Below, in pieces: positions 1 to 64,000 of a DNA stretch of 64,000 nt (positions are counted from its first letter, which is position 1; each line of letters opens with the position of its first letter). The stretch is taken from contig CAMVMX010000013.1 of NCBI GenBank assembly GCA_947168665.1, positions 46,141-110,140 on the forward strand, written 5' to 3'. The DNA is from an uncultured Bacteroidales bacterium (GTDB lineage: Bacteria; Bacteroidota; Bacteroidia; Bacteroidales; P3). The translations under genes were made by a program, and so were the position numbers. The notes beneath the pieces are model-generated. The model saw only the letters and a program-made list of their open reading frames with translations, ran no database searches and was not told where the DNA came from.

Positions 1-44
1 TCCGGCCTGCACATCCCGCGGCCCAGAGCCGTCATCAAATATGA
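1..44 (+). CDS. possible 3' end of an upstream gene (partial)
   Basis: Reading from base 3, the frame codes a short tail and stops with TGA at 42-44, which overlaps the next ATG (41-43) as ATGA. This is the usual translational-coupling overlap and suggests the end of an upstream gene cut by the window edge. Only 13 codons are visible, so no product can be named, and the overlap could be chance. Confidence 0.35.
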   Translation, partial: RPAHPAAQSRHQI

Positions 45-529
45 AGAAAGAAACTTTTATCGCCGTACTGGTCACCTTCCTCGTCACCACCCTCGTCTGG
101 TTTTTTATCTACCTGGTGGTGCTGCCCGCCGCCAAAGGCAGCGCGCGGCACGCCCGCGAGGCCGACGAAGAGCAGGTCGTAATCCAGCCGCAGTCCGACC
201 CCTTGGTCCCGGCCAATCAGTCCAAAATCAGACGCGAAGTGGACTACTCGCACACCATCCTCGGCCATTGGGAGCCGGTGGAAGTGTCCGTCGTCGAGCT
301 CGACTTTTCGCAGTACGGAACACTCAAAGCCCTGTCGCACAAGCATGGCCACCCCACCACCACCGACTACAAGTACAAGCTTCAGGGCGACCGCTTGGGC
401 TACACGATGATGGTCGACTTCTACGAGGGCGACTGGCACCGCATCGAGATTGACTCCGTCGCGCCGGACGAGGTTTATCTCTCCCTTTTCGACGACCCTG
501 AATTGGGTGGCCGTTACCGCCGTCATTGA
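41..529 (+). CDS. small membrane-anchored protein of unknown function
   Basis: 162 residues. The N-terminus has two lysines followed by a hydrophobic segment (about residues 6-30) ending in LVVLPAAKG, which looks like a single membrane anchor or uncleaved signal. The rest is soluble and charged, with no motif I recognise. The start is set by the KKE-hydrophobic N-terminus and by an ATGA overlap with a possible upstream frame. It is the only plus-strand gene in the first 10 kb, and a very strong hairpin follows it. Function unknown. Confidence 0.75.
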   Translation: MKKETFIAVLVTFLVTTLVWFFIYLVVLPAAKGSARHAREADEEQVVIQPQSDPLVPANQSKIRREVDYSHTILGHWEPVEVSVVELDFSQYGTLKALSHKHGHPTTTDYKYKLQGDRLGYTMMVDFYEGDWHRIEIDSVAPDEVYLSLFDDPELGGRYRRH

Positions 530-567
530 TGTAGCTGACCGTAAGTCAATGTTTTAGCTGTTTTTAA

Positions 568-628
568 ACAGCGCGTTCCCCGCTCGTTCATCGTTTTTTG
601 AGCGATGAACGAGCGGGGAACGCGCTGT
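568..628. repeat. 26-bp perfect inverted repeat (strong hairpin)
   Basis: Bases 568-593 are perfectly complementary to 603-628, with a 9-base loop (594-602) that contains six T's. The arm begins ACAGCGCGTTCCCCGC. It lies between the convergent ends of the membrane-protein gene and serS. A bidirectional terminator is plausible, but the T run is in the loop and not after the stem, so it may instead be a dispersed palindromic element. Confidence 0.8.
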
Positions 629-668
629 GCTGCGGCAGTAAGGGCGCGGCGCGGCGCAGTGGGGTGCG

Positions 669-710
669 GAAAAAGCGCAGCCCCGCGGCCGATATGTGGC
701 GCGGGACTGC
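669..710 (-). terminator. terminator of serS
   Basis: Stem 677-687 with 700-710 (11 bp, one mismatch). Read on the minus strand it is followed by GCTTTTTCC. It sits about 30 bases past the serS stop, which fits an intrinsic terminator. Confidence 0.6.
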
Positions 711-738
711 TGCTGAGGGTCTTATGGCTGCGCGGGGG

Positions 739-2013
739 TCAGTCGATGATGTCGAATCCGAGGTAGGGGCGCAGGCATTCGGGCATCACTATGCCGTCCG
801 GGGTCTGGTTGTTCTCCAGCAGGGCGGCCACGATGCGGGGCAGGGCCAGGGCGCTGCCGTTGAGGGTGTGGGCCAGCTTGGTCTTGCCGTCGGTGTCTTT
901 GAAGCGCAGTTTCATGCGGTTGGCCTGGAAGGTCTCGAAATTGGATACGGACGACACTTCGAGCCATTTTTGCTGGGCGGCGCTCCACACCTCGAAGTCG
1001 AAGGTCATGGCGGAGGTGAAGCTGATGTCGCCGCCGCACAGTTTGAGGATGTGGTAGGGGAGCCCCAGTTTGTCAAGCAGTCCGCCCACGTGGTGTTTCA
1101 TCACTTCGAGGGTGTCGTAGCTGCGGTCGGGGTGTTCGATGACGACGATTTCCACTTTGCTGAACTCGTGCAGCCGGTTCAGGCCGCGCACGTCCTTGCC
1201 GTAGCTGCCCGCCTCGCGGCGGAAGCACTCGCTGTAGCCCACATGGCGGATGGGGAACTGGGAGGGGTTGACGATGACGTTGCGGTAGAGGTTGGTGATG
1301 GGCACCTCGGCGGTGGGGATCATGTAGAAGCCGTCGAGGGGTATGGCATACATTTGGCCCTCCTTGTCGGGCAGTTGGCCGGTGCCGAGGCCGGAGGCTT
1401 CGTTGACCATCAGCGGGGGCATGATTTCCTCGTAGCCGGCGGCGGCGGCCTCGTTGAGGAAGAAGTTGATGAGGGCGCGTTGCAGTCGGGCTCCCTTGCC
1501 TTTGTAGACGGGGAATCCGGCTCCGGTTATCTTGTTGCCGAGTTCGAAGTCGACGATGTTGTATTTGGCGCAGAGTTCCCAGTGGGGCAGGGCGCCGTCG
1601 GGCAGGGAGGGTTTGGAGCCGAATTCGGCCACCACCACGTTGTCGGCCTCGCTCTTGCCGCGGGGCACGGTGATGTGCGGGGCGTTGGGCAGGGAGATGA
1701 GTTTGGCGTTGAGGTCGGCGTCGACGGCGGCTTGCTGGTCGTCGAGGGCTTTCTCCTGCGCCTTGAGGTCGGCGGTGCGGGCTTTCTTGGCTTCGGCTTC
1801 GTCACGTTTGCCTTGTTTGAAGAGCATGCCGATTTCTTTGGCAATGGCGTTCTGCTCGGCTTTGACGGTGTCGGCTTTCTGCTGGAGGGCGCGGCGCTCG
1901 GCGTCGAGACGGATGATTTCGGCTATGCGTTCTTCGACGTTTTCGACATTCTTGATTTTGAGGCGTTCGATTATTTCCTCTGTATGTTCCTTGATATATT
2001 GCAGTTGCAGCAT
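739..2013 (-). CDS. serS: serine-tRNA ligase
   Basis: Class II aminoacyl-tRNA synthetase that charges tRNA-Ser with serine in the cytoplasm. 424 residues, the usual length. The first ~110 residues form the helical tRNA-binding arm (LQLQYIKEHTEEI...), then the catalytic core with the motif 2 region (FRREAGSYGKDVRGL, preceded by HVGYSECF), and motif 3 near the C-terminus (NGSALALPRIVAALLENNQ). The frame stays open 24 codons upstream, but that extension runs through a TATCTTTG promoter box (2038-2045), so the ATG at 2013 (MLQLQ) is the start. Monocistronic, with its own promoter and a terminator behind it. A tRNA-Ser gene lies in the same window at 58.6 kb. Confidence 0.97.
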   Translation of the reverse strand: MLQLQYIKEHTEEIIERLKIKNVENVEERIAEIIRLDAERRALQQKADTVKAEQNAIAKEIGMLFKQGKRDEAEAKKARTADLKAQEKALDDQQAAVDADLNAKLISLPNAPHITVPRGKSEADNVVVAEFGSKPSLPDGALPHWELCAKYNIVDFELGNKITGAGFPVYKGKGARLQRALINFFLNEAAAAGYEEIMPPLMVNEASGLGTGQLPDKEGQMYAIPLDGFYMIPTAEVPITNLYRNVIVNPSQFPIRHVGYSECFRREAGSYGKDVRGLNRLHEFSKVEIVVIEHPDRSYDTLEVMKHHVGGLLDKLGLPYHILKLCGGDISFTSAMTFDFEVWSAAQQKWLEVSSVSNFETFQANRMKLRFKDTDGKTKLAHTLNGSALALPRIVAALLENNQTPDGIVMPECLRPYLGFDIID

Positions 2014-2037
2014 TGTATGTTTGTTTTGTTCAAACGG

Positions 2038-2045
2038 CAAAGATA
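2038..2045 (-). promoter_or_regulatory. serS promoter -7 box
   Basis: TATCTTTG on the minus strand, 24 bases upstream of the serS ATG, matching the Bacteroidetes -7 consensus TAnnTTTG. No clear TTTG -33 element is visible at the usual spacing. Confidence 0.7.
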
Positions 2046-2189
2046 CACATTTTTTTTTATTTGTGCAGATGTTGGTGGGCGACAATGGGGTGAAACTCTG
2101 TGCAACCCCGTGGCGAACGGAACAGGCTCATCCGTGTGTGGTACTCCCTTCGGAGGTTGCACCTGATCCCCGGAATGGGAATTGTGGTT

Positions 2190-2219
2190 CGGGTGTGATA
2201 ACTTTTGATGTTACACCCG
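2190..2219 (-). terminator. possible hairpin terminator of mnmE
   Basis: CGGGTGTGATA and its near-complement ending ACACCCG form an ~11-bp stem with two G-T pairs, about 50 bases past the mnmE stop. There is no T run after it, so the terminator role is tentative. Confidence 0.35.
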
Positions 2220-2267
2220 GATTGGTCTATTGGGCAACGGAGTGTTCCGAAAGGATGGATGCGGCGC

Positions 2268-3605
2268 TCATTTCCCGATGCAGAAGCGGGAGAATATGGT
2301 GCCCAGCACTTCGTCGGAGGTGACCTGGCCGGTGATGGTGCCGAGGTGGTGGAGGGCGTCGCGGAGGTCGATGGCCACGAGGTCGGCAGGAAGATTGTCG
2401 GCAAGGCCTTGCTCGACATGGTTGAGGGCTTGCTGCACCTGGCGGAGGGCTTCGAGGTGGCGCAGGTTGGTGAGCATCACGCCTTCGGTGTGGTCCATCC
2501 GCTGGCGGACGGCCTGGACGAGGTGTTGTTTCAGTTGGTCGAGTCCCTGCCCGGTGCGGGCGGAGAGGGCTATGCCGGAGGGATAAGGCGGAGGGGTGAG
2601 GTCGGCTTTGTTGTGGACGATGAATGTGATTTTGTCCTGTTGGGGGATGCCGTCGAGCAGTTGGTGGACCTCGTCGAGGAAGGCGGGCGAGAAGGGTTCG
2701 GTGGCATCGCGGACGAAGAGAATGACGGTGGCGCGGCGGATGGATTGGATGGCGCGGTCGCGGCCGATGGTCTCGATGGGGTCGTCGGTGCGGCGGAGGC
2801 CGGCGGTGTCGATGAAGCGGAAGGAGAGTCCGTCGAGGGTGAGGGTCTCTTCGATGGTGTCGCGAGTGGTGCCGGGGATGGGGCTGACGATGGCACGGTC
2901 GTCGTCCAGAAGGGCGTTGAGCAGGGAGGATTTGCCCACGTTGGGTTTGCCTACGATGGCAACGGGTATGCCCCGCTTGATGGCGTTGCCGAGGGAGAAT
3001 GAGTCAACCAGCCGGGTGATGTTGTGCTGCAGCTCGGCCACGAGGGAGCGCAGCTGGCGTCGGTCGGCAAATTCGACATCCTCGTCGCTGAAGTCGAGTT
3101 CGAGTTCGAGGAGTGCGGTGAGGTCGACCAGCTGTTGTCTCAGTTGGGCAAGGAGGTGTGCGTAGCCTCCGCGGAGCTGGCTGATGGCCAGGCGGTGGGA
3201 TGCGGCGTTGGTGGAGTCGATGAGGTCGGCCACGGCTTCGGCCTGGCTGAGGTTGAGGCGGCCATTGAGGAAGGCTTGGCGGGTGAACTCGCCGGGTTCG
3301 GCCAGGGATGCCCCGCTGTCGAGGAGGGCTTGGAGGAGTGCCTGCTGGACGTATAGCGAGCCGTGGCAGGAGAATTCGACGGTGTCGAGTCCCGTGTAGG
3401 AGTGGGGGGCAGGGAAGAGGGTGACGACGACTTCGTCGAGAAGTGTGTGGCCGATGCGGAAGGGGGAGAGGCTGTGGGAGCGGCCATCGGCCGGAAGCGA
3501 GACATGGCGGGAGGCAATGGGGATGGCGTCGGGACCGGAGAGCCGGACGACGGCTATGCCCCCGATGCCGGGAGGGGTGGATACGGCGGCGATAGTGCGG
3601 GACAT
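2268..3605 (-). CDS. mnmE: tRNA modification GTPase MnmE
   Basis: With MnmG, MnmE makes the 5-aminomethyl or carboxymethylaminomethyl group on U34 of tRNAs. 445 residues, normal length. The N-terminal tetrahydrofolate-binding domain covers ~1-120 (STPPGIGGIAVVRLSG, HGSLYVQQALL), then helical segments flank the G domain. G1 is GKPNVGKSS (about 219-227), G2/G3 are PGTTRDT and DTAGLR, and G4 is NKAD. The C-terminus ends in CIGK, the conserved cysteine motif of the family. The stop of mnmE lies well downstream of serS and its start is 6 bases from the stop of the membrane-protein gene upstream, so those two are probably cotranscribed. Confidence 0.97.
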   Translation of the reverse strand: MSRTIAAVSTPPGIGGIAVVRLSGPDAIPIASRHVSLPADGRSHSLSPFRIGHTLLDEVVVTLFPAPHSYTGLDTVEFSCHGSLYVQQALLQALLDSGASLAEPGEFTRQAFLNGRLNLSQAEAVADLIDSTNAASHRLAISQLRGGYAHLLAQLRQQLVDLTALLELELDFSDEDVEFADRRQLRSLVAELQHNITRLVDSFSLGNAIKRGIPVAIVGKPNVGKSSLLNALLDDDRAIVSPIPGTTRDTIEETLTLDGLSFRFIDTAGLRRTDDPIETIGRDRAIQSIRRATVILFVRDATEPFSPAFLDEVHQLLDGIPQQDKITFIVHNKADLTPPPYPSGIALSARTGQGLDQLKQHLVQAVRQRMDHTEGVMLTNLRHLEALRQVQQALNHVEQGLADNLPADLVAIDLRDALHHLGTITGQVTSDEVLGTIFSRFCIGK

Positions 3606-3611
3606 GGCGGA

Positions 3612-4118
3612 TTAATTTTGTCGGGGTGTGTCGGGATGGGGGTCGCGGATATAGTCGTCACCGAAAAGGGTGGTCATCTCGTCCTCGGTGAGGCCGAGGT
3701 CATTTTTGATTTTGTACATGTTGGGGTAGGCCAGGAAGAGGAGCAGGATGAGGAGGATGGTAATCATGAGGAGGGAGGTGTCGGACATGAGGAGGATGAG
3801 GATGCTTTCGATGATGACGATGGAGAGTGAACCCCGGTAGAGGGAGGTGATGTAGGAGGTGTAGCCGGTGAGTTTTTGGTCGAGGGAGGAGAGCTGGCGC
3901 AGACGGGGCGTGGTTTTGCGGATGGTCATCAGGGCCATGACTACGGCCAGGACGGCCAGGATGGCTCCGGCAATGAGCATCCAGCGCGATACTTGGGGGC
4001 TCTGGTAGCTGATGTGCCAGGGACTGAAATGAAAGATGACGACGAGGAGCACGGCGGCGATGGAGCCGTAGAGGCCCCAATTGGCGGTGCGACGGATTTT
4101 GCGGATGAGGTTTTGCAT
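3612..4118 (-). CDS. hypothetical multi-pass membrane protein
   Basis: 168 residues with a basic N-terminus (MQNLIRKIRRT) and four hydrophobic segments: about 15-33, 45-64, 100-118 and 118-136. The third and fourth form a hairpin rich in I and L. The C-terminus is acidic and soluble (LTEDEMTTLFGDDYIRDPHPD). No family recognised. It is 6 bases upstream of mnmE on the same strand, so likely in one transcript. The 5' flank (4126-4157) holds two copies of a 16-bp repeat. Confidence 0.75.
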   Translation of the reverse strand: MQNLIRKIRRTANWGLYGSIAAVLLVVIFHFSPWHISYQSPQVSRWMLIAGAILAVLAVVMALMTIRKTTPRLRQLSSLDQKLTGYTSYITSLYRGSLSIVIIESILILLMSDTSLLMITILLILLLFLAYPNMYKIKNDLGLTEDEMTTLFGDDYIRDPHPDTPRQN

Positions 4119-4125
4119 GGAATTT

Positions 4126-4157
4126 GTGAATGTGTTGATTCGTAAATGTGTTAATTC
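4126..4157. repeat. two tandem 16-bp repeats
   Basis: GTGAATGTGTTGATTC (4126-4141) and GTAAATGTGTTAATTC (4142-4157) are two diverged copies of a unit that appears five times at 49351-49430 and once on the minus strand at 19384-19399. Confidence 0.65.
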
Positions 4158-4188
4158 GTGAGTGGTGAGTAGTGGGTAGGAGCAACTC

Positions 4189-7008
4189 TTAGCGCGATAG
4201 TTTGTCTTTCAGGAAGAGGGCGGTGTAGGAGTCGGGGCAGTGGGCGAGGTCTTCGGGCGTTCCGGCGAAAACCACACGGCCACCGTCGCGTCCGCCTTCG
4301 GGCCCCATGTCGATGACCCAGTCGGCGACCTTGATGATATCGGGGTGGTGCTCGATGACGACGATACTGTGGCCGCGCTCAATGAGACTGTTGAATGCGG
4401 AGATGAGTTTCTGGATGTCGTGGAAGTGGAGGCCGGTGGAGGGTTCGTCGAAGATGAAGAGTTTGGGCGAAGCGGTTTCGCCGCGGATGAGATAGGAGGC
4501 CAGCTTGACGCGCTGGGCTTCGCCGCCGCTGAGGGAACTGGAGGACTGTCCTAACTTGAGGTATCCCAGGCCGACATCCTGGAGGGGTTTGAGGCGGGCG
4601 AGGATGGAGGGATGCTGGTTAAAGAAGTCGATGGCTTGGTCGACAGTCATGTCCAGCACCTGCGAGATGTTGGTGTCGTTGTATAGCACTTCGAGGGTCT
4701 CTTCCTTGAAGCGGGTGCCGTGGCATTCTTCGCACACGAGGTGGAGGTCGGCCATGAACTGCATGCCCACGGTGACGTAGCCCTCGCCTTCGCACACTTC
4801 GCAGCGTCCCCCCTCGGTGTTGAAGGAGAAGTAGCCTGGCTTGTAGCCGCGGGCTTTGGCCAAGGGTTGCTGGGCGTAGAGCTGGCGGATTTCGTCATAG
4901 GCTTTCATGTAGGTGGCGGGGTTGCTGCGTGTGGAGCGGCCGATGGGATTTTGGTCTACCAGCTCGACTCCGGAGATGCGCTCCAGGTCGCCGGAAAGGC
5001 CGGCGCATTTGCCTATATAATCGGTTGCGCCGTCGAACCGTTTTTGCAGCACGTCGTAGAGTACCTGCTTGACGAGTGATGTTTTGCCCGACCCGCTGAC
5101 CCCGGTGACGACGGTGAGGACACCCAGCGGGATGTCGACATCGACCAAGTGGAGGTTGTTGCAGTAGGCGCCGTGGATACTGATGCGGTCGCGCCAGCGG
5201 CGGCGGGAGGCTGGCAGGGGGATGGAGAGTTTGCCCAGCAGATATTGGGCGGTAAGGGAGTCGGCAGGAGGGTTTTCGACCAGTTGCTGCGGAGTTCCGG
5301 CAAAGACCACTTGGCCGCCAAGGCGTCCGGCCCCGGGGCCGATGTCGATTATGTAGTCGGCGGCCCGCATAATGTCCTCGTCGTGCTCGACGATGATGAC
5401 GGTGTTGCCGAGGTCGCGGAGTTGCTTGAGGACGTGTATGAGGCGCTCGGTGTCGCGGGGGTGGAGGCCGATGGAGGGCTCGTCGAGAATGTACATGCTG
5501 CCCACCAGTGAGCTGCCCAGCGAGGTGGCGAGGTTGATGCGCTGTGATTCGCCGCCGCTGAGGCTGTTGGAGAGACGGCCGAGGGTGAGATAGCCCAGGC
5601 CTACGTCGAGCAGATAGCCCACTCGGCTTTTGAGTTCGGTGAGCAGCCGCTGCACCACTTTCTGCTCGTGGGGGGTGAGTACGCTGGGAACAGCCCCCTC
5701 GGCAGACGACGGAGCTGGGGAGGCGGTGATGGAGTCAAGCCAGAGTGCAAAGTCGGATACAGGCATGTCGAGCAGCTCGGTGATGGAGCGGCCGCAGACC
5801 TTGACGTATGAAGCGTCTTTGCGCAGGCGCGAGCCGTTACAGTCGGGGCAGGTGGTTTTGCCGCGGTAGCGCGACAGCATGACGCGGTATTGAATCTTAT
5901 AGTTCTGGCTTTCGAGCCATTTGAAGAAGCCGTCGATGCCCTCCCACGACCCTTTGCCGTGCCACAGGATGGCACGCTGGGCGGCGGTGAGCTGGCAGTA
6001 GGGGGTGTGGATGGGGAAGTCCAGTTTGACAGAGAGCCGTATGAGGTGGTCCTTCCATTCACTCATCTTCTCGCCCCGCCAGCACATGATGGCATCGTCG
6101 TAGACGGAGAGACTTTTGTTGGGGACGACGAGGTCTTCGCTGATACCCATCACATTGCCATAGCCGCCGCAAGTGGGGCAAGCACCATAGGGGTTGTTGA
6201 AACTGAAAAAGTTGGGGTTGGGCTTCTCAAAGGTGATGCCGTCGGCCTCGAAACGGTTGCTGAACGGCTGGGTGCGGACGGTGCCGTCGGGGTCTTCGGT
6301 AAGGACCACACAGCTGCCGCGCCCTTCGAAAAAGGCAGTCTGGACAGACTCAGAGATGCGTGCCAGCTGGTCGTCGTCGCCTTGGCGCACTTTGATGCGG
6401 TCCACCAGGAGGGTGACATCGGTCTCGTCGTCGGCTCCAGAGGCGAGGAAGTCCTCTATGCGCACAATGGTGCCTTTCACGGCGATGCGGACAAAACCTT
6501 CCTGATGCAGCATCTCCAGCTGGGGCCGGAGTGAGTGGTCGGCATCAAGCAGCAGGGGGGCATAGAGAGTTATGCGGGTGTCGTCGGCAAAACTGTAGAT
6601 ATAATCCACCACGTCGCTCACAGAGTGGCGCTTCACCTCCACACCCGAAACGGGCGAATACGTGCGGCCGATGCGGGCAAACAGCAGTTTCAGGTATTCG
6701 TATAGCTCGGTCGAGGTGCCTACCGTCGAGCGGGGATTGTTTGTGTTGACTTTCTGCTCGATGGCCACGGCGGGCGAGATGTTCTCGATCAGGTCCACCT
6801 CCGGTTTGGCCATGCGCCCCAGAAACTGGCGGGCATAGCTCGAAAGGCTTTCCACATAGCGCCGCTGCCCTTCGGCATAGAGGGTGTCGAATGCCAGGCT
6901 CGATTTGCCCGACCCGCTGAGGCCGGTGATGACCACCAGTTTCCCTTGCGGAATGTCGACCGATATGTTTTTTAGGTTGTTGACCCTCGCGCCGTGTATC
7001 TTTATCAT
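4189..7008 (-). CDS. uvrA: excinuclease ABC subunit A
   Basis: DNA-damage recognition ATPase of nucleotide excision repair, working with UvrB. 939 residues, the usual size. It starts IKIHGARVNNLKNI and has the first Walker A GLSGSGKSS near residue 31, then zinc-finger cysteines (CPTCGGYGN; CPDCNGSRL), the first ABC signature LSGGESQRI and Walker B ILDEPSIGLHPRD. The second half repeats this: GVSGSGKTS, CEVCEGEGY with CEECHGTRF, LSGGEAQRVKLA and IFDEPSTGLHF. Monocistronic, with a promoter box and a hairpin in its ~105-base leader. Nothing is missing. Confidence 0.98.
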   Translation of the reverse strand: MIKIHGARVNNLKNISVDIPQGKLVVITGLSGSGKSSLAFDTLYAEGQRRYVESLSSYARQFLGRMAKPEVDLIENISPAVAIEQKVNTNNPRSTVGTSTELYEYLKLLFARIGRTYSPVSGVEVKRHSVSDVVDYIYSFADDTRITLYAPLLLDADHSLRPQLEMLHQEGFVRIAVKGTIVRIEDFLASGADDETDVTLLVDRIKVRQGDDDQLARISESVQTAFFEGRGSCVVLTEDPDGTVRTQPFSNRFEADGITFEKPNPNFFSFNNPYGACPTCGGYGNVMGISEDLVVPNKSLSVYDDAIMCWRGEKMSEWKDHLIRLSVKLDFPIHTPYCQLTAAQRAILWHGKGSWEGIDGFFKWLESQNYKIQYRVMLSRYRGKTTCPDCNGSRLRKDASYVKVCGRSITELLDMPVSDFALWLDSITASPAPSSAEGAVPSVLTPHEQKVVQRLLTELKSRVGYLLDVGLGYLTLGRLSNSLSGGESQRINLATSLGSSLVGSMYILDEPSIGLHPRDTERLIHVLKQLRDLGNTVIIVEHDEDIMRAADYIIDIGPGAGRLGGQVVFAGTPQQLVENPPADSLTAQYLLGKLSIPLPASRRRWRDRISIHGAYCNNLHLVDVDIPLGVLTVVTGVSGSGKTSLVKQVLYDVLQKRFDGATDYIGKCAGLSGDLERISGVELVDQNPIGRSTRSNPATYMKAYDEIRQLYAQQPLAKARGYKPGYFSFNTEGGRCEVCEGEGYVTVGMQFMADLHLVCEECHGTRFKEETLEVLYNDTNISQVLDMTVDQAIDFFNQHPSILARLKPLQDVGLGYLKLGQSSSSLSGGEAQRVKLASYLIRGETASPKLFIFDEPSTGLHFHDIQKLISAFNSLIERGHSIVVIEHHPDIIKVADWVIDMGPEGGRDGGRVVFAGTPEDLAHCPDSYTALFLKDKLSR

Positions 7009-7073
7009 TGTTGATGAGTGTTAAGCATTTGAATAATTACCGCTGCACTGTTTCGCAGTACACGTAAAACATA

Positions 7074-7111
7074 CTGGGATAGGGCTTTCGCCAATGGAGT
7101 CCCTATCCCAG
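7074..7111 (-). promoter_or_regulatory. hairpin in the 5' leader of uvrA
   Basis: Perfect 11-bp stem (7074-7084 with 7101-7111, arm CTGGGATAGGG) just downstream of the predicted transcription start and 66 bases before the uvrA ATG. It could stabilise the message or regulate it. No known riboswitch recognised. Confidence 0.5.
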
Positions 7112-7119
7112 GGCAACTG

Positions 7120-7127
7120 CAAAGATA
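7120..7127 (-). promoter_or_regulatory. uvrA promoter -7 box
   Basis: TATCTTTG on the minus strand, 112 bases upstream of the uvrA start. It matches TAnnTTTG and implies a leader of roughly 105 bases that begins at the hairpin. Confidence 0.65.
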
Positions 7128-7840
7128 CACAAAAAAACGCAATTATCGCCCAAACCGGTGTGGATTTCTGCCGTAAGATTGTGGGCAAAGGCGGATGCAG
7201 AACTCTACAAGTATGGTTGTGCGGGCAATAGCCAGTATATTTGGGCAAAAGTCATGTCTTGGCAATGTCGGCCATTCGGAGTTCTTGACGGGTAAACGGG
7301 TGGTAGACAGGATATGCGATTGCCTCTCTCCTGTGTGTGGTCATAAATGGTTTTTGTGTGTAGGCGTCAGCGAATACGACCAAGCCGGCACGGAGCTGAC
7401 ATTAATCATCTGCAATAATTCATCACGATAATCATTCTTGATTGCTTCTTTTTTTACAGTGCGCAAGAAACAAAATACAAATAAACAAGAAACTAAAAAG
7501 AAAAAAAACAGTAGAGGAACTATTGGCGCTATTGGCCCTTTCAGGATAAATCAAAAAGATTGCCTTTTGTACTTGCCGGTGTCGGACTCTGGGTGGCCTT
7601 CGCTTTCGAGGATTTCCTTGATGGATGCCTTTTCGCCCGGCAAAACGGTCATCAAGATTTCTGAGACATCAAGGTAGGCTCTGTCGTGGGCATGCGTTTG
7701 GCGGCCCGTCCGGGCCGGAAGCATTGTTTGTTGATTATGCTTGAGTGGCGCAACGGAGGGTGCGATATGGTGCGGCAGAGTGTTTGGCCTATTGTCAAGA
7801 GGGGTGCAGGGCGATGCGGGGATGGGTCTGGCGTATACAG
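7128..7840. other. long non-coding or relic stretch between uvrA and the aldolase gene
   Basis: About 700 bases without a gene I can support. 7438-7560 is A-rich. On the minus strand, 7551-7650 contains a short open stretch (MTVLPGEKASIKEILESEGH...) that looks coding-like but has no clear start or relative. It may be the end of a decayed gene. The right end carries the aldolase terminator. Confidence 0.5.
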
Positions 7841-7870
7841 AAAAGCGCACCCAGACTGGTGGGTGCGCTT
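7841..7870 (-). terminator. intrinsic terminator of the aldolase gene
   Basis: Perfect 11-bp stem: AAGCGCACCCA (7843-7853) with 7860-7870 and a 6-base loop. On the minus strand it is followed by TTTTCTG. It lies 22 bases past the aldolase stop. Confidence 0.85.
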
Positions 7871-7891
7871 GTGGGTTGTGTTGTATGACGG

Positions 7892-8890
7892 TCAGAGCTT
7901 GTCGTTGCTGCCGAGCACGTTGACGATTTTGTGGATGTACATCTTCTTCATGCTCTCGCGGGCGGGCTTGAGGTATTGGCGGGGGTCGAAGTGGTCGGGG
8001 TGCTCAGCCATGTGTTTGCGTATGGCGGCGGTCATGGCCAGACGGCTGTCGCTGTCGATGTTGATTTTGCAGACGGCGCTCTTGGCGGCTTTGCGCAACT
8101 GCTCTTCGGGGATGCCGACGGCGGCTTTGAGGGCTCCGCCATATTTGTTGATGGTGTCCACCTCGTCCTGGGGCACGGAGCTGGAGCCGTGGAGTACGAT
8201 GGGGAATCCGGGAAGTTTCTTCTCGACGGCTTCGAGCACGTCGAAGGCCAGTGGGGGAGGCACAAGGCGGCCGGTCTGGGGGTCGACAGTGCACTGCTCG
8301 GGTTTGAATTTGTAGGCGCCGTGGCTGGTGCCGATGCTGATGGCCAAGGAGTCGCAGCCGGTGCGGGTGGCGAAATCAATGACTTCTTCGGGTTTGGTGT
8401 AGTGGCTCACCTCGGACGACACTTCGTCCTCGACACCAGCCAGAACGCCGAGTTCGCACTCGACGGTGACATCGTACTTGTGGGCATATTCCACCACTTG
8501 GCGGGAAATCTTGATGTTCTCTTCGTAGGGCAGGGCGCTGCCGTCGTACATTACACTGCTGAAGCCCATGTCAATGCAGCTTTTGCAGGTCTCGAAGCTG
8601 TCGCCGTGGTCGAGGTGCAGAACGATTTGGGGGTTGGGGCAGCCCAGCTCCTTGGCATACTCGACGGCGCCTTCGGCCATGTAGCGCAGGAGGGTCTGGT
8701 TGGCATAGTCGCGGGCGCCCTTGCTCACCTGCAGGATGACGGGGCTTTTGGTCTCGACTGCGGCCTGGATGATGGCCTGCATCTGCTCCATATTGTTGAA
8801 GTTGAAAGCGGGGATGGCATAGCCGCCGTCCACAGCTTTGGCGAACATTGCGCGGGTGTTCACCAGTCCTATTGATTTGTAGTCTACCAT
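7892..8890 (-). CDS. fba: class II fructose-bisphosphate aldolase
   Basis: Zinc-dependent cleavage of fructose 1,6-bisphosphate to DHAP and glyceraldehyde 3-phosphate in glycolysis and gluconeogenesis. 332 residues. The zinc ligands and neighbourhood are visible as LHLDHGDSFE (about 90-100), ECELGVLAG, SIGTSHGAYK and IVLHGSSSVP. The NIDSDSR segment near residue 275 is the phosphate-binding region. It has its own promoter (8950-8980) and a strong terminator, so it is probably monocistronic. The N-terminal MVDYKSIGLVNTR fits the family start. Confidence 0.96.
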   Translation of the reverse strand: MVDYKSIGLVNTRAMFAKAVDGGYAIPAFNFNNMEQMQAIIQAAVETKSPVILQVSKGARDYANQTLLRYMAEGAVEYAKELGCPNPQIVLHLDHGDSFETCKSCIDMGFSSVMYDGSALPYEENIKISRQVVEYAHKYDVTVECELGVLAGVEDEVSSEVSHYTKPEEVIDFATRTGCDSLAISIGTSHGAYKFKPEQCTVDPQTGRLVPPPLAFDVLEAVEKKLPGFPIVLHGSSSVPQDEVDTINKYGGALKAAVGIPEEQLRKAAKSAVCKINIDSDSRLAMTAAIRKHMAEHPDHFDPRQYLKPARESMKKMYIHKIVNVLGSNDKL

Positions 8891-8949
8891 ATTGATGTTG
8901 TTTTTATTTGAGTAATTGGGTTTTATATTCAGCCTGTTGAATGATTTTG

Positions 8950-8980
8950 CAAAGATACTAATAATATTTAATACGGCAAA
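8950..8980 (-). promoter_or_regulatory. promoter of the aldolase gene
   Basis: Minus strand TTTG (8977-8980), 19 bases, TATCTTTG (8950-8957): a full Bacteroidetes housekeeping promoter, 60 bases upstream of the ATG. The -33 box nearly touches the ispE stop codon. Confidence 0.8.
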
Positions 8981-8981
8981 A

Positions 8982-9773
8982 TTATTTTTTGAAAAGTCCG
9001 AATACGGCGGCTCCGCTGCCCGTCATGCAGGCATAGCTTGCGCCCCGGCGGTACATGTCCTCCTTTAGGGTCGCGATGGCGGGGTGGGCCGGAAACACTG
9101 AGGCTTCGAAGTCGTTTACGATGGTGTTGCGCCACTCGGCAACGGGCTGGCGCAAGGCTGTAGGCAGGTGTGGCCGGCGGCCGGGGGTGAGGTGGAGGCC
9201 GGCGTAGGCTTCGCGGGTGCTGACGTGTTCGTCGGGAGGTATTTCGATGACGATATTGTAGGCCGACAGGTCGAGGTCGAAAGGCGTGAGGCGGTCGCCG
9301 ATGCCGGTGGCGTAGGCCGGCCGGTTCTGGATGAAAAAGGCGCAGTCGGCACCCAGCTGGGCGGCGCGGGCTTCGAGGTCGGGCACCGAGAGGCCGAGGG
9401 CATACAGCTGGTTGAGCATTTTGAGGGTGAAGGCGGCGTCGCTGCTGCCCCCTCCCAGTCCTGCGCCGAAGGGGATGTGCTTATGCAGCCGGATGGCGAC
9501 GGGACCGATGCCGAACTCTTGCTGGAGGAGCTTGAAGGCTTTCATGCAGAGATTGTCGGCAGGCGGATTGTCGAGGGCAATGCCGTCCTGCGTCATGGTG
9601 GTCTCGCCGCTGGGGAGGAGGGCGATTTCCAGCTCGTCGCACAGTTGCGTCACGGGCAGGAAGACGGTTTCGAGGTCGTGGTAGCCGTCGGGCCGTTTGC
9701 CTACCACGTGGAGGCCGAGATTAATTTTGCAGTTGGGCCGGCTCAGCAGCCGGGGCGTCGGCGAGGCGTTCAT
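8982..9773 (-). CDS. ispE: 4-diphosphocytidyl-2-C-methyl-D-erythritol kinase
   Basis: GHMP kinase of the non-mevalonate isoprenoid pathway; phosphorylates CDP-methylerythritol at the 2-hydroxyl. 263 residues. RPNCKINLGLHVVGKRPDGYHDLET is the family N-terminus (reported in part). The ATP-binding PFGAGLGGGSSDAA is at about residues 95-108, and the C-terminal GHMP motif is MTGSGAAVFGLF. Start at ATG 9773; a GTG two codons earlier is possible. The family N-terminus cannot be shortened, so the gene truly overlaps the end of phoH by about 53 bases, which suggests translational coupling. Confidence 0.94.
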   Translation of the reverse strand: MNASPTPRLLSRPNCKINLGLHVVGKRPDGYHDLETVFLPVTQLCDELEIALLPSGETTMTQDGIALDNPPADNLCMKAFKLLQQEFGIGPVAIRLHKHIPFGAGLGGGSSDAAFTLKMLNQLYALGLSVPDLEARAAQLGADCAFFIQNRPAYATGIGDRLTPFDLDLSAYNIVIEIPPDEHVSTREAYAGLHLTPGRRPHLPTALRQPVAEWRNTIVNDFEASVFPAHPAIATLKEDMYRRGASYACMTGSGAAVFGLFKK

Positions 9774-10707
9774 AGGCACGGATTATTTTGGTGACGAGGC
9801 TGTGGCGTATCACATCGGTGTTGTCGAGACGGATGATGGAGATGCCTTTGATGGATTCGAGGAGGCCGAGTGCTTGCACCAGTCCCGACTGCTGGTGGCG
9901 GGGGAGGTCAATCTGGGTGATGTCGCCCGTGATGACAAACTTGGCGTTGCGCCCCATGCGGGTGAGGAACATCTTGAGCTGTGCCGAGGTGGCATTCTGA
10001 GCTTCGTCGAGGATGACGAATGCGTTGTCGAGGGTGCGTCCGCGCATGAAGGCCAAAGGGGCAATCTCGATGGTGTTGTCCTCCCAGTAGGAGAGTAGTT
10101 TCTGCTGGGGAATCATGTCGCGCAGGGCGTCGTAAAGGGGCTGGAGGTAGGGGTCCAGTTTGTCGCGCAAGTCGCCGGGCAGGAATCCCAGGTTCTCGCC
10201 CGCCTCGACTGCCGGGCGGGTGAGGATGATGCGGCGGATTTCCTTGTTCTTCAGGGCACGGACGGCAAGGGCCACGGCGGTATAGGTCTTGCCCGTTCCC
10301 GCAGGACCGATGGCAAAGACCATGTCGTTCTCCTTGACAGCGCGGACCAGCCGCTGCTGGTTGGGTGTGCGGGCACGCACGAGCAGCCCGTTGCGGCCGT
10401 GGACTAAAATTTCGTCGTTGGTCTCGGCCTCGGGTGTGGAGCCGCCGTTCTCGAATATCTGCATGATGACAGACTCGTTGAGGCGTCCCACTTTGTCGTA
10501 GTAGGTCTTCATGGCCTGCAGTTTGCCTTCGAAATGGGTGATGTCGTCGGGATCGCCCACCACTTTCAGCATGTCGCCGCGCACAATGATTTTCAGCTTC
10601 GGGAAAAGGATGCGGACAAAGTCGAGAATCTTGTCGTTGTCGCCCCAAAAGCGTGTGTAGTCAATCTCTTCGAGTGATATGATTTTTTCTGTAACGGGTT
10701 CTTCCAT
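9721..10707 (-). CDS. phoH: PhoH family protein (ATPase, putative RNA-processing)
   Basis: PhoH/PhoL-type cytoplasmic P-loop ATPase, known to be linked with RNA metabolism. 328 residues. An N-terminal nucleic-acid-binding-like part (~1-110) precedes Walker A AIGPAGTGKTYTAVALAVRAL (about 145), then RPAVEAGENLGFLPGDL and Walker B VILDEAQNAT, followed by the TRMGRNAKFVITGDITQIDLP segment. Start chosen at ATG 10707 because the longer frame crosses a TACCTTTG promoter box at 10712-10719; the leader would be almost absent. The last ~18 codons overlap ispE. The promoter region is shared with the divergent ROK kinase. Confidence 0.95.
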   Translation of the reverse strand: MEEPVTEKIISLEEIDYTRFWGDNDKILDFVRILFPKLKIIVRGDMLKVVGDPDDITHFEGKLQAMKTYYDKVGRLNESVIMQIFENGGSTPEAETNDEILVHGRNGLLVRARTPNQQRLVRAVKENDMVFAIGPAGTGKTYTAVALAVRALKNKEIRRIILTRPAVEAGENLGFLPGDLRDKLDPYLQPLYDALRDMIPQQKLLSYWEDNTIEIAPLAFMRGRTLDNAFVILDEAQNATSAQLKMFLTRMGRNAKFVITGDITQIDLPRHQQSGLVQALGLLESIKGISIIRLDNTDVIRHSLVTKIIRAYERLADAPAAEPAQLQN

Positions 10708-10711
10708 GCTG

Positions 10712-10719
10712 CAAAGGTA
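10712..10719 (-). promoter_or_regulatory. phoH promoter -7 box
   Basis: TACCTTTG on the minus strand, 4 bases upstream of the phoH ATG. With this box the message would be nearly leaderless. Confidence 0.6.
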
Positions 10720-10762
10720 CAAAAGTTTTGTTACATGGTGGCGATTATTAAAAAAAAATGTG

Positions 10763-10770
10763 TATTTTTG
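10763..10770 (+). promoter_or_regulatory. promoter -7 box for the ROK kinase / GH92 operon
   Basis: TATTTTTG on the plus strand, 35 bases before the ROK ATG at 10806. Divergent from the phoH box about 50 bases away. Confidence 0.65.
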
Positions 10771-10805
10771 CATTCCATTGTAGAACAAAAAAACGCAAAA
10801 AGACT

Positions 10806-11816
10806 ATGCAGAATTCATACGCTATCGGAATTGATGTCGGAGGCACGAACACTGACATCGGATTGGTAAGAGACGACTCGAAAATTGTGTCCCGGAGCAG
10901 TATCCCCACGGGCAACTACTCCCTGCTGGAGCCATACGTGGCCGACATCATGGAGCAGATTAGCGCCATGGTGGCGCAGGGCGACCCCGAAAAGGGAGTG
11001 AAGAGTATCGGGCTCAACGAACTCACGGGCATCGGAATTGGTGCACCCAACGGAAATTTCTATACCGGCTGTGTCGAGTGGGCCCCGAATCTGACCATCA
11101 AAGGCCTCTTGAATTTCGAGGAGGAATTCCACAAGTATGTCAGCATTCCTGTGGTGCTGAGCAACGATGCCAACGCGGCTGCCTATGGCGAATACGTTTA
11201 TGGTGGAGCCAAATGGATGGATCATTTCATCATGATTACACTCGGCACCGGCGTGGGCAGCGGCATTGTCGTGGATGGCCGGCTGGTGCACGGCTCGACG
11301 GGTACGGCTGGCGAACTGGGCCACAATATCCTCATTCCCGATGGCCGCCGCTGCAGTTGCGGACGCAAAGGATGTCTGGAAGCCTACACTTCGGCCCGTG
11401 GCATTGTGCAGACTTATACCGAACTGCGCAAGGAAAAAGGCGTACCGGCCGAAGCTGCTCACATGGCGGGCTGGATTGCCCCCGCCATCGAGGACAAGGA
11501 CATCACCTGCAAGATGATTGGCGATGCCGCCAATGCCGGCGACCCGCTGGCCGTTGAGACTTACCGCAAGGTGGGCGAATGGCTCGGTCTGGCCTGTGCC
11601 AACGCCTGCACTTTCTCCGCCCCGCAAGCCATATTCCTTATGGGCGGCCCCACCAAAGTCGGCGATCCGCTGCTCATCCCGCTGAAGGAGTCTTTTGAAG
11701 CCAATCTGCTGAATATCTATAAGGGCAAGTGCGAAATCCGTATGTCGCAGCTTGCCGCTAACGAGGTGGCTATACTCGGCGCGGCAGCCCTCATCCGCCT
11801 CAAAACAACAAAATAG
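10806..11816 (+). CDS. ROK family sugar kinase (glucokinase-like)
   Basis: Cytoplasmic sugar kinase of the ROK family; glucose or a related hexose is likely. 336 residues. Phosphate 1 motif GIDVGGTNTDIGLV (about 6-19), the catalytic Asp region LSNDANAAAYGE, phosphate 2 TLGTGVGSGIVVDG, and the ROK zinc-binding motif CSCGRKGCLEAY (about 181-192). Start at ATG 10806, because the frame upstream lies over the promoter. 74 bases upstream of a GH92 mannosidase on the same strand: it could phosphorylate released mannose or glucose, but the substrate cannot be told from sequence. Confidence 0.92.
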   Translation: MQNSYAIGIDVGGTNTDIGLVRDDSKIVSRSSIPTGNYSLLEPYVADIMEQISAMVAQGDPEKGVKSIGLNELTGIGIGAPNGNFYTGCVEWAPNLTIKGLLNFEEEFHKYVSIPVVLSNDANAAAYGEYVYGGAKWMDHFIMITLGTGVGSGIVVDGRLVHGSTGTAGELGHNILIPDGRRCSCGRKGCLEAYTSARGIVQTYTELRKEKGVPAEAAHMAGWIAPAIEDKDITCKMIGDAANAGDPLAVETYRKVGEWLGLACANACTFSAPQAIFLMGGPTKVGDPLLIPLKESFEANLLNIYKGKCEIRMSQLAANEVAILGAAALIRLKTTK

Positions 11817-11890
11817 TGAAAAGGGACGGAAAGTGAATGAGCGAGTAGGCCATTACCCCATCACGTATCACCAAAAACAGCGCATACAAA

Positions 11891-14827
11891 ATGAGACATA
11901 CGAGGACTTTTATGATAGTTTTGCTGGCGGTAGCCCTTTTTTCAGGATGCCAGCAGGGACTGAGCCGTTACGTGAACCCCTTGGTGGGTACTGACGGACA
12001 TGGACACACCTACCCGGGTGCTATAGTCCCTTTCGGGCAGATACAGCCCAGTCCGGACACCCGTCTGCAAGGTTGGGACGGCTGCAGCGGCTACCACTAC
12101 AGCGATGACACCCTCTACGGCTTCAGTCACACACACCTCAACGGCACAGGTTGTGAGGACTATGGCGACATCCTGCTCATGCCAGTTGCCGCCGAGGGCA
12201 AAGAGTGGCATTTCTCACAGGACATGCCGCAGTCTGAGTTTCGCTCGCCTTTCAGCCACAGGGGCGAAAAAGCCTCGCCAGGCTACTACCGCGTTGTGCT
12301 GGACCGTAGCCGCATTATGGTCGAACTCACTACTTCCGAGCGTGTGGCCTGCCACCGCTACACCTTTCCGGGCCGGGGACTCAAAGGTTTCGTCGTCGAC
12401 CTGCGCCACCGCGACAAGGTAATCAGCGCCGGGTTCCACCGCCGGGGCGACACCATCCTCACTGGTTGGCGCGAAAGCAACGCCTGGAATCCCGACCAGT
12501 GGTGCTTCTTCGCCCTACAGTGCAGCCAGCCTATCGAAGAGGTCAAGTATTTCGATGGCGGCAAGAAAGCCCTCGTTGTCCTGCCCGAAAATTGTAAGGA
12601 TGTCGAAGTGTACGTGTCCATCTCGGGTGTTGATGCCGACGGGGCTTGCCGCAACCTTGCCACCCGCCAGGGACGCACTTTCACCAATCTCCGCGCCGAT
12701 GCCCATAACCGCTGGGAAGAGGCTCTGGGCAAAATTCAAGTCGAAGGCGGCACGCGCACCCAGCGCCGCAACTTCTATACCGCACTCTACCACACCTACA
12801 CCTCGCCCTATCTTTGGAGCGATGTCGATGGGCGCTACCGTGGCATGAACGACACTATCTACCATAGCGACAAGCCGGTCTACACCGTCTTCTCCCTCTG
12901 GGACACCTACCGCACCCTCCATCCCCTCATGACCATCCTCGAACCCAGCATCACTGAGGACTGGATTGCCACCATGCTCGACCAATACGACAAAGGCGGC
13001 GAGTTGACCATGTGGGAGCTTTCCGCCCACGAAACCCATTGCATGATTGGCTACCATGCCTGCCCCGTCATCCTCACCGCCCAACAGGCGGGCATCCTTG
13101 ACCAGTGGACCGACCGTCGTCGCCTTGCGCTGCTCGACGCCATGATAGCCACCTCCAACCGCACCGAAGCCCATCAGGCCTACGCCGCGCAGGGCTATCT
13201 CGACAGCCAGACCGACAACGAATCGGTATCCAAAACCCTCGAGTATGCCTACGACGACTGGTGCATAGCCCGCTATGCCCAGCATGAGATGATGCGCGGA
13301 GTGTTCAAACCCGACACCTCCGCCACCTACCGCCGCCTGCAGGACATCTACACCACCTACATGCGCCGTGCCCAGTCATGGCAGAACATCATGGACCCCG
13401 ACGGCTTCATGCGCGCCCGCCGCAACGGAGGCTTCATCACCCCCTTCAACCCCACCGAGGTCAACAACCACTACACGGAGGCCAACAGCTGGCAGTACAG
13501 CTCCTACGTGCCACACGACGTGGCAGGCTGGATTGCCCAGCACGGCGGGAAAAAGCGTGCCGAAGCCTTCCTCGACTCTCTCTTCAACTCCAGCAGCCAG
13601 ACCACCGGCCGCGACCAGAGCGACATCACCGGCATGATTGGCCAATACGCCCACGGCAACGAACCCTCACACCATGCCGCCTATCTCTACGCCTACCTTG
13701 ACGCCCCCGACAAGTTGGACAACACTGTCCACCGTATACTGGATGAGCTCTATACACCCCATCCCGACGGCCTTTGCGGCAACGAGGACTGCGGACAGAT
13801 GAGCGCTTGGTACGTCATGAGCGCCATGGGATTCTACCCCCTCTGCCCCGGCAGCGGCGAGTACGTCACCGTCACACCCCTCTTCGACCGCGTCACCATC
13901 CACACCGGACGGGAGGACATACTCATCGCCAAGTCCGACTGGAAACCGGGTCTTTTCTGGGACGGTAAAACCTTCGCCTCCCAGTCCTCCAACCTCTTCC
14001 CGAAAGACCTTCGCACACCGCCCGCCCCTTGGTTCTCCGACTGGCAGCAACGTTTCAAAGATTCCACCTTTGTGTCCCTTGCCGTGCGTGGTGCCATTCC
14101 TGCCTCTGACAGTGCAGCCGGCTCCGTCGCCCCCCGTATCTACTATACCACCGACGGCCGTACCCCCGACACCAACGCTATTCTCTACCAAAGCCCCATC
14201 CTGGTCAAGAATGATGCCACACTCCGCGCCGTATCCTATGACCCGCAAAGTGGCCGATACAGCCCCGTGGTCCAGCAGAGCCTCACCCGCTTCATTGCCG
14301 ACAAACGTCTGCGCTACATTACTCGTCCCGCTCCGCAGTACGAGGAGAACGGCTCCGAAGGCCTCATTGACCGTCTCTACGGAACTCCCAACTACCGCAT
14401 CGGCGGCTGGCAGGGCTGGCAGGGCGACATGGAAGTCGTAGTCGACCTCCTGCAGAGCAAAACCGTCACCAGCGTGGCCGTTGACTGTCTCGACAACATG
14501 AAGAGTTGGATTTTCTTCCCGACCCGTATCGAAGTCAGCCTGTCCACCGACGGGCAGCACTTTACCCCCTGGACTCAGCTGGACAACAAAGAGTTCCAAC
14601 CTGTCCGCGAGCGGCAGGAAGAGAGCGTGCAACACAAATTCGTCTGCCGCGGACCTTACGCCACGGCCCGTTATGTCAAAATCAAAGCCATAAACTTTGG
14701 TCCGTTGCCCGACTGGCACATCAGTGCTGGCGAACAGGCATGGCTCTTTGTCGATGAGATAGAAGTTGGAAGCCATTTGGCAACCTTCTTCTCCTCATTC
14801 TCAGACGAGGGCGAAGCGACCCACTAA
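11891..14827 (+). CDS. GH92 family alpha-mannosidase lipoprotein
   Basis: Exo-acting alpha-mannosidase family 92 (often alpha-1,2), acting on N-glycan or yeast mannan at the cell surface or periplasm. 978 residues, longer than a minimal GH92 (~750). Signal with lipobox LFSGC (Cys near 20). GH92 marks: YVNPLVGTDGHGHTYPGA, GFSHTHLNGTG, SLWDTYRTLHPL, GNEDCGQMSAWYVMSAMG. After ~720 comes a chitobiase C-terminal-like segment (IYYTTDGRTPDTNA), and the end (about 815-970) resembles an F5/8 type C carbohydrate-binding module (GGWQGWQGDMEVVVDL; TRIEVSLSTDGQHF). Cotranscribed with the ROK kinase; no SusCD pair is near. Confidence 0.93.
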   Translation: MRHTRTFMIVLLAVALFSGCQQGLSRYVNPLVGTDGHGHTYPGAIVPFGQIQPSPDTRLQGWDGCSGYHYSDDTLYGFSHTHLNGTGCEDYGDILLMPVAAEGKEWHFSQDMPQSEFRSPFSHRGEKASPGYYRVVLDRSRIMVELTTSERVACHRYTFPGRGLKGFVVDLRHRDKVISAGFHRRGDTILTGWRESNAWNPDQWCFFALQCSQPIEEVKYFDGGKKALVVLPENCKDVEVYVSISGVDADGACRNLATRQGRTFTNLRADAHNRWEEALGKIQVEGGTRTQRRNFYTALYHTYTSPYLWSDVDGRYRGMNDTIYHSDKPVYTVFSLWDTYRTLHPLMTILEPSITEDWIATMLDQYDKGGELTMWELSAHETHCMIGYHACPVILTAQQAGILDQWTDRRRLALLDAMIATSNRTEAHQAYAAQGYLDSQTDNESVSKTLEYAYDDWCIARYAQHEMMRGVFKPDTSATYRRLQDIYTTYMRRAQSWQNIMDPDGFMRARRNGGFITPFNPTEVNNHYTEANSWQYSSYVPHDVAGWIAQHGGKKRAEAFLDSLFNSSSQTTGRDQSDITGMIGQYAHGNEPSHHAAYLYAYLDAPDKLDNTVHRILDELYTPHPDGLCGNEDCGQMSAWYVMSAMGFYPLCPGSGEYVTVTPLFDRVTIHTGREDILIAKSDWKPGLFWDGKTFASQSSNLFPKDLRTPPAPWFSDWQQRFKDSTFVSLAVRGAIPASDSAAGSVAPRIYYTTDGRTPDTNAILYQSPILVKNDATLRAVSYDPQSGRYSPVVQQSLTRFIADKRLRYITRPAPQYEENGSEGLIDRLYGTPNYRIGGWQGWQGDMEVVVDLLQSKTVTSVAVDCLDNMKSWIFFPTRIEVSLSTDGQHFTPWTQLDNKEFQPVRERQEESVQHKFVCRGPYATARYVKIKAINFGPLPDWHISAGEQAWLFVDEIEVGSHLATFFSSFSDEGEATH

Positions 14828-14861
14828 ATCCACAAAACATTTAATCACACATCCCACCATC

Positions 14862-15110
14862 ATGAAAAAACTCATCATAGCATTAGTCATCCTGTCGGCA
14901 CTCGGCCTCACCTCCTGCAACACCAAAGACTGCCGTTGCTACGAACTGGTTGGAGGCCGTTGGACCGGCCCGCGTACCAACATCACATCCGCCGGCACCC
15001 CATGCAGTTCGCTCAACAACCGTACAGTTGTATGCAACGAGATGGAAGACCCCATCCTCAACCCCGACGACATCGGTGTTGATTCCAAGCGCAAGCAACC
15101 TGCATCTTAA
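14862..15110 (+). CDS. small putative lipoprotein
   Basis: 82 residues. MKKLIIALVILSALGLTSC is a clean lipoprotein signal with Cys at 19. The mature part has five cysteines (CNTKDCRCYEL..., PCSSL, VVCNEM) and no family I recognise. 34 bases after the GH92 stop, so possibly the last gene of that operon. Confidence 0.75.
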   Translation: MKKLIIALVILSALGLTSCNTKDCRCYELVGGRWTGPRTNITSAGTPCSSLNNRTVVCNEMEDPILNPDDIGVDSKRKQPAS

Positions 15111-15563
15111 ACCTATTCCCGCCAGCCAAGGAACTGGGATGACTCTCTTTTTGGGGAGAAAAGTGCTATTGGTCAGTATTTTGTCTTATAGCAGAGGAGT
15201 GTAATTGTGCGTTGCTGTCGGGTTCATTTCGCTTGTATAATTGTCTGAGTGACTACTTACTATTAGTTGGGGGCAGTTGCCCCTTGCAAAACTGATAGTG
15301 AGAGGTGTCTTTTGGCATGCTCTTTGAAAATCTATGTGGCCGCACTTCCTTGGATTGCAGTGATTATCAATTATTATGGCTTGTTTTTTGGGTGGAGTTT
15401 CTTGTCGAAATAATCTGGGACAGCCCGTTTGCCTAAATTGAGAGTCGCTTGGCGGTCCTATAGTATAGGCTTGCCGTTTCGTTGATTGTTAAAAATGCCA
15501 TTATTTAATGGCTGATAGTAGGGTTGGTTACGCCCGTCTTGGGGTTTTGTGTATTGATTTTTT
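15111..15563. other. gene-free AT-rich stretch
   Basis: About 450 bases with many stops in all frames and no recognisable gene or RNA. It begins the AT-richer patch that runs to ~17.25 kb. Confidence 0.5.
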
Positions 15564-15594
15564 TTTGATATATTGTTTTTTCAATGTATTTTTG
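15564..15594 (+). promoter_or_regulatory. promoter of the lipoprotein/thioredoxin pair
   Basis: TTTG (15564-15567), 19 bases, TATTTTTG (15587-15594). Full match to the Bacteroidetes promoter, 82 bases before the lipoprotein ATG. Confidence 0.75.
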
Positions 15595-15676
15595 CATTTG
15601 AACTACTGCTGGCTTGGTTAAAGGATTCCACCATGCAACTGTATTTAAAAGCGAATCCATGATTTATTTTACTCTT

Positions 15677-15894
15677 ATGAAATACTCATTTAATACAAAG
15701 TTCAAGTTGTCAATGCTGGCTGCAACAGCCATGTTTTTTTTATGTGCTTGTACTAAGCAAGACAGGGCCGACTACTACATTCTAAAACGAGTGATGGCAA
15801 ATATGTAGTTGCCCCCAAATACGCAAGAGCTGAAATTTCAATTGTAGCCAATGCAGGTATTTTGTATGAATTATTAAGTTCAATGTATGAGTAG
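15677..15894 (+). pseudogene. small lipoprotein gene with a frameshift
   Basis: The first frame gives MKYSFNTKFKLSM... with lipobox LCAC, then stops at 15806-15808 after 43 codons. A second frame opens right after 15756 and continues as SDGKYVVAPKYARAEISIV...LLSSMYE, stopping with TAG at 15892-15894, which overlaps the next gene's ATG (15887-15889). The joined product would be about 72 residues. Losing one base, most likely in the AAAA at 15784-15787, explains it. It may be a real mutation, a sequencing error or, less likely, recoding. The downstream overlap argues that the second frame is genuine. Confidence 0.6.
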
Positions 15895-17116
15895 AGCTTT
15901 TTTTGTAATTAATGCGATAGTGTTTGTGTGTGTCTTGAATATTGAAGGGCACACACAAACACAGCCTTTTTCAAGATGGGATGATAGTATTCATCACAAC
16001 TTGGCACGCTTGGACTCGTGGTCGTTTGATTTAGTAGGATTATCTTATGACAATGACACGCATAACCCAGACACTATTTTGATGTTTCATGTGGATGCTT
16101 CTGCAGACCGGACCGATTTACTGTCCGATTATGAGTCAGTTCGCTTCCGCAAAGATAGCATGTGGGTTGTCGACCATCTGAACGGAAGCTTTTCTTTTGG
16201 TCCAACAGCAGCCGACACGATTCGAGGTTTGAGTCCCTTGCACCTCGTATTTGCCAATCATTATTTGGGCGATTTAGGTTACTCGGCATATTGGTTTTCT
16301 TTCCCACGCATATTTCGTAGTAACAACTTGTCGGACAGGGATACTTTTGTTAATGGTCAATTATATAAACTCCTACAGGAAAATTGTCAACGCTCATGGA
16401 TGTTTAATTCCGAAACAGGAGAGTATGATATACCAATATATGACACGGTTTACTATTTTTTGGATACTGCTACTATGTGGGTGGAACAAGTTGATGTGCA
16501 TAACTCCCACTCCCGCTCCCACTATAGGTTTGCTGCGCTGAATATTAACGAGAATAAGAATAAGGATAATCACGACATATTCGCTGCTGACAACCCCCAG
16601 TACATTGATTATGAAGAGTATCATTTGCCCTATCAAATCCCAAGTTCTATAGTGTTGATTACAAATGAGGATTCTGCCGAATCCCCCACCAGTTTATTTA
16701 ATTTCCCATTGGTTAATGTTGAGGGGGATACTCTTCGGCTGAAAGATACAACTGGATGGAAGCTGATCAATTTCTGGAACTATTCCTGCGGTGCCTGTAT
16801 TAGACATTTCAAGCAGATGCAAGATGAGATAAAAACTCAAGGATATAGAGACTTTGAGCATGAGGGTATAAGTCTTTATTGCGTCAATTACCTTTCGGGC
16901 AACACTCAAAAATTTCACGATTTTGTGCGCAGGTATGGTATGGAAGATATTGGCTATTCGGCCCGTGACTTGAACTGTGTAAACATTCAATACACTCCCT
17001 ACTTTCTTTTGTTTGCTCCGAATGGAGATTTGGTATTCGAAGGTCAGTACAAGAATACGAGGTCTTTATTGCGGACTAAACGTAGCTATGAACGCCGTCA
17101 CAGAAGAGGGTTTTAA
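15887..17116 (+). CDS. exported thioredoxin-fold protein (TlpA-like C-terminus)
   Basis: 409 residues. N-terminal signal (MSRAFFVINAIVFVCVLNIEGHTQ). Residues ~20-270 are an unrecognised, aromatic-rich domain. The C-terminal ~130 residues resemble a TlpA/thioredoxin fold: FPLVNVEGDTLRLKD, then WKLINFWNYSCGACIRHF with the CxxC-type motif CGAC, a YCVNYLSGNTQ segment and YTPYFLLFAPNGDLVFEGQY with the cis-proline-like TPY. Probably a periplasmic thiol-disulfide protein. Base composition is AT-richer than neighbours. Its start overlaps the frameshifted lipoprotein gene by 8 bases, so the two form one unit. Confidence 0.75.
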   Translation: MSRAFFVINAIVFVCVLNIEGHTQTQPFSRWDDSIHHNLARLDSWSFDLVGLSYDNDTHNPDTILMFHVDASADRTDLLSDYESVRFRKDSMWVVDHLNGSFSFGPTAADTIRGLSPLHLVFANHYLGDLGYSAYWFSFPRIFRSNNLSDRDTFVNGQLYKLLQENCQRSWMFNSETGEYDIPIYDTVYYFLDTATMWVEQVDVHNSHSRSHYRFAALNINENKNKDNHDIFAADNPQYIDYEEYHLPYQIPSSIVLITNEDSAESPTSLFNFPLVNVEGDTLRLKDTTGWKLINFWNYSCGACIRHFKQMQDEIKTQGYRDFEHEGISLYCVNYLSGNTQKFHDFVRRYGMEDIGYSARDLNCVNIQYTPYFLLFAPNGDLVFEGQYKNTRSLLRTKRSYERRHRRGF

Positions 17117-17367
17117 TACGATTCAGTTATGGCTTACGCGCTTTTGGCTCTGCTGCTTTTGTCACCAATGGAGTTCTCATTATAAGGTTTTGGCTCGAAT
17201 CATGCGGCAGTGGAATCGGTTGACGGAGTCAAAGATTCCATTATAATATTTTAGCCCCAAGCGGCCCAGAATCATCGCGCGATGTCTTGGGCAAAAAATA
17301 GGCAGGTATTAGCCGGTCTGAGTTTGTCCGATATTTGGTTGCAACGGTGCGCGAGGTGGCGTCAGGA

Positions 17368-18348
17368 TTATTTCGATCGGGGACTTCTCTTGACAGGAGT
17401 CTGGGTGAGGATAATGGCGTTGGCGACGGGGCGTTGGCCAGCGGTGTCGAAGCGGCCGTTGTCCGAGGGGTGGTTGACGATGCCTTCGTTGCCGCGGTCT
17501 TTGATGTACATGGTGGTGGAGCCACCGCCGTCCAGGTTGACCGCGTCGCAGCACCCCAACCACCGCATGACCCTTGTCAGTTCGGGCAGGCTCAGGCCCT
17601 CGGCTTCGCGCGAGTGGCGGCCGTCGACTACGAGCAGCACCACTGTCCCGTCAGGCTTGAGTCCGATGGCGGTGCGGTTGTGGCGGCCATAGACGAAGTG
17701 GCGGTCCATCCGCTGCGGGATGTCCATCCCTTTGCGTATCAGCATGGGCCCGGCGGTCATGATGTTGCTGTCGGGCAGGGCCCGCTCGGCCATGCGGCTG
17801 CTGTCCGGCACCAGGAAGCGGGGACGGCGTGTGGGGGTGAGCCGGATGGTGGCATATTGGTAGTATTTGCGGTAGATGCTGTCATTTCGCGACGGGGTGT
17901 TGACCCCGATCTCGCGTCCGTCAATGCGGAGATAACATACGGGTACACCCGTCCGCATGTTGAAGTAAGAGCCGTTGATGGCGGCCAGGGCTCCGTGGCG
18001 GGCGGCAAAAGCGGACACTGTGGTCAGGTGTGTGTCTGCCACAAAACAGAGCCTTGACGGCGAGCCGGAAGGTATCTCGATCACGCTGAAACATTGGTTG
18101 GAATTGAAAACTTGCCGGTGCATGAAATGGTGGTGCAGGTAGCGGAACCCGTTGAGGGTATCGGCGTGCCAGTCGGCGTTGACAAAGGCGGCAGAGTCGG
18201 CGGTGTAGTCGCGCTGGGCCGCAGCCCCTGTGGGTTGCAGCATCCACAGCAACAGGACGCAAAATACGATTTTCTGTAATGCGGCAGTGGAATGGCAGGT
18301 GGGTTGTGTGCGGGGTGAGGCCGGATGTATGATGTTCTTCATTCTCAT
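17368..18348 (-). CDS. phosphodiester glycosidase family protein (NAGPA domain)
   Basis: 326 residues from the start used here. Signal segment IVFCVLLLWMLQPTGAAAQ, so exported. NAGPA/DUF2233 marks: AAINGSYFNMRTG (about residue 125), NRTAIGLKPDG, VVDGRH, NLDGGGSTTMYIKD and RPVANAIIL. The family covers the lysosomal uncovering enzyme and bacterial phosphodiester glycosidases that remove a sugar from a sugar-phosphodiester; the substrate here is unknown. Starts at 18378, 18348 and 18342 are possible. I chose 18348 (MRMKN) because it follows an A-rich stretch typical of ribosome binding in this phylum. Confidence 0.85.
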   Translation of the reverse strand: MRMKNIIHPASPRTQPTCHSTAALQKIVFCVLLLWMLQPTGAAAQRDYTADSAAFVNADWHADTLNGFRYLHHHFMHRQVFNSNQCFSVIEIPSGSPSRLCFVADTHLTTVSAFAARHGALAAINGSYFNMRTGVPVCYLRIDGREIGVNTPSRNDSIYRKYYQYATIRLTPTRRPRFLVPDSSRMAERALPDSNIMTAGPMLIRKGMDIPQRMDRHFVYGRHNRTAIGLKPDGTVVLLVVDGRHSREAEGLSLPELTRVMRWLGCCDAVNLDGGGSTTMYIKDRGNEGIVNHPSDNGRFDTAGQRPVANAIILTQTPVKRSPRSK

Positions 18349-18458
18349 TTTCTTTTTGGTTTTCTGCAGACGATGCATGCAACTGTATTTGTGTTGGCCA
18401 GTTTAAGGCAATTTTCAAAAGTTCCCTGTTGGCGATTCACTTATCACAATCACCTATT

Positions 18459-19304
18459 TCAACTGCCAAAGAGCCGGATGAGGTCGGAGGCGTAGGATTT
18501 GGATACAGGTATGTCGTCGACGCCGGGGTGTCCGATTTCGGCATAGATGCCTTGGGGTGTGCGGCGCAGGGTGCGGACGTGGCTGAGGTTTATAAAGTAG
18601 GAGCGGTGGCAGCGCACCAGCCCGCTTGTGCCGGCCAGGCTTTCCATGGCTTTGAGTGTGTTGCGCAGACTGTAGCGCACCAGTTTGCCCTCGTCGTCGT
18701 AGCAGATAGTGACGTAGTTGCCCGCCGACTCGAGCGAAATGACCCGGTCGGCCCCCACCACGAGCTTCACATTCCCCTTCTCATCGGCAAAGCGTACCAT
18801 ACCGCTCTCGTTCCGCTCCACCCCCCGGCGCAGCTCTTCGACCATGGCTTCAGATTGCCGCAGCCGCATGTCGCGGTCAATCAGCTCTATGGCCAGCCAA
18901 TAGCCCACGTAGGGGATAGCTGCCAGCGAAAAGCCGGTGATAAGTATTTGCGGCAAGATGGAGAAGAACGCCAGGTGGAGGAACAGGGAAAGGAAGAGGT
19001 CGACGAAAAGGCTGCCCGCCACCCATTCGCTCACCTGCCACAGCACCCACTCGCGGCGGGTGAGCGTGTGCCGCACCCAGGCCACGCACAGCACTGTCCG
19101 GCTCAACCCCAGCACTCCCAGCACGATGGCACACACCACCGGGAGACAGAAGCTGATGTGTTCGCGCCAGCCTTCCTGCAGGGCATTGGCCTCGCCGTAG
19201 AAGAGGGGCTGGTAAATGACTACGAACATCATGATGAACACTGGCACCACGATGCAGAACAGCACATTGTTTTTAATGCTATAGTATTGTTCCGAAATCC
19301 TCAT
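18459..19304 (-). CDS. membrane-anchored LytTR-type transcription regulator
   Basis: 281 residues. About four hydrophobic segments fill residues 12-150, then a short coiled linker (DMRLRQSEAMVEELRRGVE) leads to a C-terminal LytTR DNA-binding domain (about 180-281: VRFADEKGNVKLVVGADRV, AGNYVTICY, LVRCHRSYFINLSHV, IPVSKSYASDL). There is no receiver domain, so it resembles a one-component membrane sensor-regulator. The start is ATG 19304. A second protein of the same architecture is encoded at 38100-38972. 103 bases separate it from the TamB gene upstream; targets unknown. Confidence 0.88.
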   Translation of the reverse strand: MRISEQYYSIKNNVLFCIVVPVFIMMFVVIYQPLFYGEANALQEGWREHISFCLPVVCAIVLGVLGLSRTVLCVAWVRHTLTRREWVLWQVSEWVAGSLFVDLFLSLFLHLAFFSILPQILITGFSLAAIPYVGYWLAIELIDRDMRLRQSEAMVEELRRGVERNESGMVRFADEKGNVKLVVGADRVISLESAGNYVTICYDDEGKLVRYSLRNTLKAMESLAGTSGLVRCHRSYFINLSHVRTLRRTPQGIYAEIGHPGVDDIPVSKSYASDLIRLFGS

Positions 19305-19383
19305 AATCAATCTGTATGTTTGGCGATTTGCGATTGCATTAATATGTAAGTGGCAGGTGCAGTCAAAAAACCAACGCATTTAC

Positions 19384-19399
19384 ACATTAACACATTCAC
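19384..19399 (-). repeat. single copy of the 16-bp GTGTTAATGT repeat
   Basis: On the minus strand GTGAATGTGTTAATGT, between TamB and the LytTR gene. Same family as 4126-4157 and 49351-49430. Confidence 0.55.
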
Positions 19400-19407
19400 T
19401 TTTCACG

Positions 19408-22400
19408 CTATTCAATTCTGTTGTTCTCTTTCCGGCGGCGCAGCCAGGGGAAGAGGTCGCCGAGGTTGTCTATGTCCTTGGTCAGTTTGATGCCCACTCC
19501 CTGTTTATAGGGCAGTTCGGTGCGGGTGTAGAAGCTGGTGTTGGAGCGGTGGAAACCGTAGATGTTGAAGTAGGGGTTGAACCGGTAGCCCGCTTCCACA
19601 TCGCCCACCAACACGTTGGCTGTGGTGTTCTCCATCTCGCGGGTGGTGTTGCCATAGCCGAAGGTAGACTCGAAGTAGAATTTATCCCATTGTTTGCTGA
19701 TTCCGACATCGAACTGTCCGGGACTGTTCCCATTGCCGGCATAATATTTGAAATTCACATCCACCACTTTCACCAGGTTCGACACCAGACTGCTGGCCGA
19801 TGAGGTGAGGATGTTGATGCTGCCGCCGTCGCCCAGCACATTGGCGTCGCTCTCGGTGGTCCCGGAGGGGGTGAAGCGTCCCAACAGCAGCAGCGAGATG
19901 GACTGGTTCAGTATGTCGCGCTCGTTGTTTTTGTCGATGTAGGTGAATACTTGGTCGGCCACGCTCTGCTCGGCGTTGGGCAACTGGATGTCGAATCTGA
20001 TGGCGGGGTCCTGCAGGGTTCCGGCCAGCGTGATGATGTTCTGCACCTGCACGTAGGTGTCCGAGGCTGAGGCCGACGAGCTGCTGCCCACCAGTGTGCC
20101 CAGATTCACCCGCTGCCCATAGACGGCGTTGATGTTGAACCGTGCATCATTGATATTGCCGGGAAAGTTGAGGGTACTCCCCTCCTCAATGGTGAAGTTC
20201 TTGTTGATGAGCTGTAGCAGCGAGAGGGAGAAATTGCCCGATGTGAACTCATAGTCGCCCAAAATGTTGGGCTCTTTGCCATCGCGCATCACCACCTGGA
20301 TGTCGCCGCGGCCCACGGCGGTGACGTTGGCCGTCAGCTGGTCAAAGTCCATGGGCAGGTGGACGGACACTCCAGGGGTTACCGACACGTTGGCCTGTAG
20401 GTTCATGCGGTTCGACGACACCCGCCGCTGGGCTGTACGGTTGCGCCGCACCGCGGGGTTGTGGGATACGAACACGATATACTCGTTTTCGCTCACCTGC
20501 TTCCGGTTGGATATAGGCACATGCAGGTCGCTGCCGTTCAGTGCGGTGGCTTCCACAGTCACCTGCAGGGCATCGACGGGTCCGTTGACATCGGCGTCGG
20601 CTGCTGCCATCAGTTTGCCGTAGAACGTCTCGCCGTCAGCAGCTTTGTTCAGCACCATGAGGCGTGAGGTGTGGAGCCTCAGCGCTATGTGGGGTTGGGG
20701 CAGGAGGGTCATCGACCCGTTGGCGTAGGCCACATTGTTCTCCAAATCCCGCAGTGTGAAATTGTTCAGGTTCAATATATTCTTCTCAATCCTTACGGTG
20801 TCGTCCATCAAGTACGTCACCCCGGTGGGCTCCAGTTTGATGCGTCCTTGGGTCAATCCCAATGCTCCGTTCAGCTCCAATGCGTCGGGGGTGCCGCGCA
20901 GCGAGGCGTAGCCTCCCACCGAACCCTCCAGTTCCGATGCCACCGACTGCAGCAAAGGCTTTGCAGCCGATGCCGGAATGCGGTCGGCGGTCAGGTCCAG
21001 GGCCAATTCCATCCGCTTTCCCGTTGGATTCAGGAAGCCGTGCAGTGCCAGTGGCTGATAATCGCCGGCGTCGGCCACAATATCCACCATCATGCGGGGG
21101 TCGTCGGCCTCCTGCCGGGTGGCGATGGTCAGGTCGCCCAGTGCTTGCTTGTTCACGGCAAACCGCTCCACTTTCAGATTGGCGTCAATCTGGGGGGTGT
21201 GGCTCAGCCCTTGCACGCGGAGGTAACCGTCCAGCAGACCGTCAATCTTCAACGAGTTGTTGGCCAACAGCAGCGAGCCGAGCTGCCCCACATCGAAGTC
21301 CTCGAAACTTCCTTTCACATAGTCCTCCACCGGGACCGTCGCGTCGGTGGCGCCGCCGGGTATATTGGCATCGATGCGCACAGACTGCTCCATGCCGTAG
21401 ACCTTCAGATTGTCGACCTTGATGTGCTCGCGGTTCATCCAGATGCCGTCGGGGCATACCACGCTCCACTGCTGCCCCAGCACGTAGAAGTTGGGGCGGG
21501 CCACCATGATGCGGTTGCCCGAAGCTGACGAGGTGAGTATGAATTCCAGGTCGCCGCTGTTCTGCAAGGGTTGTGGCGAGTCCTGTCCCCATGTCAGGGC
21601 AAGGGTGGAAATGTTGCGTCCCATGGCGGCGGTGACGGCGGGACTCTGCATCAAGGCCATACCCCCCGTCCGGGCGCTGGAGGCCAGCAGACGCAGACGG
21701 TAGCTGTCGCCCACCGTGCCAGTGCTGAGTCCCACATCCTGCAGGATGAAGGAACCCATGCGCAGCGAATCGCTCTGCAGCACCAGTTTCAGCGACTCCC
21801 CATAATTGTAGTTGCCGTGCAGCCGCGACCCTCCGGCAATCATCAACGAGGGCATCCAGTCGGCAAACGAGCCGTCGTGGTCGGTCCACAGCAGTTCAAG
21901 GTCCATCTTGTCGTCAGCCAGCTGGCGGTAGGCTGCGTCGAGGGTGGCGCTGTCGGTTGGGAAAGGATTATAGTAGGCGGGCAGGAATCGTGAGCAGAAG
22001 TCCTGCGCCATGACAGGCAGATGGGTGTAGGCAAACTGTCCCTCGGCCGAAGCATTGAACCAGTCGCAGTCCACCGTGAGCCGTTTCCTCAAGGCCAGAG
22101 GCAGACTCTTGCCCGAAGGCATCTGGGCGCGGACGCCCGCGTCCGCAGGGTCGGTTTCGGCGCGCAGTGCTACATGCTTCATGTCCAGCTGGCGGCTGCC
22201 CACCACAAGGTGGGTATTGTCGAGCGTCAGAGTGCCGGCCAGCTCTTCCAGTTCCTTGCCCTGCAGGTCGGCGCAGAGCCGGGTGGTGAGCCTCACCGCC
22301 GAGTCGCCCTGCAGCAGGTGCAGCGTGGTCAGCTGTGCGTCGGTGAGCGCCACATCAGCCTTGTAGGCATGGGTGTTGAGGTCGGCCGAGAGGGAAAGGT

Positions 22401-23934
22401 CCAGGCCGACGAGTGTGTCGCGCAGCTCGGCCTCGGCGCTGAACACACCCTGTGCCAACTCGGCCGAGATGGCGGTGCGCTCCAGCGTTTCCCCTTTGAG
22501 CAGGGTGTTGTACAGGCGTCCCTCGAGCGACACGTCCATTTTCTCAGGGTCGAATCCCGTGCCTTGGAAGGAGAGGTGCATGCCTGTGCGCCACACCCAT
22601 TCGTTGGGCAGCAGCGAGCGGATGCCCAGCATGCGGGAGTCGATGTCGCCCCAGTAGGCATAGTCGCCGCGCAGAGTGTCGTGCACCATGCGTGCGTGGG
22701 CTTCCAGGTCGCCCACCTGGCTGTTCATATTGGCCCAGGCCTCTATGTCGTGCATTCCTCCGTTGGCTTCGGCGCTGAGGGCTATCTCGCCCATGTGGCG
22801 CACGGCGGCGGGCAGGGGCAAGGGCATACTGTCGGGCAGCAGCACCCCGCTCAGGTCGGCATAGCTGGTGTGCAGCCGGTGGAGGACGGCATGGAGGGTG
22901 GTGCTCTCAATCAGCGGGAGGCCTTTGATGTGGCCGTCGAAGAGCAGATCACTGTTGTCGCCGAAATGCACCATGAAGTTCTCGGCCGTGAGGTTGGCGA
23001 TGGTGCCGAAAACGCGGCCCTGTGGCTGGGCGGTGACAGCGGCGCCCCACAGCACTGGCGCCCACCAGGCGGCATCGCGCATGCTCACCTCCGTTCCCTC
23101 CTTCAGCACCACATCGTGCTCCACAGTGTTGCAGTAGTCGCCCATCTCTTCCCATCCGTTGTAAACCAGATGGGCGTCCAGAAACACGCGGCTGTCGTCG
23201 GTCTGGAGGTCCAGATTGGTGGCGTGAATGCCCTGCGGCCCCACATCGGCATCCATCGAGAGGTCCACGATGTGCAGTCCGCACTCCTCGGTGGTGCTGA
23301 GCGACACGATGCGGCACACCACATGGTCGTTCACGACGCGGATGTTGCGTATCACCCCGTTGATGTCCCAGTAGCGCATGTGGGGTATATCGACCCCGTG
23401 CAGGTGGGGAGGCCTGCCTTCGGGTTCGGGGAGGTCCTGGATATAGTCTATGTTGTGCATCCTCAGCTCGCCCACCTCGACCGTGAATGGCGGTGCGGGC
23501 TCCCCGTCGCTGGGCGTGGCGCGCTGCTTGAAATAGTCGATGATGAAGGCCAGATTGATGCCGGAATGCCCGTCGGGAGTGCGGAAAGTGTGTAGGTGGT
23601 ATCGGCCGTTCCACAGCTCGACGGTGCGGAACGAGAGCCCCGACCCGTGGAACGGAAAGCGTTTGAAGCGGCATGTGATGCGGTCGCCCACGAAGATGGT
23701 GTCGTGCGTGGGGGTGATGAGTTCAATCTTGTCCAGGATGACATGGCTGAAGGGGTTGGCGTGCAGCGCCCCGATGCGCACCTTGCCGCCCCATTCGCGC
23801 GAGAAATAGTTGCCCACCACAGCCCCGATGTATGACTGCACCACCGTGCTGTTGAGCATGGCTATAAGCACATAGAGCCCCAGAAAAAGCCCCATGGCCA
23901 CTCGCCGCACCGCATTATTTTTTGCCTTACTCAT
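19408..23934 (-). CDS. TamB-like translocation/assembly (DUF490) protein
   Basis: 1508 residues. N-terminal membrane anchor (about 10-32, VAMGLFLGLYVLIAMLNSTVV) and an AsmA/TamB-like start, then a very long repetitive beta-rich region. The C-terminal third has the TamB domain signature: GDYEFTSGNFSLSLLQLINKNF, GSTLNFPGNINDARFNI, IRFDIQLPNAEQ, and NERDILNQSISLLLLGRF. TamB family proteins form hydrophobic grooves spanning the periplasm and move lipids or help assemble outer-membrane proteins. Divergent from tsaD. Confidence 0.93.
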   Translation of the reverse strand: MSKAKNNAVRRVAMGLFLGLYVLIAMLNSTVVQSYIGAVVGNYFSREWGGKVRIGALHANPFSHVILDKIELITPTHDTIFVGDRITCRFKRFPFHGSGLSFRTVELWNGRYHLHTFRTPDGHSGINLAFIIDYFKQRATPSDGEPAPPFTVEVGELRMHNIDYIQDLPEPEGRPPHLHGVDIPHMRYWDINGVIRNIRVVNDHVVCRIVSLSTTEECGLHIVDLSMDADVGPQGIHATNLDLQTDDSRVFLDAHLVYNGWEEMGDYCNTVEHDVVLKEGTEVSMRDAAWWAPVLWGAAVTAQPQGRVFGTIANLTAENFMVHFGDNSDLLFDGHIKGLPLIESTTLHAVLHRLHTSYADLSGVLLPDSMPLPLPAAVRHMGEIALSAEANGGMHDIEAWANMNSQVGDLEAHARMVHDTLRGDYAYWGDIDSRMLGIRSLLPNEWVWRTGMHLSFQGTGFDPEKMDVSLEGRLYNTLLKGETLERTAISAELAQGVFSAEAELRDTLVGLDLSLSADLNTHAYKADVALTDAQLTTLHLLQGDSAVRLTTRLCADLQGKELEELAGTLTLDNTHLVVGSRQLDMKHVALRAETDPADAGVRAQMPSGKSLPLALRKRLTVDCDWFNASAEGQFAYTHLPVMAQDFCSRFLPAYYNPFPTDSATLDAAYRQLADDKMDLELLWTDHDGSFADWMPSLMIAGGSRLHGNYNYGESLKLVLQSDSLRMGSFILQDVGLSTGTVGDSYRLRLLASSARTGGMALMQSPAVTAAMGRNISTLALTWGQDSPQPLQNSGDLEFILTSSASGNRIMVARPNFYVLGQQWSVVCPDGIWMNREHIKVDNLKVYGMEQSVRIDANIPGGATDATVPVEDYVKGSFEDFDVGQLGSLLLANNSLKIDGLLDGYLRVQGLSHTPQIDANLKVERFAVNKQALGDLTIATRQEADDPRMMVDIVADAGDYQPLALHGFLNPTGKRMELALDLTADRIPASAAKPLLQSVASELEGSVGGYASLRGTPDALELNGALGLTQGRIKLEPTGVTYLMDDTVRIEKNILNLNNFTLRDLENNVAYANGSMTLLPQPHIALRLHTSRLMVLNKAADGETFYGKLMAAADADVNGPVDALQVTVEATALNGSDLHVPISNRKQVSENEYIVFVSHNPAVRRNRTAQRRVSSNRMNLQANVSVTPGVSVHLPMDFDQLTANVTAVGRGDIQVVMRDGKEPNILGDYEFTSGNFSLSLLQLINKNFTIEEGSTLNFPGNINDARFNINAVYGQRVNLGTLVGSSSSASASDTYVQVQNIITLAGTLQDPAIRFDIQLPNAEQSVADQVFTYIDKNNERDILNQSISLLLLGRFTPSGTTESDANVLGDGGSINILTSSASSLVSNLVKVVDVNFKYYAGNGNSPGQFDVGISKQWDKFYFESTFGYGNTTREMENTTANVLVGDVEAGYRFNPYFNIYGFHRSNTSFYTRTELPYKQGVGIKLTKDIDNLGDLFPWLRRRKENNRIE

Positions 23935-24225
23935 TGGTTTTTATGCTCGTAAGCCGGGATGTCGCCACAGGCGGTGGGTCGCGGATTGTTTCCCGGTCTT
24001 GCGTTCTGAATAATCCGTTACAACGCCGATTGGGCTGAAAAATTGTGTCTGCGGGCCGAAAGTTGTGCGAATTCTTTTCCGTGGCGCGCCGCAGCCCCGC
24101 TCCTCCGGCCGCCCAGCGAGGGCCTCTGGCGGCCATCCGGTTCGGCTGGAGAGGTAAAAATGCCCTCGAAATGAATTAGAAATGGCGTAGTGCGAGCGGT
24201 GGAAGAGCGTCGTGCCGGCCACTGG
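23935..24225. other. intergenic region between tamB-like gene and tsaD
   Basis: About 290 GC-rich bases without a supported gene, bounded on the right by a strong hairpin and the tsaD promoter. Confidence 0.5.
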
Positions 24226-24275
24226 CCGCAGGCGGTTCCGGCCGCCAGCTTCGCCGGCGCCGGAACCGCCTGCGG
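24226..24275. repeat. strong GC-rich hairpin (16-bp perfect stem)
   Basis: 24226-24241 (CCGCAGGCGGTTCCGG) is perfectly complementary to 24260-24275; the 18-base loop can pair further. It is followed by a run of nine T's from about 24287. It resembles a rho-independent terminator on the plus strand, but no plus-strand gene ends here. It may shield tsaD from read-through or be a dispersed palindrome. Confidence 0.75.
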
Positions 24276-24292
24276 CGGGGGTGCGATTTTTT

Positions 24293-24325
24293 TTTGTATT
24301 AATTGAGATTTTATTTGTATTTTTG
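24293..24325 (+). promoter_or_regulatory. tsaD promoter
   Basis: TTTG (24293-24296), 21 bases, TATTTTTG (24318-24325), 54 bases before the tsaD ATG. Confidence 0.7.
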
Positions 24326-24378
24326 CAGTCTATTATCTATAATGGACTGCCCGTGTGGCAACACTAAGAAGTACTGTA

Positions 24379-25398
24379 ATGGAGAAACCTTTGATACTGT
24401 CTATCGAATCGTCGTGCGACGATACTTCGGCTGCCGTGCTCTGCGGCGACCGCATACTGAGCAATGTCATCGCCTCGCAGAAGGTGCATGAGCAATACGG
24501 TGGCGTGGTGCCGGAACTGGCTTCGCGCGCCCACCAGCAGAATATTGTGCCGGTGGTGGACACGGCAATTGCCAATGCCGGGGTGCGGCGCGACGACATC
24601 CAAGCGGTGGCTTTCACCCGGGGTCCCGGACTGCTGGGGTCGCTGATGGTGGGGGTGTCGTTTGCCAAGGGGTTTGCCCAGTCGTTGGGTGTCCCGCTGA
24701 TTGAGGTGAACCATTTGCAGGCTCATGTGTTGTCGCATTTCATTAAGGAGAGTGACGAGAGTGTGGTGCCGCAGTTCCCGTTCATCTGTCTGCTGGTGAG
24801 CGGCGGGCATACGCAGATTCTGCTGCTGCGCAGCCATTTCGACATGGAGGTGCTGGGGCAGACCATCGATGATGCCGCCGGCGAAGCGATTGACAAGGCC
24901 GCGAAGATTATGGATTTGGGCTATCCGGGCGGACCGGTCATCGACCGGCTGGCCAAGGAGGGCAACGCCGGGGCATTCCATTTCGCCACGCCCCACATAC
25001 CGGGCAATGACTACAGTTTCAGTGGCATCAAGACGTCGTTCCTCTATTTCCTGCGTGACCGCCTGGCCGAGGATCCGGATTTTATTGAGAAGAACAAGGC
25101 CGACCTCTGCGCCTCGATCCAGCAGTGTATTGTAGGCTTTTTGGTCAAGAAGCTGGAGCAGGCGGTGAGGGAAACGGGCGTGAAGGAGGTGGCGATTGCC
25201 GGTGGGGTGTCGGCCAACAGCCTGTTGCGCAGTGAGGTGGAGCGGCTGGGGAAACGCCGTCGGCTGCGTGTGTTTATCCCGAAGTTCCAGTTCTGCACCG
25301 ACAATGCCGCCATGGTGGGCATAGCGGGCTATTTTAAGTTTTTGAAGGGTGAGTTTGCAGACATTTCGCTGCCGCCATACGCCAGGGCCGACAGTTGA
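24379..25398 (+). CDS. tsaD: tRNA N6-adenosine threonylcarbamoyltransferase
   Basis: Transfers the threonylcarbamoyl group to A37 of ANN-decoding tRNAs, with TsaB/TsaE. 339 residues, normal. LSIESSCDDTSAAVL at the N-terminus, the metal-site region VNHLQAHVLSHF (about 105-116), VSGGHTQIL, DDAAGEAIDKAAK, and the C-terminal AGGVSANSLLR with CTDNAAMVGIAG. ATG 24379 gives the family N-terminus. Likely starts a plus-strand run with the PorP-type gene 48 bases downstream. Confidence 0.97.
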   Translation: MEKPLILSIESSCDDTSAAVLCGDRILSNVIASQKVHEQYGGVVPELASRAHQQNIVPVVDTAIANAGVRRDDIQAVAFTRGPGLLGSLMVGVSFAKGFAQSLGVPLIEVNHLQAHVLSHFIKESDESVVPQFPFICLLVSGGHTQILLLRSHFDMEVLGQTIDDAAGEAIDKAAKIMDLGYPGGPVIDRLAKEGNAGAFHFATPHIPGNDYSFSGIKTSFLYFLRDRLAEDPDFIEKNKADLCASIQQCIVGFLVKKLEQAVRETGVKEVAIAGGVSANSLLRSEVERLGKRRRLRVFIPKFQFCTDNAAMVGIAGYFKFLKGEFADISLPPYARADS

Positions 25399-25446
25399 GG
25401 GGGAACGAGGGGCATGGCCGGCAGGTAAGAATTGAATGATAACGAT

Positions 25447-26418
25447 ATGAAACGCTTGTTTGTCATACTGGTTGCGCTCGCGGGGTGGGTCACCGCCGCC
25501 GGACAGGACATCCATTTCTCGCAGGTGGATGCCGACCCGGTGTTGCTGAACCCCGCCTACGCCGGTTTCTATCAGGGGTCTGGGCGTTTCGGGGTGGTGT
25601 ACAGGAACCAGTGGGCTTCGGTCAGCATTCCGTACCAGACGGTGGCAGTGACGGGCGAGATGGCGTTGTGGCGCGGAGGGGTGCGCAACGGGTTGAGTGT
25701 GGGCGCGTCGGTGTTCAACGACGACGCGGGCACATTGAGCTATGGCACCACTTCGGGCCATCTGTCGCTGGCTTATTACCATGCGCTGAACCGCGCAGGC
25801 ACGAGTGTACTCTCGGTGGGCATAGAGGGCGGATGGGCGCAGAGCGGTTTTGACCCTTCGCAAGCGGAGATGGAGGATGAGTCGGAGCGGTTCGAGAGGC
25901 CTAAGGTGGGCTATCCGCTGCTGGCTGCGGGTGTGGCCTGGTACTGGCAGCCGATGGCCGATTTCCATGCCAAGGTGGGCTTTTCGGCGCGCAATGTGAA
26001 CAGGCCCAATATCTCTTATATGCAGCTGGATGAGACTTTCATGGAACGGAGGTACAGCCTTTTTGCCCGTGCGGAGTACCGCTGCTGGCAGAGTGTATCG
26101 CTGTTGCCGGTGGTGCTGGCCCAAGTGCAGGGGAGGCACCGGGAGCTGATTTACGGCGGCGATGTGAAGTGGTATATCGAGGAGGGCGGAGCCCGCGAGG
26201 TGAGTCTGCGTGCCGGGTTGGCATACAGACATGCCGATGCGTTGATCGCCAGCCTGATGTTGGAGTATGACGCGTTTCTGTTCTCTTTCTGCTACGATGC
26301 GAATGTGTCGGGGCTGTCGGTGGCGAGCGGCGGCGTGGGGGCTTTCGAGGTGGGTGTGGTGTATCGTTTTGCCAAGAACGGGAAACGGACTAAGCGCATT
26401 AAGTGCCCCCAGTATTAG
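25447..26418 (+). CDS. PorP/SprF family type IX secretion membrane protein
   Basis: 323 residues with a signal peptide (MKRLFVILVALAGWVTAAGQ). Family marks at the mature N-terminus: DIHFSQVDADPVLLNPAYAGF and RFGVVYRNQWASV, with a repeated beta-barrel pattern and a C-terminus that looks outer-membrane-like (EVGVVYRFAKNG). PorP/SprF proteins are outer-membrane partners of T9SS components and gliding adhesins. The next gene is a PD40/OmpA protein, the common pairing. Paralogues are frequent, so whether this is the core PorP is unclear. Confidence 0.9.
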   Translation: MKRLFVILVALAGWVTAAGQDIHFSQVDADPVLLNPAYAGFYQGSGRFGVVYRNQWASVSIPYQTVAVTGEMALWRGGVRNGLSVGASVFNDDAGTLSYGTTSGHLSLAYYHALNRAGTSVLSVGIEGGWAQSGFDPSQAEMEDESERFERPKVGYPLLAAGVAWYWQPMADFHAKVGFSARNVNRPNISYMQLDETFMERRYSLFARAEYRCWQSVSLLPVVLAQVQGRHRELIYGGDVKWYIEEGGAREVSLRAGLAYRHADALIASLMLEYDAFLFSFCYDANVSGLSVASGGVGAFEVGVVYRFAKNGKRTKRIKCPQY

Positions 26419-26486
26419 GGCTGTGGCATGGGTCGGAAAACAATAGTGCCCGGTGTGTGCCGGGTTTGTAATAAAGGTTTGAATAT

Positions 26487-28088
26487 ATGATGAAACGAAT
26501 GGTCTTTTTGGCTGCGGCAACGATGATGGCGGTCTGTCTGCAGGGACAGACGCGCTATGAGTTGACGCATGTTGCGCCGACGGTGAATACCACGGGCAGC
26601 GAGACGGGAGGAGTGTTGGTGGATGACAGTATTCTGCTCTATTCCTCGATGATGAGTGAGGATGCCAACCGTCTGTATCTGGTTGATTTCACGCCGGTGT
26701 TGACGCAGGTGATGCAGGTGCGTGTGTCCGCTGACGGTTCGCTGGGCGAGCCGTCGCTGAACCGCTGGGGACTGAACGCGGTGAGTACGAACTGCGGCCA
26801 TGTGGCTTATGACGCAAAGAACGATATTCTGTATTTCGCCCGCAGTACACCCGCGAAGGACGGGCAGTACCAACTGTATTATACCAAACGGGTGAACAAC
26901 CGCTGGAAGAAGGCTGTGAAGCTGGGTGGCGATGTGAATGTGGAGGGGTACAGCAGCACGCACCCGGCGGTGGGCTATCTGCCCGACGGGAAACCGATTC
27001 TCTATTTCAGTTCGGACCGGCCCGGCGGCGAGGGCGGCATGGATATTTGGTATGCCGTGATAATCGGCGAGGGGCAGCCGGGCAACAGCACGAATCTGGG
27101 GCAGCCGGTGAACAGCCCGCAGGACGATGTGACCCCGTTTTATTCGAATGAGGAGGGATGTCTCTATTTCTCCAGCAACAGGAGTGGGGGACAGGGCGGT
27201 TTTGATGTCTATATGTCGGAGGGGTTCAGGAACAGCTGGCAGCTGCCCCGGACACTGGGCAAGGAGGTGAACAGCGCGTATGACGACCTGTTTTTCAACC
27301 TGCAGCCTTGCCGCTGCCGCTGTGTGCAGGAAAGGGCCGACACGGCCGAGGTGGTGGTGGCGTGCGGTTTCCTGTCGTCGAACCGGCCTGGCTCGCTTTA
27401 CGAGACGGACAGCAACTGTTGCAACGACCTGTACCGCTGGCGAAGGTTGTACAGGCCAGAGGGAGTGCAACCCGCCCAGCCGGAGACACCTCCGAGTTTG
27501 CGGGCACTGGATTTGCTGCCACTGACCTTGTATTTCCATAACGACGAGCCTACGCCCTGCACGCTCGACACGACCACACGGCTGGACTATTCGTCGACCT
27601 ACAGGCGCTATTATCAGATGCGCGACGAGTATAAAGGGGCGCAACCGAGTCCTGTGGACAAGCGCAAGTGGGATTCGATACAGGGGGCTGTGGACATCTT
27701 TTTCGACTATGAGTTGAAGAAGGGCTTCAACGACTTGGGCGAGTTTCTACAGTTGCTCTATGCCGACTTGCGGGCCGGAAGGAAGGTGTGCATAACGGTT
27801 GACGGCTATGCGAGCCCACTGTTCGAAAGTTTGTATAACGTGAACCTTTCGAAACGTAGGATATATAGTTTCAGGAACGAGTTGCTGCACTGGAACAACC
27901 AGGCGTTGCTGCCTTTCTGGAACAACGGGGCGTTGAAGCTGACGACGGTGGCCCACGGGGCTGCGGACAGTAATGCGGTGGCTCCGTCAGACCCGCTTCG
28001 CAACCCGCGGAACGTGAAGTCGGTGTACAGTATGGAGGCCGCCCATGCCCGCCGGATTGACATTGTGGATTATCATTACATCAAATAG
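26487..28088 (+). CDS. exported PD40 beta-propeller protein with OmpA-like C-terminus
   Basis: 533 residues. Signal (KRMVFLAAATMMAVCLQGQ). Residues ~90-280 hold PD40-type propeller repeats: ILYFARSTPAKDGQYQLYYT, LYFSSDRPGGEGGMDIWYA, LYFSSNRSGGQGGFDVYMS. The C-terminal part (about 390-500) is like an OmpA peptidoglycan-binding domain: FFDYELKKGF and VDGYASPLFESLYNVNLSKRR. A tight Cys cluster (CRCRC) lies near 275. PorP plus such a protein fits a PorE-like linkage of T9SS to peptidoglycan, although no TPR region is visible. Confidence 0.82.
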   Translation: MMKRMVFLAAATMMAVCLQGQTRYELTHVAPTVNTTGSETGGVLVDDSILLYSSMMSEDANRLYLVDFTPVLTQVMQVRVSADGSLGEPSLNRWGLNAVSTNCGHVAYDAKNDILYFARSTPAKDGQYQLYYTKRVNNRWKKAVKLGGDVNVEGYSSTHPAVGYLPDGKPILYFSSDRPGGEGGMDIWYAVIIGEGQPGNSTNLGQPVNSPQDDVTPFYSNEEGCLYFSSNRSGGQGGFDVYMSEGFRNSWQLPRTLGKEVNSAYDDLFFNLQPCRCRCVQERADTAEVVVACGFLSSNRPGSLYETDSNCCNDLYRWRRLYRPEGVQPAQPETPPSLRALDLLPLTLYFHNDEPTPCTLDTTTRLDYSSTYRRYYQMRDEYKGAQPSPVDKRKWDSIQGAVDIFFDYELKKGFNDLGEFLQLLYADLRAGRKVCITVDGYASPLFESLYNVNLSKRRIYSFRNELLHWNNQALLPFWNNGALKLTTVAHGAADSNAVAPSDPLRNPRNVKSVYSMEAAHARRIDIVDYHYIK

Positions 28089-28107
28089 TTCGATAAAACA
28101 ATAGATT

Positions 28108-28743
28108 ATGAAGATTTTGTGCGTGGTGCGAAACTATGCCCCCCATGCGGGCGAAATGAAGGCCGAGGTGCCACAGGAACCAACTTTCTTTATGAAGCCA
28201 GACAGCGCGTTGAATCCGAAGCAGCTGCCGCTGTTTTATCCAGACTTTACTGAGGATTTGCAGCATGAGGTGGAAATTGTGGTGAGGATTGACCGGCTGG
28301 GGAAGTGTATAGACCCCCGTTTTGCCCACAAGTATTACGACTCGGTGGCGCTGGGCATCGATTTTACAGCCCGCGACTTGCAGCGCAAGGCTAAAGCGGC
28401 GGGGCTGCCATGGCTGGTGTCGAAGGGATTTGACGGCAGTGCGGTGGTGGGGCCGTTTGTGCGGTTGGAGGAGTTGCGCCAGGCGACTGGCAGAGAGGGC
28501 CTGTCGATATGCAATCTGGGTTTCGACCTGCGCCGCAACGGTAGTGTGGTGCAGGAGGGGAACACAAAGGATATGATTTTCGCTGTGGATGAGTTGATAG
28601 CCCATATATCGCGGTATATGACGCTCCGCACGGGCGATATGATTTTCACTGGCACACCAGCCGGGGTGGGGCCTGTGGCAATAGGCGATGTGCTGCAGGG
28701 TTCGATAGAGGGACAGCCTATGTTGCGCTTGGAGATTAAGTGA
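28108..28743 (+). CDS. fumarylacetoacetate hydrolase family protein
   Basis: 211 residues, the short FAH form. Metal ligands are seen in HEVEIVVRI (about 51-59) and the Asp of GIDFTARDLQ; also LPWLVSKGFDGSAVVGPFV and TGTPAGVGPV near the C-terminus. The family covers hydrolases, decarboxylases and isomerases acting on acylpyruvates or related keto acids; the exact substrate is unknown. 19 bases past the PD40-OmpA gene, with a terminator behind it. Confidence 0.9.
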   Translation: MKILCVVRNYAPHAGEMKAEVPQEPTFFMKPDSALNPKQLPLFYPDFTEDLQHEVEIVVRIDRLGKCIDPRFAHKYYDSVALGIDFTARDLQRKAKAAGLPWLVSKGFDGSAVVGPFVRLEELRQATGREGLSICNLGFDLRRNGSVVQEGNTKDMIFAVDELIAHISRYMTLRTGDMIFTGTPAGVGPVAIGDVLQGSIEGQPMLRLEIK

Positions 28744-28771
28744 CCCCGGATATACCTGATGAGCAAATAGT

Positions 28772-28803
28772 AAGGGCGGCCCTAAAACGAGCCGCCCTTT
28801 TCA
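28772..28803 (+). terminator. terminator after the FAH-family gene
   Basis: Perfect 9-bp stem AAGGGCGGC (28772-28780) with 28791-28799 and a 10-base loop, followed by TTTTC. 29 bases after the stop. Confidence 0.85.
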
Positions 28804-28839
28804 CGAAATAGAAAGGAGGATTTTTTTTCAGTTTAACTG

Positions 28840-28873
28840 TGAGAGACGGAGGCTGGCTGGCAACCGTCTCTCA
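28840..28873 (-). terminator. hairpin after the outer-membrane barrel gene
   Basis: Perfect 10-bp stem TGAGAGACGG (28840-28849) with 28864-28873, 7 bases past the minus-strand stop. No T run follows on that strand, so efficiency is uncertain. Confidence 0.55.
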
Positions 28874-28879
28874 GGGGGG

Positions 28880-29596
28880 TTAGAAGTGGAAACCAACGCG
28901 GAGTCCCATCACGCCCATGCGGCTGCTGGGACGCCCCTCGAAAATCTCTTCGGTGGGCGAAGCCGATTTGGCGGTGTATTCGATGTAGTGGTTGCCAAGC
29001 CCCATGTAGTAGAGGTTGACGCTGACAAACTCGCCAAGGTAGGTGCCGATGCCAGCCATCCAGGCCAGTTCGCCCGTCAATTTATAGCGGTAGGACTGTG
29101 AGGGATAGCCGTTTCGGGTGATGATGAGCATGTCGTAGCCGATAGCCACTTCAGCAAAGGGACGCACGTCGGGCATGAGGTTGTAGCGGTATTTCAGACC
29201 CAGCATGACGGGGATGTTGAGGTACTGCGGGAATGTGGGGTATTTGCCCAAAGAGTCGGCGTGGTTGTCGTAGGCCTTGCGGATTTTGGAGCCAGAGTTG
29301 TTCCACAGCACGCTGGCTTCGGCATAGGGCTGCAGCTCACCAACGCCTACATCGAACCAAAGACCGAAGCGGCCTGTGAATCCGAGTCCTGCACTGGCGC
29401 CTTTGCCTATGTTGTTGCGGTCGAGAACAGCAAAACTGCCAAAGGGTTCGAGTTCGACAGCGTTGTTGAACTGTGCAACAGGTAGTGTGCCGTTGATGAA
29501 CACGGAGGTCTCAGTTTGCTGGGCGTTGGCACGGACACCTGCGAAGAGGAGGACTGCACAAAGGCATAATGATTTGATATAACTGCTTTTATTCAT
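28880..29596 (-). CDS. outer-membrane beta-barrel protein
   Basis: 238 residues. Signal peptide (SYIKSLCLCAVLLFAGVRANA), then alternating hydrophobic strands of a small OmpA/OmpW-like barrel and a C-terminus ending MGLRVGFHF, with the terminal aromatic typical of BAM substrates. No enzymatic motif. Its own promoter (29622-29651) and a hairpin downstream suggest a single-gene unit. Function beyond porin-like or structural is not visible. Confidence 0.85.
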   Translation of the reverse strand: MNKSSYIKSLCLCAVLLFAGVRANAQQTETSVFINGTLPVAQFNNAVELEPFGSFAVLDRNNIGKGASAGLGFTGRFGLWFDVGVGELQPYAEASVLWNNSGSKIRKAYDNHADSLGKYPTFPQYLNIPVMLGLKYRYNLMPDVRPFAEVAIGYDMLIITRNGYPSQSYRYKLTGELAWMAGIGTYLGEFVSVNLYYMGLGNHYIEYTAKSASPTEEIFEGRPSSRMGVMGLRVGFHF

Positions 29597-29621
29597 AATG
29601 TTGTGTGTTTTGTTTGGAATA

Positions 29622-29651
29622 CAAAAATAGTAATTTTTTTTTACTTCACAA
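29622..29651 (-). promoter_or_regulatory. promoter of the outer-membrane barrel gene
   Basis: Minus strand TTG (29649-29651), 19 bases, TATTTTTG (29622-29629), 25 bases before the ATG. Confidence 0.65.
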
Positions 29652-29666
29652 TCCCAGAATGAAAAA

Positions 29667-31340
29667 TTAGATGTTGCAGTTGATTTTGCATTGGTGTTTA
29701 GCTATTTCGGCACGTCCAATCTGGATCATGCGGCGGCAGGAGGCCAGGTAGCGGCTGTCGCGCTGGGTGTCGAGCAGCAGGAGGTAGCCCATGATGATGT
29801 AGGCCAGGCTCTCGGCAAGTGCGCGGACGTGGTGTTCGAAAGCTTCGCCGGCACCCCCGTCGGTAAGCTGGTCGTGCATGGCGCGGTAGTCGGCGGTCAT
29901 GGCGCGAAGGGTTTCGCGGAGGGGTTCGAGTTCGGCGTTGAGTGGCTGGGCGTCGTAGTCGGCAATGCGTTTGAGGTAGTTGCCGTTGCTGATGCCCTTG
30001 GTGGCGGCGACGACTTGGAGCTGCGAGGTGCCTTCGTAGATGCTGAGGATGCGGGCATCGCGGTAGAGGCGTTCGCAGGTGTATTCTTTCATGAAGCCAC
30101 TGCCGCCGTGGATTTGGATGCAGTCGTAGGCGCACTGGTTGGAGTACTCGCTGGCCATGAGTTTGGTGATAGGAGTGAGACAGTCGGCGTTGCGGAGGTG
30201 GGCTTTCATGGCCTGACGCTCTTCGGCCGTGAGGGGACAGATTTTTGATAGGCGGTCGTAGCAGTTGGCGAGGTCGACCTGGCGGGCGGTCTCGTAGAGA
30301 AGTGAGCGGACGGCATCGGTCTTGGCACGCATGGTGTTGAGGATGTCCTGTACGGGAATCATCTGGTCGATGGTTTTGCCGAACTGCTCGCGGGTGGCAG
30401 CATATTCGACTGCTTCGCGACAGGCGGCTTCGCACAGGCCCACGGCTTGGGCACCCACACCCAGACGGGCTCCGTTCATGAGCGACATGGTGTATTTGAT
30501 GAGGCCTAAGCGGCGCTCACCCACCAGCTGGCAGGGGGCATTGGTGAAGACGAGTTCGGCGGTGGGGGAGCCGATGATGCCCATTTTATGCTCAATGCGA
30601 CGGACGGTGAGGCCGCCGTCGTTGCGGTCGTAGACGAAGTAGGAGAGGCCGCGCCCGTCGGTGGTGCCCTCTTCTGAGCGGGCAAGGACGAGGTGAATGT
30701 CGGCATCGCCGTTGGTGATGAAGCGTTTGACACCGTTGAGACGCCAGCAGTTGGCAGCCTCGTCGAAGGTGGCTTTGAGCCGCACGGACTGGAGGTCGGA
30801 ACCGGCGTCAGGTTCGGTGAGATCCATGCTGCAGGTGGCTCCCTGGTAGATGCGGGGAAGGTATTTGTCTTTGATTTCCTCGGAGGCGAAGTCTTCGATG
30901 GTGTCGGCGCAGTCCTGCAGCATCCAGATGGTGGCAAAGCCCACATCGGCACGGGCTACAATCTCGCCGGCCATGGTGGTGACGGTGCCGGGCATGTTGA
31001 GACCGTGGTATTTGCGGCGCTGTTTGATGCCGTAGAGACCGGACTGGGTGAGGACTTGATGGTTCTGCGCAGTGCCGGGGGCATAGACCACGCGGCCGTC
31101 GACCACCTTGGGGCCTTCGGCGTCAACCTCGGCGGCATTGGGGGCGATGACTTCGGCAGTGATTTCGCCGATGAGGTCCATGGCTTGCTGGTAGCCCTCG
31201 ACGGCTTCGGCCACATTGGCCGGGGCATCGGGGTATTGGCCAGCTTCTTCGAAGTTGTTCTCGCGGAGGGTGGCTATCTTTTCGATATCGGGGTGCTGAA
31301 GGTAGAACTTCAGGCTTTCGTTGTCGCTATAATAGTTCAT
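29667..31340 (-). CDS. acyl-CoA dehydrogenase
   Basis: FAD enzyme that oxidises or, with ETF, may reduce the alpha-beta bond of acyl-CoA. 557 residues, longer than the ~380-residue short-chain type, with an N-terminal extension (~1-70) and an extra C-terminal helical part (~470-557). FAD region: CSMDLTEPDAGSDLQ and LNGVKRFITNGDADIHLVLAR; the C-terminal motif QIHGGSGFMKEYTCERLYRDARILSIYEGTSQLQ is present (in segments). It lies 21 bases downstream of etfA, the electron partner pair, at the end of a fatty-acid gene run. Substrate chain length not decidable. Confidence 0.94.
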   Translation of the reverse strand: MNYYSDNESLKFYLQHPDIEKIATLRENNFEEAGQYPDAPANVAEAVEGYQQAMDLIGEITAEVIAPNAAEVDAEGPKVVDGRVVYAPGTAQNHQVLTQSGLYGIKQRRKYHGLNMPGTVTTMAGEIVARADVGFATIWMLQDCADTIEDFASEEIKDKYLPRIYQGATCSMDLTEPDAGSDLQSVRLKATFDEAANCWRLNGVKRFITNGDADIHLVLARSEEGTTDGRGLSYFVYDRNDGGLTVRRIEHKMGIIGSPTAELVFTNAPCQLVGERRLGLIKYTMSLMNGARLGVGAQAVGLCEAACREAVEYAATREQFGKTIDQMIPVQDILNTMRAKTDAVRSLLYETARQVDLANCYDRLSKICPLTAEERQAMKAHLRNADCLTPITKLMASEYSNQCAYDCIQIHGGSGFMKEYTCERLYRDARILSIYEGTSQLQVVAATKGISNGNYLKRIADYDAQPLNAELEPLRETLRAMTADYRAMHDQLTDGGAGEAFEHHVRALAESLAYIIMGYLLLLDTQRDSRYLASCRRMIQIGRAEIAKHQCKINCNI

Positions 31341-31361
31341 GGCTGTTTTTGCTGAGGTTAA

Positions 31362-32384
31362 TTATTTTTTGCACGACTGGTAGGCGTTCATGAGGCGGGG
31401 TATGATTTCGCACACGTCGCCGATGATGGTGTAGTCGGCAATGGAGTTGATGGGTGCGTCGGGGTCGGTGTTGATGGAAATAATCTGACCCGACTGCTCC
31501 ATGCCCACGCGGTGCTGGACGGCGCCGGAGATGCCGCAGGCGATGTAGAGTTTGGGACGCACCGTGACGCCGGTCTGGCCAATCTGGCGGTCGTTGGAGC
31601 AGAAGCCGGCATCGATGGCTGCACGGCTGGCCCCCACTTCACCGCCAATCATGTTGGCAAATTTGTAGAGCATGTCGAAGTTTTCTTTGCTGCCCATGCC
31701 ATAGCCTCCGGCTACGATGATGGAGGCTCCTTTGATGTCGACACCTTGGGGGTCGATTTGGCGGCTGATGACTTTGAGGCACTCGTCCTCGGCACGCAGA
31801 TATTTGGAGGCGTCGAGGCTGATGAGTTTCCCTTTGCGGTTGGAATCGATGATTTCCTTGCGCATCACGCCCTCGCGCACGGTGGCCATTTGAGGACGAG
31901 TTTCGGGGCTGACAATGGTGGCTACGATGTTGCCGCCGAAAGCGGGACGAATCTGGTAAAGGATGTCGTGATATTCTTTGCCGGTCTTGAGGTCGGTGTG
32001 GTCGCCGATTTCGAGGGCTGTGCAGTCGGCAGTAAGGCCGCAGCGCAGGTGGGAGGCGATGCGGGGCGCAAGGTCGCGGCCCACGCTGGTGGCGCCGTAG
32101 AGTACCACCTCGGGTTGCCGCTCGCGGATGATGCCGTCGACTATGCTGAAATGCGGCAGTGTACGGTAGGGCGACAGGCGCGGGTCGTTGGCATAGAGGA
32201 TGGTGTCGACACCGTAGGGGTATAGCTGCTGTTCGAGGTCGGCCACGTTGTTTCCGGCCACGATGGCTTCCAGTTCTCCTCCCAGGCGGTCGGCCAGACG
32301 GCGGCCTTTGGAGCAAAGCTCGAGACTTACGTCGGCAACACGGCCGGATTCGTTGATTTCAATATATACGAGTATGCTGTTCAT
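31362..32384 (-). CDS. etfA: electron transfer flavoprotein alpha subunit
   Basis: FAD-binding subunit that accepts electrons from acyl-CoA dehydrogenases. 340 residues. Start at ATG 32384 (NSILVYIEINESG). The C-terminal FAD domain shows ASIIVAGGYGMGS, VGASRAAIDAGF, QIGQTGVTVRPKLYIACGISGAVQH and INTDPDAPI. The etfB stop is 4 bases upstream, and the acyl-CoA dehydrogenase follows. Confidence 0.96.
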   Translation of the reverse strand: MNSILVYIEINESGRVADVSLELCSKGRRLADRLGGELEAIVAGNNVADLEQQLYPYGVDTILYANDPRLSPYRTLPHFSIVDGIIRERQPEVVLYGATSVGRDLAPRIASHLRCGLTADCTALEIGDHTDLKTGKEYHDILYQIRPAFGGNIVATIVSPETRPQMATVREGVMRKEIIDSNRKGKLISLDASKYLRAEDECLKVISRQIDPQGVDIKGASIIVAGGYGMGSKENFDMLYKFANMIGGEVGASRAAIDAGFCSNDRQIGQTGVTVRPKLYIACGISGAVQHRVGMEQSGQIISINTDPDAPINSIADYTIIGDVCEIIPRLMNAYQSCKK

Positions 32385-32388
32385 AAAT

Positions 32389-33192
32389 TTATCCAATGAT
32401 GTGGTTGGTGACAAGGTTTGAGATAAGGCTGTTGAGTGCTTCCTGTGTGTTTTCGACCCGGATGTTGTCCTTCTGGGTCAGCACCACGCTGTCCACGTTC
32501 TTCACTTTGGTGGGGGAGCCGGAGAGTCCCAGCCGGTCGAATTCGGGGTTTACATCGTCGGCTGTCCACACGGGGATTTCGAGGTGGCGGTTTTTCAGCA
32601 CAAGGTGTGCATGGCGGAAACGGGGACGCGGAGCACTGCCGCACACGGTGACGAGTACGGGAAGAGGAGCCTCGACAACCTCGGTGCCACTCGAAATGCG
32701 GCGCTTGATGCGGATGCATTTGTCGCTTACTCCCAGCAGTTCTTCGGCGTATGTGATTTGGGGTATATCCATCTTTTCAGCCACCTGGGGGCCCACCTGT
32801 GCGGTGTCGCCGTCAATGGCTTGGCGGCCGCCGAAGACGAGGTCGACATGGCCCAGTTTCTTTACAGCGCAGGAGATGGCGTATGAGGTGGCCAGCGTGT
32901 CGGCTCCGGCAAAGCGGCGGTCGGACAGCACAAAGCCGTCGTCGGCTCCACGGTAAATGGCTTCGCGGATAATCTCTTCGGCGCGGGGAGGCCCCATGGT
33001 CACTACGGTGACGGTCGAGCAGGGCATCTGCTCTTTGACTTGAAGGGCCATTTCGAGGGCGTTGAGGTCTTCGGGGTTGTAGACGGCCGGAAGGGCAGAA
33101 CGGTTGATGGTGCCTTCTGGTGTCATGGCTTCGGGTCCCACATTGCGGGTGTCGGGAACCTGTTTGGCCAATACTACGATTTTTATACTCAT
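32389..33192 (-). CDS. etfB: electron transfer flavoprotein beta subunit
   Basis: 267 residues; partner of EtfA. IKIVVLAKQVPDTRNVG at the N-terminus, NPEDLNALEMALQVKE, SDRRFAGADTLATSYAI, VFGGRQAIDGDTAQVGPQVAE, and the family tail. Start ATG 33192; a TTG three codons earlier is less likely. The gene order etfB-etfA-acd is the common one. 118 bases separate it from fabD upstream, so it may be the second half of one long transcript or have its own promoter. Confidence 0.96.
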   Translation of the reverse strand: MSIKIVVLAKQVPDTRNVGPEAMTPEGTINRSALPAVYNPEDLNALEMALQVKEQMPCSTVTVVTMGPPRAEEIIREAIYRGADDGFVLSDRRFAGADTLATSYAISCAVKKLGHVDLVFGGRQAIDGDTAQVGPQVAEKMDIPQITYAEELLGVSDKCIRIKRRISSGTEVVEAPLPVLVTVCGSAPRPRFRHAHLVLKNRHLEIPVWTADDVNPEFDRLGLSGSPTKVKNVDSVVLTQKDNIRVENTQEALNSLISNLVTNHIIG

Positions 33193-33310
33193 GTTGTTCA
33201 AATTAATGATTCAAGTGTTGATAGATGTTTGTTTTTGGGTGCGTTGTCCTGTAGGGTCGAGCCCCGGACATCCTGGTTTGGAGCAGCCGGACGGGACTGC
33301 GCAAGCCCGC

Positions 33311-34195
33311 TCAGCAGGCTGAGTGGGCATCGGTCTCGGGGCTGATGCGCTTCACCATGCCCTGCAGGGCGGTGCCGGGACCCACCTCAATAAACTCGGT
33401 GGCGCCGTCAGCAATCATGTTCTGCACGGTGGCGGTCCAGCGGACGGGCGAGGTGAGCTGAGCCACCAGGTTGCGCTTAATCTGGTCGGGATTGTCGACG
33501 GGAGTGGCGCACACATTCTGATAGCAGGGGCAGATTGGGGTGTGGAACTGGGTACGCTCGATGGCTTCGGCCAGTTCTATGCGGGCAGGCTCCATCAGAG
33601 GGCTGTGGAAAGCGCCGCCTACTGCCAGGGGCACTGCACGGCCTTTCAGTTCTTTCAGCCGCTCGCAGGCCTGTGCCACACCTTCCACTGTGCCACTGAT
33701 GACCAGCTGGCCGGGAGTATTGTAGTTGGCGGCAACGACGACCTGCCCCGCAGCGGTGATTTCGGCACATACATCCTCAACTGTCTTGTCGTCCAGTTTC
33801 AGGATGGCGGCCATGGTGGAGGGCTGTTTCTCGCAGCAACGCTGCATGGCGTTGGCACGGGCAATGACCAAGCGCAACCCGTCTTCGAAGTCCATGGCAC
33901 CGGTGGCCACCAGCGCGCTGAACTCGCCAAGGGAGTGTCCACCCACCATGTCGGGCATGAATTCGCTGCCCATATAGGTGGCCAGGATGACAGAGTGGAG
34001 GAAAATGGCGGGTTGGGTTACTTTGGTCTGTTTCAAGTCGTCGGGCGTACCAGTAAACATGAGGTCGGTGATGCGGAAACCGATAATCTCGTTGGCGCGT
34101 TCAAACAACTCGCGGCAACGGTCGTTATTGTCGTATAAATCTTTGCCCATTCCTACGAACTGGGCTCCCTGACCGGGGAAAACGTATGCTTTCAT
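33311..34195 (-). CDS. fabD: malonyl-CoA:ACP transacylase
   Basis: Loads malonyl onto acyl carrier protein for fatty-acid or related chain synthesis. 294 residues from ATG 34195. KAYVFPGQGAQFVGMG at the start, the nucleophile motif GHSLGEFSAL near residue 90, and the catalytic His region GGAFHSPLMEPA near 200. 77 bases after the fabG stop. Confidence 0.96.
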   Translation of the reverse strand: MKAYVFPGQGAQFVGMGKDLYDNNDRCRELFERANEIIGFRITDLMFTGTPDDLKQTKVTQPAIFLHSVILATYMGSEFMPDMVGGHSLGEFSALVATGAMDFEDGLRLVIARANAMQRCCEKQPSTMAAILKLDDKTVEDVCAEITAAGQVVVAANYNTPGQLVISGTVEGVAQACERLKELKGRAVPLAVGGAFHSPLMEPARIELAEAIERTQFHTPICPCYQNVCATPVDNPDQIKRNLVAQLTSPVRWTATVQNMIADGATEFIEVGPGTALQGMVKRISPETDAHSAC

Positions 34196-34272
34196 AGTGG
34201 AATAGTCTTGTTTGTTAATAAATAGTGAGCGGAGAGAACCCTTGGGCGCTCCCCGCATTTTTCGCTTAACGA

Positions 34273-35019
34273 TTATAGGCTGATGCCTCCGTCGATGCAT
34301 ATCACCTGGCCGGTGACGTACTCTGAGAGGTCCGAAGCCAGAAAGAGGCTTACCCTTGCCACATCCAGCTCTGTGCCGGCGCGGTGCATGGGGATGTCAT
34401 CGAGCCATTTCTTACGGGCATCGTCGGGTATGGCGTCTGTCATTGCCGTCTGGATGAAACCGGGGGCTATAGCGTTGCAGCGGATGTTGCGCGAACCGAA
34501 CTCTTGGGCAAATGACTTGGTGAAGCCGATGATGCCCGCTTTGGCGGCCGAGTAGTTGCACTGGCCCCCGTTGCCATTCACGCCCACCACCGAACTGGTG
34601 TTGATGATGCTGCCGCTGCGTTTTTTCATCATATAGGGAATGAAGGCTTTGCAGTAGTTGAACACCGAGCGCAGGTTGATTTGGATGACCAGGTCCCAGT
34701 CTTCGGGCGACATGCGGAGCAAAAGATTGTCACGTGTTATGCCGGCGTTGTTCACGATGGCATCCACGCGGCCGTAGCGCTCTATGACTGTCTTGGCCAG
34801 GGCTTCGGTCTGTGCCCAGTCGGCTGCATTAGCGGTGTAGAAAGAGCAGTCGGGATTAATAGTCTGGAGTTTTTCCATCAGTTCCTTGCTGCTGTCGGTT
34901 TCTTTCAGGTCGGTCACAATCACTGTGGCGCCTTCTTCGGCGAAGAGTTCTGCCGTACGGCGTCCAATGCCGCGGGCAGCACCCGTAATCAAGGCTATCT
35001 TGTTCTCTAAAAGGTTCAT
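34273..35019 (-). CDS. fabG: 3-oxoacyl-ACP reductase
   Basis: Short-chain dehydrogenase that reduces the beta-keto group, NADPH-dependent. 248 residues. ITGAARGIGRRTAELF cofactor motif, NNAGITRDNLLL, the active site Ser-Tyr-Lys in NTSSVVGVNGNGGQCNYSAAKAG, and a C-terminus ending CIDGGISL as in FabG. In the fab run. Confidence 0.96.
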   Translation of the reverse strand: MNLLENKIALITGAARGIGRRTAELFAEEGATVIVTDLKETDSSKELMEKLQTINPDCSFYTANAADWAQTEALAKTVIERYGRVDAIVNNAGITRDNLLLRMSPEDWDLVIQINLRSVFNYCKAFIPYMMKKRSGSIINTSSVVGVNGNGGQCNYSAAKAGIIGFTKSFAQEFGSRNIRCNAIAPGFIQTAMTDAIPDDARKKWLDDIPMHRAGTELDVARVSLFLASDLSEYVTGQVICIDGGISL

Positions 35020-35133
35020 TTCAAATGTTTTGTTATTCTATATATTTTTTCAATACGTGAAGGGATGATGATTCTCACGTATCAGTTTTAAACGTGGATG
35101 CGTGGATAATATTGTGTGGCCCGAAAAAAACTT

Positions 35134-35559
35134 CTATTCTTTGTCTTTGTCCACCAGCACAAACGAGAGTTTGCCCTTGCACGCTACCTTGTCATCCACG
35201 TATGCTGTAGCGTCAATGAAAAAGATGAGTCCTTTGCGGTTGGTTATGCGGGCTTTGACAGTGATGGTGTCGCCAGGGTGCACGGGCTGACGGAATCGCA
35301 CATCGTTGAGGCCGGTATATAGCGTGAGGCGGCCGGGAAGCTCGTCGAGCATCAGAATGGCTGACGACTGCCCCATGATTTCGCACAGGATGACTCCTGG
35401 CACAATGGGATTGCCAGGGAAATGTCCTTGCAGGAAATACTCATCGCCCCGCACATGATAGTGCGATATGGCCATATCGCCATCCAAATCCATGTCGTCC
35501 ACGAGCAGCATAGGTTCGCGGTGGGGGAGATAATTCTTTATTTCTTCTCTTGTCAACAT
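35134..35559 (-). CDS. fabZ: 3-hydroxyacyl-ACP dehydratase (FabZ type)
   Basis: Hotdog-fold dehydratase. 141 residues. LPHREPMLLVDDM start, the catalytic HFPGNPIVPGVILCE with His near 45 and Glu in the same helix. It is a stand-alone gene, whereas in many Bacteroidetes the main fabZ is fused to lpxC, which suggests this copy belongs to a second set. 114 bases upstream of fabG. Confidence 0.93.
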   Translation of the reverse strand: MLTREEIKNYLPHREPMLLVDDMDLDGDMAISHYHVRGDEYFLQGHFPGNPIVPGVILCEIMGQSSAILMLDELPGRLTLYTGLNDVRFRQPVHPGDTITVKARITNRKGLIFFIDATAYVDDKVACKGKLSFVLVDKDKE

Positions 35560-35647
35560 AATATCATCTTTTTGGGGTTACTGTCTATCAAATCGGTGTT
35601 TGCCGAATCGGCTTATATCAGGGTTCGGCAAACACTGGAAAAATCAA

Positions 35648-36889
35648 TTATTTTACACGCCGCAATGCTACGCAAGCATTCTGTCCGCCAAAGCCGAATG
35701 AGTTGGACAGCGTAATGTCCACCTGGCTTTTGCGGGCGGTGTTGGGGATATAGTCCAGGTCGCAAGCCGGGTCGGGTTCCTGGTATCCGATAGTGGGTGG
35801 CAGCATACCGTGCTTGATGGCCAAGGCGCAGATGATCAGTTCTACAGCACCGGCCGCACCGAGCATGTGGCCAAGCATCGATTTGGTCGAGCTAATCTCC
35901 ACCTTGCGGGCCACCTCCTCGCCCAGTGCTTTTTTGATGGCCATCGTCTCGCTGGCATCGTTGAGCGGGGTGCTGGTGCCGTGGGCGTTGATGTACATCT
36001 TCTCCGTGGGCTGGAAGCAGGCCTCTTCGGCGGCCAGGCGGATGGCCTCGGCTGCATTGCGTCCTTCTGGGTGGGGAGCAGTGTAGTGGTAGGCATCGCA
36101 GGTGTTGCCATATCCGCTCACCTCGGCATAGATTTTGGCTCCGCGTTTGCGGGCGCATTCCTCACTTTCCAGAATCAGGATTCCGGCTCCTTCGCCCATC
36201 ACAAAACCTTTGCGGCGGGCATCGAAGGGTACAGAGGCCGACAGTGGGTCGGGGTTTTGGGTCAAGGCCTTCATGTTGTTGAAGCCAGCCAGGGCAATGT
36301 CGCAGATGGCACTTTCGGCACCGCCGCAAATCATGGCATCGGCACGCCCTTCGCGAATCAGCCTGTAGGCTTCGCCCACAGCGTGGGTGCCGGTGGCACA
36401 GGCCGTCACTACGGGCAGGTTGGGTCCTTGGCAGTTGTATTTGATGGCCACGTTGGCCGAACCGATGTTGGCAATCATCATGGGGATGAAGTGGGGCGAC
36501 ACGCGGCGTGTGCCCTCTTCAATCATCTTGGTGTGCTCGGCGTTGAAAGTCTTGATTCCGCCAATGCCCGAGCCCACAGCGCATCCAATGCGCAACGGGT
36601 CCACGTCAGTGCCTACTTGAAGGCCCGCGTCCGTCATGGCTTGATGGGCTGCCGCCAGGGCAAAGAGTGTATACATGTCATTGCGGCGTACCGTACCCTT
36701 GTCAATGTCATACTCCTCGGGCTTGAAGTCCTTCACCTCACCTGCCACATGGATAGGGAGCGTGTCGCTGTGGGGGGCGGCAATGGGCGCAATACCGCAA
36801 CGGCCTGCCATCAGTCCTTCCCATAAAGACTCGATATTGTTGCCCAGAGGTGTCACACACCCAAGGCCTGTTATATATACCTTATTCAT
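35648..36889 (-). CDS. fabF: beta-ketoacyl-ACP synthase II
   Basis: Condensing enzyme for chain elongation. 413 residues. VYITGLGCVTPLGNN start, active-site Cys in TACATGTHAVGE (about 163), the two His in NAHGTSTPLND and KSMLGHMLGAAGAVE, and the C-terminal NSFGFGGQNACVAL. It follows fabH by 60 bases. No acpP lies in the cluster. Confidence 0.96.
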   Translation of the reverse strand: MNKVYITGLGCVTPLGNNIESLWEGLMAGRCGIAPIAAPHSDTLPIHVAGEVKDFKPEEYDIDKGTVRRNDMYTLFALAAAHQAMTDAGLQVGTDVDPLRIGCAVGSGIGGIKTFNAEHTKMIEEGTRRVSPHFIPMMIANIGSANVAIKYNCQGPNLPVVTACATGTHAVGEAYRLIREGRADAMICGGAESAICDIALAGFNNMKALTQNPDPLSASVPFDARRKGFVMGEGAGILILESEECARKRGAKIYAEVSGYGNTCDAYHYTAPHPEGRNAAEAIRLAAEEACFQPTEKMYINAHGTSTPLNDASETMAIKKALGEEVARKVEISSTKSMLGHMLGAAGAVELIICALAIKHGMLPPTIGYQEPDPACDLDYIPNTARKSQVDITLSNSFGFGGQNACVALRRVK

Positions 36890-36949
36890 AATGTTGTTTC
36901 TTTTTTGTTGATACTGTATTGTTATGAGCCTCTCGGCTCGTGGTTTTGA

Positions 36950-37900
36950 TTAATATCTCATTAACAGCGACCCTGTGGTGAATCCCGATCCGAACCCGCT
37001 CATCACTAACAGATCGCCGCGCTCAATCTTGTTGGCCCTCACCAACTCGTCGAGCAGGATAGGGATGCTGGCAGACGATGTGTTGCCATACTTCTGCACC
37101 GTGGTGGGGTATTGCTCGGGGGTGCCGCCCAGATACTGCTCGATCCCCTTGATGATGCGCAGGTTGGCCTGGTGCAGGAGGAAATACTTCACGTCCGACA
37201 CCTTGTGGCCTGTGTCTTCAAGCAAGCTGCTGATTTCCTTCGAGCAGCTACTCACCGCCATGCGGAACACCTCGCGCCCATTCATCACCATCGGGTGGTC
37301 TACGTAGATACCTTCCTCTTCAAATGGGGTGGGCTCCAGTCGATTGCGCTGGTACAGCACCTCCGTGTTGCTCACGGTGGTGGTGCGGGCACCGAGGTAG
37401 CCGTCGCTGTCTTCCACAATGGCTGCGGCAGCCCCATCGCCGAACAGCACACTCGTCTCGCGCTGTTTCCAGTTGCAGAAACGTGTGGGTTCCTCGGCGG
37501 CCAGAACCAGAATTCTACGGGCGCGGCCTGTCTTTAGGAATGAGTCTGCGATGTCCATAGCATAGACAAATCCTGCACAGGCAATTCTAATGTCAAAGCA
37601 GGGGCATGAGGCCCCGATAGCACCCTGAACGATGCAGCTCATTGAAGGGTACACATAATTGTTGTTCACATTAGAGCAGAGGATATAGTCCAAGTCCTCC
37701 GCTTTCAGGCCTGAGGCCTCCAAAGCGCGCTCTGAGGCGGCAATTGCCAAGTCATATAAACTTTCGTCAGAGAGAATGCGACGTGTTTCTATTCCCGTGC
37801 GGGTGCGAATCCATTCGTCGCTGGTGTCGAAGAACTCCGTCAGCATGTCGTTTGTCACGACCTTTTTGGGCAGAGCACTTCCTGTTCCGATAATCTTCAT
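36950..37900 (-). CDS. fabH: beta-ketoacyl-ACP synthase III
   Basis: Starter condensing enzyme joining an acyl-CoA to malonyl-ACP. 316 residues. IIGTGSALPKKVVTND start, Cys in ACAGFVYAMDIA (about 110), HQANLRIIKG and YGNTSSASIP giving the Cys-His-Asn triad, and GFGSGFTTGSLLMRY end. First gene of the fab run, divergent from a LytTR gene; an inverted repeat (37929-37950) lies 29 bases upstream. Confidence 0.95.
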   Translation of the reverse strand: MKIIGTGSALPKKVVTNDMLTEFFDTSDEWIRTRTGIETRRILSDESLYDLAIAASERALEASGLKAEDLDYILCSNVNNNYVYPSMSCIVQGAIGASCPCFDIRIACAGFVYAMDIADSFLKTGRARRILVLAAEEPTRFCNWKQRETSVLFGDGAAAAIVEDSDGYLGARTTTVSNTEVLYQRNRLEPTPFEEEGIYVDHPMVMNGREVFRMAVSSCSKEISSLLEDTGHKVSDVKYFLLHQANLRIIKGIEQYLGGTPEQYPTTVQKYGNTSSASIPILLDELVRANKIERGDLLVMSGFGSGFTTGSLLMRY

Positions 37901-37928
37901 TACAATAGTCCTTTTTGTTCTTTATCAC

Positions 37929-37950
37929 AAAGGGCACAATTTTGCCCTTT
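37929..37950. promoter_or_regulatory. inverted repeat upstream of fabH
   Basis: AAAGGGCA (37929-37936) with TGCCCTTT (37943-37950), 6-base spacer. On the minus strand it contains GGGCAAAAT, close to the GGGCGAAAT direct repeats near the divergent LytTR gene. A candidate operator; not tested. Confidence 0.4.
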
Positions 37951-38038
37951 TTATAATCCAAAATGAGTTGCAAAGAAACAACGAAAGTTCCAAACCGCAA
38001 TGTTAAATTTAGTATGCCGAGCAATAATGTTGGCTAAA

Positions 38039-38079
38039 GGGCGTTATTGAGGGCGAAATCGTCTTATTTTGGGCGAAAT
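38039..38079 (+). promoter_or_regulatory. direct repeats of a 9-bp motif before the LytTR gene
   Basis: GGGCGAAAT at 38051-38059 and 38071-38079 (start-to-start 20 bases), preceded by a weaker GGGCGTTAT at 38039-38047. LytTR proteins commonly bind two direct 9-bp repeats with a similar spacing, so this may be an autoregulatory site. Inference only. Confidence 0.45.
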
Positions 38080-38099
38080 TTGTTAAATACTCAAGCGAG

Positions 38100-38972
38100 A
38101 TGACCATTGTAAATCAGTTAAAATTATATATTCCCAAGTTTCTCACACAGAAAAAGACCAACATCCTTTTCTTTGTCTTGGTACTCCTTTTCTCGGCCTT
38201 TTTTGTGGCCGTTTATCAGCCCCTCGGGCTCTTGAATCCCCCCCCACTCCTCACTTCCCTCCACCATCGCCTCTATTCCATCATCCTTGTCCTCATCGGC
38301 CTTGCAGTGTTCAGTATCAGTCGGCGGGTACTCTTTTTAGTGCAGCAACGTGTCTCGATCAGTCTCGGGGGCTATTTCCTATGGGTAGGGGTTGAGTTCA
38401 TCATGCTTGTCGCCTCGCTTTCGTTCATTGCCTGGAATCTCAACGAAGACTCCAGCGTCACATACCCCCTGATTGCAGAGCGCACAGCCATTAGTATCAT
38501 AGGCCTCCTCGCCATGCCTTACATCGTGTCCGTCCTCGTTTTCCTTCTGCAGCAAAAGCGGTTGGAGATAGCTTCGCTTACCAGCCAGCTTGACCAGACC
38601 ACAGTCGGAACCCCCGTTGTGGGGCGCGAGGATGTCCTCCAGTTCTACGACAAAGGGGGCAAACTCGTGCTGGCCACCAAATGCAGCAATGTCCTCTACA
38701 TCGAGGCGGCCGACAACTACACCGTCATCCACTTCCTCAGCAGTGAGAAAGAAGATACCTTGGTACTCCACAACTCCCTCAAAAACATTGCGGAGACCTT
38801 TTCCTCTCAAGGTATGGTGCGTTGCCACAGGGGTTACCTGGTCAACCTTGCCAACGTAAAGTACATGCGCAAAGAGAAAGACGGCCTCGTTCTCGAGATT
38901 GCCCATTGCGACAGGCTCATCCCCGTGTCCAAGACCTATGCCCACGATGTGGTCCAGCAGTTCGCCAATTAG
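38100..38972 (+). CDS. membrane-anchored LytTR-type transcription regulator (second copy)
   Basis: 290 residues. Four hydrophobic segments (about 20-150), then a LytTR domain (about 180-290: LQFYDKGGKLVLATKCSNVLYIEAADNY in parts, MVRCHRGYLVNLANVKYM, LIPVSKTYAHDVV). Same build as the 18459-19304 product. Divergent from the fabH-led lipid cluster with 199 bases between, so control of that cluster is possible. Confidence 0.88.
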   Translation: MTIVNQLKLYIPKFLTQKKTNILFFVLVLLFSAFFVAVYQPLGLLNPPPLLTSLHHRLYSIILVLIGLAVFSISRRVLFLVQQRVSISLGGYFLWVGVEFIMLVASLSFIAWNLNEDSSVTYPLIAERTAISIIGLLAMPYIVSVLVFLLQQKRLEIASLTSQLDQTTVGTPVVGREDVLQFYDKGGKLVLATKCSNVLYIEAADNYTVIHFLSSEKEDTLVLHNSLKNIAETFSSQGMVRCHRGYLVNLANVKYMRKEKDGLVLEIAHCDRLIPVSKTYAHDVVQQFAN

Positions 38973-39122
38973 TGAAAGGTGAGTGGGCTAACGTGTGGTT
39001 GACTTGGACTTTTGGCGACTTCAACCACTCGTACAACCACACATTTTGATGTTAAAACCGACGCTTCGGGCAATAAAAATGCCCTGCTTCCGTTAAACCA
39101 TGTAATTTAATAATCAAGCATC

Positions 39123-39374
39123 ATGTTAGGAATACTTTTTACCGTAATTGTAGGGGCTCTCTCCGGCTTTTTGGCTGGCAAACTGATGAAAGGCTCTGGC
39201 TTTGGTTTCCTCGTCAACCTGCTCGTAGGCATCGTTGGCGGCTTTCTGGGGGGCAACCTCCTCGCCTGGTTAGGCATCAACTGGGGCAAGACCTTCATCG
39301 GCTACCTGGTCACCTCGCTCATTGGTGCCATCATCCTGTTGTGGGTAGTATCCCTTCTCACCAAAAAGAAATAA
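39123..39374 (+). CDS. GlsB/YeaQ/YmgE family small membrane protein
   Basis: 83 residues and three hydrophobic, glycine-rich segments: ILFTVIVGALSGFLAGKLM, GFLVNLLVGIVGGFLGG, and YLVTSLIGAIILLWVVSLL, ending in lysines. This is the pattern of the transglycosylase-associated/GlsB family, often stress-related. Alone, with a terminator after it. Confidence 0.85.
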   Translation: MLGILFTVIVGALSGFLAGKLMKGSGFGFLVNLLVGIVGGFLGGNLLAWLGINWGKTFIGYLVTSLIGAIILLWVVSLLTKKK

Positions 39375-39413
39375 GGGATAGTCTACTGCCTCCGCGCCTC
39401 TGTGTACCATTAG

Positions 39414-39454
39414 AAAGAGTGGGCCGCCAGAATCCAACGGCGCCCACTCTTTTC
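39414..39454. terminator. bidirectional terminator
   Basis: Perfect 11-bp stem AAAGAGTGGGC (39414-39424) with 39442-39452, followed by TTTTC on the plus strand. It sits between convergent ends: 40 bases after the GlsB-type gene and 16 bases past the stop of the restriction-like operon. Confidence 0.85.
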
Positions 39455-39469
39455 TTGTTTGGATTATGC

Positions 39470-41056
39470 CTAAATCAGCCGTGCGACGCTGATTTTCTTC
39501 CATTTCTTACCCATGCCCAACAGGTAAGCGTCCTGGTTCTTTATCAGCAGTTCGCCTTTGCCGAGGGCTGCAATATCCTGCCGCAAGTTCTGCATCTCGC
39601 GTTGGCTGAGTCCGTAAAGGTCTCGCAGCACACTGTCGTTGATTGTCTGCTGCTTCATTATCAACGGGTATTGGGCGTTGGTGTAGAAGTCGAAATACTT
39701 GCTTCTGTAGCTGTCCATACTCTGGGTGGCCAGTATGATACTCATCCCCTTGTTGCGTCCCACGGCTATCAAGTTGCGCAGCGGTCTGTTGTCGAACCCT
39801 AACATATAGTGGGCCTCGTCAATAATGGTAAAGTGGCGCAGCTCCACACATTCTTCGCTCGTGGCCTGTGGCGGCAGCTGTTCATATATCGAGTTCAATT
39901 TAGAAATCATGAAGTACACGATAGCCTTGGCCAGCACCCCCTCCTTCGGGTAGCTGTCCAGTTTCACGATAAAGCTGTTGTCCACCAGCGATGTGCTGTC
40001 CTGCTCGGCAAAGATATTTCCCCTCACCATCTGGCTCAGCACCGAGCTGATACTGTCCATAATCTCAGCGTCTTTCTGCCTTGCTTGGTAGCAGTTCAGC
40101 AGCCGCTGTAGTGAAAAGGGGCGGTACCCCGTCTGTTGGTATGCGTCCATGATGGCTTCGCTCAGCCGATTCGACATATTGGCGCTTATCTTTGTGTTGT
40201 CCAGTGCTGTGAGGGCCGATGCCAGTTCTGTGGAATACAGATTCACCTCGTTGATACTGCTGTGCGAGAAGTCCCTGAACGGGGTGAATGGCAGGGGATG
40301 CTGCATCGGGTCGAGGATTGCAGTCTCGTCCACCTCCAGATAATTCAGCCACGCCCTGTTCTTCGGGTCCGAAAACTCTCCCTTATAGTCGAACAACAGG
40401 AAGTTCACCGGGTAGTTTGTGTCCACCGTTTCCTGTCTCAGTCGGCTGGCCAGCAATGCCAGCAGGTTTGTCTTTCCGCTGCCGGTTGTGCCGGCAATGA
40501 GGATTTGCGTGTTGTTCACATCGCGTCCGTTCAGGTCCAGCGTGGCATCCATATCTCCCTCATAGGTGCCTATGCTGATGTTCAGTCTTGGTATCTTGTA
40601 GGTCTTTTTGCGGGTGCCATACTGTGCCATCAGGCATTCTTCCAAATGGTTTTCTTCCATCAGCCAGTCACGTCCGAGCAAAATCTCGTATGCCACAATC
40701 CGCGACAGTGTTGCCTGCTCCTCCCAGTTCACGTTGCATTTGGCATACCGCAGTTTCAGCAAGGGGGCGTATATCTTCCCCAGGTCATTCTTCGTGAAAA
40801 AACTCGGCACTATCCGCTGGCTGCTTTTCGACAGTGCTACGGCCTCCACAGCCTTCATGTCGCGCGGTGTGCGCAGGCTCAGCCCTGTCAAGAAACATAT
40901 CCGCATCACCATATTGTTGTTCAGCTGAATACGTTTCCGTCCTCCTGCCTGTTTCAAGTTCAGGCGTTGCTCTATAGTCGTCTTCAGTTCCAGCAGACTG
41001 TCTACAATGTTTTCTGCCTGCCGCAGATTCGAAAATTCTATGTTCATAGCCGTCAT
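39470..41056 (-). CDS. HerA-type ATPase with DndE-like N-terminus
   Basis: 528 residues, last gene of the five-gene operon. C-terminal two thirds are a HerA/FtsK-like ATPase (DUF87 type): Walker A AGTTGSGKTNLLALLASRL (about 186-196), LLFDYKGEFSD, Walker B FTIIDEAHYML, and ATQSMDSY. The N-terminal ~110 residues (FSNLRQAEN, MVMRICFLTGLSLRTP, LLKLRYAKCNVNWEEQATLSRIV) resemble DndE, the DNA-nick-binding protein of phosphorothioation systems; this link is weaker than the ATPase call. HerA proteins pump DNA and often work with a nuclease. ATG 41056 leaves 2 bases to the upstream stop; 41047 is an alternative. Confidence 0.85.
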   Translation of the reverse strand: MTAMNIEFSNLRQAENIVDSLLELKTTIEQRLNLKQAGGRKRIQLNNNMVMRICFLTGLSLRTPRDMKAVEAVALSKSSQRIVPSFFTKNDLGKIYAPLLKLRYAKCNVNWEEQATLSRIVAYEILLGRDWLMEENHLEECLMAQYGTRKKTYKIPRLNISIGTYEGDMDATLDLNGRDVNNTQILIAGTTGSGKTNLLALLASRLRQETVDTNYPVNFLLFDYKGEFSDPKNRAWLNYLEVDETAILDPMQHPLPFTPFRDFSHSSINEVNLYSTELASALTALDNTKISANMSNRLSEAIMDAYQQTGYRPFSLQRLLNCYQARQKDAEIMDSISSVLSQMVRGNIFAEQDSTSLVDNSFIVKLDSYPKEGVLAKAIVYFMISKLNSIYEQLPPQATSEECVELRHFTIIDEAHYMLGFDNRPLRNLIAVGRNKGMSIILATQSMDSYRSKYFDFYTNAQYPLIMKQQTINDSVLRDLYGLSQREMQNLRQDIAALGKGELLIKNQDAYLLGMGKKWKKISVARLI

Positions 41057-41058
41057 TG

Positions 41059-43068
41059 TCAATCGTTTATAGTGTTTAGTGGTACACCGAAATAACCCTC
41101 CTCCACTGTTGTCTGTTGCTCCTCCACATTGCGTACCAGTGTATACGACTTCGCCACAAAGGGCTCCAGCCTCACATAGTCGCGGTCCTTCCGTATTTCC
41201 GATGTCGTGCACAGCAATATCGTCTGGCTCGCCAGCCGGGGGAAATACTCTTCCATCAGTGCGTCGCGGCTCGCCTCGTCCAGCACTCCCATCACCGTGT
41301 CTATCATCACTGGCGGGTTGTAGTCGCCCAGGTTGCGCAGCACTTTCAGCAGCACCTGGATGAATATCTGCTTCGAGGCGGCGTTCAGGTTTGTCAGGCT
41401 TATCTCATTTCCGTGTGTGTGGTACAGGCGTATGGCAAAATGCTCCAGCGTGTCGCTCAGTTCCACCCTTGCAATGCAATCCTTGTAAGCCAGCAGCAGC
41501 TTGTTCAACTGTTGCTTCATTTCTGTTTCAATCTGCGACTTCTTCCGTTTCAGCAGTGCGCTGCTGATTTCTGCAAACAGGGGCTTCAGCTTTGCCAGGG
41601 TGTCGTACCGTGGGTCGGGTTCTTGCTGTATCTGAACGTCAAATTTGTGAATCTTGTTGTCAATGCCCCTTATCTTCCCTTCCAGCTCCCGGGCCTCGTC
41701 CTTCAGCTGGTCCAGCCGCTTCTTTTGGCTCTCATAGTCGTTGATCAGCTCCTCGCTTCCCTGTTGCAGCGATGCCTCCAAGGCCGCTTTCTGCAGGTTC
41801 AGGTTCTCTATGTCGTCCAGCTGGTCGTCGATGTCCTGCCTCATGCGGTCCAATGCCGGGAAGTTGTTGAACGCACCCATCTTCATCAAGCCGTCCAGAC
41901 TTTCCACATCGTTGTCGTCCAGATAGCTGTAGGGGTCATTGCGCTGCATCGACTGCTGCTCCGCCACCAGGTGTTCCACCATGTTCTGCTCGTCGACATT
42001 GGGCACACACAGAGCCAGGCTTTTCATATACTCCAGCAGCCTGTGGGCGATGTCGCGCAGCGTCTCCACCGTATAGCTGCCATCCTGTTCCTTTTTCAGA
42101 CTTTCGCGCAGATGCACTATCTGCTCTATCTCGTCCTTCATCGAGTATGCCAAGTGCGACACAAACACATTCTGCTCTATCTCGTCCACAAAGGCCTTCA
42201 GCTCCTCGCCGTATCGCTCTGCCCGCTCGCCTATGGTCTTTATCTGTGCCGTCACCGTGTCCAGCTTCACCCGTTGGGCCCGAGCCTCTTCGGCGCCGTT
42301 CTTGGCGGCGGTATACAGCTCTTGTATGTCAGCCAGATACTTGTATATCCCGTCTTGGTCGGTGGTGTTCTGCTCCAGCTGTTTTTGCAAGTCCTTCTTC
42401 TCCTCACACAGGCGGTCGTATGCCGCGGCCTCCTGTTGCGCCTCTAATCGCCGTTGCGCCCACTGCTGCTGCACCCGCTCGGCATTCGCGCTCAGCTGCA
42501 CGAATTTCTTAAACCCCATCACATTCTCTATGTTGTCCTGTATGATTTGGGCAAACACATTCTTCTTCATCAGCTCGCTCGTCTGCATTGCGTCGAATAG
42601 GAAATACTTGCTCAACTCCTCGGGCAGATTGGCGCGGATAATCTTGTTCACCTGCTGCTCTCCCTCGGCGCGGTCGCGTGCCGACGATGCGCTGCCGTAT
42701 GAGAAGACTGTCCCATCCATGTTCAGCATCACGCTCTCCACGGGCTTCCCGCTGTCGTTGAGGATATAGGTCCGCCGCATCACATACTCCTTTGTGGCTG
42801 ATAGTATCTGGCCCGAGAAAGCCAGCTCCAGCTCTATCTTCGGGGCCTCATGTCCCCGTGCCCCGTCGTTCAGCAGCTCGGTGAACTGCTCGCGGTTGCG
42901 TATCTTCAGCCCATACAGCGCTCCGCACACTGCTTCAAACAGGGTGGTCTTTCCCCCGCCGTTCTGACCTCCTATCAGCACGATACTCCGCTCGTCGCTC
43001 ACCCTCAGGTCCAGGTCCAGCGACAGGTAAGTCTTGTAGTTCCTTATTTTTACTCGTTCTATTATCAT
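41059..43068 (-). CDS. DndD-like SMC/ABC ATPase
   Basis: 669 residues. N-terminal Walker A IGGQNGGGKTTLFEAV (about 33-48), the DndD-type segment YFLFDAMQTSELMKK (about 152-166), then long coiled-coil arms (about 195-530) with an LEGKIRGIDNKIHKFD-type hinge, and a C-terminal half with NEISLTNLNAASKQIF in the signature position and VMIDTVMGVLDEASRDAL as Walker B and D-loop. DndD normally has LSxGE, so the signature is degenerate. The DndD family supplies ATPase for phosphorothioation; here it sits beside a methyltransferase and Res. 3 bases from the small gene. Confidence 0.85.
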   Translation of the reverse strand: MIIERVKIRNYKTYLSLDLDLRVSDERSIVLIGGQNGGGKTTLFEAVCGALYGLKIRNREQFTELLNDGARGHEAPKIELELAFSGQILSATKEYVMRRTYILNDSGKPVESVMLNMDGTVFSYGSASSARDRAEGEQQVNKIIRANLPEELSKYFLFDAMQTSELMKKNVFAQIIQDNIENVMGFKKFVQLSANAERVQQQWAQRRLEAQQEAAAYDRLCEEKKDLQKQLEQNTTDQDGIYKYLADIQELYTAAKNGAEEARAQRVKLDTVTAQIKTIGERAERYGEELKAFVDEIEQNVFVSHLAYSMKDEIEQIVHLRESLKKEQDGSYTVETLRDIAHRLLEYMKSLALCVPNVDEQNMVEHLVAEQQSMQRNDPYSYLDDNDVESLDGLMKMGAFNNFPALDRMRQDIDDQLDDIENLNLQKAALEASLQQGSEELINDYESQKKRLDQLKDEARELEGKIRGIDNKIHKFDVQIQQEPDPRYDTLAKLKPLFAEISSALLKRKKSQIETEMKQQLNKLLLAYKDCIARVELSDTLEHFAIRLYHTHGNEISLTNLNAASKQIFIQVLLKVLRNLGDYNPPVMIDTVMGVLDEASRDALMEEYFPRLASQTILLCTTSEIRKDRDYVRLEPFVAKSYTLVRNVEEQQTTVEEGYFGVPLNTIND

Positions 43069-43071
43069 GGC

Positions 43072-43293
43072 TCATTTCTGTTTTATCTTCATCACTGCCG
43101 CCTCGATGATGTTGCCTGTATCCTCGTCGTTGGTATCCATGCTCTCGGCTCTGAGGGTGTGGTAGGGGCGCAACACCTCCTCCTTCAGCCAGTCGAAGTC
43201 CACCTCGTGCCGTTGGCATATTTGCTCGATGGTGTCCAGGTCCTCCCGGCGGATGCCGTAATGTACAAACGATATGTCTATTCCTTTCTTCAT
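43072..43293 (-). CDS. 73-residue protein in the restriction-like operon
   Basis: MKKGIDISFVHYGIRREDLD... 73 residues, acidic and probably helical, with a lysine tail. No domain known to me by sequence; similar small proteins are said to accompany DNA-modification operons. The tight spacing (3 bases) to the DndD-like gene and the gap of 64 bases to the Res-like gene place it in the operon. It may be an adaptor, regulator or anti-nuclease. Confidence 0.75.
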   Translation of the reverse strand: MKKGIDISFVHYGIRREDLDTIEQICQRHEVDFDWLKEEVLRPYHTLRAESMDTNDEDTGNIIEAAVMKIKQK

Positions 43294-43357
43294 GAGTGTT
43301 TTTTTATTAGGTTTCTAGTCTTTCTAGTTTCTATAGCTTTTCTATATACTCCCCCTC

Positions 43358-45676
43358 TTACCCCTCGTCTGGGAAGAAGGCTTTCCACCTCCTGTGGTCG
43401 GTGGTGTTCTCTATATAGGTGTCGCAGTAGAGCCAGTTGCCCGAGGGAGAATCTTCCACTATCACGCCGCCGCCCATGCCCTCATGCTCCCGCACATAGT
43501 CTATCAAGGCGTTGTGCTTGGCCGGTGCCTCCCCGTCGCTGTCCGCGCTCTTGGTGTCGAACAGCATCAGGCGGCCGTTCTTCAGCTGTATGATAAAGTC
43601 CACATAGAAGAGTCCGCGGCTTTTGCCGTCCGTCTTGGTATAGGCTATGGCGTAGTGGTCGCGCCCTTTGTCGCCGTTTTTGTACCACCAGTCTATCTGT
43701 TCCCTGTGTTCTTCAAGGAAAGTCTCAAACCGCTGTTCGGGTGTCGAGGCTCGTTTCAGTCGGATGAAAGGCTCCAGGGCGTGGTTCTCCACGTCAGGCA
43801 CTGCCTCATTGGTCTCTTCGTCATACAGTCTGTCCTTTGGCAGCTCCCATCGTGTGTCCACTATCGCGCGTTCCGCCGCCTGCTTGCGGCGCTCGTCCAC
43901 CTGCCTTTCGTAGGTGGCTATCGCCTTGCGCACAATCTCGGCATACTTTCGGTTGTTATCCTGCTTGGTGCTCAGGATAACCTTCCGTGCCTCGGTCTCG
44001 AAACATTCAAACAGTTCCTCCATCAGCTCCAACAGGCATCGGCTCAGTGTGGCCGCCGACAGTTTCTCGAAGGGGGCGATATTCCGCTCGCAGAAGTCGG
44101 CAAACAGTCTTCGCAGCTCGCCTCCCTTCCGGGCAAAGCCATAGCGTTGCCCGTCTTTCAGCACCGTCTCGCCCTCCAAGTTCAGGTCCACATCCTCCGG
44201 TATCCACACCTGCACCTTCTGCACGTCGAAGGTGACGTGTGCCCGCAGTTCCGCGCTGCGGCGGTTCACGGCGCAGGGGTTCTCAGGCCCGGTGGGGAAT
44301 GGGTCGTCGTCAAACTCCAAGTGGGTTTGCGAAAGCCCCCAGTTGTCCACAAACGTCTGCCGCAAGGTCTTCTTGAAGTCGCTGCCCAGACGCATACGGC
44401 TCTCGCCCCGGCGTATGCTCGTGCTGCTGTCGAGGGTGATGGGGGTCACATCCTCCCGCCGTTTGGCCACCAGTCGGCTGATGTAGCCTATCCCGTCCGC
44501 CACTATCTCTATCTTGTCCGCGCTCAGGTCGGTATACACATAGCCCTTGTTCAGCAGCGCGTCGGGGTAGAAATGCTGCTCCGGCATGCGCAGTATGCGG
44601 CCCACGGTCTGCATGGTGAACGTCATGCTGTTCATTTTGCGGAATATCAGCAGCACCGCAGCCCGGGGGCAGTCCCATCCCTTGGCAATGGCCTGTTTGA
44701 ACAGCAGGGTCTGCACCATGCTGTCCGGCTTCTCTATGCCGTCTAAATTCTGCTTGTCCTTGCTGTCGCTCAGCCATACCGCTAAGCGGCCGTTGGCGGT
44801 GGTCATGTTCCAGTTCGTCATTTCCAAATACTTCTCCACCGTGTCGCGTATGCGGGTGTCGTCGTCGTTCAGGGCGGCCTTGTCGTTGGGCAGCTGTATC
44901 AGCAGCAGCGGATTGATGTTCGCGCCCTGCCGCTGGTAGGCCTCGGCTATCTCCTGTCGGCGGCGCAGGGCCAGTTCCAGCAGGTGCTGCGTCAGGTCAC
45001 GCTCGTCGCTGATGTCCTTGCTCACGTTGGGGTTCAGCACAATGCCCTCCTTGATCATCTCCTCGGCAATCACCCGCTCGCGCGGTATGCTCACCTGCTG
45101 CTCGCCCCGTGTGAGGGGTGTCGCGCTCACGCGCAGCTCTATCTTGGGGTCTATTCGGTCTAACACCTTGCGGCTCTTGTCCGCCCGCTTGTCCCAGAAG
45201 TCGTGTTCCTCGTCAATCACCACGATGATGGGGTGTCCCGCCTCGCGGGTGCGGCGGGCGGTCTCGAATATGGAGCAGCCCTGCTCCGTGTCGCGCACCA
45301 TCAGGTTCTTCTCCTTGTTGATGCTCTCCCAGTTGGCGAAGAGCACCTCTCCCGGGTGCAGCAGGCCCTCGTTGCGGTCCACCTCGTCGTACATCACGGG
45401 GCGCAGCTCGCGCGTCTCGCCGAAGTAGTTCTTCATCTTGAAGTAGCTCTGCTCGTGCAGGGCGTTGGGGGCAATCCATATCATCACCGGCTCCTGCTCC
45501 CGTCCGCGCGTCTGCAGGGCCACCTGCTCCAGTGCCATAGTGGTCATCACTGTCTTGCCGCTGCCCGTAGGGGCCTCGAACACCAAGGTGTGTCTCGTGC
45601 CGCCCAACTCTAACATGTCTAATGTGTGCTGCACAATCTGGCTCACCGCCCGCTGTTGATAGTCAAGTGTCTTCAT
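43358..45676 (-). CDS. type III restriction Res-like helicase-nuclease
   Basis: 772 residues. SF2 helicase: Walker A FEAPTGSGKTVM (about 31-42), DEEH box IDEEHDFW, SATP, and the second RecA domain with AIAKGWDCPRA and QTVGRILRMPE. The C-terminal domain is nuclease-like: RGLFYVDFIIQLKNGRLMLFDTKS fits a PD-(D/E)xK core (Asp ... DxK). In type III systems the Res subunit moves on DNA and cuts it when Mod recognises an unmethylated site. Its ATG overlaps the Mod stop as ATGA (45673-45676). Complete. Confidence 0.92.
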   Translation of the reverse strand: MKTLDYQQRAVSQIVQHTLDMLELGGTRHTLVFEAPTGSGKTVMTTMALEQVALQTRGREQEPVMIWIAPNALHEQSYFKMKNYFGETRELRPVMYDEVDRNEGLLHPGEVLFANWESINKEKNLMVRDTEQGCSIFETARRTREAGHPIIVVIDEEHDFWDKRADKSRKVLDRIDPKIELRVSATPLTRGEQQVSIPRERVIAEEMIKEGIVLNPNVSKDISDERDLTQHLLELALRRRQEIAEAYQRQGANINPLLLIQLPNDKAALNDDDTRIRDTVEKYLEMTNWNMTTANGRLAVWLSDSKDKQNLDGIEKPDSMVQTLLFKQAIAKGWDCPRAAVLLIFRKMNSMTFTMQTVGRILRMPEQHFYPDALLNKGYVYTDLSADKIEIVADGIGYISRLVAKRREDVTPITLDSSTSIRRGESRMRLGSDFKKTLRQTFVDNWGLSQTHLEFDDDPFPTGPENPCAVNRRSAELRAHVTFDVQKVQVWIPEDVDLNLEGETVLKDGQRYGFARKGGELRRLFADFCERNIAPFEKLSAATLSRCLLELMEELFECFETEARKVILSTKQDNNRKYAEIVRKAIATYERQVDERRKQAAERAIVDTRWELPKDRLYDEETNEAVPDVENHALEPFIRLKRASTPEQRFETFLEEHREQIDWWYKNGDKGRDHYAIAYTKTDGKSRGLFYVDFIIQLKNGRLMLFDTKSADSDGEAPAKHNALIDYVREHEGMGGGVIVEDSPSGNWLYCDTYIENTTDHRRWKAFFPDEG

Positions 45677-47757
45677 TGGTTGTCCTCCTTTCTTTCGTTG
45701 ATGTCGCTGCCGTCAATAATCTCGTTGTCGTAGTAGCGGTCCTCCTGCGGCAGCACACGGCGGTAGGCCTCGTAGATGGCAGCGGGCAGTGCGCACAGCT
45801 GCACACGATCCTCCACCTCGGCAAAGTCGTCGTCGTAGGCATAGTTGGTGTAGGAGAAGGTATAGACTTTGATGGGGTTAGAGCATACCCCGGCCTTCGG
45901 CCACCCCTCTTTTGAACATACCCCGGCCTTCGGCCACCCCTCTGAAGAGGGGATGGCTGGCGCGGCGGTAGTCGCATTAGCGGGTGCGGGAGGTGTAGTG
46001 GTAGTCGCATCAATGGGGACGGGTGGTGTGGTGGTTGTCGCATCAATGGGGATGGGTGGTGCGGCAGCATCCCCTCCTTGGGAGGGGTTAGGGGTGGGTA
46101 TAGAGTGGTTGTGAGTATCCTTTGCGGCCAACTTCGCCCTATCGTCCACTCGGTTTGGTTTTGAGCATACCCCAGCCTTCGGCCACCCCTCTGAAGAGGG
46201 GAGGGGTGGTGTGGTTTTGAGCCACTCAACGATACGGGGGATGGCCTCTTCGCTATAGATGACCATCATCAGGCGGTCACCCTTGCCAAACAGGCGCACA
46301 TGCTTTCGGATGTTGCGGATTTCTAAATTCTGGATTCTCAGTTCCTCGAAGATATCCTCCTTGATGCAGAGCAGGTCGGTGGCGGCGGCCATGAGGTCGC
46401 GCATATTGCGGTTGGTGCGCTGGCGTGGCAGCAGCCGAGTGCGGTAGTATCGCAGACTGTTGTCCCTCAGCCCCTCCACCTCCACGCCTTTGGGCGTGGT
46501 GTAGCCCTCTATCACGCGCTTGTTGCGCTCGTAGGTCACCTCCTCGCAGATGTTGTTCTCGTTGTTCGTCACCAAAATGCACTGCCGATGTCCCCCGTCC
46601 TCCTTGTTCAATTGCATCACCGCATGCATCGTCGTCCCACTCCCCGCAAAGAAGTCAGATATAATGGAGTCGGCTGTGGTTGTATGATATAGTATTTTCT
46701 TTATTAAAGAAGAAGGCTTCACAGTATCAAATCCAGTCTCTTTCCCCATAATGGTATTAAGTTCGTTTTTGCCATTCTGTGCCGTCCCGATGGAAGAGTC
46801 CATATGAGACCAAAATGGGTCGTACGATAGTTTTTTTTCCTCATCATTAGGGTAAACGGCTTTTTTTACAATACCATTATCTATTTCAATTCGCCCTCTT
46901 TTTATTAAGTCTTGCGCTGTGTCAAATCCAATTTGCCATCGCTTGCCTTTACGAGGGTATTGTCCGAGTATTGGGAATTTCATAGACTCCCTATTGTAAA
47001 AACCAGCATCTGATTTTTCAATTATCTCCAGTCGACATGCACCATATCTACCATTATTTGGGTAATTCCTTTTTTTATCCTGTATTTCTAATCGAAAACC
47101 ATTTATTATCTCTTTCCTTTTTGCGTAGAATAATATTGATTCAACTTTCTGTTGTAGACCATATTTGGCATTTCCTGCATTTGTGGGTTGAGTTGTGGAT
47201 TCCCAAGTGATATGACCAATGAAGTTTTTCTCAGTAAAAATTTCGTCGCATAATATTTTCAGTTGAGCAAATTCAATGGTATTAATTGAGATTAAAATAG
47301 TCCCTCGGTCGGAGAGCAGACGTTTGGCGATGCGGAGGCGTTTGGACATGAAGGAGAGCCATTTGCTGTGGCGGTAGTCGTCGTCGGCATCGACGTAGTG
47401 GTCATTATAGGAGAAGTCTTTATTGCCGGTGTTGTAGGGCGGGTCGATATAGATGACGTCGATGCGGCCCTCGTGGGTGTAGGTGAGGGCGGTGAGGGCT
47501 TCGAGGTTGTCGCCCTCGATAAGGATGTGGTTGGGGGAGGAGGGGGAGGAGCCGGGGATGTAGCGTTCCGGCACTTCGTCGAGTACGGGCAGGTGGGTGC
47601 GGAGGCGTTCTTCCACCTCCTCGGGGTGGTTCTCCCACACAAGGCCGTATTTCTTGGTGTTGACGAGTTCGAGCAGGGCAGCCCGCTCGTCGTCGCTCAG
47701 CCCCGCCAACGTTTTGATACGCTGCCGCAGGGCCTCACGATTGATTTTCGTTGCCAT
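45673..47757 (-). CDS. type III Mod-like DNA methyltransferase with repeat insertion
   Basis: 694 residues, beta-class N6-adenine methyltransferase. N-terminal type III Mod region (LVWENHPEEVEERLRTHLPVLDEVPERYI in parts), catalytic DPPYNTGNKDF (about 135) before the SAM motif FFAGSGTT (about 362), giving the beta order. Residues ~190-350 are the target-recognition region and are AT-rich in DNA. Residues ~515-625 are unlike any Mod: three SSEGWPKAGVCSK-like stretches from DNA palindromes and three 11-residue PIDATTTTPPV repeats, lying between IVEWLK and KVYTFSYTNYAYDDDF, which normally nearly adjoin. First gene of the operon. Start at ATG 47757 (MATKINREA). Confidence 0.92.
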   Translation of the reverse strand: MATKINREALRQRIKTLAGLSDDERAALLELVNTKKYGLVWENHPEEVEERLRTHLPVLDEVPERYIPGSSPSSPNHILIEGDNLEALTALTYTHEGRIDVIYIDPPYNTGNKDFSYNDHYVDADDDYRHSKWLSFMSKRLRIAKRLLSDRGTILISINTIEFAQLKILCDEIFTEKNFIGHITWESTTQPTNAGNAKYGLQQKVESILFYAKRKEIINGFRLEIQDKKRNYPNNGRYGACRLEIIEKSDAGFYNRESMKFPILGQYPRKGKRWQIGFDTAQDLIKRGRIEIDNGIVKKAVYPNDEEKKLSYDPFWSHMDSSIGTAQNGKNELNTIMGKETGFDTVKPSSLIKKILYHTTTADSIISDFFAGSGTTMHAVMQLNKEDGGHRQCILVTNNENNICEEVTYERNKRVIEGYTTPKGVEVEGLRDNSLRYYRTRLLPRQRTNRNMRDLMAAATDLLCIKEDIFEELRIQNLEIRNIRKHVRLFGKGDRLMMVIYSEEAIPRIVEWLKTTPPLPSSEGWPKAGVCSKPNRVDDRAKLAAKDTHNHSIPTPNPSQGGDAAAPPIPIDATTTTPPVPIDATTTTPPAPANATTAAPAIPSSEGWPKAGVCSKEGWPKAGVCSNPIKVYTFSYTNYAYDDDFAEVEDRVQLCALPAAIYEAYRRVLPQEDRYYDNEIIDGSDINERKEDNQ
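45884..45952. repeat. two copies of a palindromic repeat inside the mod gene
   Basis: CATACCCCGGCCTTCGGCCA... starts at 45884 and again at 45917. The second copy continues into CCCCTCTGAAGAGGGG (45937-45952), itself a palindrome, and GGCCTTCGGCC is a second one. A third copy is at 46166. Confidence 0.85.
45968..46066. repeat. three tandem 33-bp repeats inside the mod gene
   Basis: Units at 45968-46000, 46001-46033 and 46034-46066, each beginning GTNGTCGCAT. Being 33 bp, they add or remove 11 residues without a frameshift. Confidence 0.85.
46071..46087. repeat. short palindrome inside the mod gene
   Basis: CCCCTCCTTGGGAGGGG: 7-bp arms and a 3-base loop, followed by TTAGGGGTGGG. It is of the same kind as the neighbouring palindromes. 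Confidence 0.7.
46166..46201. repeat. third copy of the palindromic repeat in the mod gene
   Basis: CATACCCCAGCCTTCGGCCA..., differing from the copy at 45917 by one base over 36. Confidence 0.85.
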
Positions 47758-48310
47758 AGTTGTCTGCGTTTTAGGCGTGGGCTTATCTTCGACAGGCAGG
47801 CAACTCAGTGAAGACCTAAAAAAAACAGAGACGTGGACTTGGTGTATTTTGGACTTATCCACGTCCTGAGGTCCTGAGATTACCTGCCATCGTCAATAAG
47901 TCGCGTCCACGCTCTGCATCGCAGACGCTTGCCGACTTACTCACGACGATGGCTATTGAAATTTCTCAGGTTTCAGGATCGTGCCGAATAATTCGCTCGC
48001 GCTATGTTATTATGTCGTTTTTTATTGTATGTTGTGTGTCACATTGTTTTGTCGTGTTTTGTTGTGTCTCAGTTGTATCGTCCAGGGATCGTTGTGCAGT
48101 TGCTGAACTGCATTTGCCCGCCGCCGTCAACAATAAATGTCTTGCATCAATGGCACAGGAATGGCGGAACGAGCGAAGTGGCTGCGGCGTCACACCCCGG
48201 CAGCCACCCACCGCGTCCTCAGTCTTTGAGGATGGGGAGGGTGGTGTGGTAGAGAATCGTGGCAGCGCTCCTTGTTCATGATGGTGATGAGGTTGACGGC
48301 GAGATGCTCT
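47758..48310. other. gene-free region upstream of the restriction-like operon
   Basis: About 550 bases without a convincing gene. It must hold the operon's promoter, but no clear TAnnTTTG box is seen. GACGTGGA (47830-47837) and TCCACGTC (47858-47865) form an 8-bp inverted repeat with a 20-base spacer, a possible operator. Confidence 0.5.
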
Positions 48311-49339
48311 CTATTGGTTGGCGTATTGCTGCACTTCGTCGTGGAAGAATTCGATGGCGACGCCGGCTTGGCGGAAGAGTTCTTCGCTTTCGGCCCCGGC
48401 GTGGTATTTGCGCTCGCAGACTACGCGCTTGATGCCGCAGTTGATGATGAGCATGGCGCAGGTGCGGCAGGGGGTCATGCGGCAGTAGAGGGTGGCGCCG
48501 TCGAGGGCGATGCCGCGGCGGGCGGCCTGGCAGATGGCGTTCTGCTCGGCATGGACGGTGCGGACGCAGTGGGTGGTGACGCGGCCGTCGGCCTCAATGG
48601 TCTGGCGGAAGAGGTGTCCGACCTCGTCGCAGTGGGGCAGGCCGGAGGGGGAGCCGACGTAGCCGGTGACGAGCAGCTGGCGGTCTTTGACGATGACGCA
48701 GCCGGAGCGCCCGCGGTCGCAGGTGGCACGCTTGGAGGCAGTGTTGGCCAGTTCCATGAAGTATTCGTCCCACGAGGGGCGGCGGTACATGATTTTGCCC
48801 AGCACTTCCTCGACTTGGCGGCCCAGGTCGTCGACGGTGCCGTTGTTGTCGAAACGGAAGTCGGCGTGGTCGATGCAGTAGCGGAGGTTTTGTTTGTTGG
48901 GGTCGTCGCTGGTCATTTCGCGCTGCTCGTTGGCGAGGAAGGTCTGGTAGTCGATGTGGTCGGTCTCGCTGCCGCGGAGGACGGCGCGCTCGTAGCGCAC
49001 GCGGGTGTCGGCGTCGACGGCAAAGAGGTAGAAGTTGGGCTTGGCGCGGAGGGCGTCGACTTCGCCGGGGGTGCGGATGCTTTCGATGATGCAGTTGCGG
49101 CCGGAGGCTTGGGCGCGGTCGTAGAGCTGCTCGACAATCCACGAGGGGGAATGGGCGGCGCGGAGGTCGTTGCCCACGAGGGTCATGCTGTCGCGGTTGA
49201 CTTCGAGTCCGCGGCGTTTGATTTCGTCGATGAGGAAGGCGCGGACGGAGTAGTGGTCGAAGTCTTTCTGACGCTGGAGGTATTCGACGATGGTGCCTTT
49301 GCCGGCCCCGAGGGTGCCTGTGATGCCGATGGTAATCAT
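48311..49339 (-). CDS. P-loop kinase - dCMP deaminase fusion
   Basis: 342 residues, two parts. Residues ~1-165 are a P-loop nucleotide-kinase-like domain (ITIGITGTLGAGKGTIVEYL with Walker A GTLGAGKGT). Residues ~185-342 are a zinc dCMP deaminase: TVHAEQNAICQAARRG (catalytic His/Glu) and MTPCRTCAMLIINCGIKRVV (two Cys). dCMP deaminase makes dUMP for thymidylate. Fusions of this kind are known from yeast Dcd1, and a P-loop plus deaminase layout is also found in the AvcD antiphage protein, which is longer. Housekeeping nucleotide metabolism is more likely, but it lies next to the restriction-like operon. Followed upstream by tandem repeats. Confidence 0.88.
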   Translation of the reverse strand: MITIGITGTLGAGKGTIVEYLQRQKDFDHYSVRAFLIDEIKRRGLEVNRDSMTLVGNDLRAAHSPSWIVEQLYDRAQASGRNCIIESIRTPGEVDALRAKPNFYLFAVDADTRVRYERAVLRGSETDHIDYQTFLANEQREMTSDDPNKQNLRYCIDHADFRFDNNGTVDDLGRQVEEVLGKIMYRRPSWDEYFMELANTASKRATCDRGRSGCVIVKDRQLLVTGYVGSPSGLPHCDEVGHLFRQTIEADGRVTTHCVRTVHAEQNAICQAARRGIALDGATLYCRMTPCRTCAMLIINCGIKRVVCERKYHAGAESEELFRQAGVAIEFFHDEVQQYANQ

Positions 49340-49350
49340 GGTGAATGTGG

Positions 49351-49430
49351 GAATGTGTTAATGTGGGAATGTGTTAATGTGGGAATGTGTTAATGCGGGA
49401 ATGTGTTAATTTGGGAATGTGTTAATACGT
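49351..49430. repeat. five tandem 16-bp repeats
   Basis: GAATGTGTTAATGTGG repeated five times (49351-49430), the last two slightly diverged. It fills the gap between purE and the kinase-deaminase gene. Same unit family at 4126-4157 and 19384-19399. Confidence 0.9.
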
Positions 49431-49438
49431 TGGTGTGT

Positions 49439-49945
49439 TTAGCATTTGTATTTGTATTGTAGTTGGGAGAGTTCTTGGTTGGCTTTGACGATTTTGTTTT
49501 TGAGGCCAGCCTTGTAGGCCACGAGGCGCTGCATGATGTCGGGGTCGGCGAGGGCGAGCATCTGCATGGCGAGGATGGCGGCGTTCTGCGCGCCGTTGAT
49601 GGCCACGGTGGCCACGGGGATTCCCGGAGGCATCTGGAGGATGGCAAGGGTGGCGTCGAGGCCCTCGAGGGTGCTGCCTTTGATGGGGACGCCGATGACG
49701 GGCAGGGGTGTCTCGGCGGCGATGACGCCGGGGAGGGCGGCGGCCATGCCGGCGCCGGCTATGATGACTCGGATGCCACGGGCGGCGGCGCCACGGGCAA
49801 AGTCGGAGACTTCGGCGGGGGTGCGGTGGGCCGAGAGGGCATTGACTTCGAAGGGAATGGCCATCTCTTCAAAAAACTGACAGGCTTTCTCCATGACGGG
49901 GAGGTCGGAGGTGGAGCCCATGATGATGCTGACTAAGGGTTTCAT
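49439..49945 (-). CDS. purE: N5-carboxyaminoimidazole ribonucleotide mutase
   Basis: 168 residues; purine synthesis, N5-CAIR to CAIR. IIMGSTSDLPVMEKA at the N-terminus, NALSAHRTPAEVSDFA, IIAGAGMAAALPGVIAA and GVPIKGSTLEGLDATLAILQMP. ATG 49945 matches the family start; the frame is open much further upstream but that is shadow. 26 bases from gpsA. purL lies in the same window. Confidence 0.97.
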   Translation of the reverse strand: MKPLVSIIMGSTSDLPVMEKACQFFEEMAIPFEVNALSAHRTPAEVSDFARGAAARGIRVIIAGAGMAAALPGVIAAETPLPVIGVPIKGSTLEGLDATLAILQMPPGIPVATVAINGAQNAAILAMQMLALADPDIMQRLVAYKAGLKNKIVKANQELSQLQYKYKC

Positions 49946-49971
49946 TGCTTGTGGTTTTTGTTGGACGGGGG

Positions 49972-50976
49972 TTAGTCTTGTTTGTGGTATATCTGCCAGG
50001 CACGGAGAAGCACGTCGGGGCGGGCGCCCTCGTAAAGGACTTTGTAGACGGCCTGGGCTATGGGCATGGAGATGCCGTGGGAGCGGCGTATCTTCTCGAG
50101 GCTGTTGACGGCGTAGTAGCCTTCGGCTATCATGTGCATTTCGAGCTGGGCGGTCTTGACGGAGTAGCCACGGCCCACCATGGTGCCGAAGGTGCGGTTG
50201 CGGCTGAGCTGGGAGTAGCAGGTGACGAGGAGGTCGCCGACGTAGGGTGGCATGTTTTCGGGGGTGATGACCAGGTCGGGGACGGTGCCCATCATTTTGA
50301 GGAAGGCGTGCATCTCGGCAATGGCGTAGCTGACGAGGACGGCCATGAGGTTGTCGCCGCTGCCCATGCCGATGCAGAGTCCGGCGGCGACGGCGTAGAT
50401 GTTTTTGAGGGCTGTGGCGTACTGGATGCCGCGTATGTCGGTGGAGGGGTTGATGTTGATGTACTGGCAGCGCAGGTGCTGCATGACGGTGCTGGTGAGG
50501 TCGGGGTTGAGGCTGGCGGCGGTGATGAAGGTGAGACGCTCGCGGGCCACTTCTTCGGCGTGGGTGGGGCCGGAGACGATGGCCAGCTGGCTTTCTGGCA
50601 CATGGTAGTAGCTCTGCAGGTAGTCGGTGACGATCATGTCGGCTTCGGGGATGAAGCCTTTGATGGCCGAGACGAACTGGCGGCGGCGCAGGGTGTCGGG
50701 GTTTATCTGCAGCATGGTTTTGTGCAGGAAGGCGGTGGGGATGACGAGGTAGATGATGTCGCAACGGTCCACCACGTCCTGGGGATGGCTGCAGATTTCG
50801 ACGCGCGAGGGGTCGATGATGACTTCGGCCAGGTAGCGGAAGTTGCGGCCGTGGGTGGTGAGGCTTTTGCGTATGTCGGGTTCGCGCACGTACCAGCAGA
50901 CCCGTGCTGAGGGCTGTTCGAGCAGAAGCTTTACGATGGCGGTGGCCCACGAGCCGCTTCCGAGTACTCCTATCAT
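49972..50976 (-). CDS. gpsA: glycerol-3-phosphate dehydrogenase [NAD(P)+]
   Basis: Makes sn-glycerol 3-phosphate for phospholipids. 334 residues. IGVLGSGSWATAIVKLL nucleotide-binding start, AIKGFIPE, VSGPTHAEEVARERLT, ATALKNIYAVAAGLCIGMGSGDN with the catalytic Lys, and SRNRTFG. The pepD stop is one base from its ATG, so they are coupled. Confidence 0.96.
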   Translation of the reverse strand: MIGVLGSGSWATAIVKLLLEQPSARVCWYVREPDIRKSLTTHGRNFRYLAEVIIDPSRVEICSHPQDVVDRCDIIYLVIPTAFLHKTMLQINPDTLRRRQFVSAIKGFIPEADMIVTDYLQSYYHVPESQLAIVSGPTHAEEVARERLTFITAASLNPDLTSTVMQHLRCQYININPSTDIRGIQYATALKNIYAVAAGLCIGMGSGDNLMAVLVSYAIAEMHAFLKMMGTVPDLVITPENMPPYVGDLLVTCYSQLSRNRTFGTMVGRGYSVKTAQLEMHMIAEGYYAVNSLEKIRRSHGISMPIAQAVYKVLYEGARPDVLLRAWQIYHKQD

Positions 50977-50977
50977 G

Positions 50978-52432
50978 TTATTTCAGGTTGCGGAGGATTT
51001 CACATGTGAGGTCCCAGAACATCTGGACGGTGCGGATTTCGATTTTCTCGCCCGGAGCATGGACACCGCGCAGGGTGGGGCCGTAGCTGATCATGTCCAT
51101 GTGGGGGTATTTCTCGCCGATGAGGCCGCATTCGAGGCCGGCATGGATGGCGCGGACGATGGGGTCGTGGCCGAACATGCGCTTGTAGGTGTCGACACCG
51201 ACGCGGAGCACGCGGCTGTCTGGATTGGGGGTCCAGCCGGGGTAGCCGTCGCCGTGCGAGACGTGGGCTCCAATCATGCGGAAGGTGGCTTCAATCTTTT
51301 GTGCGGCGGCGTGTTTGGCACTCTCGACGGAGCTGCGCTGGCTGGTGGCGATATGGATTTGGCGGTCGTCCATCTTGACGGAGGCCAGGTTGGTGGAGGT
51401 TTCGACGAAGTTCTCTATCTCGCGGCTCATGGCCAGGACGCCGTGGGCACAGGCGTAGAGGGCGTTGAGGAGGTTGTATTGTGTCTGGCGGTCGATGAGG
51501 CAGGCGGGCTCGGCAATGGGTTCGAGGGTGACCTGGAGGTTGGGTTCGGTGGTGCGGAATTCGAAGCAGATGTGCTCGGCAAAATTGTTTACCATCTGCT
51601 TGAAGGCTTCCTCGTGGTCGTGGGCCACGACGATGTCGGCCCAGGCTTCGCGGGCAATGGCGTTGCGGAGGTTGCCGCCGTCGATGCGGGCAAGGCCTAT
51701 CTTGTGCTGCTCGGTGGCGTTCCACAGGATACGGTTGAGGATTTTGATGGCGCAGCCACGGCCGCGGTTGATGTCGTCGCCGCTGTGGCCGCCTTGCAGA
51801 CCGGATACTTTGACCCGGAAGGAGCTTTCGCCAGCGGGGACGGGACGGGTGGTGTAGTCGATGGCCACGGTGGTGTCGATACCACCGGCGCAGCCGATGC
51901 AGTATTCGCCTTCGTCCTCGTCGTCGAAGTTGAGGAGGATGGAGCTTTTGAGCCAGTCGGTATGCAGGTTGGCGGCCCCGGTGAGGCCGGTTTCTTCGTC
52001 GACGGTGAAGAGGCATTCGAGGGGGCCGTGCTGGAGGGTGCTGTCGGCCAGGACGGCCATGGCGGCGGCCACGCCGATGCCGTCGTCGGCTCCGAGGGTG
52101 GTGCCGTCGCCTATGAGCCAGCCGTCTTCGACGTAGGCCTGGATGGGCTGGGAGAGGAAGTCGAAGTCTTTGTCACCGTTCTTTTCGCACACCATGTCCA
52201 TGTGGGCCTGGAGGCAGACTCCGGGAGCGTTCTCGTAGCCCGGTGCGGCGGGTTTGCGTATCAGCACGTTGCCAACCTCGTCGGCGAGGGTTTCAAGACC
52301 GAGGCTGCGGCCAAAGTCTTGCAGGAAGGCGGATACGCGGGCTTCGTGCTTGGAAGGGCGGGGAATGTTCATCAATTGGCCGAAGTATTGCCATACTGCG
52401 GCAGGTTGGAGGTTATTAAGGGCGTTGTTCAT
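50978..52432 (-). CDS. pepD: aminoacyl-histidine dipeptidase (M20)
   Basis: 484 residues. Metallopeptidase that hydrolyses Xaa-His dipeptides in the cytoplasm. M20C features: LQAHMDMVCEKN (metal His and Asp), DGTTLGADDGIGVAAAMAVL, LFTVDEETGLTGA (catalytic Glu) and YGPTLRGVHAPGEKIEI near the end. First gene of a pepD-gpsA-purE run. Confidence 0.95.
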   Translation of the reverse strand: MNNALNNLQPAAVWQYFGQLMNIPRPSKHEARVSAFLQDFGRSLGLETLADEVGNVLIRKPAAPGYENAPGVCLQAHMDMVCEKNGDKDFDFLSQPIQAYVEDGWLIGDGTTLGADDGIGVAAAMAVLADSTLQHGPLECLFTVDEETGLTGAANLHTDWLKSSILLNFDDEDEGEYCIGCAGGIDTTVAIDYTTRPVPAGESSFRVKVSGLQGGHSGDDINRGRGCAIKILNRILWNATEQHKIGLARIDGGNLRNAIAREAWADIVVAHDHEEAFKQMVNNFAEHICFEFRTTEPNLQVTLEPIAEPACLIDRQTQYNLLNALYACAHGVLAMSREIENFVETSTNLASVKMDDRQIHIATSQRSSVESAKHAAAQKIEATFRMIGAHVSHGDGYPGWTPNPDSRVLRVGVDTYKRMFGHDPIVRAIHAGLECGLIGEKYPHMDMISYGPTLRGVHAPGEKIEIRTVQMFWDLTCEILRNLK

Positions 52433-52493
52433 GGTCGTTGTGTTTATTGTTGTTGATTGTGAGGTTCAGGTATGTGGGGTTCGGGGTGGCGGG

Positions 52494-54008
52494 TTATTGC
52501 AGGACGATGATTATCTGTCCGGCAGATTGGCCGATTTTGACGATGTAGACACCGGGTTTGACAGCAAGGCTCCAGGTGTCGGCGGGCAGGGCGGGACGTG
52601 AGTCCAGCCGCCGGCCCATGATGTCGAAGAGGGTCACGGTTTCACCGGCCACACCGCTGGCCACGATGGTTCCGTTGCGGGAGTAGAGGCTGTGGGTGGC
52701 TGCGGGGGTGGCGGGGATGTCGGTGTAGTCGTAGCCATGATAGGAGGTGTCGGGTTCCATCCCGATTACCGCGCCGTGCCATTGGGTGAAGTCGTTGCGG
52801 TTGGGAGTCATGGCGTCGAGCTTGAAAAAGCCGTCGGCCTGTCCGCCCCAGCCCCAGTTGATGTGGAAGAGGTTGGAGTCGACCTCGTCGGAGAAATAGC
52901 CGTCGATTACGTAGCCGTGGCCCGAGGTGCCGCTGTGGCCAGCGGGGCTGTTGTCTTTGGCCCACCCGGCATAGTAGACGGGTTTCTGGTCGGACAGGCT
53001 GTTGTAAATCATTTGCATCCAGAGGGTGTCGTCGCCGATGGAGTCGCGCATTCCGGAGTAGGAGAATTTGTAGCCAAAATGCTTGCGGAGGCGCACGGGG
53101 GCGCTGACGTCGGGACTGAGGTGCAGACTGGTGTCGAAGAGGGCATACTCCGGCAGGGACCATGTGCCGCTGCCATTGGGACTGTAGCGCATGTCGAAGG
53201 CCACACCCAGATGGTAGAGCAGTGTGCTGACGGCCTCAATCTCGGTCCCGGTGCTTTGGATGCTGATCCGTTGCGGCATGTTGTCCCAGTCGTAGTAGGT
53301 GTGTTCAAAGTCGGCCGAGAGCACGCCGTAGCTCCAGTCGGGATAGGCGGCCGGGTTGTCGGCCCCGTTGTAGGAGTGCATCCCGAAACCGTGCTCGGGG
53401 TATTTCCAATAGCGCATAATCATGCCGAAGGCGGTGGCCACGCATCCCGTCACGGAATTGCGGGGGCAGTGGCGGTTGTAGGGAGTGCCTTGGTCCCAGT
53501 TGGTCTTCAGCAGGTTGTTGATGCGGTCGTGGAAGAAGTCGCCTTTGGCCTCAAGGTTGCCGTTTTCCAGCTTTTGCCATTTGAGGGCCACATGGGCCGG
53601 GGCGGCGACTTTGGCCTCGCGGCCAAGGTCGATTTGGTTCATGTAGTGCAGCAGGTGGTCTTCGAAAGCGGGATTCTTGGCAGGGGTGCTGCCATCGTGG
53701 CTGCCGCTGAGGTCCAGCATGCCCTCGACCGAGAAAGCCAGCACGGGGTCGGCCATGTCGTCGCCGCTGACGATGATAAAGCCTTCAATGCCGTTGTTTC
53801 TAAAGTTATAGATGTAGAGCTTGGGCTCCATCCCCAAATCGACGGGGGTAAGCTCTACAGGCTGCTTGGCGTTGGTGTTGTGCAGTTCGGCGCAGAAAAG
53901 GGCCACGGCGTTCTGTGCAACGCGGGCGGCACGCTCTTTGCCCACGGGTGAGGCAAAGGTGGCCATTGCCGCCAGCAGCATAATGCATAAAAGGATTGCT
54001 TTTTTCAT
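52494..54008 (-). CDS. secreted C10 (streptopain-like) cysteine protease
   Basis: 504 residues. Signal (MKKAILLCIMLLAAMATFA), a SpeB-type propeptide (about 20-160), and the catalytic domain with Cys in SVTGCVATAFGMIMRYW and His in SGTSGHGYVIDGYF. The C-terminal ~75 residues (GETVTLFDIMGRRLDSR, GVYIVKIGQSAGQ) look like a T9SS type A sorting tail. So probably T9SS-secreted and surface-attached. Confidence 0.9.
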   Translation of the reverse strand: MKKAILLCIMLLAAMATFASPVGKERAARVAQNAVALFCAELHNTNAKQPVELTPVDLGMEPKLYIYNFRNNGIEGFIIVSGDDMADPVLAFSVEGMLDLSGSHDGSTPAKNPAFEDHLLHYMNQIDLGREAKVAAPAHVALKWQKLENGNLEAKGDFFHDRINNLLKTNWDQGTPYNRHCPRNSVTGCVATAFGMIMRYWKYPEHGFGMHSYNGADNPAAYPDWSYGVLSADFEHTYYDWDNMPQRISIQSTGTEIEAVSTLLYHLGVAFDMRYSPNGSGTWSLPEYALFDTSLHLSPDVSAPVRLRKHFGYKFSYSGMRDSIGDDTLWMQMIYNSLSDQKPVYYAGWAKDNSPAGHSGTSGHGYVIDGYFSDEVDSNLFHINWGWGGQADGFFKLDAMTPNRNDFTQWHGAVIGMEPDTSYHGYDYTDIPATPAATHSLYSRNGTIVASGVAGETVTLFDIMGRRLDSRPALPADTWSLAVKPGVYIVKIGQSAGQIIIVLQ

Positions 54009-54041
54009 AAAATGGTGTTATAATGGGTTTTACAATTCTTT

Positions 54042-57000
54042 TCAATTGCCGAAGTAGGCCACGCCGCTCTCGAAGATGCGCTGGTCTTGGTCGCCTTCGA
54101 TGTTGAGGTAGGTGCCGGGGCGCCAACGCTCGCTGTGGGCCATCTTGCCGAGTACCCGTCCGTCGGGGCTGGTGATGCCCTCGATGGCCATGAACGAGCC
54201 GTTCATGTTGTACGGCTCCTGCATCGTGGCGTTGCCGTGCAGGTCGACATACTGCGTGGCCACCTGCCCGTTGGCGAAAAGCTGGTCTATGCAAGCCTGC
54301 GGGGCCACAAAGCGGCCCTCGCCGTGCGAGATGGGCACTACATAGGTCTTGCCCAGCTCGGCCTGCTGCAACCAGGGCGACAGGCTGCTCACCACGCGGG
54401 TGTGCGCTATCATGCTTTGGTGGCGTCCGATGGTGTTGAATGTGAGGGTGGGGGCGTCGGCATCCTGCGGGCGGATTTCGCCATAGGGTACCAGTCCCAG
54501 TTTCACCAGGGCCTGGAAGCCGTTGCAGATGCCCAGCATCAGGCCGTCGCGCTCTTTCAACAACCGCATTACGGCATCGCTGATCATGGGGTTGCGGAAC
54601 ACGCTGGTGATGAACTTAGCGCTGCCGTCGGGCTCGTCGCCGGCCGAGAAGCCGCCGGGAATCATCACAATCTGGCTGTTGTCAATAGCCTTGGTGAAGG
54701 CCTCGACACTCTGCTCGATATGGCTGCTGCTGAGGTTGCGGAACACCAGGGTTTCCACTTCGGCTCCCGCCCGCAGGAAAGCGCGGGCCGAGTCGTACTC
54801 GCAGTTGGTGCCGGGGAAGGCGGGGATGAACACCTTGGGACGGGCAGTCTTGTGCTTGCAGACATGCACCTCCTTGGTTCGGAAGAGTTTCGGCTGCCCA
54901 AGACGGGCCGGGGTGTTGGCACTGGCGGTGGGGAAGATGCTCTCCAGGGTGCCGGTCCAGGCTTTCAGCATCTCGTCCATGCCGATAGTCTCGTCGCCGA
55001 TGGTGAACTGGCCGCTGTCGTTCACGCGGCCTATCTTGCGTGCCACGGCGGGCAGGGGGCCGCAATTGGCCACCTCCACTACAATGGCGCCGTATTTTTT
55101 CTCAAACAGCTCGTCGGGGCTGAATTTGCCGTCGAATGCCACGCCCAGCCGGTTGCCGAAGGCCATCTTGCTAACAGCCTCGGCAATGCCGCCGAAACCG
55201 ACCGCATAGGCCGACTTGATGGAGCCTTTGCCCACAGCCTGATATAGGGCGTTGTACATGGCAAGCAGCATCTTGTAGTTAGGCATGCCCATGGCGTCGG
55301 GCTTCACCTCCAGCAGGTAGAGGTAGTTGCCCGGCTGCTTCAGCTCGGGGGTGACGGTGTGCTTCAGGTTGCTCACGCCGACTGCAAAACTGCAAAGCGT
55401 GGGGGGTACGTCGATGTCGTTAAATGTGCCGCTCATGGAGTCTTTGCCTCCGATGGCGGGCAGTTTCAGACCCATCTGTGCGTCGTAGGCGCCCAGCAGG
55501 GCTGCGAAGGGTTCGCCCCAGCGGTAGGGGTCGTTGCCCAGTTTTTTGAAATATTCCTGGAAGGTGAGGCGCACGCGGCTCGCGTTGCCGCCCGCGGCGG
55601 CAATTTTGGCCACCGAGTCCACCACCGCATAGGCGGCTCCGTGGAAGGGGCTCCAGCTGCTCAGGTAGGGGTCGTAGCCGTAGCTCATCAGGGTCACCGT
55701 GTCGCACTGGGCTGAAAGGGTGGGGAGCAGTCCCGCCATGCATTGGGTCGGCGTGGTCTGCGTCTTGCCGCCGTAGGGCATCACCACACTGCCGGCGCCC
55801 ACCGTGCTGTCGAACATTTCCACCAGACCCTTCTGCGAGCAGACATTCAGGTTGGCGAGGTTCTCCAGCCAGCGGTCTTTCACACTTGCCTGGGGTTGGC
55901 TGGCCCCGGTGTCGGCGGTTGCTTGGTCGGCGGGCATGGCCACCCGCACTTCGGTCTCCTGGTGGGCGCCGTTGGTGTCGATAAAGCGGCGGCTCAGGTT
56001 CACTATCTCTTTGCCGCGCCAGCTGATGACCATGCGGGGGTCGGCGGTGACGGTGGCCACCACCACAGCCTCCAGGTTTTCCTCGTCAGCATATTGCAGC
56101 ATCTTCTCCACATCGGCGGGGGCCACCACAATGGCCATCCGCTCTTGGCTTTCGCTGATGGCCAGTTCGGTGCCGTCGAGGCCGGCATATTTCTTGGGTA
56201 CCTTGTCGAGGTCAATCCGCAGCCCGTCGGCCAGTTCGCCGATGGCCACGCTTACGCCGCCTGCGCCGAAGTCGTTGCACTTCTTGATGAGGCTCGACAC
56301 CTCTTCGCGGCGGAACAGTCGCTGGATTTTACGCTCGGTGGGGGCGTTGCCCTTCTGCACCTCGGCTCCGCACGTGGTGAGCGAGGCTGAGTTGTGGGCT
56401 TTGGAAGCTCCGGTGGCGCCGCCGCATCCGTCGCGGCCTGTGCGGCCACCGAGCAGGATGACCACATCGCCGGGGTCGCTGCTCAGCCGCTTCACCTGGC
56501 GGCGGGGCGCTGCAGCAATCACTGCGCCGATCTCCATGCGTTTGGCCACATAGTTGGGGTGGTAAATCTCGTTCACCAGCCCGGTGGCCAGGCCTATCTG
56601 GTTGCCGTAGCTGCTATAGCCGCGGGCGGCAGTGGTGACAATCTTGCTTTGGGGCAGCTTGCCGGGCAGCGTCTCGCTGACAGGCTTGCGGGGGTCGGCG
56701 GCCCCGGTCACACGCATGGCCTGATAGACATACGTGCGGCCGCTCAACGGGTCGCGGATGCAGCCGCCCAGGCAGGTGGCCGCTCCGCCGAAAGGTTCTA
56801 TCTCGGTGGGGTGGTTGTGGGTCTCGTTCTTGAAGTTCACCAGCCACTCCTCGGTCTTGCCGTCCATCTTCACCGGCACCACGATGCTGCAGGCGTTAAT
56901 CTCGTCGCTCACCTCCTGGTCGTTCAGCAGTCCGGCCTTGCGCATGCGCTTGGCGGCCAGAGTGCCGAGGTCCATGAGGCATACATACTTGTCGTCACGG

Positions 57001-57791
57001 CCCTCATACTGGTCCTTGTGGTCGGCCAGATAGCGGGCAAAAGCCTCCTCCAGCAGCGGGCGGTAAAGGCCTTCGTCGAACTCCACCCCCTTCAGCTCGG
57101 TGGCGAAAGTGGTGTGGCGGCAGTGGTCGCTCCAGTATGTGTCCAGCACACGTATCTCGGTCACCGACGGGTCGCGGTGCTCCTCGTCGGCAAAATAATG
57201 CTGTATGTGTTTGAAGTCGGCCAGTGTCATGGCCAGACCCATGCCGTTGTAGAGCGTCTCCAGCTCGTCGGGACTCATGGCGGCGAAACCGTCGAGGATG
57301 GCCACATCGGCCGGCTCGTCGTAGTGCTCCTCCAGAGTCGAGGGCTTGGGAGCGTCCGTCACCCGGCTGTCCACCGGGTTCACGCAGTGCTTCACCACCG
57401 CCTCGCGCTGCTCGGCGGTCAGCCGGCCGCTGACCACATAAGTCGTGGCCGAGCGGATGATGGGCTGCTCGGTGGCGTTCAGCAGCCTGACGCACTGCAT
57501 GGCACTATCGGCCCGCTGGTCGAACTGGCCAGGCAGATACTCCACCGTAAACACGAAATCATCGTCGGCGTGGGGAAACTCCTCCTCATACAGCCTGTCC
57601 ACCGGCGGCTCGGCAAACACCGTTCCGCGGGCTTTCCCGTATGTCTCGTCCGACAGGTTCTCAATATCGTAGCGCACCAGCACGCGCACCCCTTCGGGTT
57701 CCACGCCCAAATAGCGTTCCAACTCCTCGCGCAGCCCCTTGGCCTGGGCCGCATACTCTTCGCGCTTCTCAACAAAAATTCTTCTTATCAT
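54042..57791 (-). CDS. purL: phosphoribosylformylglycinamidine synthase
   Basis: Large single-chain PurL (1249 residues): FGAM synthesis from FGAR, ATP and glutamine. N-terminal linker, two AIR-synthase-like halves (VLDTYWSDHCRHTTF; FKNETHNHPTEIEPFGGAATCLGGCIRDPL; later IGGKDSMSG), and the C-terminal glutamine amidotransferase with FPGTNCEYD, Cys in MLGICNGFQALVKLG and the His-Glu SHGEGRF. 33 bases upstream of the C10 gene on the same strand but functionally unrelated. Confidence 0.97.
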   Translation of the reverse strand: MIRRIFVEKREEYAAQAKGLREELERYLGVEPEGVRVLVRYDIENLSDETYGKARGTVFAEPPVDRLYEEEFPHADDDFVFTVEYLPGQFDQRADSAMQCVRLLNATEQPIIRSATTYVVSGRLTAEQREAVVKHCVNPVDSRVTDAPKPSTLEEHYDEPADVAILDGFAAMSPDELETLYNGMGLAMTLADFKHIQHYFADEEHRDPSVTEIRVLDTYWSDHCRHTTFATELKGVEFDEGLYRPLLEEAFARYLADHKDQYEGRDDKYVCLMDLGTLAAKRMRKAGLLNDQEVSDEINACSIVVPVKMDGKTEEWLVNFKNETHNHPTEIEPFGGAATCLGGCIRDPLSGRTYVYQAMRVTGAADPRKPVSETLPGKLPQSKIVTTAARGYSSYGNQIGLATGLVNEIYHPNYVAKRMEIGAVIAAAPRRQVKRLSSDPGDVVILLGGRTGRDGCGGATGASKAHNSASLTTCGAEVQKGNAPTERKIQRLFRREEVSSLIKKCNDFGAGGVSVAIGELADGLRIDLDKVPKKYAGLDGTELAISESQERMAIVVAPADVEKMLQYADEENLEAVVVATVTADPRMVISWRGKEIVNLSRRFIDTNGAHQETEVRVAMPADQATADTGASQPQASVKDRWLENLANLNVCSQKGLVEMFDSTVGAGSVVMPYGGKTQTTPTQCMAGLLPTLSAQCDTVTLMSYGYDPYLSSWSPFHGAAYAVVDSVAKIAAAGGNASRVRLTFQEYFKKLGNDPYRWGEPFAALLGAYDAQMGLKLPAIGGKDSMSGTFNDIDVPPTLCSFAVGVSNLKHTVTPELKQPGNYLYLLEVKPDAMGMPNYKMLLAMYNALYQAVGKGSIKSAYAVGFGGIAEAVSKMAFGNRLGVAFDGKFSPDELFEKKYGAIVVEVANCGPLPAVARKIGRVNDSGQFTIGDETIGMDEMLKAWTGTLESIFPTASANTPARLGQPKLFRTKEVHVCKHKTARPKVFIPAFPGTNCEYDSARAFLRAGAEVETLVFRNLSSSHIEQSVEAFTKAIDNSQIVMIPGGFSAGDEPDGSAKFITSVFRNPMISDAVMRLLKERDGLMLGICNGFQALVKLGLVPYGEIRPQDADAPTLTFNTIGRHQSMIAHTRVVSSLSPWLQQAELGKTYVVPISHGEGRFVAPQACIDQLFANGQVATQYVDLHGNATMQEPYNMNGSFMAIEGITSPDGRVLGKMAHSERWRPGTYLNIEGDQDQRIFESGVAYFGN

Positions 57792-57873
57792 AATTCAGTT
57801 TTTTTCGCTTGCAATGAATAATAATCGTATTCTTAGTTAAAATCAAAGTCCAAATGCTCCTGTCGCGGTGCGG

Positions 57874-58446
57874 TCACTTCCGACCCTTGGGCCGGATGGC
57901 CCACCCCTCAGGGTGGCAGGGCGTGTGGCGGTCGAAAAACTCCACCATCCGCTCCACGTCGGCCTCATAGTCGCCCGTGGGGTAAATCGTGGGGCCGTAG
58001 CCCGCGCGCTTGTTCTTAAAGTCCATAAATCCCAGCACGATAGGCACGCCCGCCTGGGTGGCGATTTGGTAAAAGCCCCGTTTGAACCGCTTCACGGGCT
58101 TGCGGGTCCCCTCGGGGGTGATGACGATACACACGTCGTCGCACCCATTCAAGGTTTCTACAGCCTTGGCCACCAAATCGTTGTGTATGTTGCCACGGTC
58201 CACCGGCACCAGCCCCAGACGGTGCAGCAGCCGGCGGGTGAAAAAGTTGAAAAACTCTTTCTTCACCAGTATCTTCGGATTCACCCCCGCCGAAAACAGG
58301 ACGGCGGCCCCCACCAGATAGTCGGCAAAAGCCGTATGCGGAGCCACCGCCACCACACAATGGCGCAATTCCGGCCGCTCCTCCAACGTGGGCACCTCAA
58401 ACTTCCAACCGCACATCTTCACTATTCGAATCCAAATCTTTCTCAT
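57874..58446 (-). CDS. 1-acyl-glycerol-phosphate acyltransferase-like (PlsC family)
   Basis: 190 residues. HTAFADYLVG (Hx4D motif, about residue 37), VPVDRGN, and TPEGTRKPVKRFKRGF, the PlsC signatures. Possibly lysophosphatidate or a related lipid acyltransferase. Its promoter -7 box TATATTTG is at 58501-58508 on the minus strand. Confidence 0.88.
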   Translation of the reverse strand: MRKIWIRIVKMCGWKFEVPTLEERPELRHCVVAVAPHTAFADYLVGAAVLFSAGVNPKILVKKEFFNFFTRRLLHRLGLVPVDRGNIHNDLVAKAVETLNGCDDVCIVITPEGTRKPVKRFKRGFYQIATQAGVPIVLGFMDFKNKRAGYGPTIYPTGDYEADVERMVEFFDRHTPCHPEGWAIRPKGRK

Positions 58447-58500
58447 TACTATATCTTTATATAATAAATGGGTCTGCGGGGCTTGCCCCGTTCAACCGTG

Positions 58501-58508
58501 CAAATATA
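58501..58508 (-). promoter_or_regulatory. promoter -7 box of the PlsC-like gene
   Basis: TATATTTG on the minus strand, 54 bases before the ATG. No TTTG at 19 bases; a TTG lies farther upstream. Confidence 0.55.
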
Positions 58509-58568
58509 CGAAAAAAAAATCATTCCACATGTCAAGACTATCTTTTTTTGTCCATCGGACACATTTTT

Positions 58569-58599
58569 TTTGCCATGTCAGTCAAACTTCGTATATTTG
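58569..58599 (+). promoter_or_regulatory. promoter of tRNA-Ser
   Basis: TTTG (58569-58572), 19 bases, TATATTTG (58592-58599), 49 bases before the tRNA. Very close to consensus. Confidence 0.85.
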
Positions 58600-58648
58600 C
58601 AAAACCAAACGCATCAGCGCAATCGGCGCAAGCGTTTGGCAGACAACA

Positions 58649-58733
58649 GGAAAGATGGCAGAGCGGTCGAATGCGGCGGTCTTGAAAACCGTTGACCTGC
58701 GAGGGTCCGGGGGTTCGAATCCCTCTCTTTCCG
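58649..58733 (+). tRNA. tRNA-Ser (anticodon UGA)
   Basis: Acceptor GGAAAGA (58649-58655) pairs with TCTTTCC (58726-58732), discriminator G. Anticodon loop CTTGAAA gives TGA at 58683-58685. A long variable arm and GGTTCGAATCC T-loop are present. No CCA encoded. It reads UCA/UCN serine codons. Confidence 0.95.
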
Positions 58734-58740
58734 CCTCCTA

Positions 58741-58778
58741 AACGCTGCGGGCAATCCTTGCTTGCAGCGTTTTTTTTC
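58741..58778 (+). terminator. terminator of tRNA-Ser
   Basis: Stem AACGCTGC (58741-58748) with GCAGCGTT (58764-58771) and a run of eight T's. Confidence 0.9.
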
Positions 58779-58998
58779 ATGGTTTTGATTCCTTCACCCG
58801 GTTCGCCCATCCGGCAGATGCCACTTCCTCCACTCGATGTTCCCCACCGATTCTGCACATGACCGCCATTCCCTCTGGCCGAAGGCGGCGAACAGGGGTC
58901 GGCTTGGGGCGAATGTCGCAGGCAAGGAACGGAGTCAGCGAGAAGGGGAGTTGGCTGCGATCCAGGCGAATCAAAAAGTTTGATATATGCTTTCGACG

Positions 58999-61527
58999 TC
59001 ACATTGTGAAGCGGAGGCTCACTTTGATGGCGTGGGGCGAGGCGCCGTCTTCGAGGTAGGTGAGGCGCCGCACGTAGTCGATGCGGATGAGTTTGAGGAT
59101 GTTCTCGATGCCGACGCTGTATTCCATATAGGGGGTGTTGGTGAGGAATCCGGCCCCGGCGGGCAGGAGGTACAGTCCTTCGGGACCCGAGGCGGGGTCG
59201 TTCTTGGCCGACATGCCTCCATACAGCAGGCTGAACCCCAGCACCTCGCGCAGCTTCAGCTCTTTGATGAGGGGGATGTGGTTCAGGATGAGGCCTTTCA
59301 TGTGGTAGGTGGCAAACAGGGCCACGTAGCGGTCTGCGATGAACTCCATGGGCCGCATGGTGTTGAACGAGTTCTCAGACATGAAAGCGCTGCTGTTCCC
59401 GTTGGGGACAAACAGCTTGGGCATTGGCACGGAGTTCCACACGATGCCACCCTGCGCCCGCAGGTCGAGGTAGCCGAAGGCGGCAAACCACAGGCGGTTG
59501 AAAGCGCTGAAGGCGGACCGGTTGTAGTAGAATCCGTCCAGCAGACCCATTTCGTGGCTCAGCGATATGGAGGTGGCGTTGCCCGAAAGGTTCAGCATGG
59601 AATTTTCGCCCGAGCGGCCGCTGCCGGGCAGTGCGGCGGGCGAGAAGTTGATGGTGGCAGCCCATTGGGCGTAGTTGATGTTGTCCACCCGCTCGGTGCC
59701 GCCGGGGGTGACGCGGTAATAGTTCAACAGACCGGTGGGACGTATGTTTTGAGCGCCGACCCAGGTGTCGATGCCGATAAAGTCGGGCCACTGCTGGCGA
59801 AGGCGCAGCTGGATGTCGGCCACGTATTGCGCGGGCACCTCTTGGTTGGTCCACATCAGTATGTTGTCGCGGTCATACTGGTCGAATGACAGCCCGGGCG
59901 ACTCGATATCGTATCCGGCATGGAGGCAGATGAACCCCTGTGGGTTTTCGCGGGCAAAGCGGCGTTTGGGCGCGAAGGTGTGGATAAGGTTCAGGTTGAA
60001 TTTGACTCGTTTGTCCTTGAATCCATAGGCCACGTAGCCGTCGGCGAAATTGCGGGGGTTGAGCTTTGCGGTGGTCATGCCGCCCACCCTGAGACGGAGG
60101 CCCTCACTGCCGTTATGGCTCACGAAATTGTATATCGGTCCCAAATCCAGACGGCTGTTTTCGCGCCCCGCGCGGGTGGGGATATAGCCGGTGAAGAGGG
60201 TCTCTACGGTTCGGATGGTGAAGCGCACAGAGGGAATGCGCATCAGTTCGTAACGCATGCTGTCCAGAAAGGTCTCGGCCAGCGACAGTGGCACGGGCCG
60301 ACGTGCGTTCCATTCCCGCCGCATCACCCGGTGGGCGTTGGGCAGCTCGGCACGCGACGACATGGGCGTGAACAGGCTGTCCGGCTGGGGCAGCAGCGTG
60401 TCGAAGCTGTAGTCGTAGTAGAGTTGCAACTTGTGGGCATACACCTGCCGCAGACGTTTGCCGACATAGAAACGGCCATACGTGTCCGTCCGCGTGGGGC
60501 AGTAATGCCCCGACGGGTCGCGCTCAAAAGTCTGTACCACATTCAGGTCGCGCACATAGTTCAAGTCTACCGCCTCAGGCACACGCAGCGAAACTCCCTT
60601 CACCGCGTAACTGCTGTCCGCCACCACATACATGGTCCCCACAAAGCCGAAATTCCCCTTCGTGGCCGGCACAAACGACAGCTCAATGCAGCGCACGCTG
60701 TCCACCTCCACTGTGTCGGTGATGTAATAATGATAAAAAGTGGTGGCCAGCACCGACGACAGCGGGCTGACGAAACGCACGGACATCAGAGGAATCTCGT
60801 TGGCGAAAATATCCACCGTCGGGAAAAGCGCGTCGAGGTCGTCGTTCCAGCCCTCCTGGGTCAGGTTGGCGTCCACGCCGTCGGCGCGGTTGGCTGTGGT
60901 CAAGGTGCGCAGGGCTCCCTCCACGCAGTTCTGCGTCTGCAACCGCTCGTGGATGGAAAAATGCAGAATCTCGGCATTGTCGAACTCGGCCCGGTCGATA
61001 TACTTCTCCACAAAGCTGAAATGCTTCCAGAAAGCGCTGTTTTCGAAGTCGGGGTGGAACTGGTCCAGGCACATGTTCAGCTTCTCGAACACCCGTCGGC
61101 TGAAGGTGCCAGTCCTTGTCACATCCGTCGTCCCCTTGCGCTCAATTACGTGGCGCACCAGCTCCACTGCCGGGTTGTTGCGGCGGCTGTAGCGGCCACT
61201 TCCGCGCTGGGCGGTGACGTTTACAGCCTGCAGCGTCTTTACATCGGGTTCCATGCTGACCTTCAGGCGGCGCAGACCGTGCCCCTTGATTGAGACCGAC
61301 TGGGGACGGTAGCCGACCATGCGGAATTGAAGCACCGTGTCCGCCGCCGTCACGCTCAAATCGAAACGGCCCTCGATGTCCGACACCGTGCCGTAGCGCG
61401 TGCCGGGGATAGCCACCTGCACAAACGCCAGCGGCTCGCCCGTGGAGCGGTCAGTCACCGTGCCTGAAACGGGATAGCCCCGTCCCTGGCCCCATGCTGT
61501 CCCGCTGGCGCATACGACAAGCACCAT
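58999..61527 (-). CDS. DUF5686-type outer-membrane protein with CarboxypepD-reg-like domain
   Basis: At least 842 residues. Signal region WLALMVLVVCASGTAWGQ, then a carboxypeptidase-regulatory-like domain (YPVSGTVTDRSTGEPLAFVQVAI ... VSDIEGRFDLSV), then a long barrel with the DUF5686 pattern to the end (TYLEDGASPHAIKVSLRFTM in part). The start is unclear: between the promoter box at 61634-61641 and the signal there is no ATG, GTG or TTG start that gives a normal signal length; ATG 61527 is used here but leaves only ~13 residues before the cut. A non-ATG start slightly upstream is possible. Confidence 0.85.
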   Translation of the reverse strand: MVLVVCASGTAWGQGRGYPVSGTVTDRSTGEPLAFVQVAIPGTRYGTVSDIEGRFDLSVTAADTVLQFRMVGYRPQSVSIKGHGLRRLKVSMEPDVKTLQAVNVTAQRGSGRYSRRNNPAVELVRHVIERKGTTDVTRTGTFSRRVFEKLNMCLDQFHPDFENSAFWKHFSFVEKYIDRAEFDNAEILHFSIHERLQTQNCVEGALRTLTTANRADGVDANLTQEGWNDDLDALFPTVDIFANEIPLMSVRFVSPLSSVLATTFYHYYITDTVEVDSVRCIELSFVPATKGNFGFVGTMYVVADSSYAVKGVSLRVPEAVDLNYVRDLNVVQTFERDPSGHYCPTRTDTYGRFYVGKRLRQVYAHKLQLYYDYSFDTLLPQPDSLFTPMSSRAELPNAHRVMRREWNARRPVPLSLAETFLDSMRYELMRIPSVRFTIRTVETLFTGYIPTRAGRENSRLDLGPIYNFVSHNGSEGLRLRVGGMTTAKLNPRNFADGYVAYGFKDKRVKFNLNLIHTFAPKRRFARENPQGFICLHAGYDIESPGLSFDQYDRDNILMWTNQEVPAQYVADIQLRLRQQWPDFIGIDTWVGAQNIRPTGLLNYYRVTPGGTERVDNINYAQWAATINFSPAALPGSGRSGENSMLNLSGNATSISLSHEMGLLDGFYYNRSAFSAFNRLWFAAFGYLDLRAQGGIVWNSVPMPKLFVPNGNSSAFMSENSFNTMRPMEFIADRYVALFATYHMKGLILNHIPLIKELKLREVLGFSLLYGGMSAKNDPASGPEGLYLLPAGAGFLTNTPYMEYSVGIENILKLIRIDYVRRLTYLEDGASPHAIKVSLRFTM

Positions 61528-61633
61528 CAACGCCAGCCAGCGGCAAAAAGCCCCAGCCCCGAGATGTCTGAATGTGTGTATCGCTTTGATAATAATATTA
61601 TTATGTTTAATGTTTAATACGATGTTTGCGTTG

Positions 61634-61641
61634 CAAAGATA
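61634..61641 (-). promoter_or_regulatory. promoter -7 box of the DUF5686-type gene
   Basis: TATCTTTG on the minus strand, in the divergent region with the EamA gene. Confidence 0.65.
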
Positions 61642-61750
61642 CACTTTTTTCGCATTTTGTGGCAGATACACCGTATGGTCTGCTCCTATCGGCTTGAAAT
61701 TATCCCTTCGCCACTCCACAATAACACAACCTTTTTGTCGTTATGCACCC

Positions 61751-62746
61751 ATGTTTATCGGAGAAATCATATCCCTCTTTGTGGCTCTGTCGTGGACAGT
61801 TACAGCCCTCTTTGCCGAAGTGGCGTCCAAGCGCATGGGTTCCCTTCCGCTCAATGTGGTGCGCATGGTCATGTCCCTCTCACTGTTGGCCCTCACGCTG
61901 TGGGTGGTCATGGGTGTGCCGTGGCCCCGCTTTGCCGATGCCGACACCTGGCTGTGGCTGCTGCTCAGCGGCGTGGTGGGCTACGTCATTGGCGACTACT
62001 GCCTCATGCAGGGCTATATCTATATCGGGTCGCGCTTCGGCCAGCTCTTCATGACCCTTTCTGCCCCCACCGCCGCCATCATGGGCCGCCTGCTCATCGG
62101 CGAGCAGATGCGTCCCTTGGCCATCGTAGGCATGTGCGTCACCCTCTTCGGCATCGGCCTCTCCATCCTCTCCCGTCGCGACGAGCCCACCGCCTCGCCC
62201 CACCAGGTTCCCCACTTCAAGCTCAGCCTGCCCCGCCGCGGCGTGTTCTACGCCAGTGTGGCCGGCATCTGCCAGGGCTTCGGCTTAGTGCTGAGCAAGA
62301 TAGGTCTTGAACACTACAATGCTTCTATCCTTGCCTCCGGCCATGCCCTCGACGCCGCACCCACCGAGGCTCTCGTCCCCCTGCCGCTCTATATCAGCAT
62401 GCCCTTTGCCGCCACTATGATACGGGCGTCGATGGGACTGGTGGGCTTTGTGGCGCTGTTGCTGCTCTTTGAGCGCGACGGCAAGGCCAAGCTGCGCCGC
62501 GCCGTGCGCGACCGCAAGGCCATGTGGTGCGTCCTCGGGGCCACCGTCTTCGGTCCTTTTGTGGGCGTCAGCATGTCGCTGCTGGCCACCATGTACACCT
62601 CCACCGGCATTGCCCAGACCCTCTTCGCCCTCACCCCCATCCTCATCATAGCCCCCTCCGTCTGGCTCTTCCACCAGCGCGTCACCCCCCGCCAAATTCT
62701 CGGAGCCGTCATCAGCGTGGTGGGCGTAAGCCTCTTCTTCATCTGA
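61751..62746 (+). CDS. DMT/EamA family transporter
   Basis: 331 residues and about ten hydrophobic segments in two EamA repeats, with a central loop at ~140-165 (SRRDEPTASPHQVPHFKLS). Inner-membrane metabolite exporter or importer; substrate unknown. ATG 61751 (MFIGEIISLFVAL) gives the normal N-terminal helix. A strong 17-bp hairpin follows the stop. Confidence 0.88.
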   Translation: MFIGEIISLFVALSWTVTALFAEVASKRMGSLPLNVVRMVMSLSLLALTLWVVMGVPWPRFADADTWLWLLLSGVVGYVIGDYCLMQGYIYIGSRFGQLFMTLSAPTAAIMGRLLIGEQMRPLAIVGMCVTLFGIGLSILSRRDEPTASPHQVPHFKLSLPRRGVFYASVAGICQGFGLVLSKIGLEHYNASILASGHALDAAPTEALVPLPLYISMPFAATMIRASMGLVGFVALLLLFERDGKAKLRRAVRDRKAMWCVLGATVFGPFVGVSMSLLATMYTSTGIAQTLFALTPILIIAPSVWLFHQRVTPRQILGAVISVVGVSLFFI

Positions 62747-62763
62747 CCCACTATGGGGTACAC

Positions 62764-62802
62764 AATAGATGCGGGCGGCTTTAGCCGCCCGCATCTATTT
62801 GC
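62764..62802 (+). terminator. terminator of the EamA gene, part of a repeat
   Basis: Perfect 17-bp arms (62764-62780 with 62783-62799; AATAGATGCGGGCGGCT) and then TTTG. The hairpin is also the left part of the 78-bp repeat, so it may be a repeat doing the job of a terminator. Confidence 0.75.
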
Positions 62803-62848
62803 TGTGGGATTGCAAATCCCGTTCTCAACTGTGGCGGATTGCAAATCC
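62771..62848. repeat. 78-bp dispersed repeat, copy 1
   Basis: GCGGGCGGCTTTAGCCGCCC... to GGATTGCAAATCC, nearly identical to 63859-63936 (one visible difference). Contains GGATTGCAAATCC twice (62807-62819, 62836-62848), each inside a small hairpin with a GCA loop. Confidence 0.9.
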
Positions 62849-62949
62849 AGACCAACGGCACGGTGTCGAACATCCGCCAGGTCGGGAAGCCGAGGCCAGC
62901 AATGGTCTCGGCTTTCAGTCATATAGTGGCTATTAGGCCGAATGTACAA

Positions 62950-62969
62950 TGTCGAGGTCTCAGCTCGAC
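62950..62969. repeat. small inverted repeat near the lipoprotein stop
   Basis: GTCGAG, 7 bases, CTCGAC-type arms about 20 bases past the minus-strand lipoprotein stop (62991). No T run, so a weak terminator at most. Confidence 0.35.
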
Positions 62970-62990
62970 AAACGGCCGGTTTCGGCTCTG

Positions 62991-63485
62991 CTATTTTGCC
63001 TTCTCTAACGTGATTCTCCTCATCTCAGCATTATCGTCGAGGGCCGATACCGACAGACGCTCTTGGGTGAGCGAATCGATATGCCACGTCGGATAGAGTG
63101 AATTGTTGTCGAAGCCGAGGAAGATTGTGTCGCTCTGCACACTCCACGACTCGATGAGGTAGAAGGTGCCGTCGTCATTTTTAATCCACTCGGCCCTGTT
63201 ATGAATCATTTTCTCATCGCCAGCATTGGACCGAATGTAGAGTGTGTCGTTCTCCATGAAGCAGTATCTCCATGGAAACTCATTGGTGACGATGTCTCCC
63301 GAATCCCTGTCAGTCACATGCCACATTCTGACGGGTTGCCATTCGCCGATGAGTGCCTGTTTGGTTTGTTCGTTGGCCAGCTGTGCGCTGTCGACCACGG
63401 TGTCGTTTGTCGTTGTCCCGCTCTTGCAGGCGGTCATGGCGGCGAGAGTGAACATCGCCGCACATACTAACATTATTTTCTTCAT
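62991..63485 (-). CDS. putative lipoprotein, lipocalin-like
   Basis: 164 residues. MKKIMLVCAAMFTLAAMTAC is a lipoprotein signal (Cys at 20). The mature part has ALIGEWQPVRMWHV, YCFMENDTLYIRS and DDGTFYLIESW, the pattern of a lipocalin-like beta-barrel. Function unknown. Flanked on both sides by the 78-bp repeat. Confidence 0.8.
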   Translation of the reverse strand: MKKIMLVCAAMFTLAAMTACKSGTTTNDTVVDSAQLANEQTKQALIGEWQPVRMWHVTDRDSGDIVTNEFPWRYCFMENDTLYIRSNAGDEKMIHNRAEWIKNDDGTFYLIESWSVQSDTIFLGFDNNSLYPTWHIDSLTQERLSVSALDDNAEMRRITLEKAK

Positions 63486-63699
63486 TGTCTTAATGTGTTT
63501 AGGTAGGCTCTAAAAATTGATTGTTTTTGTTTTCTGGCTTAGACGGAGAGCTTAGTTTAACCGCTTCGCCAGACTTTTTCGCTGTTTGCAAAGTGTACAG
63601 GGGTTCAGCATTGTGTTGCTACCCTCGCCTTAGGGTGTTATTTCAGGCTGTTCTACATATTTTCACCTCGCTTCCTGTTGGTTTTTGTTGATTATTCTG
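63486..63699. other. gene-free stretch upstream of the lipoprotein gene
   Basis: About 210 AT-rich bases without a gene or clear promoter box; probably part of the decayed insertion-element surroundings. Confidence 0.4.
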
Positions 63700-63861
63700 T
63701 TATCTTATCCCGTTTTTTACAAATTGCCCGTACCTGAACATATTGTACGTTAGACATTTCAAGAAGATGTGAACTGTGGCTCTTGCGATGCCTATGGTCC
63801 GCACTGTCAGCCCGTGCATCGCGCCTTCCATAAACCCGAACACGTGTTCTACTCGGGTGCG
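63700..63861 (-). pseudogene. C-terminal remnant of an IS5-like transposase
   Basis: Minus-strand frame RTRVEHVFGFMEGAMHGLTV... then RTIGIARATVHIFLKC and LTYNMFRYGQ, ending at TAA 63700-63702. This resembles the DDE transposase end around the catalytic Glu (RVEHVFG) and the conserved LTYNM tail. About 53 codons; the rest is absent and the frame runs into the 78-bp repeat at 63859, so it is truncated there. Confidence 0.75.
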
Positions 63862-63936
63862 GGCGGCTTTAGCCGCCCGCTTCTATTTGCTGTGGGATTG
63901 CAAATCCCGTTCTCAACTGTGGCGGATTGCAAATCC
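63859..63936. repeat. 78-bp dispersed repeat, copy 2, with extra units
   Basis: Second copy; GGATTGCAAATCC at 63895-63907, 63924-63936 and, beyond the copy, 63952-63964. It directly abuts the transposase remnant. Confidence 0.9.
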
Positions 63937-64000
63937 GCCACAACAGGTGTGGGATTGCAAATCCGCCACAACGGAAGTTCTTTAATTGCTATTCCTAGCC

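What the first reader, a model, noticed from the sequence alone, without database searches (positions are those of the whole stretch)
39470..47757. Hybrid operon: type III-like Mod and Res joined to DndD-like and DndE/HerA-like proteins, without dndA/B/C
One tight minus-strand operon (ATGA overlap mod-res, 3- and 2-base gaps further down) combines a methyltransferase and helicase-nuclease with a DndD-like SMC ATPase and a HerA ATPase. DndD/DndE normally serve phosphorothioation, yet no cysteine desulfurase, DndB or DndC-like gene lies in the window. The system may use N6-methylation as the self mark and a DNA-pumping or SMC complex as effector or specificity aid. It may be related to known defence families, and novelty cannot be claimed from sequence alone.
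Basis: partly seen in the sequence, partly recalled or inferred. Interest (0 to 1): 0.87.

Follow-up and report, generated by a model that had tools for sequence, protein, structure and literature searches.

The report
Type III restriction with Dnd/HerA module
A five-gene bacterial operon, found in the same order in many Bacteroidota genomes, joins a methyltransferase–nuclease gene pair to relatives of DNA-handling proteins from sulfur-modification (Dnd/Pbe) systems, with no dndB or dndC found in its genome; it likely works as an anti-invader restriction system in which methylation would mark self DNA and the extra module would feed unmarked DNA to the nuclease.

Summary
The operon is real: mod (47757-45673), res (45676-43358), a 73-aa small protein (43293-43072), dndD-like (43068-41059), DndE-HerA fusion (41056-39470). 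Of 57 relatives with at least 6.5 kb upstream of the HerA gene, 56 carry all five genes in this order on one strand; in the exception a transposase gene sits beside a dndD remnant. No DndC or DndB is found in the genome; DndC exceeds its cut-off in 1 of 30 other genomes with the operon, on another contig. Res-SP-DndD-DndE/HerA has the component order of pbeABCD, but Res carries a conserved PD-(D/E)XK-like site, DndE is fused to HerA, and a type III Mod stands in for sulfur modification. Mod's target-recognition region varies freely while the other parts co-vary, so Mod, not DndE, probably sets specificity. Eight of eight divergent Mod-Res relatives with enough downstream DNA lack the module. 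Inside the clade the module is optional: four complete Mod-Res pairs lack it, two of them in genomes that hold a full set elsewhere. Best reading: a type III-like R-M system that acquired a Pbe/Dnd-type, probably DNA-translocating, module. New variant of a known kind; the DndD-like + DndE/HerA pair was already published as part of Dnd PT systems.

The parts
45673..47757 (-). mod: type III-like DNA methyltransferase, 694 aa, DPPY (105-108) and FAGSG (370-374)
   Evidence: (solved Mod 6k0w 2.4e-47, EcoP15I Mod 4zcf 1.4e-36)
46723..47226 (-). mod target-recognition region (residues about 178-345), hypervariable between relatives
45877..46214 (-). GC-rich repeat-bearing in-frame insert in mod, in a stretch (about residues 520-620) where the alignment of 54 Mods is mostly gaps
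43358..45676 (-). res: SF2 helicase-nuclease, 772 aa (Walker A, DExH, QxxGRIxR)
43541..43609 (-). PD-(D/E)XK-like nuclease motif of res (D693 ... D707-x-K709)
   Evidence: motif read by eye; fold not predicted
43072..43293 (-). SP: 73-aa Sp-DndD family protein, predicted four helices, motif YGIRxxDLxxI
41059..43068 (-). dndD-like ABC ATPase with coiled coil, 669 aa; altered ABC signature, commonest form LN[AT]ASKQ
39470..41056 (-). DndE-HerA fusion, 528 aa
40652..41044 (-). DndE domain (residues 5-135)
39473..40561 (-). HerA/FtsK ATPase domain (residues 166-528), like DndH C-domain

Best explanation
This is a conserved five-gene operon in which a type III-like Mod-Res pair is followed by a small Sp-DndD-family protein, a DndD-like ABC ATPase and a protein with predicted DndE and HerA domains, with no DndB or DndC found in the genome; it likely acts as a restriction-modification system in which Mod would methylate (probably N6-adenine) and choose the target sequence, and the DndD-DndE/HerA complex is predicted to grip and reel DNA so that unmarked DNA reaches the Res nuclease. 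Shown by sequence: gene content, order and conservation, catalytic motifs, free variation of Mod's target-recognition region, and no hit for DndB or DndC. Shown on a predicted model: DndE and HerA folds. Inferred: defence role, type of methylation, complex formation, DNA translocation. In evolution, an existing solo Mod-Res pair likely gained the SP-DndD-DndE/HerA module once, at the base of this clade, Res taking the place that the helicase-nuclease PbeA holds in pbeABCD; the module was later lost in some lineages, so Mod-Res alone is probably a working restriction pair and the module an enhancer or range-extender, not an essential part.
For: Five-gene order in 56 of 57 loci with at least 6.5 kb upstream (best 80 loci returned of 184 relatives). 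Catalytic residues of Mod and Res kept in at least 97% of 54 and 65 sequences, window included. DndE and DndH-C folds on the model. DndC absent at home and over its cut-off in 1 of 30 other genomes with the operon, on a different contig; DndB absent at home. Distances over 48 loci and the window (SP 45 rows): Mod target-recognition region against every other part r 0.04-0.24; Mod core, Res, SP, DndD, DndE and HerA domains among themselves 0.59-0.90. Four comparisons of two Mods in one genome: target-recognition region 14-22% identical, N-terminal core 66-89%. Of 10 divergent Mod-Res pairs fetched, the 8 with at least 1.8 kb after Res show no SP, DndD or HerA; module-linked Res form one clade, support 0.92. 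Component order equals that of a Pbe-like set in L171: PbeA, 71-aa protein, PbeC, 159-aa protein in the PbeD position.
Against: No experiment. Inside the Res clade four complete Mod-Res pairs lack the module (L116, L161, L167, L168); for L167 and L168 no HerA was found in the genome either (one genome only 56% complete), so the module is not needed for the pair to persist. Two genomes hold an orphan DndE-HerA without the rest (L121, L122). The DndD-like ABC signature is altered (commonest LN[AT]ASKQ, against SKGEQ in the DndD-type ATPase beside dndC in L162), so ATP hydrolysis is unsure. The target-recognition alignment is noisy (mean path length 3.3), which by itself lowers its correlations, and shared host ancestry was not controlled for. 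The HerA part of the model has low-confidence stretches (mean pLDDT 66.9).
Confidence: 0.6

Rival explanations
1. A Pbe-like defence system in which Res-SP-DndD-DndE/HerA is the restriction machine that stalls invader replication without cutting, with Mod as a replaceable marking enzyme.
For: Same component order as pbeABCD; SP shares the motif Y-x-I-R-x-x-D-L with the 71-aa protein in the PbeB position of L171 (weak: SP profile E 0.028); the window's ATPase also hits PbeC models (1.2e-54). PMC6459918 (passages read) reports no cleavage of viral DNA by PbeABCD, that deletion of any of the four pbe genes impaired protection, and base-modifying genes near 155 of 320 solitary pbeAC.
Against: Res keeps a D...D-x-K nuclease site in at least 97% of 65 sequences, a motif that PMC6459918 says PbeA lacks, and scores far better as type III Res (6.2e-19) than PbeA (7e-07). 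Res-clade relatives persist without SP-DndD-HerA.
Confidence: 0.2
2. Two independent neighbours: an ordinary type III R-M pair plus a separate DndD-SP-DndE/HerA anti-plasmid or anti-phage module that travels with it.
For: Solo Mod-Res pairs and orphan DndE-HerA both exist; a divergent DndD + DndE/HerA sits with an HsdR_N-type nuclease gene in L118.
Against: 56 of 57 loci keep both halves in order; Res and Mod core co-vary with DndD, DndE and HerA at r 0.61-0.76, though shared host ancestry was not controlled for; median Res-SP gap is 5 bases over 70 loci (64 in the window).
Confidence: 0.2
3. A degenerate sulfur-modification (Dnd) system that uses distant DndA/DndC.
For: The ATPase, SP and DndE domain belong to Dnd-type families; [quoted passage not shown]
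Against: No DndC or DndB in the genome; DndC over cut-off in 1 of 30 genomes with the operon (a second genome gave 28.5 bits, far below the cut-off), and in that one DndC sits on another contig beside its own DndD-type ATPase and DndE.
Confidence: 0.03

Closest known systems
PbeABCD / CxC-ABC ATPase system (PMC6459918, PMC10853773)
   Same: Component order helicase-nuclease, small protein, coiled-coil ABC ATPase, then PbeD (a DndE cognate according to PMC10853773); order compared with the Pbe-like set in L171, where PbeA and PbeC match PADLOC models and the 71- and 159-aa proteins are assigned by position only
   Different: Res with PD-(D/E)XK-like site instead of PbeA's PLD/HKD domain; DndD-like ATPase without CxC (2 of 72 have CxC or CxxC in the coil); DndE fused to HerA; type III Mod instead of PT or cytosine methylases; SP is well conserved (57% mean column identity), not rapidly evolving
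HerA/FtsK clade-3 proteins fused to DndE beside a DndD-related ATPase (PMC10853773, section 22)
   Same: Same fusion and same neighbour
   Different: Described there as part of Dnd PT-modification systems; here tied to Mod-Res in 56 of 57 loci, with no DndC at home and in 29 of 30 other genomes none over the cut-off. Whether Krishnan 2020 (gkaa726) drew the Mod-Res link could not be checked (not held)
Type III restriction-modification (Mod-Res)
   Same: Mod and Res families, ATGA-coupled genes, variable target-recognition region between DPPY and FxGxG
   Different: Three extra conserved genes
DndABCDE phosphorothioation
   Same: DndD- and DndE-type proteins
   Different: No DndB or DndC found; ATPase 23% identical to the DndD-type ATPase beside dndC in L162
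DndFGH
   Same: HerA domain closest to DndH C-domain (7es4)
   Different: Only the C-terminal part of DndH is present in this protein; DndF and DndG were not searched for in the genome

Membership tests
Type III R-M | Mod: DPPY and FxGxG methyltransferase with target-recognition region between them | tested here: met
Type III R-M | Res: SF2 helicase plus PD-(D/E)XK nuclease | tested here: met
   (nuclease by conserved motif; its fold was not predicted)
Type III R-M | Two-gene system that works alone | tested here: not met
   three further genes in 56 of 57 loci; but four in-clade pairs lack them
Type III R-M | ATP-dependent cleavage between two head-to-head unmethylated sites | not testable with these tools
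   biochemistry needed; feature recalled
PbeABCD | Order helicase-nuclease, small protein, ABC ATPase, DndE cognate | tested here: met
   compared with L171; there the small and the last protein are assigned by position only (no PADLOC hit for the last; no Pfam hit for either)
PbeABCD | PbeA with PLD/HKD nuclease domain | tested here: not met
   no PLD family for Res in Pfam at 0.1; D...D-x-K site instead
PbeABCD | Partner phosphorothioation genes | tested here: not met
   PMC6459918 notes solitary pbeAC too
Dnd PT modification | DndC sulfurtransferase | tested here: not met
   1 of 30 other genomes over the cut-off, unlinked
Dnd PT modification | DndD equivalog score | tested here: not met
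   TIGR03185 190.2 bits, cut-off 245.85
Dnd PT modification | DndE fold | tested here: met
   on a predicted model
DndE-HerA fusion beside DndD-like ATPase (clade-3 of PMC10853773) | Fusion and adjacency | tested here: met
DndE-HerA fusion beside DndD-like ATPase (clade-3 of PMC10853773) | HerA domain falls in clade-3 of that tree | not tested
   their sequences were not fetched
DndFGH | Full-length DndH | tested here: not met
   the best PADLOC DndH match covers only positions 1333-1702 of 1715

The most novel reading that the evidence does not exclude
SP-DndD-DndE/HerA is a sequence-blind DNA engine shared in trans by several Mod-Res pairs of one cell, each with its own target sequence: a plug-in that turns a short-range type III restriction pair into a system that captures and reels in whole invading molecules.
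Probability: 0.2. Interest if true: 0.78.

Novelty: new variant of a known kind. Interest (0 to 1): 0.58.

Why it matters
It would show that the DndD-DndE core is a portable chassis that works with base methylation as well as with sulfur, and that HerA pumps and ABC/SMC-like ATPases can be grafted onto a classic two-gene restriction system. The natural experiments listed here (tandem Mods, genomes with one module and two Mod-Res pairs, in-clade pairs without the module) make the open question of what DndD and DndE do directly testable apart from sulfur chemistry.

Tried and rejected
Dnd phosphorothioation: rejected. DndE as the sequence reader that sets modification sites (proposed for Dnd systems in PMC10853773): not supported here, because the DndE domain tracks DndD (r 0.90) and not Mod's target-recognition region (0.08). 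Absolute linkage of Res to the module: first suggested by 56 of 57 seen from the HerA side, then rejected from the Res side: of 8 in-clade Res loci of the sampled genomes with enough DNA, 4 carry the module or its start (G000, G415 contig 2, G433, G1000), 3 lack it (G415 contig 13, G968, G814) and 1 holds only a fragment of SP (G1023); G565 and G410 end at contig edges and have no HerA hit. G1000 shows the start of dndD at a contig end but no HerA hit in the genome, so assembly gaps do hide the gene. Of the 10 divergent Mod-Res pairs, L115 (contig ends at Res) and L130 (365 bases after Res) say nothing about the module. Small-protein fold: predicted four helices (mean pLDDT 79.8); Foldseek's best hit had E 3.6, which shows nothing either way. 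Carriage on plasmids or phages: no match in 72,556 plasmid records at E 1e-10 and none confirmed in viral contigs. In the fold search the DndE rows came with low-confidence stretches trimmed; plain Foldseek ranked DndE 44th, E 0.17; the Pfam DndE profile missed all 16 proteins. The DndC and DndB searches had no control genome over the cut-off; one search gave one for DndC. One search held no positive control; the same profile rang. The ATPase beside dndC in L162, used as the canonical DndD, scores best with a PADLOC model labelled PbeC (3.6e-122) and next with DndD (2.5e-81).

Papers: PMC10853773, abstract and sections 14, 16, 17, 22 and 24 in full plus passages; PMC6459918, PMC12839542, PMC12707154 and PMC5608340, passages only; all others, search listings only. 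The statement that the five-gene combination was not found in print rests on searches; Krishnan et al. 2020 could not be read.
Full report

Conservation. A scan of one genome for each of 84,980 species found 184 relatives of the DndE-HerA protein; the best 80 were returned. By record title nearly all are from Bacteroidota; single records are titled Opitutales, Alphaproteobacteria and Clostridium, and one 'uncultured bacterium'. All 80 have at least part of the DndD-like gene; 73 have SP, 70 Res, 63 Mod. The 17 without Mod are 16 loci with under 5 kb upstream of HerA, and L028. Of the 57 with at least 6.5 kb upstream, 56 hold all five genes, whole or in part, on one strand; all 63 five-gene loci have the same order. 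In the exception, L028, only the end of dndD is left, behind a DDE transposase gene, with relaxase and NikA-like mobilisation genes further upstream. In sampled genomes the DndE-HerA protein is rare: 3 of 395 in the phylum, the window's genome included (the other two, G275 and G283, show none of the other four genes nearby), and 8 of 393 in the order (one, G776, very divergent; one, G745, with broken frames; three on short contigs). It was not seen on plasmids or viral contigs.

Active sites. Over 54 Mods the motifs DPPY and F-A-G-S-G are kept; over 65 Res, Walker A, DExH, QxxGRIxR and D693...D707-x-K709 are kept, each at 97% or more. Over 72 DndD-like proteins Walker A and Walker B (MIDT) are kept, but the ABC signature reads most often LN[AT]ASKQ, while the DndD-type ATPase encoded beside dndC in L162 reads MSKGEQQ. 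What this does to ATP hydrolysis is unknown.

No sulfur chemistry seen. DndC and DndB profiles find nothing in the whole genome. In 30 other genomes with the operon (30 of the 80 loci were submitted, picked by hand, mostly long contigs), DndC exceeds its cut-off in one, G805, on contig 1, whereas the operon's Res lies on contig 12; a second genome gave 28.5 bits, far below the cut-off. In G805 dndC is followed by its own DndD-type ATPase and a DndE (Pfam 1.7e-23) and, on the other strand, by a Pbe-like set.

Who sets specificity. Distance matrices from trees of 48 loci and the window (45 rows for SP) show that the target-recognition region of Mod (residues 178-345) is uncoupled from all else (r 0.04-0.24), whereas Mod core, Res, SP, DndD, the DndE domain and the HerA domain correlate at 0.59-0.90; strongly supported splits shared with the target-recognition tree number 0 or 1 in each of the five comparisons made, which left SP out. 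Tandem mod genes in L056 (both open) and L031 (the second split in two frames), and second Mods in two genomes with a complete operon, differ in this region (14-22% identity) but much less in the N-terminal core (66-89% identity). The likely meaning is that Mod alone picks the sequence and the DndD-DndE/HerA machine is blind to it. Limits: the region is hard to align and host ancestry was not controlled for.

Origin. Ten divergent Mod-Res pairs were fetched (L108, L110, L111, L113, L114, L115, L127-L130); eight have at least 1.8 kb after Res and show no SP, DndD or HerA, and two (L115, L130) end too soon to tell. Module-linked Res form one clade (support 0.92) that also holds four complete pairs without the module. 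Two of these, L116 and L161, sit in genomes that hold a full operon elsewhere; L161 was found in a genome chosen for the operon, L116 in a sampled genome that turned out to have one, so the coincidence is only suggestive. The other two, L167 and L168, are sisters, and no HerA was found in their genomes. So the module was likely gained once and lost several times, and is an add-on.

Comparison. In L171 a Pbe-like set reads PbeA, 71-aa protein, PbeC, 159-aa protein; PbeA and PbeC match PADLOC models, the two others are assigned by position and match nothing in Pfam. Res-SP-DndD-DndE/HerA has the same order, and the small proteins share Y-x-I-R-x-x-D-L (profile E 0.028, weak). Xiong 2019 (PMC6459918, passages) suggested that solitary pbeAC might pair with methylation; Rakesh 2024 (PMC10853773, sections) reports cytosine methylases with the CxC core and, separately, DndE-HerA fusions beside a DndD-related ATPase in what they call PT systems. 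The present operon joins these lines: type III Mod, PD-(D/E)XK-like Res, DndD-like ATPase, DndE-HerA. Searches listed no paper in the library whose listing or passages, as far as I read them, describe it; Krishnan 2020, which may, could not be read.

Mechanism, committed. Mod would methylate one strand of an asymmetric site. Unmarked DNA would be bound by Mod-Res. The DndD-SP-DndE/HerA complex would hold the DNA and move it through a HerA ring, raising the chance that Res meets the configuration it needs to cut on long or fast-replicating invaders. Every step of this paragraph up to here is inference. Genes inserted inside the operon of some relatives (RhuM in L007, L014, L044; Abi_2 in L018, L047; Schlafen AlbA_2 in L009; YhcG nuclease in L019, ten ORFs tested, one without a family) fit a defence setting; that such genes gather around restriction systems is recalled.

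Noticed in passing
window 45877-46214: mod of the window carries an in-frame repeat-rich insert of roughly 110 codons (33-base units and three copies of a CCGGCCTTCGGCCACCCCTC-type block) where the alignment of relatives is mostly gaps; the block core occurs only at these three places in the genome.
   Followed up: partly
window 48311-49339: Gene upstream of mod on the same strand encodes a P-loop domain plus a dCMP-type deaminase and matches PADLOC dCTPase (4.5e-42, part of the model): a possible second defence gene, or a housekeeping enzyme.
   Followed up: partly
L118 7571-12663: A divergent DndD-like ATPase and DndE-HerA fusion sit with genes for an HsdR_N-type nuclease and an unassigned 183-aa protein: the same chassis with other partners.
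   Followed up: partly
L121 9767-11497; L122 5718-7469: Orphan DndE-HerA proteins (51-56% identical to L045's) without DndD, SP, Res or Mod in 16-18 kb.
   Followed up: partly
L031 1791-5390; L056 1628-5461: Tandem mod genes with different target-recognition regions upstream of one res; in L031 the second copy is split in two frames.
   Followed up: yes
L028 1415-10003: The operon is cut inside dndD: a DDE transposase gene lies next to the remnant, and relaxase and NikA-like mobilisation genes lie further upstream.
   Followed up: yes
L162 and L171 (genome of L057): dndC, a DndD-type ATPase gene and dndE next to an oppositely oriented Pbe-like set, on a different contig from the five-gene operon: three related ATPase systems in one genome.
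   Followed up: partly
L012 1892-5286: mod of Phocaeicola coprophilus has a long insert after its methyltransferase core, at about the place of the window's insert, reading as a 1033-aa ORF plus an overlapping 666-aa ORF without Pfam match.
   Followed up: no
window 38100-38972: LytTR-type regulator on the plus strand beyond the end of the operon.
   Followed up: no
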